Translations under genes and position numbers: made by a program
Source: Blepharisma japonicum
Lineage: Eukaryota > Ciliophora > Heterotrichea > Heterotrichida > Blepharismidae
Direction of reading: 5' to 3'
Assembly: GCA_949751835.1 (NCBI GenBank)
Contig: CATKHK010000056.1
Location: 186,001-250,000 of the forward strand
Length of the DNA: 64,000 nucleotides
The notes under the pieces: model-generated
Databases searched by the model: none
The model's input: the letters and a program-made list of their open reading frames with translations, nothing else
What the model was told of the DNA's origin: nothing
Part shown: piece by piece, positions 1-64,000 of the stretch
How the letters are laid out: every line of letters starts with the position of its first letter
How positions within the stretch are numbered: the stretch's first letter is position 1

Positions 1-85
1 GAATTTATCATTAGTCATAATCAAATGTAGAAAACTGCTTTTCGAGCATCTTGGAAACAAATTGTCGGTTTTTGCTAAATAGTGA

Positions 86-2317
86 TTACGATTCAATTGT
101 TTGTGGTCTGAATGTATAAATGCTTTGTTCTCTTTCCTTTATTTCTTCTCTTATTTTTTCCACTTTTTCTCTTTTATTGCTTGGGTGAAGATTAAATGGC
201 TGTGGGACTGTATAGGGAGCGTCGATACTTCGTTGAGGATTTTTCATAAAAACTTTTTCTTCCCTTTCCTTTTTTTCAGATTCGATTCTTTTTTGGATTT
301 CTTTTAATTCCATAAATCTGTCCATCCCTCTTACTTCTACAGGGGTATCTATTGAGATTCTACCAATATTTGGTGTTGGTTTAAATGTGCATGGTCTCAT
401 TTCTTCATACTCCACAAGTTTTTTAAGATTTTCCGCTTTTTGCTGCTTAATGCGGTTTTGTTCTTCAATTATTTTGACAATGTCTTCTTTTTGGCTATAC
501 GACGACCCAATATGAGAAAACTTTTTAGAGGAAGCTGTTTTTGGAGTAAAGCTACAAACTTTTTCCATTTCTGCAGCTTGGGCTTGAGCTTTGCCTTTCA
601 AGTTCTTTTTAGATTCTTCATTATAGGCGAGCTCATTTAAACTTGCAGTTCTTCCGAGCTGCTTTGACAATTTATTTATTTGCGGCTCAAATGTATATTT
701 AGAATATTGTTCATTTTGAAGCTCTTTTTCTTTATTTGCACGTTTTTCTGAATCTTTTACACTCCACCTTTCGAATTTATCAGTGAGCTTTTCTTGGCTT
801 CTTTCTCTGTTTGATGCTGTTATATAATGAGAAGTTTTATCAATTTGTGGCTTAAAAGTATATTGCCCTTGGGTCAATTTCGTCAAAAGTTCTTCACGTT
901 TCTGTTTTACTCTTTCTTGCATTAGTTTTTGCCTTTCTAAGAAATCTTGGTCAGATCCTGGGAAATTTGCAGCGCCTGAAGCTAATTCGTGGCTAATGGA
1001 GATCTGTGGGCTAAAAGTGTATCTGTCCACATCTTCTTGGCTGTATACTTCAGCTAGTCTTTGTTTTCTTTCTAGCTTATCACATGCATCTTTTGATAGT
1101 TTTTCAGTAATCGACATATTTTCTTCATCATTTTTCACTTTTCTGTAGCTTGCAAGCTGGGCTGAATACGCATTAATTCTTGGTTTAAAAGTCAAATCAG
1201 GGTCATTTTCTTCAGATTCCTGCTTTATCCTATGAAGTGTGTCAGTTCTTTCTTTCTGGACTTCATCTAGTCTCTGATAAAGTGGAGGTTTTAGCTTCTT
1301 CGTCCCTACAAGTTTAGAAACAGAAGCCTGGACTTGTGGCTGGTACGGATAATTTGCAGCTTCAATATCTTCTTTTTCCCTTTTCAGCCTTTCTCTTTCT
1401 TGGAATTTCGACTCTGCATCTTGATAAAGCCGCTCTTCTACAGTTAATTCTACACTTCTATTGACACTTCTAGTAGTAGTTGTTATATTTGGCTTAAATG
1501 TACAAATAGAGCTTTCTTGTTCTTCTTTTTCTCTCTTCATTCTTTCCCTCATTTCTATAATATCAGTTTTAGGCTTGGCTAAATTGTTTAATTTTGCTTC
1601 CCAGCTCATATTTTTTTCAGTCTCATGATAATCGAGACCTTTCCCTTTTGGTAATTTATTGATTTTTGGCTTAAATGTGCATTCCTCTCTGAATTTTTCT
1701 TCTTTTTCTTGGATCATCTGCTCAATTGATTTTCTTTTTGTAGGAGGAGCACTTGAAGAACGGGACACACTGTGATACTGCCTTGATTTTTGCCGCTTAT
1801 TTGGCTCATATTTTTCGCAGTTCCTTGGGGACTTTACATATTGCTCATAAATATTTGAAAGCTGCTCGAAATCAGGCTCTTTTAACTGATTATGCATAAA
1901 ATCAGGCCTATTCGTTTCTTGGGCTTCTCTAGGTTTGAATTTGCTTGGGATCACTGAAATGGTTTCTTCCATATGTTTGTTAGTAATTTCTTTTCCTTTA
2001 TTGATTGAAACCTGAAGTTCATTCCTAACTTTTGCGAGGGAAGCTTTTACGCTTTGGGAGTTATGGAAAGGCTGAGGACGTTCTTCCTCATATGAGAAAT
2101 TTTGAGGGTAATTCCCTTTCGGCGTGGACTGGCGATCCATATAGCCTTTATTGAACTGATTATGGTCAATGTAAAAATTTTGACCTTTAGAAATTTGTTC
2201 TCTTCTTGCTGCACGCTCTTGATTGAGGATGCCTAAAACTTTTTGCTGATGAGATTGAGATAGCCTGCTGCCATAGTCGTTAAGTATCTCAACTGGTCCT
2301 TGGTAAGGAAAGTCCAT
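86..2317 (-). CDS. TFKP-repeat coiled-coil cytoskeletal protein
   Basis: A 743-residue, highly charged, largely helical protein that starts at ATG and ends in TAA. About ten copies of a short motif of the form (Y/C)TFKPxI, for example TFKPKINKLP, TFKPNI, TFKPRIN, TFSPQI, TFKPQID, TFEPQINKLS and TFRPQT at the very end, are spaced roughly 50-80 residues apart. Charged Lys/Glu stretches likely to form coiled coil lie between them. A Ser/Arg-rich stretch with a KRKS basic patch sits near residues 180-200. Proteins with repeated TFxPxI motifs joined by coiled coil occur in ciliated and flagellated protists and are usually thought cytoskeletal; that role is an inference. There is no signal peptide or membrane segment. 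No introns or in-frame TGA are needed. Confidence 0.75.
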   Translation of the reverse strand: MDFPYQGPVEILNDYGSRLSQSHQQKVLGILNQERAARREQISKGQNFYIDHNQFNKGYMDRQSTPKGNYPQNFSYEEERPQPFHNSQSVKASLAKVRNELQVSINKGKEITNKHMEETISVIPSKFKPREAQETNRPDFMHNQLKEPDFEQLSNIYEQYVKSPRNCEKYEPNKRQKSRQYHSVSRSSSAPPTKRKSIEQMIQEKEEKFREECTFKPKINKLPKGKGLDYHETEKNMSWEAKLNNLAKPKTDIIEMRERMKREKEEQESSICTFKPNITTTTRSVNRSVELTVEERLYQDAESKFQERERLKREKEDIEAANYPYQPQVQASVSKLVGTKKLKPPLYQRLDEVQKERTDTLHRIKQESEENDPDLTFKPRINAYSAQLASYRKVKNDEENMSITEKLSKDACDKLERKQRLAEVYSQEDVDRYTFSPQISISHELASGAANFPGSDQDFLERQKLMQERVKQKREELLTKLTQGQYTFKPQIDKTSHYITASNRERSQEKLTDKFERWSVKDSEKRANKEKELQNEQYSKYTFEPQINKLSKQLGRTASLNELAYNEESKKNLKGKAQAQAAEMEKVCSFTPKTASSKKFSHIGSSYSQKEDIVKIIEEQNRIKQQKAENLKKLVEYEEMRPCTFKPTPNIGRISIDTPVEVRGMDRFMELKEIQKRIESEKKEREEKVFMKNPQRSIDAPYTVPQPFNLHPSNKREKVEKIREEIKEREQSIYTFRPQTIES

Positions 2318-2456
2318 TTAAATAAGTTATGAGAAGGGAATGAATTTTTTAATTATTCGCGGAAATGTAGATTAAAAAATCAAAAAACAGCATTTGGATT
2401 ATCAGAAGGAGAGATATGAAGAAAGAACAATGGGTAAGAAGCTTATTTAGTTTAGC

Positions 2457-2759
2457 TTATAAAGCTGGAGGGTAAATTTTGCCTCCGCTGCGAGCTGATT
2501 GCAAACATTCTTTATACATCATCTTTCTTCTGTTTATTTCCTTCGGTGAGTGCTTGTATTTTTCTTCAGAAGCCTGAAAATATACTAAATAATGCTCCCA
2601 GCAAACTGAAAGCCGATATTTTTCTTCTTGATGATAATGAATAAGTTTATAAGGATAAGAGAGAAGGTATCCAGCTCCTAGCGCCCCTACAGCTCCATAT
2701 GCAATTCGTCCTCCTAAGCTTTGAGGCAGAAGTCCAATTATCAATCGAACAAAATCCAT
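2457..2759 (-). CDS. small membrane protein, unknown function
   Basis: A 100-residue ORF with ATG start and TAA stop. The first 35 residues are hydrophobic and glycine-rich (GGRIAYGAVGALGAGYLL), consistent with one or two membrane passes. The rest is a charged, Tyr-rich tail (YHQEEKYRLSVCWEHYLVYF, then Lys/Arg-rich). The shape, a short Gly-rich membrane segment plus a soluble basic tail, recalls small accessory subunits of mitochondrial inner-membrane complexes, but I recognise no family. It lies in the same orientation as ATG8 upstream and the TFKP-repeat gene downstream, each with its own 130-140 nt gap. Confidence 0.65.
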   Translation of the reverse strand: MDFVRLIIGLLPQSLGGRIAYGAVGALGAGYLLSYPYKLIHYHQEEKYRLSVCWEHYLVYFQASEEKYKHSPKEINRRKMMYKECLQSARSGGKIYPPAL

Positions 2760-2893
2760 ATTATTTAGTCTAATCTACATGCAAGCTTCTATACAGTCAA
2801 TTTAGCTCAAATTAAACTAAAGTAAATCAGCGGTTTGAAATAATTAGCAATAAGTTATAGTAATTCTAAGGTAACAGATTTCTTGAAAAAAGA

Positions 2894-3247
2894 TTAATTG
2901 CCATATACTTCTTCATCCTTGCATAAAATGTATAAAAAGCCATCATCATTTGAATATCTATCATAAAGCTCGCTCAAGGTAATATCATTGGTAACCAATA
3001 TCCGAAGTCCCACAAACATAGCAATTGCTTGCGTTTTCGGGAGACTGGTTTTCTTTCTGATCAATCCTAAAAGCTCGCCTGCGCTGAGGTTTTTTTGAAC
3101 TACAAATAAACTATTGTGAATCGTTCTTGGTAGAGAGCTATTTGCATCACTTTGGATGACAACAGGAACTGCGTTTTGATATTTTGCTTTAAATCTTGCG
3201 GCTTGCTGAAGCCTTTGTTCGAAAGTTGCTGCTTCTATTGTTGACAT
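2894..3247 (-). CDS. ATG8: ATG8 / GABARAP-type ubiquitin-like autophagy protein
   Basis: A 117-residue protein, the usual length of GABARAP/LC3 proteins. Visible family marks are the N-terminal helix pattern FEQRLQQAARFKAKY, the PVVIQ strand, the core GELLGLIRKKTSLPKTQAIAMFV, and the C-terminal LSELYDRYSNDDGFLYILCKDEEVYG. The family is conjugated to phosphatidylethanolamine through a C-terminal glycine exposed by ATG4 and acts on autophagosomal membranes. Here the expected glycine is residue 116 and is followed by one asparagine, so a short ATG4 cleavage would be needed. The residue before the glycine is Tyr where Phe or Tyr is usual. No intron or in-frame TGA. The call rests on length and motif order. 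Confidence 0.93.
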   Translation of the reverse strand: MSTIEAATFEQRLQQAARFKAKYQNAVPVVIQSDANSSLPRTIHNSLFVVQKNLSAGELLGLIRKKTSLPKTQAIAMFVGLRILVTNDITLSELYDRYSNDDGFLYILCKDEEVYGN

Positions 3248-3701
3248 TTATTTTTAATTAAAATCTATAATAATGCCATAGATTTATATGGATACTTGGA
3301 GAGTAAAAAGCGTTAATTAGCAAAAAAATTTAATTAAGATTTATTAGATGAATAGCCTAATATATTTTATTATTGATAATTATTTGAAATATAAAGAGGT
3401 TGAAGATGAAAAAAATATGTATAATAGAAGAGTTTTGAAGAGCCTAATCGTTTAAAATTGCCTAAAATAAAAAAAAATTTGATTAATTGGTAAATGCTTA
3501 GATTAAAATAAACTTTTCTTTATGAAAATTGTTTATTATTAAAGTAATAAACTTATTAAATAAGCTATGCAAACTATGGGATATTAATTGATAAAATTTT
3601 CAATAAAAATTTTATTAATGAGGTTTTTACAAGAAATCATCATATATCTTTGCTAATAAAAACACTATTATTTAATTCTAAATTAATATACAGTATAAAA
3701 A
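3248..3701. other. AT-rich gap between ATG8 start and tRNA
   Basis: Very AT-rich, with homopolymer runs and no open frame under the TGA=Trp code that resembles a protein. It should contain the ATG8 promoter next to position 3247. Nothing else is visible. Confidence 0.5.
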
Positions 3702-3706
3702 TGACT

Positions 3707-3737
<31 letters not shown>

Positions 3738-3781
3738 ATAGCGCCTTAAGCTACCGCCTTAGACCGCTCGGCCAAACAGTC
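3702..3781 (-). tRNA. tRNA-Leu (anticodon AAG)
   Basis: The minus strand folds as a class II tRNA of 80 nt. The acceptor stem GACTGTT pairs with AGCAGTC, followed by discriminator A. The D arm is GGCCGAGCGGTCTAAGGC, the anticodon stem GTAGC/GCTAT closes the loop TTAAGGC giving anticodon AAG (reads CUU), a variable arm ATTCCGAAAGGG follows, and the T arm GTGGGTTCGAATCCCAC has the A and B box promoter sequence GGTTCGAATCC. The encoded DNA has no intron and no CCA. It is isolated between protein genes and stands out as a GC-rich island in AT-rich DNA. Confidence 0.95.
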
Positions 3782-4691
3782 AATCCATATGTGAAAGATA
3801 ATCTTTATCATTCTAATAGATAAAATTTTAATTCTGATTGGAAATTTGTGTTGCTATTATAATCATTTTATTTTTAAAATGCAGGATTTTACTGAATTTA
3901 CTGTTCTAATCTAATATTCATTGATTCTATAATCAAGCTAGCTTTTATGATCTTGTATAATACTTTTTTTAATTTTTTTAATTGGGCTCAGTAATTAGAA
4001 TTATAATCCTGAACTTTCACAAAGCCTTAAATATTACCATCTTAAAAATTACATTAAATACGCATAATGTACATTGATGATAGAATGATAAAAATAAATT
4101 GTGTATATCAGAGCTAATGTTACATTCCATATTTAAATCATCCATTACTAAAAAGCTGTCATTTTTAAAAAACTTGCAAAATAATGCTATTCACAGATTT
4201 ATCTTTTATTATTAATCTCAGATCTATTATTTTTAATGCATTTTTTATTAAAAACTTTTAGACTATCTTCTTAAAGAGTTTTTAAAAATACCTCCTTGTA
4301 AATATGGTCTATCATTCTGGAAGGTGTTTTACCTTAAAAATAAAACATATTTTCTTAATATATATAATTAAATGCTATGTATATATATTGATTATTAAAA
4401 CATTATGCAAAATTTAGATAATTTAAAAAGTGAAAATTCCATATTAGCATGTTTCCATATTTAGAATTCATAAACCATCTGACCTGATTCTCGAATTCAA
4501 AAATATGAATGAAATTGCAATTATGAACTTTAAATTTAATAGAAATTAATTAGATTACCTATTATTACTTATAAAATTACAAATTATAGCCAGTTTAAAA
4601 ATTGAGATAATATATGGAAAATCTCAACCTTTATTATTCTTGAAGAAAATAATAATTAACTTTTATTTAAATTGTCTGCAGTTCGTGCAAA
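3782..4691. other. AT-rich intergenic stretch
   Basis: About 900 nt of very AT-rich sequence between the tRNA and the 3' end of the zinc-finger gene. I see no convincing coding frame with TGA as Trp, no second tRNA and no repeat array. Confidence 0.5.
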
Positions 4692-5153
4692 CTATTTTAA
4701 GCTATATGGTTGTGGTCCACTAATTGGCGGCAAAGCTATAAGTGGTTTGTCTATTGCATTAAAATCTGGAGAAGGATAATTACATTTTTCTAATATAAAT
4801 TCTCCTGTTACAATTAAAGAAGTAAGCTATGTAATTCTTACCTTTAAATAAGCCGTTTCCTCGCTTGTATTAGAAAGAGTCCGTATTGCCGAGTGGATTC
4901 TCTTATGAGCTGAAAGCTGACTTCCCTGTCTGAAAGTCAACCCACATCCAGGCTCTTTGCAAACATAGGGCTTTTGGCCTGTATGAATAAACATATGCTC
5001 TTTTAGGTTTTGCTTAGAAGACAAAATTTTCTTGCACATGTTACACTGATAATTGCTGAAGCCTCGGCTGTCGTCAAGATTTTGGTCAACCCCTTGGTTT
5101 TTTTGACGGTATCTTGTACTTGCTGAGACTCGATTTTCTGGTTGTCGTTCCAT
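4692..5153 (-). CDS. C2H2 zinc-finger protein (two fingers), one 15-nt intron
   Basis: 148 residues after removing the intron at 4827-4841. The start is ATG and the stop TAG. Two adjacent classical C2H2 fingers occupy residues ~36-90. The first is C-X2-C-X12-H-X3-H, then comes the linker HTGQKPY, close to the canonical TGEKP linker. The second is C-X4-C-X12-H-X3-H with core LTFRQGSQLSAHKRIH. Such tandem fingers normally bind DNA, so a nuclear transcription factor is likely. Without splicing the frame stops at the TAG that forms the intron's 3' end; with splicing it continues 44 residues into a Pro-rich tail (ALPPISGPQPYSLK). The target is unknown. Confidence 0.88.
4827..4841 (-). other. 15-nt intron in the zinc-finger gene
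   Basis: On the minus strand it reads GTAAGAATTACATAG. It begins GT and ends AG, has T at position 9 and A at position 10, and contains an in-frame TAG. Removing it keeps the frame (phase 0) and extends the protein by 44 residues to a proper stop. Confidence 0.9.
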
Positions 5154-6063
5154 ATTATTATCACTGGTTTGCTGGCTGATTTAACTAACTTAAAAGCTGA
5201 CAAACAAGTTTAAAAACTATTTCTCGAACTTATTTGTTTAGTTCGATTATGAATCTTAAATTACAACTCCCATGATAAAAAAAAAATTATAAAGTTTTGA
5301 AATGATTTTTATAACGAAGAACAGGCAAACGCATTATAAGTTACTTTATTTGTGATTGGAATAATTATAATCATAATAAGAGTATCATCATTCTTAAATT
5401 GCATTTCTAATTTTTCTAATAGTTTCCATATAATTCGAGCTCCTTTTATGGCAGGCTTTAATTAATTTCATTTCTCAAACTCCATTCATGAGATATTAAT
5501 TTTAAGATTTTGATGCAGATAAAATCAATGGCTTTTGAACATGATTATGAATTAGGGTTTTTACAAGTTGTCTTCTTCCATTTATATATTTTATATTTTT
5601 GTATAATATATTAAATGCATACTCAAAAAATTATTTTATAAAGAAATTCATATTTCATTCCAGCTCTTAATAGTTTTACCAATTGATTTCATAATCAGTA
5701 AAATATTTAATGAAATCTGCATTGTTTTAATGCTAAATAAATATTTTTTAATTTAAATATCAGCCATCTTAAAGTAAATTTTAAAATCTACCTTTTTGAA
5801 GAAATTCAATTCATCAATTCAAGAAACATTTCAGATAGTCTTTTTCAGCAAAAATAATTAAAATCTTTAAAATAAATATAAAAATTTTAAATTTTTGCTG
5901 AATAAAACATTACTTTAAAATTTTTCTTACTCGGAAACGCGTCAATGCTACTGGTTGTTTGCTTTATGTGTTTTAAAGAGACTTAATAATTCAATAAAAA
6001 TATTTATAAAATTTTTATATAATTTGTTAATTATATCTTATATAGAAATAGATATAAATGTTA
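5154..6063. other. AT-rich intergenic stretch
   Basis: About 910 nt, strongly AT-rich, between the starts of the zinc-finger gene and the 3' end of the RING gene. It must hold the zinc-finger gene promoter. No ORF, RNA gene or repeat array is visible. A slightly more GC-rich patch near 5930-5990 has no recognisable fold. Confidence 0.5.
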
Positions 6064-6888
6064 TTATTTGGCAATAAATATTTTTTCTTTCATAGCTATA
6101 TCAGCTCGACACATCGGACAATTTGATACATTTACTGAACAGTCAGAGCATAAGCAAGCATGCTTACAAGGTTTAAGAATAATATTAATGCCTTTTTCTC
6201 TACAAATTACACATACAGGACCTTCATTCTTTTCTCTTAGTTTTTTTTGGAGTTTGTCTTCTTTAATCGATTGAATTTTAATTAAATTATCGATAAGATT
6301 TCTTTCTAACTCAAAAATTTCTGTTATGCTAAGCTCATTAAGTTGCTCTTTCTCACAAGACATAGATTTTGCTTTTGATTTTAGTTCTCGAATTTCTAAA
6401 TCCATTTTCTCAATTCTCCCTACATACATATTATTTGCAGATTCCAACTGAAGCTGAATAACTTGGATGTCTCCTGACGCTTCTTCATACATTGATTTTC
6501 AATTTTCTGCTTCACTTTTAATTTTTTCATAATCTGCTTTCGCTTTAATTAATTCTCTTTTGTATTGTTCAAATTTTTGCTCTAATACTTTTTTAAGGAC
6601 TTTTTCAGTTCCTAGTAAGCCTTCAAGCTGCTGGATTTTTAAAGAAAGCTCTTCTTGCTGGTTTTCACGTGTGCCTGAATATAAAGAGTCATACTTTTCT
6701 TTAAAAGTCCTGGCGATATGGTCAGAGGTTGTAAGATCTTCGCTGTTGTAATTATGATCATAATTGTAGGGGCTTGAATCATTTTCAGATTCCTCAATTG
6801 AGGGAAGGCTTGGCAAGAGAGAGTCATATTTTTGGAAAACTTTAAGCACTTGCTCTTTTGTAAGGGATGATTTGTCTAATCCTTCCAT
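6064..6888 (-). CDS. coiled-coil RING-finger protein (probable E3 ubiquitin ligase)
   Basis: 274 residues once the TGA at 6499-6501 is read as Trp; the two halves are in one frame across it. The N-terminal third is acidic and low-complexity. The middle (~85-220) is a long Leu/Lys/Glu coiled coil. The C-terminus carries a C3HC4 RING finger from Cys226 to Cys260 (CVIC...CKHACLCSDC...NCPMC), followed by a short hydrophobic tail. A C-terminal RING after coiled coil is typical of E3 ligases of the MGRN/neuralized/BIR-type RING shape that bind an E2 enzyme. The substrate is unknown. Confidence 0.88.
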
Positions 6889-7218
6889 TTTTGATTTTAA
6901 GTCTTTACTTTTTGATAAATGAAACAGTCTTTTAGTGGGTAAATTAATTTTGCATGTGGAAGTTGGAAAAAAGAACTTTTAAAGCTAAAATGGATTAGAA
7001 ATGTAAAAAATCATATTAATTAGATGGCTTATTGCAAAAGGTAGTAAATAAGGAAGTATTTTGAAGCTAGGGTTTACAATTTTATATTTGAAGAACTAGA
7101 AAATAATTTAAATATTCTAATATAATTTCAAAATATTATGATATTCGGTCTTCAGTGATTTCAGTTTTACGATAAGCTTTCTTATTAAAAAATTGGAATT
7201 ATATAAATTCCGAAGGAA
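6889..7218. promoter_or_regulatory. divergent promoter region between RING and SAXO genes
   Basis: A 330-nt gap between two start codons pointing away from each other, so both promoters must lie here. It is AT-rich. No specific box could be identified by eye. Confidence 0.5.
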
Positions 7219-8193
7219 ATGGAAGCAGTTATTAGCAACTCACCAGAGATCATCATTAACAAATTGGATAATTCAGAAGTTAATTTATCACCCAATGCTA
7301 AGCAGCCTTTGCCCTCTGATCTTGACCAAAATAATTCACAACTAAATAGTTTTGAATCACCCCTACCTTCTCACAGCTCAAAAAACTCTCAATATGATCG
7401 TATGCTATTAGACCAAGGAGAACCTTGATGTGCTGTAAATGATTCATCATTACCCCCAGTCTCAGAGCTAGAGCATTCAATTTTTCAATGCTTTTGCCAT
7501 CTTTGTAACTGCGGCAAACATATTTGCCCAGGTGATTACAAATCTCTCAATAGAAATGCTTCATCAAAATTATTTTCAGAATATCAGCGCAATTATGCTA
7601 AGTATAAATTGCAGCCAATACCAAGACATGAAGAGCCATCTTATATTAAAAATAATTTGCCTATTGATTTCACAACCACAAATAGAAAAGATTTTAAAGC
7701 GTATTCTCTTGATCCTCAGCCAAAGAGCAGAAGAGATAACAGTAAAGAAGCTGAAAATCTAAAATTTGTAGGGAGAAGTAACTATCAAGCTGAATATCCT
7801 AATTGAGGAAAAGTTGAATTTATCAGAGCCAGTGCATCTGTTTTACCTTATAGAGGACAAGAAGTGAAAATGGCCACAATGTCTACTTATGACTCGGATT
7901 TCCGAGGAGATATAAATGGGTACGAGAGCATGCTAAAGCTGTCACCAAATACTTTTAAAAAGCAAGGACTGTTCCCAAGTGTGAACCCTTCAGTTATAAA
8001 ATCTACCTCACAAAGAGATTATAAGCCACTGCCTAGAAAATATGTTTATAAAAACGATTCAAAATTCAAACATAACTTTGAACCAAAAATAAGCTGGAAT
8101 GGACAATTTAATACAACTTATAGGCAAAGTTATATTGAAAAATATATGCCAAAACCAAAAAGAAAAATTGATTCTATAAGAGAAAGTTCCTAA
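7219..8193 (+). CDS. SAXO: SAXO/MAP6-type axonemal microtubule-stabilising protein
   Basis: 324 residues with two in-frame TGA Trp codons (7426-7428 and 7804-7806). The hallmark is the Cys-rich element FCHLCNCGKHICPGD near residue 95, which matches the N-terminal C-x-C-G-x-H-x-C signature of SAXO proteins. It is followed by spaced Mn-like modules with the pattern T-T-x-x-x-D-F/Y: DFTTTNRKDFKAYSL, a block ending YQAEYPNWG, MSTYDSDFRGD, STSQRDYKPLP and TTYRQSYIEKY. SAXO proteins bind and stabilise microtubules in cilia and centrioles, many as inner proteins of the doublet. The Trp in YPNWG is at a conserved aromatic position and is encoded by TGA. About 75 residues of Ser/Asn-rich sequence precede the signature, longer than in animals. 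Confidence 0.85.
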
Positions 8194-8288
8194 ATTTAGA
8201 TGCAATATAATTAATTAACATTTTAGTTATAAATATGCAAAATAGAAAGACATTCATATAATAACTAGATTTATATGGTAATAATAAA

Positions 8289-9680
8289 ATGGAAGCCGTA
8301 GAATCATCATCAGGACTCCTTGAGCAATCATTAGAAAACCTTGATATTACACAGCTAACCCCTCTAACCCCAGAAGTCATTTCTCGCCAAGCTACAATCA
8401 ACATTGGCACAATCGGTCACGTCTCTCATGGTAAATCAACACTTGTGCATGCAATCTCCAGAGTAAAAACCCAAAAGCATAGCTTAGAAAAGATCAGAAA
8501 CATTACTATCAAATTAGGTTATGCCAATGCTAAAATTTACAAATGTTCGTGCCCAGAGCCAGATTGCTATACTTCAAAAGGCTCATCAGGAGAAGACAAC
8601 TTGATTTGCCCTCAATGCAAGTCAAAAATCGTCCTCCAAAGACATGTAAGCTTCGTAGATTGTCCTGGCCATGATATTTTGATGGCAACCATGCTTAACG
8701 GAGCAGCCGTCATGGACGCCGCCATGCTTTTGGTTGCTGGTAATGAGTCATGCCCACAACCACAGACCTCCGAGCATATGGCAGCTTTAGAAATCATGAA
8801 CCTCGACAAAATAATTATCCTTCAGAACAAAGTAGACTTAATTCCTACCCCAGAAGCTGCGAAAGAGCATTATGAACAAATAAAAAGCTACATTACCAGA
8901 ACTAAAGCTGCAAATGCACCGATTATTCCAATTTCATCGCAGTTGGAATATAATATTAATTATGTCCTTCAATATATATGTTCCACTATACCTATCCCAG
9001 TTAGAGATTTTTCAAGCACTCCTAGGCTGATTGTGATTAGAAGCTTTGATGTTAATAAGCCTGGGGAAGAAATTCAGAATTTGGTAGGAGGAGTTGCTGG
9101 TGGAAGCATTTTGAGAGGTGTATTAAGAATTGGAGATGAAGTAGAAGTTAGACCTGGAATCATTAATAGGGGTCCTAATGGAAATACTGTTTGCACACCA
9201 ATTAGATCAAGAATTATTAGCTTATATGCAGAGAAAAATAAATTGCTATATGCAGTGCCAGGCGGACTTATTGGAGTTGGGCTTAAAGTAGACCCTTCAC
9301 TTACAAGAGGAGATTTCTTGGTTGGACATGTTTTAGGGCATCCAGGACAGCTACCTGAAATATATATAGAGTTAGAAATTTGCTATTACTTGCTAAAAAG
9401 ACTGCTTGGCGTTAAAGACTCAGGAAAAACAAGAAATGATAAAGTAAGGTCTATGTAGATTCCTAAACTGAAAAAAGATGAATGCTTGATGGTCAATGTA
9501 GGAAGCACATCAACTGGAGGAAGGGTGCTCGGAATTAAAACAGCTAAGGCAAAAATTGAACTAACTAAGCCTGTATGTTGTCATATTGGAGAAAAAGTCG
9601 CCTTGAGCAGAAGAGTAGACAAACATTGGAGACTTATTGGTTGGGGTGAAATCACAAATGGACAGATGCTATCAGTTTAA
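8289..9680 (+). CDS. EIF2S3: eukaryotic translation initiation factor 2 subunit gamma
   Basis: 458 residues after splicing the 15-nt intron at 9444-9458; human eIF2-gamma has 472. All GTPase motifs are present: P-loop GHVSHGKST (~42-50), DCPGHD (G3), NKVD (G4) and the SS of G5. Between P-loop and G3 lies the family-specific zinc ribbon (CSCPEPDCY ... CPQCKS). The C-terminal domains II and III include the end [23 protein letters not shown]. The protein carries initiator Met-tRNA to the 40S subunit as part of the eIF2 heterotrimer in the cytoplasm. Without splicing the frame stops before domain III. The first 30 residues are a Glu/Ser/Leu-rich leader. Confidence 0.97.
9444..9458 (+). other. 15-nt intron in eIF2-gamma
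   Basis: Reads GTAAGGTCTATGTAG, with GT/AG ends, T9 and A10, and an in-frame TAG. Removal joins RNDK to [15 protein letters not shown], exactly the sequence expected at this place in eIF2-gamma, so the boundary is well supported. Confidence 0.96.
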
Positions 9681-9914
9681 GGAATAAATACACCTAAATT
9701 ATTCGAAAATTTGTGTGTTTGAAAATGAATAGCCTTTCTGTGTTGATATGGCTTTGGTTTTTATTACTATTAAAATTTCAAAAAGCAATATTGCTTTTGC
9801 ATTTTTAAATTACTCATTAGAAAAATAGTTACAGATAAGCACAGTATCATTTTTCCTAGGTATTTCTACCATACTTATAGAATTTATTATAGCTGTATTT
9901 ATTATAGGTAAATT

Positions 9915-10307
9915 TTATCTAGATTTTTTATTGTCTGCTGCTTTTGGTTGAGGACCTTGCACTTGCTTCATTTTTTCTTCATCCACAATAGAATACCACT
10001 CTCCTTTAAATGCAAATCCAGCAGCTTTTTGTTTGTGCTTTTGCCCTTCTTCATGGCTAACAAGTTTTGGATCAGTTGTGAGGTATCGATTACAGCACTT
10101 GCATAACGCTACTTTCCCGGGTGGGATAATTTTTCCTTTTTTGCCCTTAGGGATTTTTTCTTTAGGGTTTTCTTTAGTTTCTTCAATAATCACTGGTTCT
10201 TCAACTTGGGCTGATGCCTTACAAAGTGAAAATAGAAATGAAAGGATAAAAGCAGTAGGGATATAAATTATCAATCCATAGGTATAGAATTCTAAAGCTG
10301 ATACCAT
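9915..10307 (-). CDS. membrane-anchored U1-type zinc-finger protein
   Basis: 130 residues with ATG start and TAA stop. Residues ~8-31 form one hydrophobic segment (FYTYGLIIYIPTAFILSFLF) that could be a signal anchor. Next comes an acidic/Lys-rich linker (EETKENPKEKIPKGKKGKI). A single finger follows, C-x-C-C-x-R-Y-L-T-T-D-P-K-L-V-S-H-E-E-G-Q-K-H, which resembles the U1-like/matrin C2H2 layout with a long spacing between the two histidines. The tail is basic (KKSR). A membrane-bound single-finger protein is unusual; the role is not recognised. No intron or TGA codon. Confidence 0.7.
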   Translation of the reverse strand: MVSALEFYTYGLIIYIPTAFILSFLFSLCKASAQVEEPVIIEETKENPKEKIPKGKKGKIIPPGKVALCKCCNRYLTTDPKLVSHEEGQKHKQKAAGFAFKGEWYSIVDEEKMKQVQGPQPKAADNKKSR

Positions 10308-10963
10308 TTATTATAATAATTGTGCTTTCCATTACACACGTGTGATCATTTTTGATAGAAGAGCTATTTCCCCAATTCTTAATTTTATGAAAATAAATTT
10401 AAATTATAGAAAAGAACTTTAAACTTTCATATTAAGATTGATTTTAAGTTTTATTATTCTGTTGCTAATTATAACAAAATAAGCCAAAATGAATAAGTAA
10501 AATCAACTTTACTATAAGTCTATCTTCTTAATAGGCTTGAATCATTTTAAATCTTGATACTATAGAAATTATTGAATGCATCTGAGATCATTTAGTATTT
10601 TTTATCATCTCTATTATGAGGCTTAATAGAAATATATACTTAAATCAAGAATTTTTATATTGAATTTCACAATAAACTTCCAATTTTTATATCTTATTTT
10701 TTAACTATCATTTATCTAATAGCCTAATATTAAATTAAATAAATTTATCATAAATTTCGCCAATTCTAAGCATCAGAGCCTTTATTTAAAGTCATTATAT
10801 ATTTGTGTAAAAGTATTATTTAATATTTTGAAAATTTTCATATTAATAGAGCTTTTTACATTGATTATATCTTATTCTATATTCTAACTTTCAGATTTCA
10901 TCAAATTTAAAAATATCTTAATTAGTTTTTAAACTACACAAAATTATTATATTCGTTTTTATA
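10308..10963. other. AT-rich divergent intergenic region
   Basis: 656 nt between the starts of two divergently transcribed genes. It is extremely AT-rich and has no visible coding frame or structured RNA. Both promoters are presumably here. Confidence 0.5.
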
Positions 10964-11698
10964 ATGTTGATATTCTTACTTATTCCATTTGCTTTAGCAG
11001 GCACCACAATAAACGGCGACTTTGACGTCCACGGCATCGTATCTTGCTCCTCAATCCAATCAGACTCTCTCGAAACAGACGGCGACATCTCAATATCTTC
11101 TTCATTAAAGGCTAACGAGCTTCATTCAACCTACATGACAGCAGAAAAAATATATGTCGATACAATAACTTCAGGAACAGGATCTATAACAATTGAAGGT
11201 GACTTACTATTTTCCACCCAATCTTCCTCTTCATTTCTCGAAACTTCTTGGTCCTTAAAAGAGCACAACACTTTTCAAAATTCCCACGAAGGCTGGTCTC
11301 ACCAAGACAGACGTTCTTGTGATGGAATTAATCATTTCTTAGGAGGAAAATGTGAGCTAGCCGAACAAGAGCTAGGGAAAACTTTTAATTTTTCAAGGCA
11401 CAATCTTCTAAGAGTAACTGCAACTTTACATATGCTGGGCCCATGGAATGGCGAATCAGCCTATATGAAAATTGACGGAAACATTGTCTGAAGCCAAAGT
11501 GGCCTTTCTCATCACAGTGGATTAAAGATATGTGGACAAGAATTTCCAGATACCCGCTATGGGATTCACATTGATGTAACTGTGCCTCACATCAATGAAT
11601 CAGCAGAAGTTAAATTTGGGTCAACCTTAAAATCCGAGCCTTGCTTGGCAAGTTTTGCTGTCGATGATGTGATGGTTTATTCAAGAATAAAGCTTTAA
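10964..11698 (+). CDS. secreted protein of unknown function
   Basis: 244 residues, with the TGA at 11489-11491 read as Trp. The first 12-13 residues (MLIFLLIPFALAG) form a short signal peptide. Residues ~15-95 are Ser/Thr/Gly-rich with an alternating pattern that suggests beta structure. The second half has four to six Cys and a conserved-looking block (TFNFSRHNLLRVTATL, LGPWNGESAYMKIDG, then FAVDDVMVYSR at the end), compatible with a jelly-roll-like binding domain. I recognise blocks of this kind from secreted ciliate proteins but cannot name a family. The gene is only 31 nt upstream of the next gene on the same strand. Confidence 0.75.
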
Positions 11699-11729
11699 AT
11701 AGACTAATTATGTGAATAAAATAACTAAT

Positions 11730-12443
11730 ATGGGAGATTGCACAAGTAGAGTATCGAAAAGTGAGCTAGAGCAGCACATGAAAGACTATAATGGAAAAAA
11801 CGACCAGAGCTTCTTCTGCATACCGTATGAAAGAACAATTGATCAAACTATTGTAGAGGATACAAATAAACGAGGGTTGGAGGAAAAATTGCGACTTTAT
11901 CAGCGGAAAAAACTTGAATTTCAAGCAAAGCTTGATTCAATTACTGCTGGGTCTCCACAAATTCCTGAACTGAATATTGAAATCCAAAAAGGTGTTAGCC
12001 TATATACAGAAGGCTTGTGCTTTACGAAGGGGCAGCCTTATGTGACTGTTCAATTAGAACCTAAAGGTCCTATTTGTGAAACAAATACATCTGATACCTA
12101 CAAGCCATATTGGTATAGGCTATTTGAACTAAAACAAAGCTTGGACAACTTTTCAAAGCTTTCTTTCAAGGTGTGGTCTAAAGAAAATTCGTCAGAAAAC
12201 CACTTATTTGGAGGTTTCGAAATTAAATTAAACGAGTTAGAAGACCAAAGAGCCAAAGAAGGATGGTTTAAGCTTGATGTCAATGACCCTTCTAAGGAAA
12301 TCCACCCTTCACTAAGAATCAGGATCCAGCTGATTCAAGACGAAAGAGCGCTTTATTCCAGCTTAATCCAAAGCTGTATTGAAAAATCTGTCTTATTAAC
12401 TGAAGCTTTAAAAAGGTTAGAAAGTGATGAGAAAGGAGCATAA
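11730..12443 (+). CDS. N-myristoylated C2-like domain protein
   Basis: 237 residues. The chosen start is the ATG at 11730; an upstream in-frame GTG is not used because the ATG gives MGDCTSRVSKSE, a strong N-myristoylation signal with Cys4 available for palmitoylation. After a Lys/Glu-rich helix (~45-75) comes a ~110-residue beta-type region (TKGQPYVTVQLEP, KLSFKVWSKENSSENHLFGG, ELEDQRAKEGWFKLD, PSLRIRIQL) with the rhythm of a C2 domain, including the typical '...GWFKL' strand near the end. C2 domains bind membranes, often with calcium. I do not see a full set of calcium-binding aspartates, so calcium dependence is doubtful. It probably sits at the inner face of a membrane. Confidence 0.7.
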   Translation: MGDCTSRVSKSELEQHMKDYNGKNDQSFFCIPYERTIDQTIVEDTNKRGLEEKLRLYQRKKLEFQAKLDSITAGSPQIPELNIEIQKGVSLYTEGLCFTKGQPYVTVQLEPKGPICETNTSDTYKPYWYRLFELKQSLDNFSKLSFKVWSKENSSENHLFGGFEIKLNELEDQRAKEGWFKLDVNDPSKEIHPSLRIRIQLIQDERALYSSLIQSCIEKSVLLTEALKRLESDEKGA

Positions 12444-12533
12444 TTTTAATTTAAAAAAAAATCAGTCAAAATTGTAGAGAAGAACAGAATTTAATTAAAA
12501 AATTTAAGCGAAAATTGTTTAAACATACAATCA

Positions 12534-14192
12534 TTAAACTGTACAGGCTTTTAATAGATTCTTCAACTGTGGGTATGTTAGGTCTCGACAGGTGGAGAAC
12601 AAGAAAAGCTTTTCTGGCTGTATGCTTGTGGGAACTCCTGCAAGTTCTGCCCTTCGCTCAATGAAATAGTCGTCTTCTAATGTAAGTTCAGTGTATAGTT
12701 CTTGGTTTAAAATTTCAAGCATTTCTATATCTTTTGCGAGGTTTATGTTACTTGAACAAAAGTCAAGGAATGCTGAAATTTTGTGTGTGTTAGAGTCAAT
12801 TTGATATAAAAAGGATAAAAAGTCTTTGGAATAATGATTAGAGGTAGCCAGAAATGGATTTGGCTTGAAACTTTGATATTCTTGGATCAGAGAGTTTTGG
12901 AGTCTAGAAATTAAAATTTTGATTTTAAGCTGCTTTAGTTGCATTATTGTAGAATTTGGTAGAAAACTTGATAAAATTTCGTGCTCTTTTTCAAAAAATA
13001 AGGCTAGGTTGGAAGCAGATAATGACAGCTCTGAGTAATCTTCATATGAGGCTGAAATAATTGCTTCGTGAAGCGATAAATATGGTCCTTCTAATTGGAG
13101 CTTTGAATGATTTTTAAGATAAACTGTAAGCTCATTTAAGCTAATATCCATAATTGCATCCACAACACCTTTTAAGTTATCAAGCACTAAGTAATTTGAT
13201 TTTTGTTCAATCACTGCCAATCTTTCTTGCTTAATCATCCTTACAATTTCATCAATCAATTTGTCTTGAACTCTTTCAAAAACAATCCTCCTCCAACAAA
13301 CAATCATGATTCTTACCAAATTTAGCCTTGGTGCTTCACAATTTTCTCCAAATTTTGCATCATATACTTCATTGATCATTTCTGTCAAAGGACTGAATAA
13401 ATCATTGATATTTTTGGTTGAGGCCGAAAAATTATTCCAAGCTTGTAAATAGTCGTTTATTAAATCATTGCTTTCTAATAAACTATAAGAAACTCCTTCA
13501 CAGAATAACTCAATTGATTTTTTTAAGCAGGCATAAAATTGCAATAAAAGGCTTTTTGTCCCTTTATAAGAAAATTTGCATGAAACTTCTTCATCAGTAT
13601 CACAGGTTGATTCTGAACTGTCACTTGGCCTATCTTCACAAATAGCCTCAGCTGATATTAAATTCCACCTTGAAGCAGCTAATAAGGCTAAATCTGTTGA
13701 ACTCTGAATTTCAGCACATAAGTAACTCCCGGCTGAGATCATATAATTTTCAAATGTGCTAATGTAATCTATGTCCATATCCTCAGAAAATTGATCCATT
13801 GGGTTTCCAAAGACATCTTGAAGTAAAGTAGGGAAAGAGTGTATGTCCCTTCTGAAAGCTATGCAAGGAATTAGAGGGGATTTCAAAGCAGTTTGAAGTT
13901 CATCGTAAAGGAATGAAACTTCTGCATCAGTAAATAAGATCCCTGATAGGTTTTTTCAATTGATTTGAGATTTGAGTCCTTTAATACATAGATATTTCCA
14001 AAATGCGTGGACATTAAATTCAAGATCAGATTTTAAATCTTGATCTTGAATCCATATCCTTAGAAACTCTCTTTTCCAAAGGAAAGGAGTCTCAGCTGCT
14101 TTGTTGAAGGACTTGTTCACTTGTGTTACTGTAAAAAGTTCAGGTAAGCTAAGATAAGAAACAATTTCATAGACAAGAGGTTGAGGTAGCAT
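12534..14192 (-). CDS. F-box protein
   Basis: 552 residues; the TGA at 13956-13958 codes for Trp and joins the N-terminal F-box to the rest in one frame. The F-box occupies residues ~3-50: LPQPLVYEIVSYLSLPELFTVTQVNKSFNKAAETPFLWKREF, with the typical L-P, L, V-x-K-x-x-N/W pattern. F-box proteins bring substrates to SCF ubiquitin ligases by binding SKP1. The remaining ~500 residues are helical and Leu-rich without WD40 or LRR repeats that I can recognise, and include acidic patches (CDTDEEVSC). The substrate-binding part is therefore uncharacterised. Stop TAA. Confidence 0.8.
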
Positions 14193-15100
14193 CAGGCTTA
14201 AATAGTATATAAATAAATGACATTTTATTTCTAATTATAAGCATTTCTGATCATGTCCGTCTCTGGAGCTGATAGCATTTATTTACTGTATTATTGATTT
14301 TAAATATTAGTTAAGATCTAATAGAGCATCTCTTATCAGTTTTTATCATTTTTATTTGAAATATAGATAACAAAAAATTCTAGGTAAAGATTTTATAAAA
14401 TAGCAAAGTTTAGTGGGCTTTTAAGATTATCCGAGACGACAAATTATTTAGGTAGACTTCCTGAAAATCAATTACTCCAAAGAGAAGAAAAATTCACTAA
14501 TGAATTTCAAAAAAATATTTTACTTATGCTTGAATTTATAAATTATTTGTCCATCATATGAATATTTTGGACTATATAGCTATTTTAATTTATATTACGA
14601 ATTGAAATAGTAATAAAAGCCTAAGATAATATATTTGAGTTTCTCTTTAAAACTTCACTAAATCCTTGACCTAAGAATTTAGCGTATACAGCCAAATTAA
14701 CTATCTGTCTAGCAAGCCCTATTGACTTTATATTTTATTAATTTTTCCAATCAATAATTTTTAAAAAAAAGCATGTATTTATTAATCATTTTTGAACGAC
14801 TTTAGGTTTTATTCAGTGCCAATGCATTAATCTTGACCTATATATCATTTTGAATTAATTTTTTAGCTATTTTAAAATCGCAGTATTTATTGCCTTTTAA
14901 CATTCCATATTCCATAATAAATTATTTAAGTAATTAGCGTTATTTCAATGCTCATATATGTATATTTTATTCAATCACACAAGTGTAGCATTTATAACTT
15001 GCAAAATGGCAAAAGGCTTTCTTGAAATAAAAATTAATAATATTTTGGTGATCTTTTATTTCCCTTTATGCTAAAATAATTCAATTTCTGATAATAAAAG
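14193..15100. other. AT-rich divergent intergenic region
   Basis: 908 nt between the start codons of the F-box gene and the kinase gene. No coding frame or RNA fold is visible; both promoters should be here. Confidence 0.5.
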
Positions 15101-16390
15101 ATGAAAGATCTCGAAAGAATGTTGAAAGAGAAGTTTGTTCATTTTTACCCAAACTCGGAAAGAAGGAACTATAGGCTCCGCAAAGAATGCATCGCTGAAG
15201 GATCAGCAGGAACAATATTTCTAGGTACCATTCCCAATATTTTTCGAGAAGCAGCGATAAAAATCATTCCAAAACAGAAAAATTTCAATGTTAACAACGA
15301 AGCAGAAATTTTAAAACGTTTGGACCACCCAAATGTAATCAAGCTCTATGAAGTTTCTGAAGATTTCAGAAACATTTATTTAGCGTTAGAATATTGCCCT
15401 GAAGGAGACCTTTATACCAGACTTCTTGGAGGATCGATTATGGAAAAAGACTGTGCGCAACTATTTAAACAAATGGTGTCAGCAATTAGTTATATCCATG
15501 GCCAAAATATTGTCCATAGAGATGTTAAACCAGAAAATTTCTTATTGTCCAATATCAGCAATAATGTTATTATTAAATTGGTTGATTTTGGCATTGCTTC
15601 AGAGTTTTACAATAAAAATGTTCTAAGTGCAAAAGTCGGGAGTTCTTATTATATGGCTCCTGAAGTATTGCAAGGGAGCTATAATGAAAAATGTGATGTG
15701 TGGAGTCTAGGAGTAGTACTTTATATGATGCTATCTGGAAATCCTCCCTACATAGGCAACTCTGAAGATGAGATGCTTAATACCATCCTAAATTTTAGCC
15801 CAAGTTTTGAAGAAGAGGAATGAAGCTTGATTAGTGACTCAGCAAAAGATTTAGTAAGAAAATTGTTGACTATCAATCCAAATGAGAGAATTTCAGCAAA
15901 AGAAGCCTTAAACCATCCTTGGCTTGTGGACATTAAAATAGGTTCCCAAAAGATTGACAACTATGATCCTTTCTTGATAAAAAACTACCAAGGGTTAAGC
16001 AATTTTGAGAAATACGTTTTGAATTATTTGATTTTTCTTAGTTCTGATATTGAAATTAAAGATCAAATTGAGCAGTATATAAATATTGAGCATCAAATAA
16101 AGCAAAGGGTTGAACATGCTGAGTCTTCTCCTCGTTTTGAGGATTTTAATTTGTCGTTTACCGAATTTATTGCAATTTCAATCGATAAACATATTGTGAT
16201 GACTCAGGAAAAATTGCATGAAGTATTTAACTATATTGATAAAAGTAAAAAGGGGAAAATTGCCTTATTAGATATAATTGAGGCAATTGATAGGGATATA
16301 TCCCATGATGATTTCATTGAAGGATTAGAAGCAGATGGGATGGATTTTCAACAATTTACGTGCTTTGTTGAAAATATTTTTTCCAAATAA
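15101..16390 (+). CDS. CDPK-like Ser/Thr kinase with degenerate EF-hands
   Basis: 429 residues, with TGA at 15821-15823 read as Trp241. The kinase domain spans ~28-280: Lys54 in [14 protein letters not shown] with catalytic Asp141, DFG at 162-164, APE at 186-188 and [16 protein letters not shown]. The glycine loop reads AEGSAG where canonical CDPKs have GSGAFG, so the first glycine is lost. The C-terminal ~110 residues align in layout with a CDPK junction plus EF-hand lobe, but the only loop-like stretch ([12 protein letters not shown]) lacks the acidic residue at position 12 and the other loops are unrecognisable. The fold is thus CDPK-like but probably calcium-insensitive. N-terminus without Gly2, so no myristoylation. 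Confidence 0.88.
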
Positions 16391-16872
16391 TTCATTTGGT
16401 ATTTATTTGTTAATATTTAATCAATTGTAAATAAATTTTCGAGAATTTAATTATTTTTGATATTCCTCTAATTTTTTGTAAAAGAATTCAAATAAATATA
16501 ACCCAAAAATTTTAATGGGATATAATTTCATTTTTATTAACTATTAAATAAAGCATTTATTTGAAATTTAGATGTTACATTGCCAATTTTCATTAATGAC
16601 GCATTTTATCTTCAAAAGCCCAGATTTTCAAAACTTATTTACTTAAAACTAGTTAAAAATATGAGATCATGATACAATCATTATTTAAACGAAAACTTAT
16701 AATAAGCTATAGCAAAATAATAGCATAGCATAACCAACAAATTTAAAGCCAAACCGCTAAAAAAATCTTTATTTAATTTCTGATTTCTTCAATTTATTGG
16801 GTTGAAAAGGTATTAAAACGACCATATTTATCTGGCCAATTTGTCTTTAAAACTTCTGACCCCAAAAAAATA
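16391..16872. other. AT-rich intergenic stretch
   Basis: 482 nt, AT-rich, between the kinase stop and the next start on the same strand. It holds the 3' end of the kinase gene and the promoter of the SIN1-like gene; nothing else is visible. Confidence 0.5.
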
Positions 16873-17856
16873 ATGGAATTCTCAGAGTCTTTCGAGCTTA
16901 GCCGATTTGCAAGCCTTAATAGTTGTAATGGATTCGACCCACAAAACAATGCTGAGAATAATGGTGAACTAGAGGTGATTTCCTACAGCTCTAAAATTCA
17001 CCAGCTACTTTTGAGTTCTCCTCAGAGTTCCAAAAATATCTCTTGAAATGAAGTGGAAAACGAAGCTAACGATCCCTCGCCGCTTCCAGAGCCTCAATTG
17101 CATTTAATTACGAATAATGATTCTGATATAATTATTCTAAAAGAAGATCAGTATCTCTCCAATGATATAACTGAAAAGAGAACTTCCTTATTGACTCAAT
17201 CTCTAAAACATCCCTCAAATCTTACAGATAAAAATGCTGATGTTATTAGCATAAAAGTCTATTTATTCGATACAGCAAAATTTTTGAAGATAGAAATTTC
17301 AATTGAAGATAAAGTTTTAGACCTTATCAAAAAAACAATCATTGCATGCATTCACAAGACTCCAAAACCAATTAAGCTACCATATGGGACTAAGTCTGAA
17401 GGTTATGATGTTTGTATAATGGACTATGATTCACATATGCCTGACATTGATTTAATTATCGATAAAAGCCTCAAGCTAAAAGACTTAAATGAAGACTGTC
17501 TAGGGTTATGCTGTTCACCCACATATGAGCCTGAATCGCCTATGAGAAATGCTTCCATAATAAGAATATCCGAATTCAGTAGAGGCAAAATTTTGCGGGT
17601 TAAATACCAAAAAAATTGCAGCGTCGTTTCAATTGAGCCATCCCAAAAGCTTGTTGATGTTTTTTATAAATTATTATCAAAATTTTCGATTGATCAGCAT
17701 TCGAATCATGCAAATTTTGAATTTAAAATTGATGTGGCAGTTGATAGTGTCTACCAAAGTGAGGAGTGCCCTGTTGATATGAATATCAATGTATGTGATC
17801 TTCAAACTGACCAAATCAAACTTTGTCAAAAAGTTTTCATCGATTCTCCGTCTTAA
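16873..17856 (+). CDS. SIN1/AVO1-like CRIM-domain protein (possible TORC2 subunit)
   Basis: 327 residues. The true start is ATG 16873, upstream of a TGA codon (17044-17046, Trp) that would otherwise hide the first 58 residues. Residues ~125-220 look like a CRIM/ubiquitin-like domain of SIN1: a beta strand ISIKVYLFDTAKFLKIEIS, a helix DKVLDLIKKTIIACI, then EGYDVCIMDYDSHMPDIDL followed by a Leu-rich end and LCCSP. This matches the 'YELRI..DDGxxDxDFPALD...F.LC' signature of SIN1 in layout, though the FPALD core is weak (LIIDKS). The region after it (~235-320) could be the Ras-binding-like or PH domain. SIN1 recruits substrates to TORC2. The assignment is by pattern only. Confidence 0.5.
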
Positions 17857-17939
17857 TACACAGCGATCATTTTTAGATAATAAAGTCTAATTTTTGGTAA
17901 TTCAATTAAATTAAACTTATAATTATGTATTGTAAAAAA

Positions 17940-19503
17940 TTAACTAGTGAGACCTTGCTTAATCTTATTTAATTCTTCATGGGCATGAACTACTGTTTCC
18001 AAACTATATGAATCGCTAAATAGTTTTTACTTTGATATTTGACTTTGAATAAGCTCAATTATTTCGCTTACAGAATTCAACGAGCTATTTAAAACTTCAA
18101 GGTCATTCTGCAATGATGATTCATTTTTTCATTGAGAAAACGAGTGTAAAGTCATCATTTGTGCTTCTTGATTTTTCTTGCTTTTTGATTCAGAATATTT
18201 TTTTTCAACTTTTCTTTGTTTTTCAGTCTTTCTTGGTGGCTCTATAAAAGGAAAATCAGGCAAATTCGGTTTTTTGCTAATATCTCCACTGAATATAAAA
18301 TCTCTGCATTTCATAGACAAATCCACAAGTGAGCCTATATCCTCAACAGGAGGATACTTAAGCAATCTCTGTAAAATACTTGCAGAGTCTGCATTAACCA
18401 CTAAATAACCCTTACAATGATTCCTCACAAACACAATCATAGCAACTGACACAAAATCAAGCATTACAAACTCTCTCGTTTTATCAATCCTCCCAGTGAT
18501 ATCTTCTCTATTATTTTCTATATTAATTGCTTGAGATGCAAAAATTGCGTCTCATAATATAAGTACATTTGACATAGTGAATTCTCTAGCGCATAAACAT
18601 CTTAGCCACCGTCTAAATATAAACTACAATAAAAACAAATGAGGCTCGATTTTTTCATTATCTAAATGTTCATATAGCTGAGGATCTATAGCTTTTAAAT
18701 AAACATGGAATATTAAATGACATTTTCTAAGCACTAATGATGCACTTAAGTCTTCACTTTGATATCTTTGATTTAATGGGTCCATAAATAGCAGCCTTCC
18801 TTTCTTATTAGGGAGTTCTTGGTTTTCTACAGGAGCATTCAAATCTGCAAGACCCATATTCATTATTCTATCAAATATAAGATATACATCACTTTCTATG
18901 CTTTCTTCATCGTTTAATATTCTTAAAACTCTTGCAGATGGCTCTTTAATCGTAATATTTCCATGTGCTCTCTCTCCATAAACAACAACAATTATAAAGG
19001 CAAGTATTTCATTCATTCCTTGTCTGTAGCTTATATTTGGATGTGCTTTTGCTCATATAAAAAGCACTTCTATCATCATTTTCTTGACAAATTCTAGCCT
19101 GAAAAAAGGATTTTTTTGGAAAGTTCTGTCGACGTCTCTTTGGATTTCACTTTTCAGGTCTTTGTCTTTATATAATTGATTTCATGGGTTCTGACGTAAT
19201 TCTCACATTAGAATGATGAGTTAATGGGTCTCCACCCTTTCCATCTATTTGTGCTGAGTTTTTAAGCTCAGCAAAAGCTCTTCTTGATTGGACTATTGTT
19301 TGTTCCCAAGATGAGATTTCAGAATTTTCTTGAAAAATACCTAGAAATACTCTTCAGCTCTGAAGTCTATTACCAATAGTATTTAGCTGGCAAGTTAAAG
19401 CTAAGTTTCTTATAACTGCATATCCTTGCTTTTTGTAAAATATAGTTTCAAAATTAGATTGGCTAAGCTGCAAATCTAAAGGCATTTCATAATCTTCCAA
19501 CAT
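17940..19503 (-). CDS. TBC1D5: TBC1D5-like Rab GTPase-activating protein
   Basis: 505 residues after removing three introns (19191-19206, 18613-18627, 18015-18029) and reading five TGA codons as Trp. The TBC domain is complete: the arginine-finger motif EIQRDVDRTF (IxxDxxR), the glutamine-finger YRQGMNEILA, and the late block HLFLLRWLRCLCAREF followed by LILWDAIFA. The sequence NPWNQLYKDKDLKSEIQRD and the final block closely follow the TBC1D5 subfamily, which acts on Rab7 in retromer/autophagy traffic. The C-terminal 120 residues are Lys/Ser-rich with coiled coil. The catalytic Arg and Gln are both present, so it should be active. TGA-encoded Trp falls at the invariant Trp of the last TBC block. 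Confidence 0.93.
18015..18029 (-). other. 15-nt intron 3 of the TBC gene
   Basis: Minus strand GTAAAAACTATTTAG; GT/AG, T9, A10. It removes an in-frame TAA and extends the protein to a TAG-free end (ELNKIKQGLTS, stop TAA). Confidence 0.85.
18613..18627 (-). other. 15-nt intron 2 of the TBC gene
   Basis: Minus strand GTAGTTTATATTTAG; GT/AG, T9, A10. Removal joins HLFLL to RWLRCLCAREF, the expected TBC sequence. Confidence 0.95.
19191..19206 (-). other. 16-nt intron 1 of the TBC gene
   Basis: Minus strand GTGAGAATTACGTCAG. It changes frame by one and joins THHSN to NPWNQLYKD, restoring the conserved start of the TBC domain. Confidence 0.93.
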
Positions 19504-19700
19504 TTAAATATATGATTTTAGTCAAATGATATTAAATAACTCTAACTTTTTACTTGAAACTAAAATATAATAATCTATAAAAACAATTCCGTTATTATTA
19601 TGAAATTTACCTGAGCTTGCTTCATTAATTTATGATTTTTAATAGCTGAATAATTACGCAAACTATTATTTTTGTTATGTGAAATTTAATATAATGAAAT

Positions 19701-20468
19701 ATGAGTAAAGCAAGAGAATCTAAAGTCACCCAAGATTTAGCAGACGAATCTGAGCGCTATATGAGCCCAACTCCATCCCGAAATGATGAAATTTCTGGAT
19801 GAATCTATAACTCAGGCACAAGGTTTCAGCTGAACTTAAAAGAAATTGCAGAAAGGAAACATAAAACACCTAAGTTAATAAATAAGCTAAATATATCAAA
19901 GAATTCCTCCACAATTGATTTTGAGATACAAGAGCCTGCGTTAAAAAATGACTATAGGATTCAGTCTGCTATCTCAAAACTTCGGAGAAAGAGTCTTTGT
20001 ATAGACCAAGATGTTGACTATGACAAAGGAATTGACAGTTTTTCGATAGAAAATAGAAACAACATAGAATCCTATCCAAATAAAACTCTAGAAATGATAA
20101 TTAAAGACAGTTTCAATAAAAGCACTCCTTTTAAAATTGAAGTGATAAAGCCTAAACCACTTGAGCGATACCAAAAAGTTGCTAATAGCTATTCTCCTTT
20201 TTTGAGGCAAAATTTCTATGAAAATATATTGTGTAAAAGCGGAAGAAACAGAAGAAATAAATCAATGAATTTGAGCTATGAAAGTATCAATGAGAGAGAA
20301 AACTTTTTGATCAAAACTAGCAATTTGACCCCACAAAATGAAAATTCAGTAAAAAGCAAGCCAAATCAAGACCGTTCTTTTAAAAGGCCAGGTATGAGGA
20401 TTCATACCAGAAGGGAAAAAATCCCATATAAACTTGGATGTATTATTGCTCCTTTGAATTTATTTTAA
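19701..20468 (+). CDS. basic protein, unknown function
   Basis: 255 residues with one TGA Trp codon (at codon 34, context ISGWIYNSG). The start ATG at 19701 is the first that opens the frame; a preceding ATG at 19694 stops at once. The protein is rich in Lys, Arg, Asn and Ser, has no hydrophobic segment, and contains basic clusters (KLRRKS, CKSGRNRRNKS, RREKIPYK). It is transcribed away from the TBC gene, with 197 nt between the two starts. No family recognised. Confidence 0.65.
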
Positions 20469-20522
20469 ATTTGTATAAGGATGCTATTAAATTAATAATT
20501 TATGAAATGTATATATTGAAAA

Positions 20523-21833
20523 CTAGTGGATATCGTTGATATAGCCAATTAGTAAGCTGTCAGGCTCTTCAAAATCGAACTTAGCTACATCACTGGCTAT
20601 AAAGCTAATTAATTCATTGGGATAGTAATCTTCTTCTTCATCTTCTATATTTTCAGTATCATTTATTCGTAATTTCGGGATATTTTTGATTCTATTGCTA
20701 AAATCTTCTTTGTTTTCACTCAAGTACTCTAGAGGGTTACTCATTGCTTTCTTTTGTTTTTGTTTTCCCACAATTTTTTCATCATTTTGATAATCAATTT
20801 GTGGAGTTGGCTTAAGGTTTGTTCGAGATATTAGTATTTCATTTTTTTTGTCTTGCTCTTTGATAAGTTTTCTTAATTTATTTAATTCTTCTGCTTTACT
20901 ATTGCATAAAGTTTGTAAATCTTTTATCCGATTTCTTATGTTTAATTTTTGGCTGTTTTTTTCTAGATTAGACTCTTCGTTTTTTTGGTGGAGAGCACTA
21001 TAATCAAGGAGGGGAATTGGATCTTTTTGTTTTTCATTTTTAAAGTTATCAGGAAAAATAACTTCTGATGAATTTGAAAGGTCCAATGAATCGACAATTA
21101 TATTTTCCTGTGTATTTTCTTGCAAATTTATCGATTTCTTTATTTTTAATAATGGATTTTTCGCCAGCAATAAGTACCTCCTTATTTTCTCTTCAAGATC
21201 TTCAGCATAAGTCCTCAGCTTCCCCTTTTGCATCTCACAAAATTGAAGCTCTTGTGATTTTATTAAAAGCTTTTCCTTCAGTTTTTCCATTTCCATCAAT
21301 ATTTTCAAATTATCAGGCGAAAGCTGCAAAAGCAATGTGCATTCTCTATTCATTTTCGCATGATGATCTTCTAAATCCCTTGATTTAGCATTAAGTAAAT
21401 TAGTTCTGTTAACCTTTTTCTCTAATAAATACTTTAAATCATTAATCTGCTCATCAAGTTCTCCCAAAATTTCTTCTTCTTTTCTTGCACATTCTCCTGA
21501 AATCTGTTCAGATATTAGCACTTTTGCGTCAATTGTGTCTCTCAATGAGTTTGCTTTGCAAACTGAATTAAATAAATCTGAATTTTCTGAGGAGGCTGCT
21601 TCTACGCTTTTTAGAAGGATAAGAGATGTGGAAGCTGTGTCTTCCGAGGAACCGTCAAGCTGTTGGCTGGATGTGGGGGTTTTCGTGAAAAGCAATTCAT
21701 TGAGGACTTCTTTTGTTTTTGACAGAATTTTTTCGAGGTCAATTTTGTATGCATAGAGATGGTCACTTTCTTGCTCTAAGAAGCGTAATCGTGTAGCTTT
21801 TCTTGAGGTCATTGAGATGCTTGGATGTTTCAT
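20523..21833 (-). CDS. long coiled-coil protein
   Basis: 436 residues. The start is taken at the ATG at 21833, because the upstream in-frame codon is GTG. Residues ~15-240 and ~290-350 are heptad-like Leu/Glu/Lys coiled coil (e.g. ARKEEEILGELDEQINDLKY, MEKLKEKLLIKSQELQFCE). An acidic patch (NIEDEEEDYYPNELI) lies near the C-terminus. No motor, signal peptide or membrane segment. A structural or cytoskeletal role is the likeliest, without a recognised family. Stop TAG. It faces the preceding gene tail-to-tail with a 54-nt gap. Confidence 0.7.
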   Translation of the reverse strand: MKHPSISMTSRKATRLRFLEQESDHLYAYKIDLEKILSKTKEVLNELLFTKTPTSSQQLDGSSEDTASTSLILLKSVEAASSENSDLFNSVCKANSLRDTIDAKVLISEQISGECARKEEEILGELDEQINDLKYLLEKKVNRTNLLNAKSRDLEDHHAKMNRECTLLLQLSPDNLKILMEMEKLKEKLLIKSQELQFCEMQKGKLRTYAEDLEEKIRRYLLLAKNPLLKIKKSINLQENTQENIIVDSLDLSNSSEVIFPDNFKNEKQKDPIPLLDYSALHQKNEESNLEKNSQKLNIRNRIKDLQTLCNSKAEELNKLRKLIKEQDKKNEILISRTNLKPTPQIDYQNDEKIVGKQKQKKAMSNPLEYLSENKEDFSNRIKNIPKLRINDTENIEDEEEDYYPNELISFIASDVAKFDFEEPDSLLIGYINDIH

Positions 21834-22146
21834 TTTATTAGTATTATTTTGCACTAATAAATTTTATACTGGATATATATTTAAAAATCAATTAATTGAC
21901 AAAGGCGGAATTTAATTTTAAAGCTCTAATAAGTGCCAGTAAGCCCAGAAAAGGTATTTATATCAATTAAACCAAATTTACTACTTATATTAGCTAAAGT
22001 CAAATTATCATACTAATGCAGGCCATAAATTATTTATTCCTTACGTTACACATCTTAAGAGAAAATTATATAAAAAAAAACAACCAGAGAGCTGTTATAA
22101 AATTTTGGAGATATTTCTTCTATTAATTATAGTCATTATGTATATA
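21834..22146. other. AT-rich gap with coiled-coil gene promoter
   Basis: 313 nt between the start of the coiled-coil gene and the stop of the next minus-strand gene. Nothing recognisable apart from AT-rich sequence. Confidence 0.45.
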
Positions 22147-22392
22147 TTAACCTTTGTACAGCTTGACTTGTATACAAGTTGAGTTCATGAAATCATCATT
22201 TTCCCACTTTTTTATACTTGGAATTGAACCTTGAATTTTTTTAATCTCTCCTCTGCAGGGCTGATGAGTATCTCTAATTTTCATAACAGGACTTGGGTCC
22301 CTAGCACGGAAATTTATTAAATTCAGTCTTTGGTTCAAAATTTTCTTACTAAATTCACTGAGTTCATATGCTTGCTGACCAGTGATATCCAT
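22147..22392 (-). CDS. small protein, unknown function
   Basis: 81 residues, ATG start, TAA stop. The sequence is hydrophilic and mixed (MDITGQQAYELSEFSKKILN, then NLINFRARDPSPVMKIRD, ending in a Lys/Asp-rich tail). There is no signal or membrane segment and no motif that I recognise. Codon use and amino-acid mix look like real coding sequence, and flanking gaps fit a separate gene, but its short length leaves doubt. Confidence 0.5.
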   Translation of the reverse strand: MDITGQQAYELSEFSKKILNQRLNLINFRARDPSPVMKIRDTHQPCRGEIKKIQGSIPSIKKWENDDFMNSTCIQVKLYKG

Positions 22393-22642
22393 TTTATTAG
22401 TGACTATTAGCTAATATTACGAGAAAAGAACATTGAAGAGTTTTAGTTTCAGTTAATATCAAAACTGTAGTGAATATTTTTTAATATTTCAAGAACAGTA
22501 TTTTTTTATTAAAATAACTTTTGGCATCAAGAATCATAATATTATTCCAAAAATCTTGTGGAATCTATATGTATCTTTTATTCTTATCAATAATTTATAT
22601 CCTAAAGTAGAAATTAATACTATTTCTCTAATTAATTTATAT

Positions 22643-24217
22643 TTAATCTTCATGCTCTAATAATAAAAGTAGCCTCCTGTGTTCATCAGGAAGGCTTGAT
22701 GTAAAAACTGGTGATAGTTGGAACACTTTCACTTCTCCACTGATATATGAAACTCCTAAATAATCTCTCATTGCTTTATTAAAAGCCACGCCAGTCACTT
22801 TTGATCTTTGCTCCCCTTTCAAAGTTGCAACATGGCTGAATTGATTTTGGAGAAAATCATAAATATACACATTCCCATCATCCGAACCTCCTGCAAGTAC
22901 TAGAGGTCTGATTTCTGACCAGCTGATTGATATAATTCTTTTATTAGGATTTGGCTCTACAGTAAGTATAGGCTTTGAGGTCAATAAATGATAAAGTCTT
23001 ATAGTTCCATCAGAAGAACAAGTTGCAAACAAATTCCTATGAAAAGGATTGCATGCAATCCCTAAAACAGGTCCATCATGATTTTCATAGTGAAAAGTGA
23101 TTGGGTTCGCATACATTTTCATCAAATCTGGCTTACACGAAAAAATGCATTTCGGCTCAACTTCTTTCAGCTGCAAATCCATTGCGTACCTCACAGCTGC
23201 TTTATATACTTGCTGTCTATGCCCAGTATTTAAATTATTTAATATCATTTCAGCTTCTGGTTTTCATTTCATACCATCCATTGGGATACTTTGTGTATTT
23301 AACTCAGAAAAAGTGAGCTTCATGATTCTTCCAGCTTCTGAGCCTGCAATAATTGTGCTATCTTCTTCATGTGGGATGCTAAAGCTTAGCCCTCCATCAA
23401 GCTGCGATTTTATTTTCAAAATAAACCCTCTTAATGGGAATTCTAAGTTTTCATAATTTCATTGTAAAATTTTCCCATCTGTTGAAATAGAAAAAAGCTG
23501 AGGAAGCCTTATAGGAGATACAGCCCACAATAAAGAAGTTATAGCTTCTCTATGTTGGTATTCATCAATAATAGAATTTGTTTTATAAGGGTCGTCTTTA
23601 TCTAAATCCCACAATATCATTTGTCCATTGTATGTCCCTCCAGCTAATATATTTGGTAGTGTTGGATGAAAACTTAAGGAGGTCAAGCAGCCGTCTACTT
23701 CAATTTCTACATACTTCTGTTCACGTTTAAATAAGGTCCATATTCTTATATATGACTTATGAGGGCACCAACCTCTATGTTCTTCTCGTGTATATCCTAC
23801 AGCTATATAGGTTCCTCTACAATTTCAGCTGAAACAAGATACAGCTAGGTTTACGACTAACACTTTTTCACCTCTAAGGAAATATTCGTCGCCTTTTACT
23901 TCGGTTTTTAATTCTTCTTCTATATTAGGCCCTGATAAAGTGGTGATGAGATTGTTTAAATCGTTATCGACGCCTCATTCGACTTCGTAATATTGAAAAG
24001 CTTTGGTGGTTTTGTCCAGCTGGGTTTCCATAAGCGGCATGACTCTTTGGAGGAAACCTGAGAGATCTAACTTTTCTATGTCTATGCTGGGGGTCATGTC
24101 AACTTGGAGCTTTTTGTTTTTGGGAGGGTTTGTTGTGGTTGCTCGTTCATATAATTCAATTTCATCTGTTTCGATTTCTTCGTCGACCATGCGTGCACGG
24201 ACTTTGTTTTCCTCCAT
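22643..24217 (-). CDS. DYNC2I2: cytoplasmic dynein 2 intermediate chain 2 (WDR34, IFT dynein)
   Basis: 524 residues with four TGA Trp codons (including 23975 and 23459). The start is the ATG at 24217; an earlier in-frame ATG at 24271 lies in AT-rich leader-like DNA. The C-terminal two-thirds is a WD40 propeller. Diagnostic blocks are FSWNCRGTYIAVGY, LSFHPTLPNILAGGTYNGQ, ISTDGKILQWNY and GPVLGIACNPFHRNLFATCS followed by LYHLLTSKP. This last block is nearly the WDR34 signature 'CSPFHRNLF'. The ~130-residue N-terminal region binds light chains in this family. The protein is part of the retrograde intraflagellar transport motor. Reading TGA as stop would break it into three pieces. Confidence 0.92.
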
Positions 24218-24958
24218 TTGTAAATAAATTAAGCTTGCTTTTAAATAAAAATTATTTTTAAGATATTTCATCAAAACACAGTAATTTGAGCATTTATTTT
24301 AATTTTATTAAAATCTGTCATAATTTTTATATGAATTAATAACAGGAAAGCAAAGCTATTTTTAGCTTTTATTAAAAAATTATTATATTTAGAAGAGCAT
24401 CTTGGATATGCGACAAAAATTTACTGTTTACTGCTACCTTAATTAATATAGCTATGCCTCCATTACTAAATGTAAATTCCCAATAAATGTCTAAAAATCT
24501 TTGAAAAATATTTAAAATTACTTGCTTATAGGAGGCAGAAATTGCATCTTTAAATTTAAGATAGAGTTTTAATTCAAAATACTATGTTCCTTGTAGCCTT
24601 TATACGAAAGCAGACTCAATTCAGAACAACAAGCCGCAAAATTAAATGATTATTAGAACCTAACTACCTCCAGTTCAAACAGGACCCTCTTTCAAAGCCA
24701 TCAAGTAAAGCGTAAAACTTGAGGAAATCGTATCTTTGGTCCAGGACATTCAAATCATCGTAGTATCCTCTCACAGAGATCTCTATATAGGTCTGTTCCT
24801 TTTATAGGCCTGCCATTTATATTGTAAATAGCTCATTATTTTCATAAAAAATCCATATTAAAGCAATGGCTCTCATTTAATAGTTAAATATATCTGAACA
24901 GAAAATATATTCCTTGCTGTTTAACGATTAAATATGGATCATAAATCTCAATCATTAA
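24218..24958. other. divergent intergenic region with a GC-richer island at ~24590-24830
   Basis: 741 nt between divergent starts. Most is AT-rich, but ~24590-24830 is clearly less AT-rich than the flanks, like the tRNA island. Both strands have partly open frames with TGA as Trp (minus strand frame giving ...NGRPIKGTDLYRDLCERIL...; plus strand frame from ATG 24585 giving a 43-residue peptide) but none has a convincing start, length and family. The island contains a perfect palindrome AGAGATCTCT and could be a non-coding RNA or a short gene. See findings. Confidence 0.5.
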
Positions 24959-25618
24959 ATGTCATTCAGGATCTTTTCTCACTCCCCCAAGCATTGGCGC
25001 AATGGAACAACATTTATTGGCAGAACAGTCTGCAAGCTTATTACAGAAGAAAAATACGATAAAATTCGAGTCTGAAAAAGGACAATGTATGCTGAATGGT
25101 GATATTTAAAACAATATTACCAAAATTGGCTATTTTTAAATAGACCAAACTGGGCTAATTTTATTGGAATTCTGCCTACACCGGACTCTTCTCATGGGTT
25201 TTCATTCAAAGAAACACCTTCTAGATACTCAGAATTAAGAGAAGATACAATAAACTCAGACGGATATGCAGGAGTTTATACTTATATATGGGTTGGGGCC
25301 GCCATTGTATATGTGGCCTATACATATGGTTGGGCTAGAAGATGGTTTAATTCTTTTGATTTTCTTGCTGAGCGAAACAGTGAGAGATTTGCGTATATCG
25401 ATGGATATTCTGTAAGCTCAGATAGTTATTTCCTTTATTGGTGGAATACATGGGATCGATTGGTATTTCCTCATGCTTTTCATAGATTAAGAGAAGAAGC
25501 CACTGTCGATTTTCCACATGATTCAAAAGTTGCTCCTCTTTGTATCACTTTGAATAGAAAAAATTTCTTTTTTGAACATTATTTCCAAGGAACTGGAGAA
25601 GTCAAATCAATGATTTAA
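24959..25618 (+). CDS. Trp/Tyr-rich single-span membrane protein, unknown
   Basis: 219 residues with two TGA Trp codons, starting at ATG 24959 (MSFRIFSHSPKHWRNGTTF). An earlier ATG in another frame (24934) stops quickly. It is strikingly rich in Trp and Tyr (e.g. YAEWWYLKQYYQNWLFLN, SDSYFLYWWNTWDRLVF). One hydrophobic segment at ~105-125 (YTYIWVGAAIVYVAYTYGWA) is probably transmembrane. A basic, Ser-containing N-terminus could be a mitochondrial targeting sequence. Size, aromatic content and one span resemble accessory subunits of ciliate respiratory complexes, but this is inference only. Confidence 0.72.
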
Positions 25619-25884
25619 AATAGTAATAAAAAATTATCTAATTTAATATACAATATTACAATATTGGCAATACAAATTTATCAATATTATCCTAAAAATG
25701 GGATATTTATTTTTTTATTTCATATTCACCAGTTATCACTATTCACCAAATTATTAAGATTCTTGCTTTCCCTTTTCCAATTTTATGTTAAGCCAATATA
25801 TTATATATTGTCTGCTAATCCCATTATTATAAAGCCCTACTGAATATTTTTGTTAATACTGATAATTAATTTTTACCATTGACT

Positions 25885-27336
25885 ATGGGTTGTGTCCCAA
25901 GCAAGAAAAAAACGATCCCAGAAACAACATCCTATGTAAATAAAGTTGAAGATCTAAAAGTGCTGCCAAGCACATTTGTGCAGATCAACCAAAGGTCTTT
26001 CTTAAAAGTTTACAAACTAGGTCGCTCACTCGGTTCAGGAGCTTTTGGAGAAGTAAGATTTTGCACCCACAAAAAGACAGGTGCAAGAAGAGCTGTTAAA
26101 ATTTTTAAAAAAGATATTTTTACAAGTGAAGCTGACAAAGAAAAACTGGTCAAAGAAATCGAAATCTTGAGAATTCTCGATCACCCTAGCATTGTTAGGG
26201 CGTTTGAGTTTTTTGAAGATACTACAGATTTTTGTATTGTTATGGAACATTGTAGAGGTGGGGAGCTATTTGAAGAAATCATGAAAAAAAAGCATTTCAA
26301 AGAGGAAGAAACTGCGAGTATAATGAAGCAAATTTTTTCTTGCCTAGCTTATATTCATTCGAAGCATATAATTCATCGTGATTTGAAGCCAGAAAATATC
26401 TTGCTGGATGATCATGCAGATTTTTTGAATATAAAGCTAATTGACTTTGGTACTGCTACAAAATTCACACCTGGATGCAAAATTAAGGGATCTTTAGGAA
26501 CAGCCTATTATATAGCGCCAGAAGTTCTGATAGGTCCTTACTCAGAAAAATGTGACATGTGAAGTGCTGGAGTTATAACTTATATTTTGCTTGCAGGATA
26601 TCCTCCATTTGAAGGCGCAAATGACGAAGAAATCATCCAAAAAGTCAAAGCAGGAATTTTTAACTTCAAAGGTCCAGCTTGGAATAAAGTCACTGAATTT
26701 GCAAAAGATTTAATTAGACATCTTCTAATCCCTGAAAAAGACAGATTAAGTGCAGCAGATGCCCTAAACCACCCTTGAATACGCGATGTAAACATAAATA
26801 ATATAGACAGTATCAAGCTTCAATCAACCTTGCAAAATCTATCCATATACACCTCAACAAACAAGCTAAGAGACGCAGTGAATACTTATATAGTTACTCA
26901 GCTTACCAATAATAATGACACTAAAGAAGCTAGAGACATTTTCAGAGCTTTAGATGAAAATGGCGACGGAAAACTAAGCAGAGAAGAGCTAATTAAAGGA
27001 TATGTAAAACCAGGAGGAATCACAGAAGAAGATGTAGACCGAATTATGAGAGAAGTGGACACGGACCTAAATGGGTTTATTGATTATACAGAATTTCTGA
27101 AAGCTGCTATAGATCAACAGAAATTGGCATCTCAAGCCAATTTAAGAATTACATTTGAAATGTTTGATAAAGACGGAAGTGGGAAAATTTCAGCGCAAGA
27201 ACTGAAAGAAATGCTGCAAGGAGAAAATGCAACTAATAGTGAGGTTTGGATGGAACTTATAAAGACTGTTGATCAGAATGGAGATGGAGAAATCGACCTC
27301 AAAGAATTTGAGGATATTATAATAAGTAAATTTTAA
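25885..27336 (+). CDS. CDPK: calcium-dependent protein kinase (CDPK)
   Basis: 483 residues; the TGA codons at 26560-26562 (Trp226, in CDMWSAGV) and 26776-26778 (Trp298, in NHPWIRD) sit at invariant kinase tryptophans. Start is ATG 25885, giving MGCVPSKKK, a dual myristoylation/palmitoylation signal; an upstream TTG is rejected. Kinase domain ~43-300: GSGAFGEV loop, Lys72, HRDLKPEN with Asp166, DFG 187-189, APE 211-213. After the autoinhibitory junction come four intact EF-hand loops: 357-368 DENGDGKLSREE, 392-403 DTDLNGFIDYTE, 428-439 DKDGSGKISAQE and 463-474 DQNGDGEIDLKE. A calcium-activated kinase at the membrane. Confidence 0.97.
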
Positions 27337-27421
27337 TTGTATAAATGATATGGTTAACAAATATTTTCTAAAATTAGTTTTAATAATTAATTAAATTGTT
27401 AACCGCTTTTTATCCCAATAA

Positions 27422-27877
27422 TTACTTCTGGAATCCTAAGGCTGAGTGCAAAAATTCATCAATGTCAAGCTCATTGTCATAATTTTCATCAAAGTCTCTC
27501 ATGAGGACATCAATTTCTCTGTCAGAGAACGTAATATGGCTATTCTCTAAATGTTTTCTGAGCTCTGCTTTACTTAATGTCCCACTTCTGTTTGAGTCAA
27601 GCATTTTAAAAGTATATTTGACTTCTTCTTCACTCATAGATGTAGCTCTGAGTGCTTTTCTATAAACTTTAGCGAATTCTTGCAGTGACAATTCTCCGCT
27701 TTGATCTTTATCGCATTCTGTTAGCAAAGCGTTAACTTCATCTTCTGTATAAATTAAGCCAAGCTCATGAAAACCACTAATCAGCTCTCCGATATCTATT
27801 GTTTTGTTCCTATTCGTATCAAGCATATTGAATAAATCCTGGCAATCTTCCCACTCTGTATCATTCAACCCGTACAT
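27422..27877 (-). CDS. calmodulin-like four-EF-hand protein
   Basis: 151 residues, close to calmodulin's 149. Four EF-hand loops: 20-31 DTNRNKTIDIGE, then DKDQSGELSLQE, DSNRSGTLSKAE and DENYDNELDIDE. All keep acidic residues at positions 1 and 12; loops 1 and 4 lack the usual Gly at position 6, so the binding may be uneven. The acidic C-terminal half and short linker are calmodulin/troponin-C-like rather than centrin-like (no long basic N-terminal tail). It lies tail-to-tail with the CDPK gene, 85 nt apart. Likely a cytosolic calcium sensor; its target is not known. Confidence 0.92.
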   Translation of the reverse strand: MYGLNDTEWEDCQDLFNMLDTNRNKTIDIGELISGFHELGLIYTEDEVNALLTECDKDQSGELSLQEFAKVYRKALRATSMSEEEVKYTFKMLDSNRSGTLSKAELRKHLENSHITFSDREIDVLMRDFDENYDNELDIDEFLHSALGFQK

Positions 27878-28163
27878 ATTTATTTATAAGGTCATGACTT
27901 TTTAAATGGTTTACTCGTTGATTTAAATTAGAAAGGCCACTGAATTAAATAAGACTAGGCAAAGTTGCCATTATTATAAAAAAAGAATGTTTTCCCTTAA
28001 AATCTACTTAAACTATTTTCTATCAGAATTTTCAATTAAATAATTATTTTCAAAATTTTTTTGCTATAAAGCAAAGATTTCGTCGTAAATAACTGTAGAA
28101 TCTTTGGCAGTGCTATAAGAATTGCGCAGAATAAAAATGATAAAATTTAAATAAACAAAAACA

Positions 28164-29132
28164 ATGTATCTCATAAGATGCTGCTTTTGCTGTACATCCA
28201 CTTTAGGATGTAGAGATAAAATCACTCGAAGTTTTGCATTCCACCCACCTAATCCGCCAGGCTACATTATTGAGCAAACACAGGATAATTACAGGATGTT
28301 GCTTATAGATGAGTATGGAGTTCAAACCAAGCCCATTGAAGTAGGCTGGGTAAGTAGTGAAATTGTTATGCTCAGTACATCTCGAAATCAAAATATCCCC
28401 GCTGTATACTTTAAAAACGTTCATGCAATTTTCACTGTGATTTTTTCACATGGAAATTCAACCGACATTGGGATCATGAGAAATTTTATAGCAGACTTAT
28501 CAGTTCAGCTTAAAGTCAATGTACTTATATATGAATATACAGGATATGGCCAAAGCACCGGAAAACCTTCAGAAAAAAATATATACGCAGATATTGAAGC
28601 TGCTTATAATTACCTGACAAATGTAAGGGGCATCCCTTGAAAATATATTTTACTATATGGACAGTCTATTGGAACTGTCCCTTCATGTGAGCTTGCATCT
28701 AGGTATAAAGTAGGAGGGGTTATTTTGCATGCGCCAATTGCATCTGCTTTACAGATGTTTTCAAAAAAGCCTTCTTCTTCACCTTGGTTTGATTTTTTTT
28801 CAAATGTCACTAAGATTCCTTATATAAAGTGTCCGATTTTTCTATTACATGGAATTGAGGATAAGCAGATTCCTGTAAAACATGCAGAGAGACTTGCAAG
28901 TTTTGTAAGACATGGGTTTCCGCCATGATGGGTAAAGGACGCGGGGCATAATGATATTGAAATTAAGCATAGAAGAGAGTATCTGAATAGGCTTAAGTTA
29001 TTTATTGAATCAATATTAGAACTCATACAACTTCCTGATGAAGAACTTGATGAAAAATTTAAGCCTTTTGATAGAAAAATTCCTTCGGATGAGTTACCAG
29101 GTTTTGACAGTTTTAATGTTTTGCAAGAATAG
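28164..29132 (+). CDS. ABHD17: ABHD17-like alpha/beta hydrolase (protein depalmitoylase)
   Basis: 322 residues with two TGA Trp codons (Trp159, Trp255). The N-terminus MYLIRCCFCCTSTLGC is a Cys cluster like the palmitoylated N-terminus of ABHD17. The hydrolase core has FSHGNSTDIG (oxyanion region), YEYTGYGQSTGKPSE, the nucleophile elbow GQSIGT with Ser168, Asp233 in HGIEDKQIP and His262 in DAGHND, a complete triad. ABHD17 enzymes remove palmitate from membrane proteins such as Ras and PSD-95. The Trp255-Trp256 pair just before the catalytic His is also found in the family, which supports TGA as Trp. Stop TAG. Confidence 0.9.
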
Positions 29133-29352
29133 TATATATAGCTATGTCTTAATAACGAGCATTGGTAAATTAATTATTTTAAAAATAATGCTGTTAAACA
29201 ACAATTAATATACACTCAAATATAATGCATTTAATGATAGTGATTATTTTAAGTATAACTGTTATATCAGTCTTTAAAATTTAATTAATAAGGCAACTCT
29301 TTAATTTTATAAATGCTTTGAGCAAAATAAATTCATATTTTTAATTTTAGTA

Positions 29353-30018
29353 ATGGATCTGTATATTACTCGACATGGGCAGACTATTGGAAACGTTCAA
29401 AGAATTCTTCAAGGCCAGCAGGGTGGAGAGCTAACACCACTAGGATTTGAGCAAGCCACCAAACTTGGAAACCGCCTAAAAAACGTAAGATTCCATGCGA
29501 TCTATTCAAGTGATCTTAACAGATGTCAACAAACCCTTTCACAAATAATTCTTCATCACGACTATTTATCCCCTATATTAGACCCAAGACTTAGAGAAAA
29601 AGGTGCTGGAGAATTAGAAGGGCAGCCCCTTGGAACTACCGATAAACTAGCCAAACAAGCAGGAGTTAATTTAAGAGCTTTCAGACCTAATGGAGGAGAA
29701 GCATGAATTGACGTAATGGAGAGGGCTAAAGATTTCTTAAATGACTTATGCAGCACTCATATGATGGAAGAGTCCAAAGAAGCACTAAAAATTTTAGTCG
29801 TTTCTCATGGAGGATGAATAATGGAATTTTTAAACGTCATCAAACAGCTGAAAGGGCAACCTCCTGTATACGCCAACATAAGTAAAAACACTGCCTTATA
29901 TGCATTACGAGTCAGAAAAAATGGTAAAAACCTCAATGTAAATATTGCAGTCGATAACGATATATCACACTTAACTCCTACAAAAGGAGCAAAATTAAAA
30001 TCAGGTAAATCGAAATAG
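29353..30018 (+). CDS. histidine phosphatase (phosphoglycerate mutase-like/TIGAR-like)
   Basis: 221 residues, two TGA Trp codons (Trp118, Trp155). The signature MDLYITRHGQTIGN gives the phosphorylated His8 in RHG. A second His (His152, in VVSHGGW) completes the catalytic pair, with Arg residues at YSSDLNRCQQT and the LRE motif near residue 80. The short core without the beta-subunit insertions and the layout match the broad-specificity phosphatase/TIGAR branch rather than glycolytic mutase. The substrate is uncertain: a sugar phosphate such as fructose-2,6-bisphosphate is possible. Its basic C-terminal tail (KGAKLKSGKSK) is unusual. Confidence 0.9.
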
Positions 30019-30065
30019 TCATGAAAATATTTAAAATAATTATGACTTACTCATAAAGTAACTCA

Positions 30066-30662
30066 TTATAATTGAAGCTTATCATCTTTTATGAGATGCC
30101 TAGCATGAGCCAGCAGCCCTTTTGCGGCTGGGAACAGTCCTTTTGCGTCGACTTCTCTGTCTTGGTTTGCTTCCACTCTGTTTCCAGCTGAGCTAAAAGA
30201 CACCAGAAGTTCTCTTTCTTCAGGACTTAAGGTTTCTCCAAGTTTATCTAGAGCCATCAATATTTCTAATCTTTTAGCTTGATAGTCTTGCTCCTGGATT
30301 TTCCCTAGATGCCGATCCCTTTCCATTTCTTCAAGTCTAGATCTAAGCTGTTGAGGCTGTCTTGCTGCAAACATCTGAATAACTTCAGGAGTTTTGAAGG
30401 CTTGGGAGACTGCTTGTTGGATTGCGATTTGAATGCGATTGAAATCGTCTATCAAAGTAATATTTCCGCTTTTCCATCTTTCTAGCTGTGCCTCGAATTC
30501 TCTTAGCTGCTGGAGAGTGTCTTCTTTCATTGAAGAGTACTCAGAATCCTCCATAAGCTCTTTGTTCTCTTCGAGATCACGCAATTGAGTTATTAGCCTG
30601 TTTAGTTGCTCTTCGACTCTTTGCCGTAAGGCTTGAGTTTCTGCTTCACCTCTTGATGCCAT
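30066..30662 (-). CDS. LZIC: LZIC-like protein (leucine zipper and ICAT domain)
   Basis: 198 residues; human LZIC has 190. The N-terminus MASRGEAETQALRQRVEEQL parallels the human start closely, followed by a Leu/Glu/Gln coiled coil. The core SGNITLIDDFNRIQIAIQQAVSQAFKTPEVIQMFA is the most diagnostic block and is followed by the ICAT-like region with RQPQQLRSRLEEMERD and LDKLGE. LZIC is a conserved cytosolic/nuclear protein of poorly known function, reported around DNA damage and beta-catenin-like interactions in animals. No Trp codon problem, no intron. Stop TAA. Lies 47 nt tail-to-tail from the histidine phosphatase gene. Confidence 0.9.
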   Translation of the reverse strand: MASRGEAETQALRQRVEEQLNRLITQLRDLEENKELMEDSEYSSMKEDTLQQLREFEAQLERWKSGNITLIDDFNRIQIAIQQAVSQAFKTPEVIQMFAARQPQQLRSRLEEMERDRHLGKIQEQDYQAKRLEILMALDKLGETLSPEERELLVSFSSAGNRVEANQDREVDAKGLFPAAKGLLAHARHLIKDDKLQL

Positions 30663-30844
30663 TTTATTATAGATCCAATAAGTTTTAAAGTAGCTAAATT
30701 TAAGGTGATTTATTTTGTGTTTTTAATAGATAATTGGCTTAATTATTTTTCAATGATAATTTTTATTTTAAATTTAATTTTAAATTTAACAATAAATTAT
30801 CGTTTTATTAATTTTTCACAATCAGTTACATAGAATTATAAAAT

Positions 30845-31393
30845 ATGAACCCTATATCAGGCTTACCAATATATCAAACTCCACCGAATCGGGCAAGATC
30901 TAACCGATCGCAAGATCCTTTTTTTAGAGATCAAGCTAATAACGTCTTAATGCCAGAGCCTCAAAGCACAATGTTTATTTCTGAGAAAGAACGTTTTGAT
31001 ACTGATTTTGCTGCTGAAGAGCGTCGAAGAAGAGAACTGGAAAACCAAAGAAAGATGGATGTTTATAATAAAAGAAGAGAAAACGCCATAAATAGAGAAG
31101 TGAATCGCTGGGAACAGATTGGCCAAGAGCAGGCTCAGTCAATTGAAAAACTTGAAGCTAAAAGATCCAAGTGAAAAAATGGACAAAAAAATAATCCAAG
31201 CGAAGCTTTTAACCCAATCACTTTAGATTATGACCCAACTGATCAAGGTGAGTACTTAAGAAGAAAAGATGACGTTGCAAAAGAAAGAGCCATGATGAGA
31301 CTTTATAATATAGATGCAAAGAGAAATTCAGCTTTCAATATCATTAATGGTGCGCCGCGACAAGGACCACCTTTGCCAAGTTATTATTACTAA
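30845..31393 (+). CDS. conserved-looking charged protein, unknown (possibly ciliary)
   Basis: 182 residues, one TGA Trp codon (at codon 110 in RSKWKNG). The middle is an Arg/Glu-rich helix (EERRRRELENQRKMDV). The C-terminal third contains FNPITLDYDPTDQGEYLRRKDD, RAMMRLYNIDAKRNSAFNII and NGAPRQG, a block that looks like a conserved domain of ciliary or apicomplexan hypothetical proteins rather than low-complexity sequence. It ends PPLPSYYY. I do not recognise a named family. It is divergent from LZIC (183 nt between starts). Confidence 0.72.
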
Positions 31394-31474
31394 TAAATTG
31401 TAGTTAGCTTTAATACAGGAAGTTCATTTAATTATAATGCAGGAGTATTTAATATTAAAATAATTTATAATAAG

Positions 31475-32536
31475 TTAAGCTGGACACTTGATTTCCACTT
31501 CGATATTTAAGTAGTTCTTAGTGTCTTGTAGAATCAACCCCAAAGGTATTTCCTCCTTCAAGGATATCACTTCTGCATGATATAAAAATTTGAAAATTAC
31601 CAAAAATGCTTGTTGGCGGTCAGGCTCTGCAATTTTTGAACTTAAAGCGATAGAGTCCAAAATAATATTCACAACTTCTCCCAGCTCTTTTGGATTTTGT
31701 AGCTCCAGTACAGGCATAATCTCTGAAATGCATTTTTGGACTGTCTCAAATGTAAATCTCTTTTGAGGGATCTCAATATTTTCTTTATCTTCTACATTTA
31801 ACGATGCTTTATAAGCTGGAGTGAATGTTTTATATTTTTCTTCTCCAAAATATGCATCTATCTCTTCTCTATTATAAGCCACTTGGATTCCTTGGTCTTC
31901 CACTATGCCATATTTAACAAAATCCTCATATATAATTTCTGAAATTTCAAAGGAGGTCGGAATTTGGTCTTTGTTTTGAGACTTTCTTCGGGCTGATATA
32001 ACAGCGCCTTCTGCTAAATTTCTGATTTGGGATTTCAATGATTTTACCTTTCCAGCAGGAATTCCATGGCCTTGGAAAAAAGTTTCCACAAATTTATTTA
32101 AGACTTCTTGATATAGCTTCTCCAAAGGTGTTTTATTGTCAAACTGTTTCAACTGGCTGCTAGGCTTAGGCTCGATGCTTTTTAAGACTTCTTCTTGGAA
32201 TCCCGCGTCTTTATTTGAATTTTTTGGAATTTCTTCATAGTTTTGAAAGTGTATCTTTGGAAGATACTTTTTAAAAATTTCGGGGCGAGAGGTACAAACA
32301 ATGAGATCTGGCTTCAGAGTCGCAGCGCGACCAATGAGAACTCCTCTTTGGAATTCACTGGAGACTCTGAAGTAAGTTTTTTGGCTGTTAAGACATTCAT
32401 CAAAGTCAGATGAAGTCTTGAAGACTGAACGAATATTATCTGTGATGATAAAGTCTTCTGGCACTAATAATGTGATGTCTTCTGCATGAGAGAATGAAGA
32501 AATACTGAAGCTGTTTGATAGAACGTCGACAATCAT
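31475..32536 (-). CDS. unknown 353-residue soluble protein
   Basis: 353 residues, ATG start, TAA stop, no TGA codons and no intron. It has no signal peptide or membrane segment. The N-terminal ~100 residues have an alternating beta-alpha character (DVLSNSFSISSFSH, ITLLVPEDFIITD). A charged linker follows at ~105-160, then a helical second half (SLKSQIRNLAEGAVISARRK; KCISEIMPVLELQNPKELGEVV). No motif that I can assign to a family. Codon use and composition match real genes nearby. Confidence 0.65.
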   Translation of the reverse strand: MIVDVLSNSFSISSFSHAEDITLLVPEDFIITDNIRSVFKTSSDFDECLNSQKTYFRVSSEFQRGVLIGRAATLKPDLIVCTSRPEIFKKYLPKIHFQNYEEIPKNSNKDAGFQEEVLKSIEPKPSSQLKQFDNKTPLEKLYQEVLNKFVETFFQGHGIPAGKVKSLKSQIRNLAEGAVISARRKSQNKDQIPTSFEISEIIYEDFVKYGIVEDQGIQVAYNREEIDAYFGEEKYKTFTPAYKASLNVEDKENIEIPQKRFTFETVQKCISEIMPVLELQNPKELGEVVNIILDSIALSSKIAEPDRQQAFLVIFKFLYHAEVISLKEEIPLGLILQDTKNYLNIEVEIKCPA

Positions 32537-32650
32537 TTTAAATTAAATTTTATTATGGGGATCTTAAATATGAAATATAGATAATTTCTTAAATTAAATT
32601 AGCCAATTAAAATGAAGATAATTAAATTCTGAATAAATCTTAAAGAATTA

Positions 32651-34192
32651 TTATTCGTTTGAATTATTTGTATCAAGTTCAGTTAGCCTACGTCTCTCTT
32701 TTGACCTTAAAACAATTTTTTGCAGCTGTTCGAACTTGGTATTTACCGTTTCAAGTTCTTCTTCTGCACAAAGCTCTGCTAGCCTCGCTAAGCCTTTCTG
32801 TGCTCTATGCGCTACAAATCTTGTTTTTCTTTTATTCGAAATTAACCTTCCTCCTGGAAGTTTATAAATTTTTTGAAGCAGCATTTTAGCAACCTGCTTA
32901 GCCATATATTCCCCTGAAAAAACGTTATTCATAACAATATTGTTCATTGACTGTACCATATTTTTAAGGTTTTTAATGCCTTTATTATACCTTCTCAGCA
33001 TGATGTTTTTATTAGAAGAAATTCTTTCTGCAAATAGTCTTTCAAGAGCCTGATCAGGAAGCTTGTCATCTCTTCTTTTTATTCATTTTTTATAAGTCAT
33101 AAATTTAAGTGTCTTTATTTTGTCCTTGTCAATTAAATCATTTACATCATGCTCTAGTTTCTTTTCTAAAAGTCTTGCTTCGTTGTCAAGATTTCTTACG
33201 AAATTAGGAGGTCTGAGAGGAGATTTTATGGCTGAATAAGAACATTTTCGAGAATTTGGGGTATAAAGTTTATCCCTTGTGCTTCTAAAATCAAAAGTCC
33301 GCTGATATTTATCACATACATTTTTAGGAGATGCACAGTTGGAGTAATATCCTATTGTTTGACATCCTGGACTACTAGGCAGTCTTGAATGGAATGGTTC
33401 GCTTATTGCGGTTGTTGGCCTCATCATTGTGTTGTTTCTAAGTATAGGTGCAGTTGTATATGAATGAATATTTAAAAAATACCAATTTTCGTTTTCATCT
33501 TGAATAAAATCACCTGAAATTTTAAGAAGTTTTGTGCTATTAAGGATAGATTCTTCTAATAAAACTTTAATAAAATTTATTTGATGTGCTAAGACAATAG
33601 TCCCCTGTGATAATTTCGCAGGCTTTGAAATTATTTTGTGGATAATTAAGAAAGAACTTTCAATAATATCATATTTTTCAAAAGTACCTTGAAAATCATC
33701 AGACATATATATTTTTGATAAAACTTTTTGGGAAATTGATTTTTGTGTGTAAGGGAATTGATTTCTTATAACTTTAGCAAAAAATCCGTTAGATTTTGAT
33801 CATTGAACTCTGACAATTTGGGCATTTGTATTATGACAAACTATAAAAGTTTGTAGGCTAAAACTGATACTATCTTTCATAAAAGATTTTCCAATATTAA
33901 AAGCATCCTCCTTAGTCATTGCTAAATTAAGCTTGAAATTCGTTTTAAAAACTGCAAAAGGAAAATCGCTGTCATCTTCCCCAATAAATTGCAGATTTTC
34001 TTTAAATTGCTCTTCTGTTATCTCCTTGAACTCCAAGCTTCTTTCATTGTTTTTTATCAGTGTAAGTGAGTTAAACCCAAATCCATAGATAATAGTATTT
34101 GGGATCGATAAAGTGATCTACATAGCCTTTACAATATTATTCTTTGAGGCCAACTCTAATAGTTTTAAGAAGTGCATTTGGTCAGTTTGCAT
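32651..34192 (-). CDS. unknown 508-residue protein with one 15-nt intron
   Basis: 508 residues after splicing 34118-34132 and reading two TGA codons (33800, 33083) as Trp. Start is ATG 34190-34192 (MQTDQMHFLKLLELASKN). The intron removes an in-frame TAG and joins NNI to ITLSIPNTIIYGFG. The N-terminal half resembles a globular domain; residues ~215-300 are Ser/Pro/Arg-rich and disordered; the C-terminal ~180 residues are strongly basic and helical (RRYNKGIKNLKNMVQSM, KRKTRFVAHRAQKGLARLAE). No family recognised; likely ciliate- or heterotrich-specific. Start lies 53 nt downstream of the SHMT stop. Confidence 0.75.
34118..34132 (-). other. 15-nt intron in the 508-residue protein gene
   Basis: Minus strand GTAAAGGCTATGTAG, nearly the same as the eIF2-gamma intron. 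GT/AG, T9, A10. It carries an in-frame TAG; removal leaves frame open upstream to an ATG. Confidence 0.88.
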
Positions 34193-34245
34193 TTTAGCTG
34201 TATTATTACTTTTAAAAAAAATATTTTAAAGATTCTACCGATTAA

Positions 34246-35604
34246 TTATTCTAAGGATTTATACCTCATATTTTCTGTGCTGAAGCCAGGAATTCTGAAC
34301 TGCGTTGAAAACTCAAAGACTTCTTGCTTAAGAGCTTTGATTTTTTCATTTTCTGGGATTGCAGCTAAAAAGTCATTGAGTTTTTTACCAGTCGTTTCTT
34401 GGATTTCCAATGAAATCTGTATAGCTCTGTGCAAGAAATGGGCAACAGTTTTGAAATTGTCTTCATTAAGCCCTCTGGTTGTCATAGCTGGAGTTCCTAC
34501 TCTGACACCTCCAGGGGTTAAAGCTGACGTATCTCCTGGGACTGAATTTTTATTCAGGGTGATTCTGACAGCGTCACAAACTTTTTCAAATTTATTCCCA
34601 GTGAGTCCTTGTGGTCTTAAATCCCAAAGCATCAAATGGTTATCAGTTCCATTAGAAACTAAGGTGTATCCTAAGCTTATCAATTCATCAGCAAGCGCCC
34701 TAGAGTTTTTCACAACTTGTCTGGCATACTCTTTGTATTCCTCTGTTGCTAGCTCTCTTAGCTGAGTTGCTACACCTGCTATATTGTTATTGTGAGGACC
34801 GCCCTGAAGAGCTGGGAATACAGCTCCGTTGATGCGGTCTTCAAGTTCTTTTTTATAAAAAATAATTGCACTTCTTGGTCCTCTCATTGTTTTATGAGTG
34901 GTTGTAGTCACCACATCACAGTATTCAAATGGATTAGAAAGGACTCCAGACGATACTAGTCCACTGAAATGAGCAATGTCTGCCATCAAATAAGCACCGA
35001 TATCTGTAGCAATTTTTCTTAGTCTTGCATAATCATAGTCTCTAGGGTATGCACTAGCTCCACAAATTAAAATTTTTGGCAAGAAAAGTTTGGCTTGGTT
35101 TTCAAGAGCATCATAATCAATTCTGCCTGTTGACATGTCAAGCTGATATGGAAGAGATTCAAAGAAAATTGAACTAGCTGAAAGCTTCTTCTTAGCAGTG
35201 TAGTAACCATGTGTCAAATGTCCACCAGAAGGCAAAGCAAGGCCCATAATTCGGTCATGAGGGTTAAGAAGAGCCGTGTATACTTCAAAATTAGCAGGGC
35301 TTCCTGAGTATGGCTGAACGTTTACACCCCAAGTATGGGCATCTAGACTGAATGCAGCCAGTGCTCGTCTTTGACAGAGGCTTTCTACTTGGTCGATATA
35401 TTCATTCCCTCCATAATATCTCTTCCCTGGTAGTCCTTCACTATATTTGTTTGTTAAACAAGATCCGAGACAGTCCATGACAGCTCTAGATGTGAAATTT
35501 TCTGAAGCAATCAGCTCGATTCCTCCCCATTGTCTGCATTTTTCATGTTCGATTATGTCGAAAAGCTCCGGGTCAGCCTGTTCAAGTGATTGATCCCACT
35601 CCAT
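34246..35604 (-). CDS. SHMT: serine hydroxymethyltransferase
   Basis: 452 residues, ATG to TAA, without TGA codons or introns. It has the full SHMT pattern: [17 protein letters not shown], the substrate region [20 protein letters not shown], the PLP-lysine block [12 protein letters not shown] with Lys238, and [14 protein letters not shown]. The enzyme converts serine and tetrahydrofolate to glycine and 5,10-methylene-THF, feeding one-carbon metabolism. The N-terminus ([14 protein letters not shown]) lacks a presequence, so this is probably the cytosolic form. Length is slightly under the human cytosolic enzyme (483). Confidence 0.97.
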
Positions 35605-35710
35605 TGATTATTATTAACAAGTTTTGTATAACACTGAATGAAATAAAATGAATGAGAGAATAAATAATGACAAAAAATTATATATAGTGAGGATAAAATA
35701 AATTAATTAT

Positions 35711-36766
35711 CTAAATTGCATTTTTTGCAGCCCACCACTGTGGTAAATATACTTGCTGGACACATGATTCTCCATTAGTGATTAAAGGGTAATAATAAGC
35801 TGACAGATAGTAATACATGTAAGAATTGTAGTCCTTAGTAGTCCACCAATCAATTATACAGGCAGGGGTAAATCTTCTCATTGTGTTGCATTTAAGGATT
35901 AATTTAGACTGCACCCACGATTTAAGATAGCTCATCATCTGCAGCATCGGTTTATCCCCTGCAAAAAGTGAGCAATAACTTGCTGAATTAGGATTATACC
36001 CACAATAGCAAGTCCCAGTTAAATATCCATTAGGAAAATAATCATCCCTTGTAGACTGACAATCACTATCTAATTGGCAAGCTGCTGGCAATTTGCTTGA
36101 CTGTACAGGTGCCATACATTCAAATCCTTCATTATTTGCCATACATAGTCCAGAATTGCACAGCATTGACTGATTAGTTGATGAACAAGAGTTAACTGGC
36201 AAGTGCTGTGCTATTGAATAATAAGGGAAACATATACTTTGCGAAGATGTTTTAGCAATATTACATCCTGCCCCATTCACACAGTCATAATCAGTAGTGC
36301 ATCCTGTGCCTCCTACAGGGATCTGTATTTGGCAAATCCCTCCTAAGCATCTATATCCAGGGTTGCAGTCATCATTTACCTTGCATTCGTCTCCTTGGCT
36401 TGCTCCCATACATACGTTTTTAACGCACCCTTGATTTGCATGTGAACTACAGTCAGCTGACGTTGAACATTTTTCTCCAGGCCAAGCATTAACTGCTGGT
36501 GTAGGAATTGCAGCGCCACATGTAGAATTACTTTCAGTTGAAGGCTGACAATAAGGCAGCTTCAAAGATGTGCATGGGTTTACAAAATATGTAGGGGTCG
36601 AGGCTGTCGGAGTAAAAAATATGCATGTGGTATTCAGAAACTGCTGACTGCTTGTCTTGCATGTGTAAGCAGGACAGTTTGGATTTCCCAAATATTCAGG
36701 GGAAAATTCTATAGCTGATATTATTGAAATAGAAAATGAAATCAAACAAAATCGTCACATATCCAT
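35711..36766 (-). CDS. Cys-rich secreted protein with Dickkopf-like repeats
   Basis: 351 residues, start ATG 36764-36766, extended through one TGA Trp codon (MDMWRFCLISFSISIISA) so that the N-terminus becomes a proper signal peptide. More than 25 Cys occur in spaced modules such as CSTSADCSSHANQGCVKN, ECKVNDDCNPGYRCLGGI and CTTDYDCVNGAGC. This C-x4-5-DC-x6-8-C pattern resembles the Cys-rich repeats of Dickkopf/WIF-like or oomycete/ciliate surface proteins. The C-terminal ~90 residues are different, with Trp/Tyr-rich sequence (PACIIDWWTTKDYNSYMYY). Probably secreted or surface-exposed; ligand unknown. Confidence 0.78.
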
Positions 36767-36825
36767 ATTTCTTTATATAATTGATAATTATGAAATTAAA
36801 TAAAAATCTATGTCATTTTTATTAG

Positions 36826-37668
36826 CTAAGCAAGTTCGACTTCTTTTTTAACTTCTTTAGCTCTAAATCTCTTCTTTAATATGGAGATAAATATCAAAAA
36901 TACTATTAAAAGAAGACACCCAACAACGATACTAAGTATTGGTCCGTGGTTTGCGCAAATGTCTTGGCTATCAGAAATAGTTGAAACATCATCACAGCTG
37001 CCATATTTTGCGCCAGTTATCCCATATCATATTCCAATCGCTGCTGCATGCAAAACTACTGTAAAGGTTGCTATCAACATTGAGACTACATCAGAGAGAA
37101 AACGCAAGCCTCTTACCAGCATTATGACTTTGTACATCCAAATGACGAGTGCAGCTAAGCAAACAGCTTCAAGTACTGCATATGCAGTGCCAGCATCTCT
37201 AAGATCTTTAAAAGTAGAACAGAAGCCAGAGTAATCATTATCGTCACAGCTCTTAGTGGCAATATCCATATATAGCTCATCTTCCCAAGAGCCGCTGCAT
37301 CCTCCACATCTAAGCATCCCTCCCATCCATTTCTTGTCATCTTTTCCTTGTGAAACCCACCTTGGAGTTCCCATACATCCTAATATGATGCATAAAGAAG
37401 CAAATAATAAAAATAATATAAGGTACCATCAGCAGTACAAAGGGACTCGATTAAGCTCGAAATCAGGGTTTATTTCTATTCTACGAGTCTTTTCGAAGTC
37501 ATTATCTTGTTCGTCAAAACCAAGTTGGACTTCTTGGGAATGGATACTATTGCTGTCTACGAAGATGCGAGGTTGCTGATCTCTGTTTGCTTCGTATTGT
37601 TCGTCGCTTGAATTGTATCTTAATGACTGATGCGTCCCACTTTCTCCTCGAAAACCTTCGCTGCTCAT
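36826..37668 (-). CDS. four-span membrane protein (tetraspan-like)
   Basis: 280 residues, with two TGA Trp codons (one at YC-W-WYLILF, one in IGI-W-YGITG). A ~75-residue hydrophilic N-terminal tail (MSSEGFRGESG..., acidic) precedes four hydrophobic segments near residues 80-100, 155-178, 186-213 and 236-256. The extracellular loop between 1 and 2 has RCGGCSGS and CDDNDYSGFC, conserved-looking Cys spacing. It is divergently paired with the next gene and shares with it the element SGFCS...D...G just before the second span, suggesting related proteins. Tail-to-head 59 nt from the Cys-rich secreted gene. No named family. Confidence 0.75.
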
Positions 37669-37817
37669 ATTAATATATTTAATGATTTAAAACGGCAGCT
37701 GTCCATTTCTTATGCTTTTTTTGTGCCTTAGCTTTATCTACCTTCAGCCGATTTCAAGACTTTTTATGTTAATCCCAAGACTTTTTTAACCAGAAAGAGA
37801 ATTAAATTTATTTATAA
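37669..37817. promoter_or_regulatory. 149-nt divergent promoter between two four-span protein genes
   Basis: The start codons point away from each other across this short gap, so both promoters must overlap or abut here. No specific box identified. Confidence 0.55.
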
Positions 37818-38465
37818 ATGATCGAATCATTATATATTGAAGTTTCACAGCCAAAAGAGCCAAAGCCACTCCCAAAGTATCATTATATTGTATATTCTGT
37901 ATTTTCCTTTTTTAGCATAGTGGCTATTCTAGTTGACATGGCTTTAGCCCAATGATATCAGTATTGCTGATGAAGCTTTGGGCTAGTTTTTGCAGAACCA
38001 CAGACAAAATTCGACTCATTTGAAAACGAAAGCTCAATTGGTGACGTAAAAAGTGACAGCTGTGGGTCTTTGAAGCATCTTGTCAATACAAATTGTCCAG
38101 GCTTTTGTAGTCATATTGATGGATTTGACAATGGTGGAGCACAAATGATTCTCTTTGGCACAATAGCGATGGTTTTTAATGCAATTTGTATATTTTTCCA
38201 CATTTTAAAGCTATATCGTTCAAATTTCAAGCTGAAAATTATATCGCCTCTATCCTTTCTTCCTTCATTTCTTTATATTCTAGGGTACTCAATATACTTC
38301 GGAGTTGCGAAATTCACTGATTTAGAAGAAACCAATGGTAAAAGATTTGGGACTAAAGATTTTGAGATGAAAGAAGGGCTTCTTTTAGGCTTTGCAATTA
38401 TCGGCCTCAACCTGCTTCTATTTATATATTGCTACTTTACAACTAAGAAAACTTTTATTAGTTAA
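37818..38465 (+). CDS. four-span membrane protein (tetraspan-like)
   Basis: 215 residues with three TGA Trp codons close together (AQWYQYCWWSFG), starting at ATG 37818. Four hydrophobic segments lie near residues 24-44 (IVYSVFSFFSIVAILV), 108-128, 140-160 and 188-207. The loop after span 1 contains SCGSL and NCPGFCSHIDGFDNGGAQ, which parallels GFCSTFKDLRDAGTAY of the divergent neighbour, so the two could be paralogues. N-terminal tail short and Pro-rich (QPKEPKPLPK). No named family. Confidence 0.75.
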
Positions 38466-38488
38466 TTTCTATTAAAAAAATCCGCTGT

Positions 38489-38884
38489 TTATTTATCAAT
38501 TTTCATTGATTGTCTTTTTCTTGTGTTCTTTTCGATATTCTTGAGGGAGTATTCTAATTCACCCATAAACATATCAGGAATTTCAATTGGTCTCCCTTTC
38601 AGTTCTTCTTCAGGGACATCAGGCATTCTTTCAATCAAATATTTCTTACTTTTGACCGGACACTCAAACGGTACAATGGCATCTGATCGAAAATCAAGTC
38701 TAACAGCTGGCTTGTGCTGAGGAAAGACAGCGTCAGGATCATTTGGATGCAAAAATGCACTCTTTAAGGTGGGATGGCTGGTTCCAAGCATGGCTAAATT
38801 ATCCTTTTCCAGTGTTTGCCTCACGATTTGTCGTTTGAGAGACTTTCACTTTTGCATACGCTTTGATCTGATACTTTTCCCCAT
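38489..38884 (-). CDS. LLPH-like basic nucleolar protein (DUF2423-type N-terminus)
   Basis: 131 residues, with one TGA Trp codon. Start is ATG 38884, giving MGKSIRSKRMQKWKSLKRQ, which matches the 'MAKSLRSKxKRxxRxxKR' N-terminus of the LLPH/DUF2423 family of small basic nucleolar proteins linked to ribosome biogenesis. The rest is more acidic and Pro-rich (PDVPEEELKGRPIEIPDM) and differs from animal LLPH, ending in a basic tail (KNTRKRQSMKIDK). Without TGA as Trp the diagnostic N-terminus would be lost. Stops 23 nt from the end of the four-span gene on the other strand. Confidence 0.7.
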
Positions 38885-38909
38885 AATTTAATTACAATGG
38901 CTAATTAAG

Positions 38910-41900
38910 CTAAGATGAAAAATATTGCTTGTATTGCTTGAGTCTTGTAAGCTGCTCCTCCTTTGGCCCTCTTTTCCAAGTGAAAAAGGCTTCTAGCAGT
39001 ATATTCTGTGGACGATACATGACTGATTCCCATTTTTCGATTGCATTTCGGAGCTTCATTTTCTGCTTATAAGTCATGCTGAATCTGGGATTTCTTAAAA
39101 TATGCCAAGACTCCCATAGGAGTTTATGTTTCTTTTTATTGAATGCGTGGGAAATTTCTAAAGCTAAGGTGACGTTTTTGTCGTGAGAAATGGATTTGGC
39201 CATCTTCCACCTATCAAAAGACTCTTTTAAGAGATACTTGTGGTGGCTGTGGAAATTCATGATCATAGACTTTAAATAGGGTGCAATTAAGGCGATATCA
39301 AATTTAACGAGGGACTCATCATTAATACTCCATATAAAGGACGGATCATTTTCATTGAGGTTTTGGAAGTATTCACAGATTCTGATGCTGAAAAGCTTGC
39401 CTAATAGTTCAAGCCCTCGGCATATTCTGCGTTTTCTTCCTTTAATTCGGCTCCATGACCTTATAATTAGTAGAAGCAGCCTTTTAGAGAATTTGGTTCG
39501 CAAAAGCTGCTCATAGCTTTCGAGGCGTTTCATTTCGGAAACAAGGCTTCCCCAGAGGTGAATTGACCTTTGCAGAATTTTGGCGTACTTTCTTCGATAT
39601 AGGTTCAAAATTGCTTTTGCAGCCTTTTCTTTTTTGGCTTTTTTGCTGTTGATACTTGAGAACTCAGCCTTTATCCGAGAAAATGCAAAAGATTTTCTGG
39701 TTTTGAAGGGAGTAAATGCCAATTTGGTAAATACATCTAAGAGCTCTTTTTTTATTTGAGTATTGAACTTTGAGTTTAGTCTCCAAGTTCTTAGATTTTC
39801 TTTTAATGCAGCATTTGATCTTATTCTTTGCGTCCTTAGTAATTGCCTCAGCGCTTTATTTTGCTTCTTATACAATGAAGACAATCTGAATAAGGGTCGA
39901 CATCTTTTATTCGCAATGTTAGAAATAAGCTCAACCATTAAAGTTGCCCCTTCTGCTTTGTATGAGCTAATCACTTTTAGCTGCTCCAAGAAATCTTGGT
40001 AGTTCATGAAAATCTGCCTTTTAAGAATATCAGAAAATCTTCTGAGTCCATATGAAGTATATTCTGCCTTATAATTTTTAGTTCTCATATATAGCCTCCA
40101 TCTAACCCATGAGTGTTGTTTTGTTGTTTTAGTGTACCTTCTTATTGCTTTAAAGAGCATTTCTAGCCCAATTTCTTTTTTCTTAAGCCCTTGCTTTGAT
40201 TTTCTATTTGCAAGCTTTAATATATTCATACAATATTTAAGCTGACCAAGGGCATATGAATCTATTGCCTGAGTGAAACTCATAACCATCAACGCTTGAG
40301 AATCTTTCGGAATTTTATACCTATTAAAAATTGCCAAAAATACAGAAAATGCATAAAACTCTTTTGCTAGCACTTTTTTCTCTATAATTTCTACAAAGGA
40401 TCGAATATGAGTCTGTGTCCTTAAAGTCATCAAGTTTTCTTCTGTCTGATGATGATGGAGACCCATTTTTTCTTCATATATTTTATGGACTGTTTTTAGC
40501 TTCCATGAGCTTAAAGATCTCAGTAATATATGGTCAAACCTTGTTATAGAATTTTCCAAAATTACCTTTAGCTTATTATTTCTTTCCTTCTGCAAAAGAA
40601 TAGTATTGGTATAGAGAATTGAAAATGCTGATTCTATTTGGTTTCTTATTAAGTTTGTGATTGCGTTTGCTAAGTCAATCATTTTGGATTTTGGAATCTT
40701 TTTATGCATAGCTAGAATTTTGATATTCTCCATAGTTATGCTTTCAGTTTGTTTTAATTCTTCGCTAGATGGTTCAATTGATACAGATTCTATTTGGGCC
40801 TGAGTTTCTGTTGAGATAGGTTTTCCAATTGGCGTATTTTTAAACTTCTCTATTCCCGATTTATTTTTTTGAATTTTGGGGTTTTCAATTTTCTCATCAG
40901 TTATGTTTTTATTTTGTTTTAATTCTTCGCTAAATGGTTCAGTTGATGAGGATTTTCTTTGAGCTTGAGTTTCTGTCAAGATAGATTTTTCAATTGGCTC
41001 ATCTTTAAACTTTTCTGATCCTGGTATATTTTTTTGAATTTTGAGGTTTTCAATTTCCTCGTCAGTTATGTTTTCAAATGGTTCAGTTGATGAAGATTCT
41101 ATTTGAGTTTGAACTACTGACGAGATAGGTTTTCCAAATGGCTTATCTTTATAATATTCTGATCCCGATATATTTTTTTTAACTTCTGGGCTTTCTACTC
41201 TCTTACCAGTTATATTCTCATTTTCCCTTAATTCTTCTTTAGATGGTTCAATTGATGGAGATTTTATTTGAGCTTGAGTTTCTGTCGAGAAAGGATTTCT
41301 AATTGGCTCATCTTTAAAGTACTCTGATTCCGATTCATTTTCTTGAGTGGTAGGGTTTTCTATTCTCTTATCATTTATATTTTTATTTTGCTTTAGTTCT
41401 TCGCTAGATGGTTCAATTGATGAAGATTTTATTTGAGCTTGAGTTTCCGTCGAGATAGGATTTCTAATTGGCTCATATTTAAGCCTCTCTGATCCAGATA
41501 CATTTTCTTGAATTTTGGTAGGGTTTTCTATTCTTTTATCAGTTATATTTTCATTTTGCTTTAGTTCTTCGCAAGATAGTTCAATTGATGAAGATTTTAT
41601 TTGAGCTTGAGTTTCCGTCGAGATAGGATTTCTAATTGGTTCATATTTAAGCCTCTCTGGTCCAGATATATTTTTTTGAATTTTGGGGTTTTCTAAACTC
41701 TTATCATCTATATTTTTATTTTGCTTTAGTTCTTCACTAGATGGTTCAATTGATGGAGATTTTATTTGAGCTTGAGTTTCTGTCGAAATCGGTTTTCTAA
41801 TTGGCTCATCTTTAAAGTACTCTGATCCTGATATATTTTCTTGAGTGGTAGGATTTTCTATTCTATCATCAGCTATAATTTTATTTTGCTTTAATTCTTC

Positions 41901-44900
41901 GCTAGATTGCTCAATTGACGGGGATTTTATTTGAGCTTGAGCCTCTGTCGAGAAAGGTTTTTTATTTGACTCATCTTTAAAGTACTCTGATTCCGATTCA
42001 TTTTCTTGAGTGATAGGGTTTTCTATTCTCTCATCAGCTATAATTTTATTTTTCTTTAATTCTTCGCTAGATGGTTCAATTGATGGGGATTTTATGTGAG
42101 CTTGAGTTTCTGTTGAGATATGTTTTCTAATTGGCTCATATTTAGGCCTCTCTGATTCAGATATATTTTTTTGAATTTTGGAGTTTTCTATTCTCTCATC
42201 AGCTATATTTTTATTTTGCTTTAATTCTTCGCTAGATGGTTCAAGTGGTGAAGATTTTATTTGAGCTTGAGTTTCTGTCAAGATCGGTTTTTCAATTGAC
42301 TCATCTTTAAAATTTTCTGGATCTGATATATTTTTTTGCGTTTCTAGGTTTTCTAAACTCTTATCATCTATATTTTTATTTTGCTTTAATTCTTCACTAG
42401 ATTGTTCAGTTAATGAAGGTTTTATTTGAGCGTGAATTTCTGCTGAGATATACTTCCCAATTTTTTCATCTTTATAGCACTCTGATTCCGATATATTTTC
42501 TTGACTAATAATAGGACTTTCTATTATCTCATCAGCTATATTTTCATTTTGCTTTAATTTTTCTTTGGATTGTTCAATTGATGAAGATTTTATTTGAGTT
42601 TGACTTGCCAAGAGGTCTTTACTCTGTTGTTGATCTCCATAACATTCTAAATCTAAAATATTTTCTTGTATGATAAGACTTTCTGGACTTGCATTAGCAA
42701 TTGCAGTCGAGATTGATTTGTCTGTCTGCTCAGGCTCAATAATTTTTGATTTTAGAATATTTTCTTGAATAGCCTGGTTCTCGATTTTCTCATAAGTTTT
42801 GATTTCATTTTGCTTTAATTCTTCACTATATGTTTCAATTAATGGAGCTTGACTTGTCAAGATTGATTTACTCTGTCGCTGATCTCCATAGTATTTTGAA
42901 CCTGAAAGATTCTCTTGTATGATCAGACTTTCTGGAGTTTTATCAGCTATTTTTTCATTTGACCTTAATTTAGCACTAGATAAATCTGCTGTTATCGAAA
43001 TTGGTTTCTCCATCTGCTCGAACTCAATAATTTTTGTTTCTGAAGTAATTTCTTGAATAGCTGGGTTTTCGATTTCCTCTTCAGTTATGCTTTCAGTTTG
43101 ATTAAATTCTTCGCTAAATGGTTCAATTAATTGGGGTTTTATTTGAGCTTGAGTATTTGTTAAGATATGTTTTATAATTGGCTCATCTTTAAACCTCTCT
43201 GATCTCGACATAGTTTTTTGAATTTCGGGATCTTCTATTCTCTCATCATTTTGCTTTAATTCTTTATTATATAGATCAATTAATGGAGACTTTATTTGAG
43301 CTCTAGGTTCTGTTAAGATAGTTTTGCCCATTTTTTCATCTTTGTAGCACTCTGATTCCAATATATTTTCTTGACTTGCAGGGTTTTCTTTTCTCTCAAC
43401 AATGATATTTTCATTTTGCTTTAATTCTTCATTAGACGGTTCAAAAGATGAAAATTTTATTTGGGTCTGATTTGTCAGAAGGGATTTACCTTGTTGCTGA
43501 TCTCTATAGCATTCTGACCCTGAAATATTTTCTTGTGTAGTCAAACTTTCTGGAATTTTATCTTCTATATTTTCATATGGCCCTAATTTAACACTAGATG
43601 AATCTATTGATGAAGGCTTTATTTTACTTTGAATTTCTCTTTTTTCTGCAGATTTAATCGTTTTCTCATCTTCATCATATTCTGACTCTAAAATATTTTC
43701 TTGATTGGTAGCATTATTTATTTTTTCATCTAATATTTTTTCATTTAGCTCTATTTCATCACTAGATAATTCTTTTAAGAAAGGCTTTATTTTGTCTTCT
43801 CGCAACTTATGAATTTCCACATTAGCCTTATCAGCATTCTTAATTTTATAGACAAATGTATCTGATAAAGGACTTGCAGATCTTATATTATAATCCTTTT
43901 CTTCATTAATACTTATTATTTTTGGATCATCTGATTCTCTATATATTGAATCCTCTAATTTCTCTCCTTCAGAAACTTCAGGAATTCCAAATTGGCTGCT
44001 TGGATTTTGAGGATTTAATAATAAGTTTTCATTATCAGATTTTTTCAGAATGATCTGGGGAGTTTCTTGGTTATCTTTTTCATTTACTTTGCTTGAACTG
44101 GCTATTTTTGATGGATAAACAGGTGTTTCTTTTTCAATAACCTTACTTTTCGATAAATTTAAAGTGCTTGTGCTCGATATTGAAGAAATATTTTCTAATA
44201 AGGCATCTTGTGTTTTATTTTTATATTCCTCAAATAATGAGGATTCATGCTCATCTTTAAATGTTTCTGCTATTATACATTTATCTTGAGAATTAGAAAT
44301 AGAGTCTTTGTCTTTTGGCTCTTGGTTTATATATTGTGAAGATTGCTTTTCACTCCTTTGAGGCTTTTTTTGTTTTTTAATAATGGCTTTTTCAGTATGA
44401 GCAGGCTTTGAGTCCTTAGTTTCTTCTTTCATTTGTTGCTCTTGAGATTCCTCTGAAATTATTGGACTGCCCAAATTTGGTTTTGCTGGAAAATCTTCAT
44501 CAACCCTGAGCACATTAGTATTTTTGTTTTGAGAAAATTCTTCTGATGACTTATCTTTATATTGCTTTAATTCCACTTCATTGATATTCGTTGAAATTGA
44601 TTGATGTTTTTGTTTGTCTTCATAATTTTCCAATTCTAAAATATTTCCTTCTATTTCCTCATCAATTATTTCTTCATTAATCTTTAATTTATCACTGGGT
44701 GATTCTATTGATGTAGGTTTTTTTGGATCCTCTCTCGCTTTATTAAGCTTCATATCTGCAATGGAAGCATTCTCTTTATCAAAAATTATTTCTGAAGGTT
44801 GATTTTCAGTTGTTATATTTGACTCATTTTCTGCAATTATTAATTTTGTTTTTAGCTCGCTAGAATTCGGCTGATCTATGCTTGAACTATCACTCTGTGG

Positions 44901-47900
44901 ATATTTTAGCATTATCTTAGAAGTTTCTTCTTCATCTTTTTCGCTAATTTCACTTGAACTGCTACTTTTTAAAGGATCAACAAATTTTTGTCTTTCAATA
45001 GATTTGTTTTCTGGTTGATTTATAATGTTTTTGTCTGTCAAATCAAAAATTTTTGGAATTGAGGCATCTTCATTCTTAATTTTATCTTCTTTAAAAACTA
45101 AGGATTCACCTTCATATTTGAATGCTTCTCTTTTATCTTGCAAATCTTGATCTTGGGAAAAGAAAATAGTGCCTGTCTCTTTTGATTCTTGGCCTATAAA
45201 TTGTGGTGATTGATTTTCACCTCTTTGACTTGCTTTTCGACTTTCAGTATCAGATTTTTTAGATTGAGCAAATTCTGAATTGCTAATTTCTTCTACAGCT
45301 GTTTGCTTTGGAAGCACTTTTGAATAAAATAAATTATCAGAATCCAATAAGTTTATAGCTTCTGTTGGTAAACTTTGCTGGAGTTCAGTGCTTTGAGAAA
45401 ATGATTCAATTGATGCATTTTTATCGTCATTTAAATCCATTTGAAGTTGGTGTGCTGAAATTAATTGTATATCTTTATGACTTTCTAATTCTGAAGCATT
45501 TACTTCTTTTTCCTCATTAAATTTTTTATTAAATTGATCAATACCAGGCTCTATTGATTCATCTTTTATTAAGTTCTCTATCAGCTTGCCTGGCCTAATA
45601 TCAGATAAGGAAGCATTCTTATCTTCATCAATAGCTGTTTCTGAAAATTGAATATTAGAAGTATTTTTCTCAGCTGATCTTTGTATTTTTGAATCATCAG
45701 ATGTTTTTGCTATTATATCCTCAAGTTTTTCTTCTTCTGAAATTTCAGCACCTTCAAATTGTTCACTAGATTTTGGTTCATCTAAGCTTGAGCTTTCGCT
45801 ATCTGGATACTTTAGCATTATCTGAGCATTTTCTTCTTTATCTTTCTCGCTAACTTCGCTGGAACTGCTACTGTTTAAAGGATCAAAAGAGTTTTCTATC
45901 TCAATAGATTTGTTTTTTGGTTGATTTATAATACTTTTGTCTGGCATTTCAAAATTTTTTTCAGGTGTGACATCTTCGCTCTCGATTTTATCATCTTTAA
46001 AAGTTGAGGATTCACCTTGATCTCTGAATATTTCTCCTTTATCTTGCAAATCTTTATATCGGGAAGAGAAAATAGTATCTGTGTCTCTTGTCTCTGGGCT
46101 TATATATTGTGGGATTTTCTCTTCACATTTTTGCTCGATCTCTTTTGCTATATTATCTCTGGAATGAGTAGGTTTTGACTGCCAATTTTTTTGATAATGT
46201 GCAATATAATCTGTTCCCTTTGACTCCCTGCTTATGAATATTGGGGATTGATTTTCACTTCTTGGAGACTCTTCCACTTTTTCAATAAAAGTATTTCTAG
46301 ACTCAATAGGTTTTGATTTCTCATTTTCTTGGTAATGGAAAATATAATCTGTTCCTTTTGGTTCTCTACTTATAAATTGATGGGATTCATTTTCACTTCT
46401 ATGAGGCTCTTTCACTTTTTCAATAAAAGAATGTTCTGATTCAATAGGTTTTGATTTCTTATTTTCTTCTTCAATTTCTTTTTTTATAGGTATCTCTGAA
46501 GAGTGCAGCTCTTCTGAGCTTGATGGAATTATTGTTTCTGCTGGCAAACTCCTATCAGGCTTGCAAACTTCAGTATTTTGCTGAAATGCGTTGGGTTGAG
46601 AAAGTGTTTCTATTGGCATATCTTTATTTGGATTATATCCTGCTGGATTTTGATTTTTTGAAATAGGTTGAAATTTTTGTTTGTCTCTAAAACCTTCAAG
46701 TTTCGATGAATATTCTTGAAGAGCAACATTTTCTGTTTCCTTATCAGCTACTTTTTCATTATGCTTAAATTTATCACTAGATAATTCCATTGATGAAAGT
46801 TTCATCGGATTCTTGGGATTTTTATCAGTTTTATCAGTATTCTTATCTTCATCACCACCAAATATTCCTGAAAATGGGTTTCCAGGTCTTATGTTTGCAT
46901 CATTTTCCTCAGCTATTCTTTGTATTTTTAATTCATCAGGAGTTTTTACTTTTATGCTCTCAACTTTTTCTTCTTCTAATACTTTAACATCTTCATATTG
47001 ATCGCAAGAATTTGCTTTATCCAAGCTTGATCTTTCACTATTTGGATATATCATCTTAGGAGTTTCTCCTTCATCTTTCTCACTTACTTCACTTGAACTG
47101 CTACTATTTAAAGGATCAACACATCTTTCTTTTTCTATAGACTTGCTTTTTGGTTGATTTGTATGACTTTTGTCTAGCAATGAAGCAATGTGATCTTCTT
47201 TAAAGACAAGGGAATCTGCTTCATCTTTGAATATTTGTACTTTATCTTGGGAAAAGTAAATAGAGTCTGTCTCTTTTGGCTTTGTGCTTGCAAACTGCAG
47301 AGTTTTCTCTTCACTTCTTTGAGCTTGCTGCCTATCAGTAGCTGATACTTTTGATTGAACAGTTTCTGAATCCTTAATTATTTCTTCTTCATTTCTTTGC
47401 TTTTGAGGGTCTTTTAAATAGCTCAGACTGCCTGAACCCGACAAATTTATTATATCTGATTGTAAATTTTCACCAGGCTCAACAAGTTCTGATTTTGGCA
47501 CAATTGTATTGTCTTGAGAAAATATATCTACTGGCGTATCAATATTTTGCCTTAATTCTTCAACTTTCACATTTTTTATTTGCTTTTTACTCTCAAAAAT
47601 AGACTTGTCTACTTCCCCATCTCCACAGTTCTCTAATTCCAAAATGTTTTTCTGATAAATTTGACTTTCTATAGCCCTGTCCAGCCTGTCATTCTGATAA
47701 ATTGGACTTTCTATAGCCTTGCCCAGCCTGTCATTAGATGATTTTATTGAATGAGACTGTATTGGGTCTTCTCTCAATTTGATAATTTCTATATCAATTT
47801 TAGCAGTTTCTTTATTTTTATCATCAAAAATTTCTGTAAAAGGCTCCTCAATTTTCTTTTCTTCTAATGTTTCAATATCTTTATTTGACATGCTAGATTC

Positions 47901-50900
47901 CGAAGGATTATGTGATATGATTTTACTAACTAATTGATGAGGAGGCTCATCTTCTTTCTCTTTTTTATTTTCTTCGCTTAAGCTAGACAATTTCAAAGGA
48001 TCAAAAGATTTTTCTGTTTCAAGAAATTTGCCTTTTAATGGATTTGCAGCACATTTCTCAGATATTTCAGCAGCATTTATTGATTCAAAATCTTGGTTTC
48101 TATTTTTATTTTCCTCAATAAAAGAAAATTCATCTTTATCTTTGGATTTTCCTGTTTTTCCTTGCTCAGAATCCCCTTTCGGCTCTTGGCTTATTAGCTC
48201 TGTTGATTGCTTTACAGTTCTCGTTTTTGGACGTTTTTTAATAATAGCTTTTCCAAAATCAGTAGATCGTGGCTCCTTACTTTCTTCATCAATAGTTTGT
48301 TCTTGCAATTCTTCCATTGAGACCTTATTTTCTGGATTTGAAGTTTGTGTGCTTTCTGTTGGTAAAATTGTATCCGATGAATAAATCTCAGGATTTTGGT
48401 GTATTAATGCTTTATGAGAAATTGTGTGTTTTGAGGTATCTTTAATTTGCCTCAGCTCTTCATCCTTTATATTTTTAATTTGATTTTGAATGATAGGAAT
48501 GGATTTTTCTATTTCTTTTTCTTCATGAGCATCTCGTGCTGAGATATTTTGTTTAAATGCTGGTGATTCATTTATCTCATCAGTTGTTTTTTCATTTAAT
48601 TTATCTCTATATGTTTCTTCTGGTGCTAATAGATCTTTGCGAATTTTAATTGGCTCCTTATCAATTTTAGTAGTTGCCTTATCTTGTGTATCGCATATTT
48701 CTGAAAATTGATTTGTAGGCTTTATGTATAAATCATTTTCTTTTGAATAAATTTTTCTTTCATTATTCTGATTAATAGATTTTATTGCACTTATTTCATC
48801 AAGTTTATTTTCTTCCAATGTCTCAGAAGCATCAATTGAACTGTTTGATTTTTGAGAATAAAATGATAAATTTGAACTATCTGATTTTTCTGATTTAAAT
48901 TGAGGCGATTTAACTTCTTCCTTCCCTTTTTCATTAAGACTGCTTGGGCTGCTTAATTTTGAAGAATAAATAGTCATTTCTCCTTCAATAGACTTGCCTA
49001 GTGATTGATTTAAAACACTTTTGTCTTTAATTTCAGGAATAGTTCTTAATGAAGCTTCTTCGGTATTTATTTTATTTTCTTTAGTGAAAACAGATTTATG
49101 ATCTTTGAATACTTCTCCTTTTTCATTAATTCTTTCAGAATCTATTATTGGTTTCTCAGCAAAGTTTTTTGAGTCTTTATGCTTTTGTGTACCATAAGAA
49201 TTCAAGATTTTGTCCTTTGGCAAGAATATATCACTATCAGAATTTATTAAACCCTCATCTTTTTGCTCTTGATTTACTAATTGTGAATGCTGCTGTGCTG
49301 CATTTTGAATTTTCTGTTCTTTTTCAATTATATCTTTATCTGAATGAGAAATTTTTGGCTCTTTAATTTCTTCTTCAAATGTTTGTTTTTCAGATGCTTC
49401 TAAAGAGCGAGGAATTTCTGAAATAAAAGAATTTAGTGTTTCTATTGGTACATTCTTATAGTCTTCATGTGGATCAGTATTTTGCCTAAGCATGCTTTTT
49501 TGAGAGAAATCAGTTTCTGGGTTATCTTTATATTGATCTAATCGTTTAATAATTTTTTTTGGAGTCGCCTGTAAAGATTTGCCGAGCCTCTCATCTCCTT
49601 GACTTTGTAACTCAAAATTATTTTTTTGGAGAATAGGTGATTCGTTTCTCTCATCAGTGATTTTTTCACTTAATTTTTCTCTATTTGACTCTTCTCGTGC
49701 AGATTTTATTAAATTTTCTTCAGATTCCATTTCATTAATATTTATTGCTCCAAATATTTCTAAAGGCTTTGTAGTTTGCTTGTATGATTCATTTTTTCCT
49801 TTTTGGCTTTTCAAAATATCAGAGTTCATTGTCTTAACTTCCCCTAGTTTCTTTTCTTCCGAGGGATTAGCAATTTCATATAAGTCACGTGATAAATTTT
49901 GAATATCTGGTTGCTCCAGTGTGACTGAATTATCTGGTTTTAAAGGAGAAATAGCCATTTCATCTTTAATAAATTTACCTATTGGCAAATTTGAAACACT
50001 TTTGTCTGAAATTTGACTGTTATTTTCTAATAATAAATCTTGAGTTTTGATTTTGTCATCTTTAACAAACAACTGCTTAATATTATCTGCTTTTTTCTGT
50101 ATAGGGTTTATTTCTTCTTGATATTCATTAATTAATTGTGAAGATTGCTTTGCAGTTCTTTGGGGTTTTATCTGCTTTTTAATTATAGGTTTTTCAGTAT
50201 AAACAGATTTTGTCTCTTTAATTTCTTCTTCAATTGTTTGATTTTTAGGTGCTTCTAAAGAAGATTCTATTTTTGAATCTAATTTAATTGAAGAATTAAC
50301 TATTTCTGGCATCAAATTTTCACTATGTTCATATATTTCAATGTTTTGTTGAGCTAAATCTTTTTGAGAAAAAGTTTCTTTTGTTGTATCCTTATTTTTA
50401 CCCAATCCTTCATCTTTTTGGTTTAGCATATATGTTTTACTTGCCGATATAGGCTTGCTTATAAAATCGTCTCTATAAGGTTCTGGCTCAATAATATTTT
50501 TTTGAGGGTTCGGTGATTTATTTCTTTCATTTGCTGCTTTTTCATACAATTTATCTATTGTTTCAGACTTTATTGGTTCTTCTTTTTCTTTGCCCTTTAT
50601 CTCTGTAAATGGATTTGTATTACTTATAGTGGATTCATTTTTGCCCTTGCCTATTGGGATACTCTTATTATCAAACTTTCAATCTATTGCTTCCTGGAAT
50701 TTTTTCTCTTCTAAACTTTCTGTGGTATCAATTAAGTTACCTTTTTTTGAAGAATGAGATGCAAAAGTTTGGCTCCCTGATTGCTCCAACATGATTTGGC
50801 CAGACTCTTTTTCTCGCTTTATTGCTTTTTCATTTGTTTCACTTGAGCTAATTGGCTTTAAAGGATAAAATGATATTTCTTTTCCAAGAGATTTACCTTC

Positions 50901-53900
50901 AGATGGATTTAAAATACTTTTATCCAGTATTTCAGAGTTTTTTTCAAATGATTTTTCTTGAGTCTTAATTTTATCTTTTTTAGCAAAAGTAGGCTCGCTG
51001 TAATCTTTGAACGGTTCTGATTTCTCTTTAGTCTTAATTTTTTCTTCTTTTGCAAAATTAAATTCACTGTAATCTTTGAAAGGTTCTGCTTTCTCTTGTA
51101 AAAATTCTGATTCTTCCAGAAATTGATCATTTAATAGTGAAGATTGATTTGTAGTTTTTTGAGCCTTTAGCTGTTTGTTAATTGAAGGTTTTCCTAAGCC
51201 AAAAGATTTTGTCTCTTTAATTTCTTCTTCAATTGTTAGCTTTTTAGGATCCTTTAAAGAATATTCTACTTCTGAATCTAATTCATTAGAACTAATTGTT
51301 TCTTTTGGCAAATATGCATCAGTTTTATACCCTTCAATAGGCTGTTGAGATGATTTTTTTTGAGGATAAATTTCTTGAGGTTTATCTTTATATTGATTTA
51401 GCTCATCAACTTTTGTATTTTGCATTTGTTTTTGGATTGCTGGAGTAGATTTATCTAGTAGCTTATCTATATAGGCTTCTCTTTCAATTAAATTTTTTTG
51501 AAGAGCAGACTGCTTATTTTTCTCCTCAGCAAAAGTAGACTCACTGTAATCTTTGAACGGTTCTGATTTCTCTTGTAAAAATTCTGATTCTTCCAAAACT
51601 TGATCATTTAATGGTGAAGATTGATTTGTAATTTTTTGAGTCTTTAGCTGTTTTTTAATTGGAGGTTTTCCTAAGCCAAAAGATTTTGTCTCTTTAATTT
51701 CTTCTTCAATTGCTACCTTTTTAGGATCCTTTAAAGAATATTCTACTTCTGAATCTAATTCATTAGAAATAATTTCTTTTTTCAAATATGCATCAGTTTT
51801 ATACCCTTCAATAGGCTGTTGAGATGATTTTTTTTGAGGATAAATTTCTTGAGGTTTATCTTTATATTGATTTAGCTCATCAATATTTGTATTTTGCATT
51901 TGTTTTTGACTTGACGGAGTAGATTTATCTAGTAGCTTATCTATATAGGCTTCTCTCTCAATTAAATTTTTTTGAAGAGCAGACTGTTTATTTTTCTCGT
52001 CAATAGATTTTTCCTTTGACTTTAATTTATCTTTATATGACTCAATTGATAGATCCTCGCTCATTTTGATTGACTCCATATCAGCTTTAGAAGCATTCTT
52101 ATTTTTATTCTCAGATATATCAGAAAAAGGATCTGCGCTTCTAAGATCTTCATTGTTTTTATATGAACCACTTGATTTTGAAGAATGAGATGATAATTTC
52201 TTGTTCTCTGATCGTTTCAATATGATTTGGTCAGGCTCTTCTTCTCTTTTTTTGTCTTTTTCACATATAGTACTTGAACTGCTTGGTTTTAAAGGATAAA
52301 ATGATATTTCTTTTCCAATAGATTTGCCTTTTGATGGATTTAAAGTCCTCTTGTCTGATATTTCAGCGGCTTTTTCTAATGATTTTTCTTGAGTCTTAAT
52401 TTTGTCTTCATAAGTAAAAATGGGTTCCTTATCACTTTTTAACGGCTCTTCTTTTCCTTGTAAAAACTCTGCTTCTTCTTGAACTTGGCCATATAATTGT
52501 GAAGATTGTTTTGCAGTTCTCTGAGCTTTTGGTTGTTTTCTTATAAGTGGTTTTCCTAAACCAGAAAATTCTGAGTCTTTAATTTCTTCTTCAATTGTTA
52601 ATTTTTTAGAATCATCTGGGAGATATCCGCATTCTGGACCTTGCTCATTTGAGCAACTAATTATTTCTTTTGGCAAGCCTACATCAGGTGTATATGCTTT
52701 AAGTAAATTTTTTTGAGAAAATATTTCTGTAGGCATGTCTTTATTAATCTTTAATTCTTCTGGTCTTATATCTCGCATCTGTTTTTGACTTGTCGGGATA
52801 GATTTGTCTATCTGCTCATCTCCATAACTTTCTGACCCAAAAGTAGTTTTTTGACTAGGGAGCTTTTTCTCATAAACTTCTTTTTCATTTGGATTAAATT
52901 TTTCTCTATTAGATTCAATTCCAATAGGCTTTATTGTATCTTCTCTGAATCTATAAGGCTCCATCTCAATTTTTTCTGTATTCTTATATTTACTGTCAAA
53001 TATATCTGAAGAAGGATTAGTTTTTCTTTTATTGTAATCGCTTTCATCTACTTTACTTTTTATTGGCTGATTATTAAATTTGCTTGCTCTTATTTCCTCA
53101 TATTTATTTTCTCCTGAATCCTCATTAATTTCACTGCTTGATTTTCAAGAATGAGATGGTAAATTTTGGTTGCTTGATTGCCCTGATGCGATCTTAGGCA
53201 AATCTTTTTTACTTTCTTCTTCTTTAACTTCACTTGAGCTGAAAGATTTTGGAATATGACGAGGTATTAGCAAAGGATCATCACTTTTTATTTCAAATTC
53301 TGATTTATTTTTATCAGGAAGGCGGTATGATATTCTATCTGTTAATTTCGCGGGCATTGCATCAGCTTTTGGGGTCTGCTTTTCAAATTCAAACTTTTCA
53401 AATTTCATTGGCACAGAACGAGTACTCAAAGGTTTTTTTCCAATCTCATCTTCATAGTTTGACGAATTAGTTTTGGCTTGCTCTTTTTCAAGATTTGGTC
53501 TTAATTTTGAAATTTTTGGTCTGTCTTCAAAGCTTTCTTCAGGCTCAATTTTTAATTTTTTAGTTAAAGCTTCTTGCTGGTATTTTACAGACATTATAGG
53601 TTTTTCTTTCTTTAAATCAGTGCCATCAATTATATTTTCTTCAATAAGATTTTCTTCATTACTTTGTTTTATTCTTTTGCTTAAATATTTGCTAATAATA
53701 TCTTGCTCATCTTTTGGCTTTGGATCAAAATATTTTTGTCTTTCAGGTCTATAGTCTGTTTGTTTATATTTAAGATCTTCATTAATTTCTTCAGTAAGCT
53801 CAGCTTTTTCACTTAATTTTTCTTTATTAATATTTTGTTCCTTTAGCTCCTCAAGATCACTTGAAATTCTTGACTTAGGCTTCACAGATTTTTGTTCTGC

Positions 53901-55637
53901 TTGCTTTGGAATTTCTTCCCCTTCTATATTTTTAGCATGTGATGATGGTGGTAACTTTTGTGGGAAATAGCTTGCTTTAGTACTTTTACTTTGGCTTGGT
54001 CTGCCTTTTATAATATCTTTTTCATTTTCGCTTTTCTTTCCAAAGCTCTCTACCTCTTTTTCTTTTAACTTATTAATGCTTTGCTTTTCATAGGTATTTA
54101 TCCAATTTTCTTTTATGTTTTTTATATCAAACACATTGGGCTCTTTTCCGGCTTTACTTTCTACTTCATTTTCTTGGCTTTCTTTTTCAATTTTATTTAT
54201 CTGATCTTCTACTTCATTTTCATCGTAAGGGTATTTCTCAGAAAAGCTTGGAAATTCATCATAAATCAAGACTTTTTGTCCTTCACAAGGGATAAAATCA
54301 TCTCTAATCTTTAAATCATCCGGCTGAGTAATAAATTCATTCTTTTCATCAGTAGGAGAAGATTCTCTTTTTGCTGGACTTGAGAAATCTTCTGACACCA
54401 CTCTTCCATCAGAATAATTTTTCGAAAAAAGTTTTTCAGCACATTTTGATTTTTTTAAAAACCAATCTTTTTCAAAGCTCAGGCCATCTCTTTTCTTTTC
54501 AACTGTTTTTTCTTTTTCAATAGTAAATCTCCTGGTCTTATTTTCTTTTACTTCTTCTATTATTTTTTCCTCATTTCCTTCTGCAAAATTCAGTGCGGTT
54601 TTTATTGCCGTGCTGCTTGTTTTACTATGGCCAAGTGTTTTTATATTATCGATACTATATTTTCTTCTCAAATCTACAGGCTCAGTTTCTTTCATTTTAC
54701 TTTTTAATCTATTTCTTACATTTTGTATGCTATCAAGCACAGACTTGATATCATTTTCTTTAATACTGACCGGCGATGTTTCACTATCAGTAACTTCAAC
54801 AATTTTTGGCTTTGTGCTGGCGATTTCTTCTGCTTTTAATTTATCTTCAATTAGTTTTAGCATATAAGCCTTCATTTTGGCCAGATTAAAAAATTTTTCT
54901 GCTTTTGACAAATAATGCTTATTCATTACATCAACCAAATTTTGAATGACTGCAGCCACTTGTATATGCTGTACAACAGGATGAATTACTTGTGTAATTA
55001 AATTTGCTGACAAACAATTTACAAGCTTAAACACAGCATCTATTTTTCTTATATAGATTTCATGGTTAATTTGGTTTTGCAAATAAGGGCTTCTAGATCT
55101 TCCAGTGCTAAATGAGCTGTTTTTTCTATGAAGGAGTTTTCGGTCTCTTGGAAAATAATTTCCTCTTTCTTCAATATCCTCCTTTTTTGACTTATAATGC
55201 TTATTATAAAACCTGTATACGTCTTTTCATTCACCTTTTTCTTCAATTTCTACTGTTAGGTCTCCATCACAAATTCTTTTGAATAGCCACAGTCTTTTAC
55301 TAATATTTCTTTTAATTCAGTTAGCTATTAGAGAGGCTGCATCAAGTTTGTAGCTTCTTACTTTGGCTTTGGGCTTGGGCAATGGGTGTTTTCATGTGCT
55401 GAATTCTTTTATTAATTCCTCACAGTTCTGAGGAAGTTTTAAATTTTTAGACTCTGGATCAGACTTTTTTGGAGTGTAAGTTGAGTAAACTGATGAATCA
55501 TGACGAGACATAGTGGGAGATGGAGGAATTAGCTGGTCGACAGGGGTAGAACATGCAGAGCAATCTCTAACTCGTTTATTTCTTTCAAACTTTCGGCGAG
55601 CTTGAGAAATTGAGGTTAATAGATTATCGATTTCCAT
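38910..55637 (-). CDS. giant repeat protein with Sfi1-like C-terminal region
   Basis: 5,575 residues in one frame of 16,728 nt, start ATG 55635-55637 (MEIDNLLTSISQARRKF), stop TAA. Five TGA codons are read as Trp (including 55392, 53145, 50679); 11.6 kb at the 3' side has none. Layout: ~1-190 a basic N-terminal part with Trp motifs (SLIANWIKRNISKRLWLFKR); ~190-3990 highly charged low-complexity sequence made of about nine degenerate ~300-residue modules; ~3990-4970 about eighteen 55-residue repeats; ~4980-5575 an Arg/Lys/Leu-rich helical region with about nine Trp motifs (SSWKLK, LRTWRL, IRSWSRI, FDRWKM, ESWHI, FFTWKR), like Sfi1 repeats that bind centrin. Likely a cortical or filament scaffold binding centrin-like proteins; the charged repeat part could act as a long spacer. 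The family is inferred from the C-terminus only. Confidence 0.85.
40735..43626 (-). repeat. 55-residue (165-nt) coding tandem repeat, ~18 copies
   Basis: Inside the giant gene. Unit core: IKSPSIEPSSEELKQNKNI, then DERIENPxIQENISGSE, then YFKDEPIRKPISTETQAQ. Central units (about 41,200-42,400) are most alike, with near-identical stretches; outer units decay and some are shortened. Always a multiple of three nt, so the frame is kept. Confidence 0.92.
43700..52960 (-). repeat. ~300-residue degenerate module, about nine copies
   Basis: Inside the giant gene. Each copy holds in order: an EEEIKE..K...KK(Q/P)K..R..KQSS block, a KSI..E..FDPLKSSSSSE.SEKD block, a PQI.LK.S.S..SS block and an EEKKLEDI..-like block. 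The DPLKSSSSSE anchors lie near 52275, 50840, 49940, 48955, 47975, 47085, 45845, 44950 and 44085, spaced about 0.9-1.4 kb. Confidence 0.8.
51040..51998 (-). repeat. young tandem duplication of a 474-477-nt unit
   Basis: Two adjacent copies in the giant gene are almost identical at DNA level, e.g. the block starting AGGATCCTTTAAAGAATA occurs at 51246 and at 51723. The unit encodes QKNLIEREAYIDKLLDKSTP through KETKSFGLGKP and EESEFLQEK. They differ by one codon and scattered substitutions. Confidence 0.9.
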
Positions 55638-55750
55638 AATATTTGATTATTAGTTATAAAAGAAATTTATCCTTTTACAATTCATTCAATATGTAATTCT
55701 TTTTATTGGCCCTTAAGTTTATATGCTTAGATTTCGTCAGATTTTAATAA
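55638..55750. promoter_or_regulatory. 113-nt divergent promoter of the giant gene and AT-hook gene
   Basis: Only 113 nt separate the two start codons. Any promoter for the 16.7-kb gene must lie here or reach into the AT-hook gene. AT-rich; no named element seen. Confidence 0.55.
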
Positions 55751-56770
55751 ATGTTTCCAGCAGAATTTAGTAATGATCCATCAAAACGCAACAGAGGCCG
55801 TCCGCCTAAAGGCCCAGTGAAAAAAATAAAGAGAGAAGATGATGCGTGTTCTAACACAGAAGAAGTGTTAGATGCAAACATATACATTCATCAATATGAT
55901 GATATGCACAGGGATTTTATCCAATTCGGTATGTCTCAGACAAGTCAATTAATTCTAAGAAGAATTGTGCAACACCCTGGTGTTCCATCAGACAGAAGGT
56001 GCCAGCCACTTCTTAGACTTTTGTTGGGGACCATGCAAGATCTTGATCTCAATGAATTAGAAACGGCCCTATGGGCAATCTATCTGGAAAAAATAGGATG
56101 GGCTGATAATGAGCCTTCCCTCCACTTTCTGATATGTTATGCTGCTTTTGCAGCCAAATCTTATCTGAATGATGACATACGGCCATATGAAGCTTTCTTA
56201 ATCGGGAAAATTGATAACTTCAAAAAAAATTACGAAAAGTTTATAAATAAATACAATGAAGCTCTAGACGTGATCTCAAAAGACATAAATAAAAGATTTA
56301 GAGAGTTGAGTAGGCCGATTTTAGCTTCCAAAAGCGGTTCAATTATTGACTACAATTTTTATGTGGATGATATTTTATCATTGTCTCCTCCTTATCACTC
56401 AGATAGCTCAAAACTTATCAAGGAACTTACTGAAAATAAAGAAATTATGCGAGATTATAAAGTATACAAAAATAAAGAAAAAATTATTGTAAAGAAAGCG
56501 AGAAAATGCAAAGCAAAATCTTTACCTAAGACTCCGGTTTGAAAAAAGCTGGACCCAGTACTTTCTACAATAACTGAAGAGCCAGAAAAGAGTGAAACTG
56601 AAAATGAGGGTGATAAGAAAGATCTTGCGCCTGTTGATGTGAATCCAATTCTTTTCAATGGAATTGATTCTATTTGTAATAATTATCCAAATTATGAGCT
56701 TACTCCTATAAGTTCGCCTCCTTTGTTTTTCAAGAGAAATTCACTATTAAGTAAATTAGGAAATTCTTAG
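55751..56770 (+). CDS. AT-hook nuclear protein, unknown role
   Basis: 339 residues, with the TGA at 56540-56542 read as Trp. Residues 13-25 (KRNRGRPPKGPVKKIKRE) form an AT-hook (RGRPPKG) with flanking basic nuclear-localisation sequence. A helical domain follows at ~45-185 with LLRLLLGTMQDLDLNELETALWAIYL and HFLICYAAFAAKSYLNDD. A second basic patch (KKARKCKAKS) lies at ~252-262 and the tail is Pro/Ser/Glu-rich. AT-hooks bind the minor groove of AT-rich DNA. I do not recognise the helical domain. Stop TAG. Confidence 0.78.
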
Positions 56771-56987
56771 CATACAAATATTTTAATATTAAAAAATTAA
56801 TATATATAGCTGGCTTGAATAATAAAATTAAGCTGAAATATTGATTTAACTTTTATTAGCCATTTTCTTGAACTTATATCATTCTGTTAGTTCATGTTCA
56901 TTTTATTAATTTTTGATAAAAAGCAGATTACTTTGATTTCCTTAATTCTTTAATTTAGATATTGAGCTTGAAAATAATTTGGTATAA

Positions 56988-57792
56988 ATGGAATTTTCAG
57001 ATATTCTTGAATCTGAGCATTCTCCATGTTGCCTTCTTCAAGACAGGGAATTAGCGTTAGTAGAAGATCTACAGATTATTTTAAACCAAGGTGACTTTAG
57101 TTCATTTCAAAGCTTCAAAGAATATTGAAAAGAAAATAATTTGAGTCTGATCCATCACTCTTTGAATCCAAAAGAAAATAAATCAGAATTCTACCAAATT
57201 ATTTGAGGGATTTTGCTCAGTAAAAATATATCTAGATTATATGAAGCATCCAGACTACGAAATTAAAGCTTTATATGTATTATATACCATCTATTTCACA
57301 CAAAATTCTAAAAAAATCAACATAAACATCGACATAAAAACTACAAACTTGCTGATCGAAATCTCCAAAAGAGATAAAATTGCACAAGAAATGATATCAC
57401 AGCTGGCCAAAGCAGACGCTTTTTCTTTAGGTGCGCTTGTAGGGCTTAAAACAATTTTATTAAATAAAAGAGGCCTACCTGTTAAAAGGGATTTATCCAA
57501 GATCTCTACTATGAATTCTGAAATGGAAATATCAATGGATCTTCCTATATTTGACTGTGAAGAAGCAAATAATTTATCCATGCAATATTCCTATAGCAAA
57601 CAAAATATAATCCAACGTATTTTATATATAGTAATTTCAGAGTATCCTGAATATTTTAAAAATGAATCTTTGCCTGAAAATCCATTAGCCTCTCATTTTT
57701 CCCCAAATAACTTGCAAATACTCAGCTTAGCAACTCCAACTTTTCCAATTGCAATTGACAGCAAGCTTAAATCCCTTTCTAAAGATACTTAA
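56988..57792 (+). CDS. SNAPC1: SNAPC1-like subunit of the snRNA-activating protein complex
   Basis: 262 residues after removing the 16-nt intron 57220-57235 and reading two TGA codons as Trp. The order matches SNAPC1/SNAP43: an N-terminal 'short distance' helix (LALVEDLQIILNQGDFSSFQSFKEYWK), then, across the intron, ...GILLNYMKHPDYEIKALYVLYTIYFTQ, which parallels the family's 'LYLLYxLYxTQ' block, then a helix with DAFSLGALVGLKTILL. SNAPc binds the proximal sequence element of snRNA promoters for Pol II and Pol III. The remaining C-terminus is not recognisable, and animal SNAPC1 is longer (~368). Confidence 0.78.
57220..57235 (+). other. 16-nt intron in the SNAPC1-like gene
   Basis: Reads GTAAAAATATATCTAG. 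Removal shifts frame by one and joins GILLN to YMKHPDYEIK, the conserved block; without it the upstream 5' part and the long downstream ORF are in different frames. Confidence 0.92.
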
Positions 57793-57807
57793 AATGCTTA
57801 ATTTACA

Positions 57808-59160
57808 CTAATCAGAAAAAAGAAACTTTTTGGAGAACGTCGACACAGTTTTACTTGTCACAGTTTCTTCTCTATACCCAAAAGCATGCAGCTTATCTTG
57901 TATTTCTTGTATTGATTTTGCTTCAAAATCAATTTTTTGAAGTAAAATCTGAAGTTCTTTCCCCACTTCATCTCTTATCAAAAATGAGTCCTGGACTTTA
58001 TTTTCATATTGTTTTATCTCTAAATCTCTGAATTTCACTGCTAGATCTTCTCTATTTGTTGCTTCTGTAACTTCAAGTTCAAGCTGACTTATATAATTAT
58101 CAAACTGATCAATTAAAAATACAGTTGATTCTTTTTCTTTATGAAGAGATGCTAAATTTACTAATAAGTCAGTGTGTTTAGATTTCAGCTCTCTCAGCTG
58201 CGATTTCATTTGTCGCTCATTTTCTTCAATACTTGATATTTCAATGCTGCTATCTAAAGACACTTGTTCACGAAATTCATCAAATTTCATTTGAGCGCCT
58301 TGAAGCTGAGAGGATTTTAATTCCAACTCAGAATGAAGACGATCGACTGTGTTATTCAGCAGACGAGATCGAGATATCATTGCTGCCTTTTCAGATGAGA
58401 GTTCTTGGATTTTGATACTTTGTTCAGCAATTTTATTTTGCAAGCTGGAAATGAGTTTATCTTGTAGTTCTTGATACAGTTTAAATCTTTTGCGCTCTTT
58501 GGCTCGGGATTGCTGCTGCTCACTTTGTGATATTGATTTAAGCGAATTCAGCCAATCTTCGTGGTCTTTTTTGGTTATTTCTAGCTCTTCAGTTAGTTGA
58601 TTAATTCTTTGTTTATTATGGCTATACAGACTTTTCACTTCTTCTAGTTCTCCATTTTTCTTTTGTATTTCTGCATTAATTTGAGCGTTTTCCGTTTGCA
58701 GGTCTCTGACATTAATTTCTTTTTCCAAAACAATGCTTTTTAGCTCATTATAAACAGTCCCGAATTTTTGGTTGTTTTGGACTTTTTTGTTATGCTCAAT
58801 ACTTAATTTTAGTATATGATATATTCCAATTAATTCTTTGCTAGAAACACCCTCTACATGGCCTCCTAATAAATTGGCATCTTCAAATAATCCTTGAGTA
58901 TAAACAAACATTTGTTCAGCAATAGCAGTCTTAACGATTTCATCAGCTTCTATTTCGTATTCTTGAATCAAAGACAGCATCATTTGTTTGTTATAAAAAT
59001 AATCATCTTGGATTTGTGTAGTAAAATTCACCTTCTGAGCGAGCTGGACAAGCTGGGAATGTAAATATTGATTGGATTCTTTTAAGTTTTGGTTTTCCTG
59101 GGATAATGTATCAGTGAACTCTGCAAAACATACACTAACGATTAAAATTAACAGCCTCAT
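57808..59160 (-). CDS. secreted coiled-coil protein (possible granule/extrusome matrix)
   Basis: 450 residues, start ATG 59158-59160. MRLLILIVSVCFAEF is a clean signal peptide. Almost everything after it is coiled coil rich in Glu, Lys, Gln and Leu (e.g. NAEIQKKNGELEEVKSLYS, QRINQLTEELEITKK), without Cys after the signal and without a membrane segment. Secretory-pathway coiled-coil proteins of this sort form the matrix of ciliate extrusomes; Blepharisma-type pigment granules would be a candidate place, but that is inference. The start is only 15 nt past the GABA-transaminase stop on the same strand (see findings). Confidence 0.78.
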   Translation of the reverse strand: MRLLILIVSVCFAEFTDTLSQENQNLKESNQYLHSQLVQLAQKVNFTTQIQDDYFYNKQMMLSLIQEYEIEADEIVKTAIAEQMFVYTQGLFEDANLLGGHVEGVSSKELIGIYHILKLSIEHNKKVQNNQKFGTVYNELKSIVLEKEINVRDLQTENAQINAEIQKKNGELEEVKSLYSHNKQRINQLTEELEITKKDHEDWLNSLKSISQSEQQQSRAKERKRFKLYQELQDKLISSLQNKIAEQSIKIQELSSEKAAMISRSRLLNNTVDRLHSELELKSSQLQGAQMKFDEFREQVSLDSSIEISSIEENERQMKSQLRELKSKHTDLLVNLASLHKEKESTVFLIDQFDNYISQLELEVTEATNREDLAVKFRDLEIKQYENKVQDSFLIRDEVGKELQILLQKIDFEAKSIQEIQDKLHAFGYREETVTSKTVSTFSKKFLFSD

Positions 59161-59175
59161 TTTTAATCAAATATG

Positions 59176-60657
59176 CTAAACTTTAGCTAACTTAAATCCT
59201 TTAGACAGGATCTGGTTTATTGCGAACTCTGTTCGGTCTAAATAAATCTCTGCGTGCCTTGGTTTGAAGATTAAGCTTGGTCTAACTCTTATGCTTTGAG
59301 TGCCACATGTGCCGACAGCGACCCCAAGCTCGAGCATTTCTTTTACAAATGCATTAGCCCAATCAGGAGATATGAAATCATAAGCTAAAAATGTTCCATA
59401 GCCTCTAATATTGGAAATGGGATACTTTTGAGATAAGGATGAAAGGGAGTTCTTGAGCACCATTCCAACACGCTCTGTATGTCTTAACAAATTATCATTG
59501 TCCATGACCTCTCTAATTTTTCTTAAATTGAGTAATCTAACTGGATCTCCTCTAGTTGAGTTATATAATGCATAAGCTCGTGTAGGTCTTAAATGTGGCT
59601 TATAAAATAGCCCAGAAACTTGTAATTTCTTCGCAAATGTGACGATATCAGGATCAGCTCTTCCACCCCAATGCTCATGCCCCCAAAATCTGCCAGTCGG
59701 ACCTCCACCGGTCTGTACTTCATCTACAATAAACAAGGCTCCATATTTATGTGCAATTTCTTGTACGCCTATATAGAAGTTCGGAGAAGCTGATTTATCG
59801 CCTCCTTCTGCAAGGATTGGCTCAATAATAACCCCTGCAATTGGGTTTTTAGCTGCTTTAAATATTTTTTCTACCTCAGACAGACATCTTTGTTCTTCTT
59901 TAATATTATGGGCTTCATTCAGATGGTAAGGGTGTTTAATATCTGGAAAAGGAGCTTTAGGCCAATTTAATCTTGGCTGACCTATTTTATTAATTGGTTT
60001 GCTATGAGTAGTTGATTGTGATGCCAAATTCCTTCCATGGAATGCGCTGCTAAAGGAAAGGATTTCCAATTGTTCTCCTTGATTATTCATAGCCAGCTCA
60101 ATCTCTTTTTCACTTGGCTGAGCACCTCCTCGTTTATTTTTCATATAATAACTAAAGGCAATTTTATAAGCTTCTTCATTGGAATTTGACCCACACCCAC
60201 AGTTTACGATGACTTCATTAAGGTTTTTTGGGGCAATTGGCAATAAAATATCTCTGACCATCCTTGGCCAGTGGATATCTGGGACGTCTGCTGACTGTCT
60301 TTGAGCTAAATATTTTTGGTACTCTCCTGAGTAAATGTTCTGAATGAAAATTACATAAATCATATCTGGATGATTGTAGCCGAGAGGGAGGGAAGCAATG
60401 TGGCAGTAAGTGTCAAGAATAATATTTCCATCAACGTCGACTGCATAATTTCCTATTGACTTGTTGAAGTCTACGATGAATTTTATCTGATTATTGATTA
60501 CTGTGCGAAAATCTTGAGAAAATGTGCTATGGTTGCATAGGAGTTCTTTTGCTTTAGGTCCAGGGACAGAAGTGGTCATAAGTGGAGCGGATGGCTCTTC
60601 TAAGAGAATAGGATTGTTCACTTTGAACTTGTTAATAAGTCTAGTGACCAGTTTCAT
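59176..60657 (-). CDS. ABAT: 4-aminobutyrate aminotransferase (GABA transaminase)
   Basis: 493 residues, close to human ABAT (500), ATG to TAG. Class III aminotransferase pattern with GABA-T specific sequence: GNIILDTYCHIASLPLGYNHPDMI, NCGCGSNSNEEAYKIAF, SSAFHGRNLASQSTTHSK, IVDEVQTGGGPTGRFWGHEHW, and the PLP lysine in DIVTFAKKLQVSGLF (Lys343 or 344). The first ~20 residues are basic and could be a mitochondrial presequence. The enzyme converts GABA and 2-oxoglutarate to succinate semialdehyde and glutamate in the GABA shunt. No TGA codons and no intron. Confidence 0.95.
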   Translation of the reverse strand: MKLVTRLINKFKVNNPILLEEPSAPLMTTSVPGPKAKELLCNHSTFSQDFRTVINNQIKFIVDFNKSIGNYAVDVDGNIILDTYCHIASLPLGYNHPDMIYVIFIQNIYSGEYQKYLAQRQSADVPDIHWPRMVRDILLPIAPKNLNEVIVNCGCGSNSNEEAYKIAFSYYMKNKRGGAQPSEKEIELAMNNQGEQLEILSFSSAFHGRNLASQSTTHSKPINKIGQPRLNWPKAPFPDIKHPYHLNEAHNIKEEQRCLSEVEKIFKAAKNPIAGVIIEPILAEGGDKSASPNFYIGVQEIAHKYGALFIVDEVQTGGGPTGRFWGHEHWGGRADPDIVTFAKKLQVSGLFYKPHLRPTRAYALYNSTRGDPVRLLNLRKIREVMDNDNLLRHTERVGMVLKNSLSSLSQKYPISNIRGYGTFLAYDFISPDWANAFVKEMLELGVAVGTCGTQSIRVRPSLIFKPRHAEIYLDRTEFAINQILSKGFKLAKV

Positions 60658-61339
60658 GGAAATAAATATTAACTATTCAAGATCTTTAAGATAAATATGC
60701 CTTATTTTTAAGATAAGTGGGATTTGATATTTATTATGTTAATAAACTAGATTACTATTTTAATAATAATTTGTTTCGCAAGTTTATTTCCACTGCTTTT
60801 TATTAAACACAATATTGATTTTTCAAGACTAAGTAAAATTTGAATATGGATGTATGTTTGAGGACATTTGAAAAAACATAAAATCAAATATAGAAATAAT
60901 ATTAAAAGATTTATTAAAGCAATGTATCTGAATTTTTGTTTCACTATTTTCAATCGGAGTTAAAGCACTAAAGTGCAAGCGAATCTTAAAATAACAGGCA
61001 GACTTATTGAAGTTATATCGACTGAATCGGATAAGGCTGAATATGTACTTGGAAGTAATACATTAATAATTGCAACTATCTCATTTTTCATTCATCTATA
61101 AATCTAAATTCAAAAATTTAATGTAAATCCAGTTTAAGTATGGTGTGAATTTTCAGTAACGTTCAGCATAGAACAATCTATTAAATAAGGTCTAAATTTT
61201 AAAAGTTCGATTAAGTATAAAGATTCGATTTAGAACTAAACAATTTATCTGATTACAAGAATTTGCATTTAACTTTCATTTTGTGGATTGCAACCATTTC
61301 TAATGTTAAAGTAATTTTGATTAATTGTTGTTGGATTAA
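60658..61339. other. intergenic stretch with a possible gene relic near 60922-61102
   Basis: 682 nt between the divergent starts of ABAT and the CaaX-protein gene. From 60964 to 61102 one plus-strand frame is open without an ATG and reads like protein (NLKITGRLIEVISTESDKA). An ATG at 60922 lies in the same frame but is separated by a TAA. A GTTAAAGCACTAAAG at 60958-60972 has GT/AG and 15 nt but lacks T9-A10 of the real introns, so I do not call a gene. Rest is AT-rich. Confidence 0.35.
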
Positions 61340-61723
61340 ATGGAAGAGCCTGAAATTGCTCTAAGAACACACAGTCAAACAATCTTTTCTCTCCAAGATA
61401 AAATAAAGCAAGCAATTTCTTCGTTTCCTTACTGAGAAATCGAGAACGAAAAGAAAGAAATCGAAGAGCACGATTCTCGTGCAGACAAAGAACTCTTTTT
61501 GCCCAACATCAGCGAAAAAATTCTTGTCCAACCTAACGCGACCCCAATTGTTGACGAAAAAGAAGCAAATGAGACAACTGAAGTAACGGAGCCACCAGAA
61601 AACGAAAATAAGCCAGAGGCTGATCACTATAAAGCTCCATTGAAAATGTCTATAGCGCAGCCTGATAACAAAAATAGCAATGAAGCAAGTCAAGAGAAAG
61701 GCTGCTGCTGTATCTTATTTTAG
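61340..61723 (+). CDS. small CaaX-box (prenylated) acidic protein
   Basis: 127 residues with one TGA Trp codon (FPYWEIENE), start ATG 61340. The protein is disordered and acidic (Glu/Asn/Pro-rich, e.g. ATPIVDEKEANETTEVTEPP). It ends EKGCCCILF. The last four residues CILF form a CaaX box, with Phe at X pointing to geranylgeranylation. The two preceding Cys could be palmitoylated. Nothing else is recognisable: no GTPase motifs, so it is not a Ras protein. Likely a small membrane-attached adaptor. Confidence 0.7.
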
Positions 61724-62195
61724 TAAAAATCTAAAAGTTAAATAGTAACTAATAAAAACTAGATTATTTTAATAATTAGCAAACAAGAGTTAAGATAAAA
61801 TAAAGTCGTCTAATAATGGTTGATACATTCCACTGATTGGGGTAAACTAGATATATCAATTAATTTTAGCACTTCAAAAATGAGATATAACAGGTAGGCC
61901 AAAACCGAAGAAAAGTAATTTTAATTTAAATTAAGTTCAAAAAGTATTGTAGCAATAGTTAATGCTTTCGTACTATTGGGTTTTTTGATTCTTAATACTT
62001 CTTTAATCTGATTAAAGCTCCTGTATATACTTTATGCAAAAAACGCATTCTATTGTAATAATTTGTGTCCAAATTACTGAAAAATTCATTCTAGTATTTA
62101 AGAGCCTATTTTTGTCAATTATCATTTATTGTCTTTTAAGGCAAATTCTTTTATCACAATGAATTTTCATATTAAAAATGCACAAACTATTATAA
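61724..62195. other. AT-rich intergenic stretch
   Basis: 472 nt, AT-rich. It includes the 3' end of the CaaX gene and the promoter of the cyclophilin gene. No RNA fold or coding frame was found. Confidence 0.45.
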
Positions 62196-62804
62196 ATGGA
62201 AGAATTCCCAAAGGTATTTTTAGACTTAAGAATCGGCGAAAGAGATGCTGGCAAGCTTATCATTGAGCTCTTCTACGAAGATGTACCAAAAACCTGCGAA
62301 AACTTTAGACAGCTCTGCATAGGAGATAAAAGAAGCCCTAAAGGTGTAAATCTTTCTTATAAAGGAAGCATCTTTCATAGAGTAATCCGAAACTTTATGA
62401 TTCAAGGTGGCGATTTCACAAAAAGTGATGGGACTGGTGGATTGTCTATTTATGGACCTAAATTTGAAGACGAAAATTTCCGAGGAAAACACAATAAGCC
62501 AGGAATTTTGTCTATGGCAAATATGGGTAGAAACACAAATGGGTCTCAATTTTTTATTACATTAAAAGAATGTAGGCATCTAGATGGTAGACATGTGGTT
62601 TTTGGACAAGTTATTGAAGGTATGGAAATTTGTAGAGAAATAGAGAGAATGCAAACTGATGCGTATGATAAACCTTTGGTGCCGGTTACTATTGTAAACT
62701 GTGGGGAGTATAGTGTTTCGAAGGAAAAGAAAAAGCATAGGAAACATAAGCATAAAAGGAAGCATCATCATAAAAGAAGTAGGAGTAGAAGCAGAAGCGT
62801 GTAA
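62196..62804 (+). CDS. PPIG: SR-tailed cyclophilin (peptidyl-prolyl isomerase)
   Basis: 202 residues, ATG to TAA, no TGA codon or intron. Full cyclophilin domain (~6-175): [15 protein letters not shown] with catalytic Arg62, Phe67, Gln70; [16 protein letters not shown]. The extra insertion [15 protein letters not shown], with Lys/Ser, is typical of nuclear cyclophilins. The Trp that binds cyclosporin A is His128 (RHLDGRH), as in PPIG/CYPG types. The tail ([20 protein letters not shown]) is Lys/His/Arg-Ser-rich, as in splicing-associated cyclophilins. Probably a nuclear, splicing-linked isomerase. Confidence 0.93.
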
Positions 62805-62885
62805 TTTAAAATGAGAAAAGTCTTTTAAAGCTATAAAATTTTACAGAAAATTATGAAAAATTTGATTATCTTAAAACACGATTAA

Positions 62886-64000
62886 TTAAGGTCTTTCAAT
62901 TTCTTCCACAGCAAACGGGGTAGCTGTCCTTCTCTTTTTCAGCCCTGCTTTTTCAATCTCTCCCATCATTGCAAAGTTAGTAAATATTTGATCAAGAGTA
63001 GTCTGGCTTAGCGCATATTCCGATATCTTGAGTTCTTTCTTATTCTTCTCAACAGTGCTAAACAAGTACCCAATAGTTTTATCTTCTTGTTTTCCTATCT
63101 TAAATTTATACAGTGACATATAATGCTCAATCATTGACACATCTGAAAATTCTGATTTCAGCCATTTCATCACATTATCCCCTCTATTTTCTACAATAAT
63201 CCAAGACACTAAAGCTTCTCTTGGTATATATCCATCAGTTGACATCTGTTGAAATAATCCAGACCCAGAGCCTTTTTCAGTGATTTCTTCAAATAATTCC
63301 TCGCTTCCTAGCTCTTCTAAACAAGGTTTAAGCTTATCTTCTTTTATGGTAGTCTCATCTCCAAGTACTGGATTTAAATCAGCACTACGTCTTTGTACAT
63401 GTTTTGGCTTCGGAATTGACAGTTTTACCTCAAGTTCATAGCCTTGTCCGAATTTATTTCTCAGATAAGTTGAAGTTCCAATGCATCTAAGTCTTCCTCC
63501 AACCATAATAGCAAGCCTATCACTAAGGGCTTCAGCTTCTTCCATAGAATGAGTAGTCAATACAACGGCTGAGTCACGTTTTTTGATATCTCCTAAAACA
63601 CTCCACAGCTTTTTACGTGTCTCAGGGTCCATTCCTGCTGAAGGCTCATCTAAAAATACAACTGTAGGATTCCCTATTAACGCAATGGCGACTTGCAGTT
63701 TTCGTTTATTACCTCCGCTTAGTGTCCCAGCCATATAATCAGTATATTTCACAAGATCAAGCTCTCTTAATAGATCTTTCGCAAGCTTATCAATCTTGTT
63801 TTTATTGATGCCTTTTACTTCAGCATAGAACCGTATATGTTCCATACAAGTTAACAATTCACTTAAAGCGTCAAATTGTGGACAATATCCTATGTTTTCT
63901 CTGGCTTTATCTAAATTGCTTAACACACTAAAACTGCTTAAAAAGGCTTCACCGTCAGTTGGGGCTATTTCTCCAGTCAGCATTTTAAAAGTGGTGGTTT
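62886..64000 (-). CDS. ABCA-type ABC transporter, C-terminal part (runs off the window)
   Basis: Partial; only the last ~371 residues lie in the window, and the 5' part continues past position 64000. The visible frame begins inside the Walker A region (TTTFKMLTGEIAP, the KTTTFKMLTG end of GxxGxGKTTT). Signature LSGGNKRKLQVAIALIG, Walker B VVFLDEPSAGMD, H-loop VVLTTHSMEEAEALSDRLAIM and the ABCA-type end GGRLRCIGTSTYLRNKFGQGYELEV are all present. The C-terminal ~100 residues show the ABCA regulatory extension with LTSTLLDQIF-like ending (SQTTLDQIFTNFA). The transporter class moves lipids across membranes. Stop TAA. Confidence 0.95.
   Translation of the reverse strand, partial: TTTFKMLTGEIAPTDGEAFLSSFSVLSNLDKARENIGYCPQFDALSELLTCMEHIRFYAEVKGINKNKIDKLAKDLLRELDLVKYTDYMAGTLSGGNKRKLQVAIALIGNPTVVFLDEPSAGMDPETRKKLWSVLGDIKKRDSAVVLTTHSMEEAEALSDRLAIMVGGRLRCIGTSTYLRNKFGQGYELEVKLSIPKPKHVQRRSADLNPVLGDETTIKEDKLKPCLEELGSEELFEEITEKGSGSGLFQQMSTDGYIPREALVSWIIVENRGDNVMKWLKSEFSDVSMIEHYMSLYKFKIGKQEDKTIGYLFSTVEKNKKELKISEYALSQTTLDQIFTNFAMMGEIEKAGLKKRRTATPFAVEEIERP

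Follow-up and report, generated by a model that had tools for sequence, protein, structure and literature searches.

An unbroken 5,575-codon reading frame

The window, a stretch of 64,000 nucleotides (C56:186001-250000) from the 45.2-Mb, 224-contig genome of Blepharisma japonicum, carries on its minus strand an open reading frame at 38910..55637 that extends from ATG to TAG when TGA is read as tryptophan and encodes a protein of 5,575 residues (643 kDa, pI 5.6), here called the giant. Five TGA codons (residues 82, 107, 137, 831 and 1653) fall within the first 30% of the frame, and translation with table 11 splits it into pieces. Both the single unbroken frame and its interruption, in a standard-type reading, by five TGA codons confined to the 5′ third had been claimed in a sequence-only reading of this DNA and are borne out here. 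Over the same interval, stops number 353 and 368 in the other two sense frames and 212, 67 and 293 in the antisense frames. A crude estimate from base composition, which assumes independent bases, puts the probability of 5,575 codons free of TAA and TAG at about 10^-165.

The decoding of TGA as tryptophan, together with the telomere repeat of the genome, also supports the heterotrich setting that had been proposed. The triple telomere repeat CCCTAACA has 168 overlapping matches in the genome, compared with none for its reversed control, and among the sites listed several lie at the very start of their contigs (C36, C47, C69, C78, C80 and C89). For Blepharisma stoltei, PMC9942806 describes a CCCTAACA-type telomere repeat, UGA as a tryptophan codon, introns of 15-16 bp and a 41-Mb assembly; telomere repeat and code are thus those expected of a Blepharisma.

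The same source gives 15-16 nt as the length of heterotrich introns (PMC9942806), and a second source describes a Stentor-type signature consisting of GTA, an A at position 10 or 11, and AG (PMC9505925). Candidates bearing this signature are not above the level of codon-order shuffles in the gene, numbering 2 versus a mean of 5.0 for 15 nt and 4 versus a mean of 4.7 for 16 nt, and hidden introns of these two lengths found no support. The proposal that the gene is intronless is consistent with this lack of an excess but stays unproven, as an in-frame 15-nt intron could hide.

The start codon of the giant is supported by a paralog, C1 (see below), which also begins MEI..LL and aligns from residue 1. 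Exact repeats in the gene include two repeated 100-mers and no repeated 120-mer; because of the latter, collapse of repeats during assembly of the locus is unlikely. We likewise consider it scarcely credible that the locus is an assembly or annotation artefact rather than one gene. The gene, examined here as assembled genomic sequence, could accommodate frame-neutral 15-nt introns, but its two family ends share one frame and follow each other as they do in C1, and the non-recurrence of any exact 120-mer also argues against an artefact.

A family with conserved ends and variable middles

The giant is the extreme in size of a small family, defined here from the giant and its relatives in its own genome, whose ends are conserved and whose middle varies. 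A genome search with the ends of the giant led to C1 (1,081 aa), and searches with C1 and then with further members led to C103 (783 aa), C9 (781 aa), C22 (797 aa) and C10 (1,029 aa); the best candidates were scored, and the family thus has at least six members. An N-terminal domain is common to the giant and all five shorter genes (781-1,081 aa), and a C-terminal tryptophan domain to the giant and four of the five (C1, C103, C9 and C22). In blastp, C1 matched the giant at the N-terminus (2e-10) and the C-terminus (2e-15), while residues 421-4950 of the giant had no match in C1.

To the N-terminal domain we assign residues 1-136 (55230..55637, minus strand), which start with MEI..LL and are similar to the five other genes. 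The domain is centred on RSYKLDAASLI...KRLWLFK in the giant, with RxYKxDaaxLL as the family form. Its best conserved piece spans residues 94-120 (RSYKLDAASLIANWIKRNISKRLWLFK; 55278..55358, minus strand), in which Y96, K97, D99 and K120 of the giant are identical in all six aligned members.

Each leave-one-out HMM profile was scored against 96 controls, of which 46 were ORFs and 50 were shuffles. The giant was recognized by both its N-terminal profile (E 8.9e-8; best of the 96 controls 0.15) and its C-terminal profile (E 6.8e-14; best of the 96 controls 0.78). Across the family, N-terminal profiles recovered six of six members; the giant had the weakest E (8.9e-8), the strongest was 2.4e-20, and no control anywhere scored better than 0.0085. 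C-terminal profiles recovered five of six (best control anywhere 0.025). The exception was C10, whose C-terminus carries 7 Trp, was excluded from the building of C-terminal profiles, and was not recognized by the leave-one-out C-terminal profile (E 97). The middle of C10 holds an array unrelated to that of the giant, in which the mark AD[YF][NS]YL occurs nine times and seven of eight spacings equal 28 residues. Comparison of C10 with the giant thus depicts a family with constant ends and independently expanding middles.

Weak genome matches were rejected as members, namely C86:9423, C71 and C140 (E 0.3-2.4) as well as C34 and C86:127118 (E 0.05 and 0.39, respectively). Among them, C34 alone was inspected as ORFs, by eye, and the regions around C86:9423 and C71 served solely among the control ORFs. 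Pattern matches to family profile A1 on viral (226) and prokaryote (281) contigs yielded no tblastn confirmation in either set. Nothing rose above the cut-off in Pfam, queried with the entire giant in pieces and the five relatives, in NCBIfam, queried with both ends of the giant and three relatives, or among PDB sequences, queried with the C-terminus of the giant and family profiles A1, A3 and A4. No paper title on the family was found in the literature searched, which is short of most subscription papers, and any entry for the giant in public databases is probably no more than a predicted protein without a name.

Nested repeats between the ends

Between the two ends lies a charged segment (residues 311-820; 53178..54707, minus strand) that falls on the disordered side of a charge-hydropathy plot and in which no internal repeat was found at the threshold used. 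It is followed by degenerate long units (residues 821-3945; 43803..53177, minus strand), delineated by anchor spacings and tandem arrays: four anchor strings have 8, 7, 6 and 6 matches that outscore the best of 20 shuffles, and of the 23 spacings between these matches 14 measure 285-411 aa. Inside this region lies a recent duplication of 159 aa (477 nt; 51052-52002, minus strand). From about residue 3946, a 55-aa (165-nt) sub-segment of the long unit has been expanded alone, giving about 20 copies, some of them partial and none containing Trp, up to residue 4980 (40698..43802, minus strand). Ungapped matches to the 55-aa consensus that exceed the shuffle maximum number 24, of which 20, some partial or overlapping, lie from residue 3950 onwards and the other four sit within long units.

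All eight tandem arrays listed by TRF inside the frame have a period that is a multiple of three (165, 144, 165, 138, 42, 69, 477 and 15 nt); the rest of the window holds four arrays, with periods of 21, 20, 12 and 18. The repeat middle of about 4,100 residues is built by nested in-frame tandem duplication, and the nested repeats that had been noticed in the DNA, long units plus an array of 55-aa sub-units with in-frame TRF periods, are thereby substantiated. To call the protein one of very low complexity was too strong, its entropy being 3.70-4.05 bits in 500-residue blocks (the last one of 75).

When residues 1480-1979 were used as a genome query, all 11 matches at E<=0.001 lay inside the giant gene. 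The two copies of the 159-aa duplication differ with pS 0.115 and pN 0.049 (pN/pS about 0.43, on 10 synonymous changes alone), and ten pooled 55-aa units gave pS 0.294 and pN 0.226 (pN/pS 0.77). Selection within the repeats looks weak to moderate. The charged fraction of the middle is 0.34-0.41, on the disordered side by charge-hydropathy; both ends of the giant fall on this side as well, and the index therefore discriminates weakly.

These data bear on whether the linker does anything. The two ends might do the job by themselves, as in the relatives of 781-1,081 aa, with the linker being functionless, tolerated slippage and duplication. The absence of the repeat from C1, the confinement of the repeat sample to the giant gene, the unrelated 28-aa array in the middle of C10 and the weak constraint between 55-aa units are all in line with such a passive expansion, but the frame has been preserved across about 4,700 codons and the newer 159-aa pair has the lower pN/pS, its few synonymous changes notwithstanding. 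On balance, we regard passive expansion as somewhat unlikely.

The tryptophan-rich C-terminus and a putative tether

The C-terminal tryptophan domain covers residues 4981-5340 (39618..40697, minus strand) and is similar to C1, C103, C9 and C22; the profile match extends over residues 5029-5227 and, in blastp, similarity to C1 stops near residue 5288. The stretch beyond the C1 match (residues 5341-5575 plus stop; 38910..39617, minus strand) contains 8 Trp, which are spaced 18-41 residues apart bar one pair separated by 3, and a single strict LLx3FxxWK (Trp 5477). The Sfi1 motif is given as Ax7LLx3F/Lx2WK/R in PMC5112337. Eight Trp-motif patterns were tried, with the leading A of the Sfi1 motif left unscored. 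The six family C-termini contain the strict core LLx3[FL]x2W[KR] a single time. The reduced core Lx3[FL]x2W[KR] accounts for 4 of 12 Trp in the C-terminus of the giant and 8 of 43 in all six C-termini (4, 2, 1, 0, 1 and 0 per member), compared with 1 of 182 in unfiltered stop-to-stop control frames. A second control, 46 ATG ORFs that do not overlap, gave 1 of 193 Trp (Fisher 3e-5 for the giant, 5e-6 for the family). The Trp-motif C-terminus of the sequence-only reading is therefore upheld, as a domain enriched for a reduced Sfi1/centrin-binding core.

A loosened pattern, Lx3[FLI]x2W, covers 14 of the 43 Trp (shuffle mean 1.18), so that 29 do not fit. The reverse of this pattern, which an amphipathic helix would permit too, does not occur in the six C-termini (shuffle mean 1.17). 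A model of residues 4980-5575 alone (AlphaFold) is all-helical with a mean pLDDT of 38. Alternatively, the protein could be a helical structural component such as a fibre or coiled-coil bundle, with its Trp serving to pack helices instead of binding an EF-hand protein. The missing Sfi1 family match, the all-helical, low-confidence single-sequence model and the 29 Trp lacking Sfi1-type spacing agree with this reading, but the reduced core is enriched in a direction-specific manner and with a basic residue at +1, and we judge a purely helical role to be unlikely.

Pfam Sfi1 (PF08457) was absent from the giant in pieces and from the five relatives (hmmscan, E<=1); a genome search with PF08457 returned C113 above and C5 below the cut-off and left the giant gene unmatched. 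Residues 301-4980 contain 5 Trp in 4,680 residues, and the 55-aa units none. GSBP-type proteins of Spirostomum are reportedly giant scaffolds for centrin or spasmin in contractile fibres. PtCenBP1 of Paramecium is another such giant scaffold (PMC6189993), and in the contractile-fibre scaffolds described in PMC12661445 and PMC6189993 it is the repeats that bind centrin or spasmin. The giant resembles these proteins in its size, its richness in repeats, its ciliate origin and, possibly, EF-hand binding; it differs in that their repeats are binding sites, whereas its own repeat middle is nearly free of Trp. Since Pfam Sfi1 is unmatched and the repeats are nearly Trp-free, the giant is not a repeat-by-repeat centrin-binding protein. 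The suggested kinship with repeat-rich centrin/spasmin-binding giants found no support either, as the ends had no match to Pfam Sfi1 or the PDB; size, repeats and the spacing of the last 8 Trp, within 235 residues, would suit a relative of the Sfi1-type scaffolds of contractile heterotrichs, but given the Trp-poor middle and the lack of a Pfam Sfi1 match we hold such a relationship to be very improbable.

Tetrahymena has 13 Sfi1-repeat (SFR) centrin-binding proteins (PMC5112337). With the SFR proteins of yeast (Sfi1) and Tetrahymena the giant shares, in a minority of its Trp, hydrophobic residues at -7 and -3 followed by K/R, and with those of Tetrahymena also membership of a ciliate multigene family. 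It differs from them by lacking a Pfam Sfi1 match and a regular 33-residue array over the protein, and by possessing a conserved N-terminal domain and a vast, nearly Trp-free linker.

We suggest, from sequence features, that the giant is probably a tether of the cell skeleton. A long flexible tether with a centrin-type dock at one end appears likelier than repeat-by-repeat centrin binding. Because the middle, with its 5 Trp, does not suit a model in which repeats are binding sites, we tentatively propose as a reasonable possibility a two-ended tether, with an EF-hand docking C-terminus, another anchor at the N-terminus and a flexible linker in between. The C-terminal Trp segments would be helical and bind a centrin- or calmodulin-type EF-hand protein. 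The N-terminal domain may anchor to another structure, for example a fibre of the basal body or cortex, with the charged, disorder-prone middle serving as the flexible tether. At a contour length of 0.36 nm per residue, the linker (4,670 residues) could span about 1.7 micrometres if fully stretched.

Titin PEVK-type linkers are elastic and form a long, charged, disorder-prone repeat segment between other domains. The middle of the giant is likewise long, charged, disorder-prone, repetitive and placed between domains; elasticity would be an analogy only, and we know of no sequence kinship between the two. The giant might thus work as a string resembling titin PEVK that carries a docking end of the Sfi1 type, not as a centrin-studded rod.

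In favor of a tether are ends that recur in five further genes (genome search and leave-one-out HMM), a middle whose sample is confined to the giant gene, retention of the frame through duplication, constraint in the repeats, the disorder-prone middle and the direction-specific Trp core. Counting against it are the lack of an Sfi1-type family match in Pfam, NCBIfam and PDB sequences, the single strict Sfi1 core, the 29 of 43 Trp outside the loosened spacing, a reduced pattern that is one of eight tried, the weakly discriminating disorder index, the low pLDDT and the unrecognized C10 C-terminus.

The locus illustrates how nested duplication within one gene can yield a giant protein whose termini stay recognizable, and the family link and motif statistics give this gene testable content. 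The linker measures about 4,700 residues in the giant and a few hundred in the relatives. Rather speculatively, the family might consist of adjustable-length tethers, with constant docking ends and a duplication-tuned linker, and serve the heterotrich cortex as an elastic strap or molecular ruler. Should the ends dock to EF-hand fibres, with reach set by the linker, the six genes would form a natural length series (781-5,575 aa), in which the effect of linker length on the ciliate cortex could be tested.

Choice of tryptophan codon along the genes

In the six genes that share the N-terminal domain (the giant at 55637-38910 and its five shorter relatives), TGA is preferred as the tryptophan codon toward the 5' end, with 16 TGA and 5 TGG codons in the first third, 1 and 4 in the middle third, and 12 and 30 in the last third (last third versus first two thirds, p 0.005). 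The final 60 codons of these genes hold eight TGG and no TGA. Among 46 other ORFs, TGA/TGG counts per third were 26/46, 25/40 and 13/43, a weak trend (p 0.07), and the final 60 codons gave p 0.31. Genes may avoid TGA close to their ends.

Two of the shorter family genes

The family gene on C10 (L032:1451-4537) encodes its own tandem array of 28-aa units, of the type KPIADYNYLEEDSSLYISKSNPxYHL, which differ from the repeats of the giant. In the C9 gene (L030:2612-4954), the stop falls inside the C-terminal domain, and no obvious continuation was seen by eye downstream of it in the three forward frames.

Neighbouring genes and an Sfi1 match elsewhere

A Pfam scan of ten window ORFs, seven of which were without a match at E<=0.001, identified genes for a serine hydroxymethyltransferase (34246-35604) and a class-III aminotransferase (59176-60657), as well as an ABC transporter end (62886-63983). 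Elsewhere in the genome, an above-cut-off Pfam Sfi1 match (C113:20761-21018, E 8e-6) lies inside a long ORF (L014:1602-4271), the start of which resembles leucine-rich repeats by eye.
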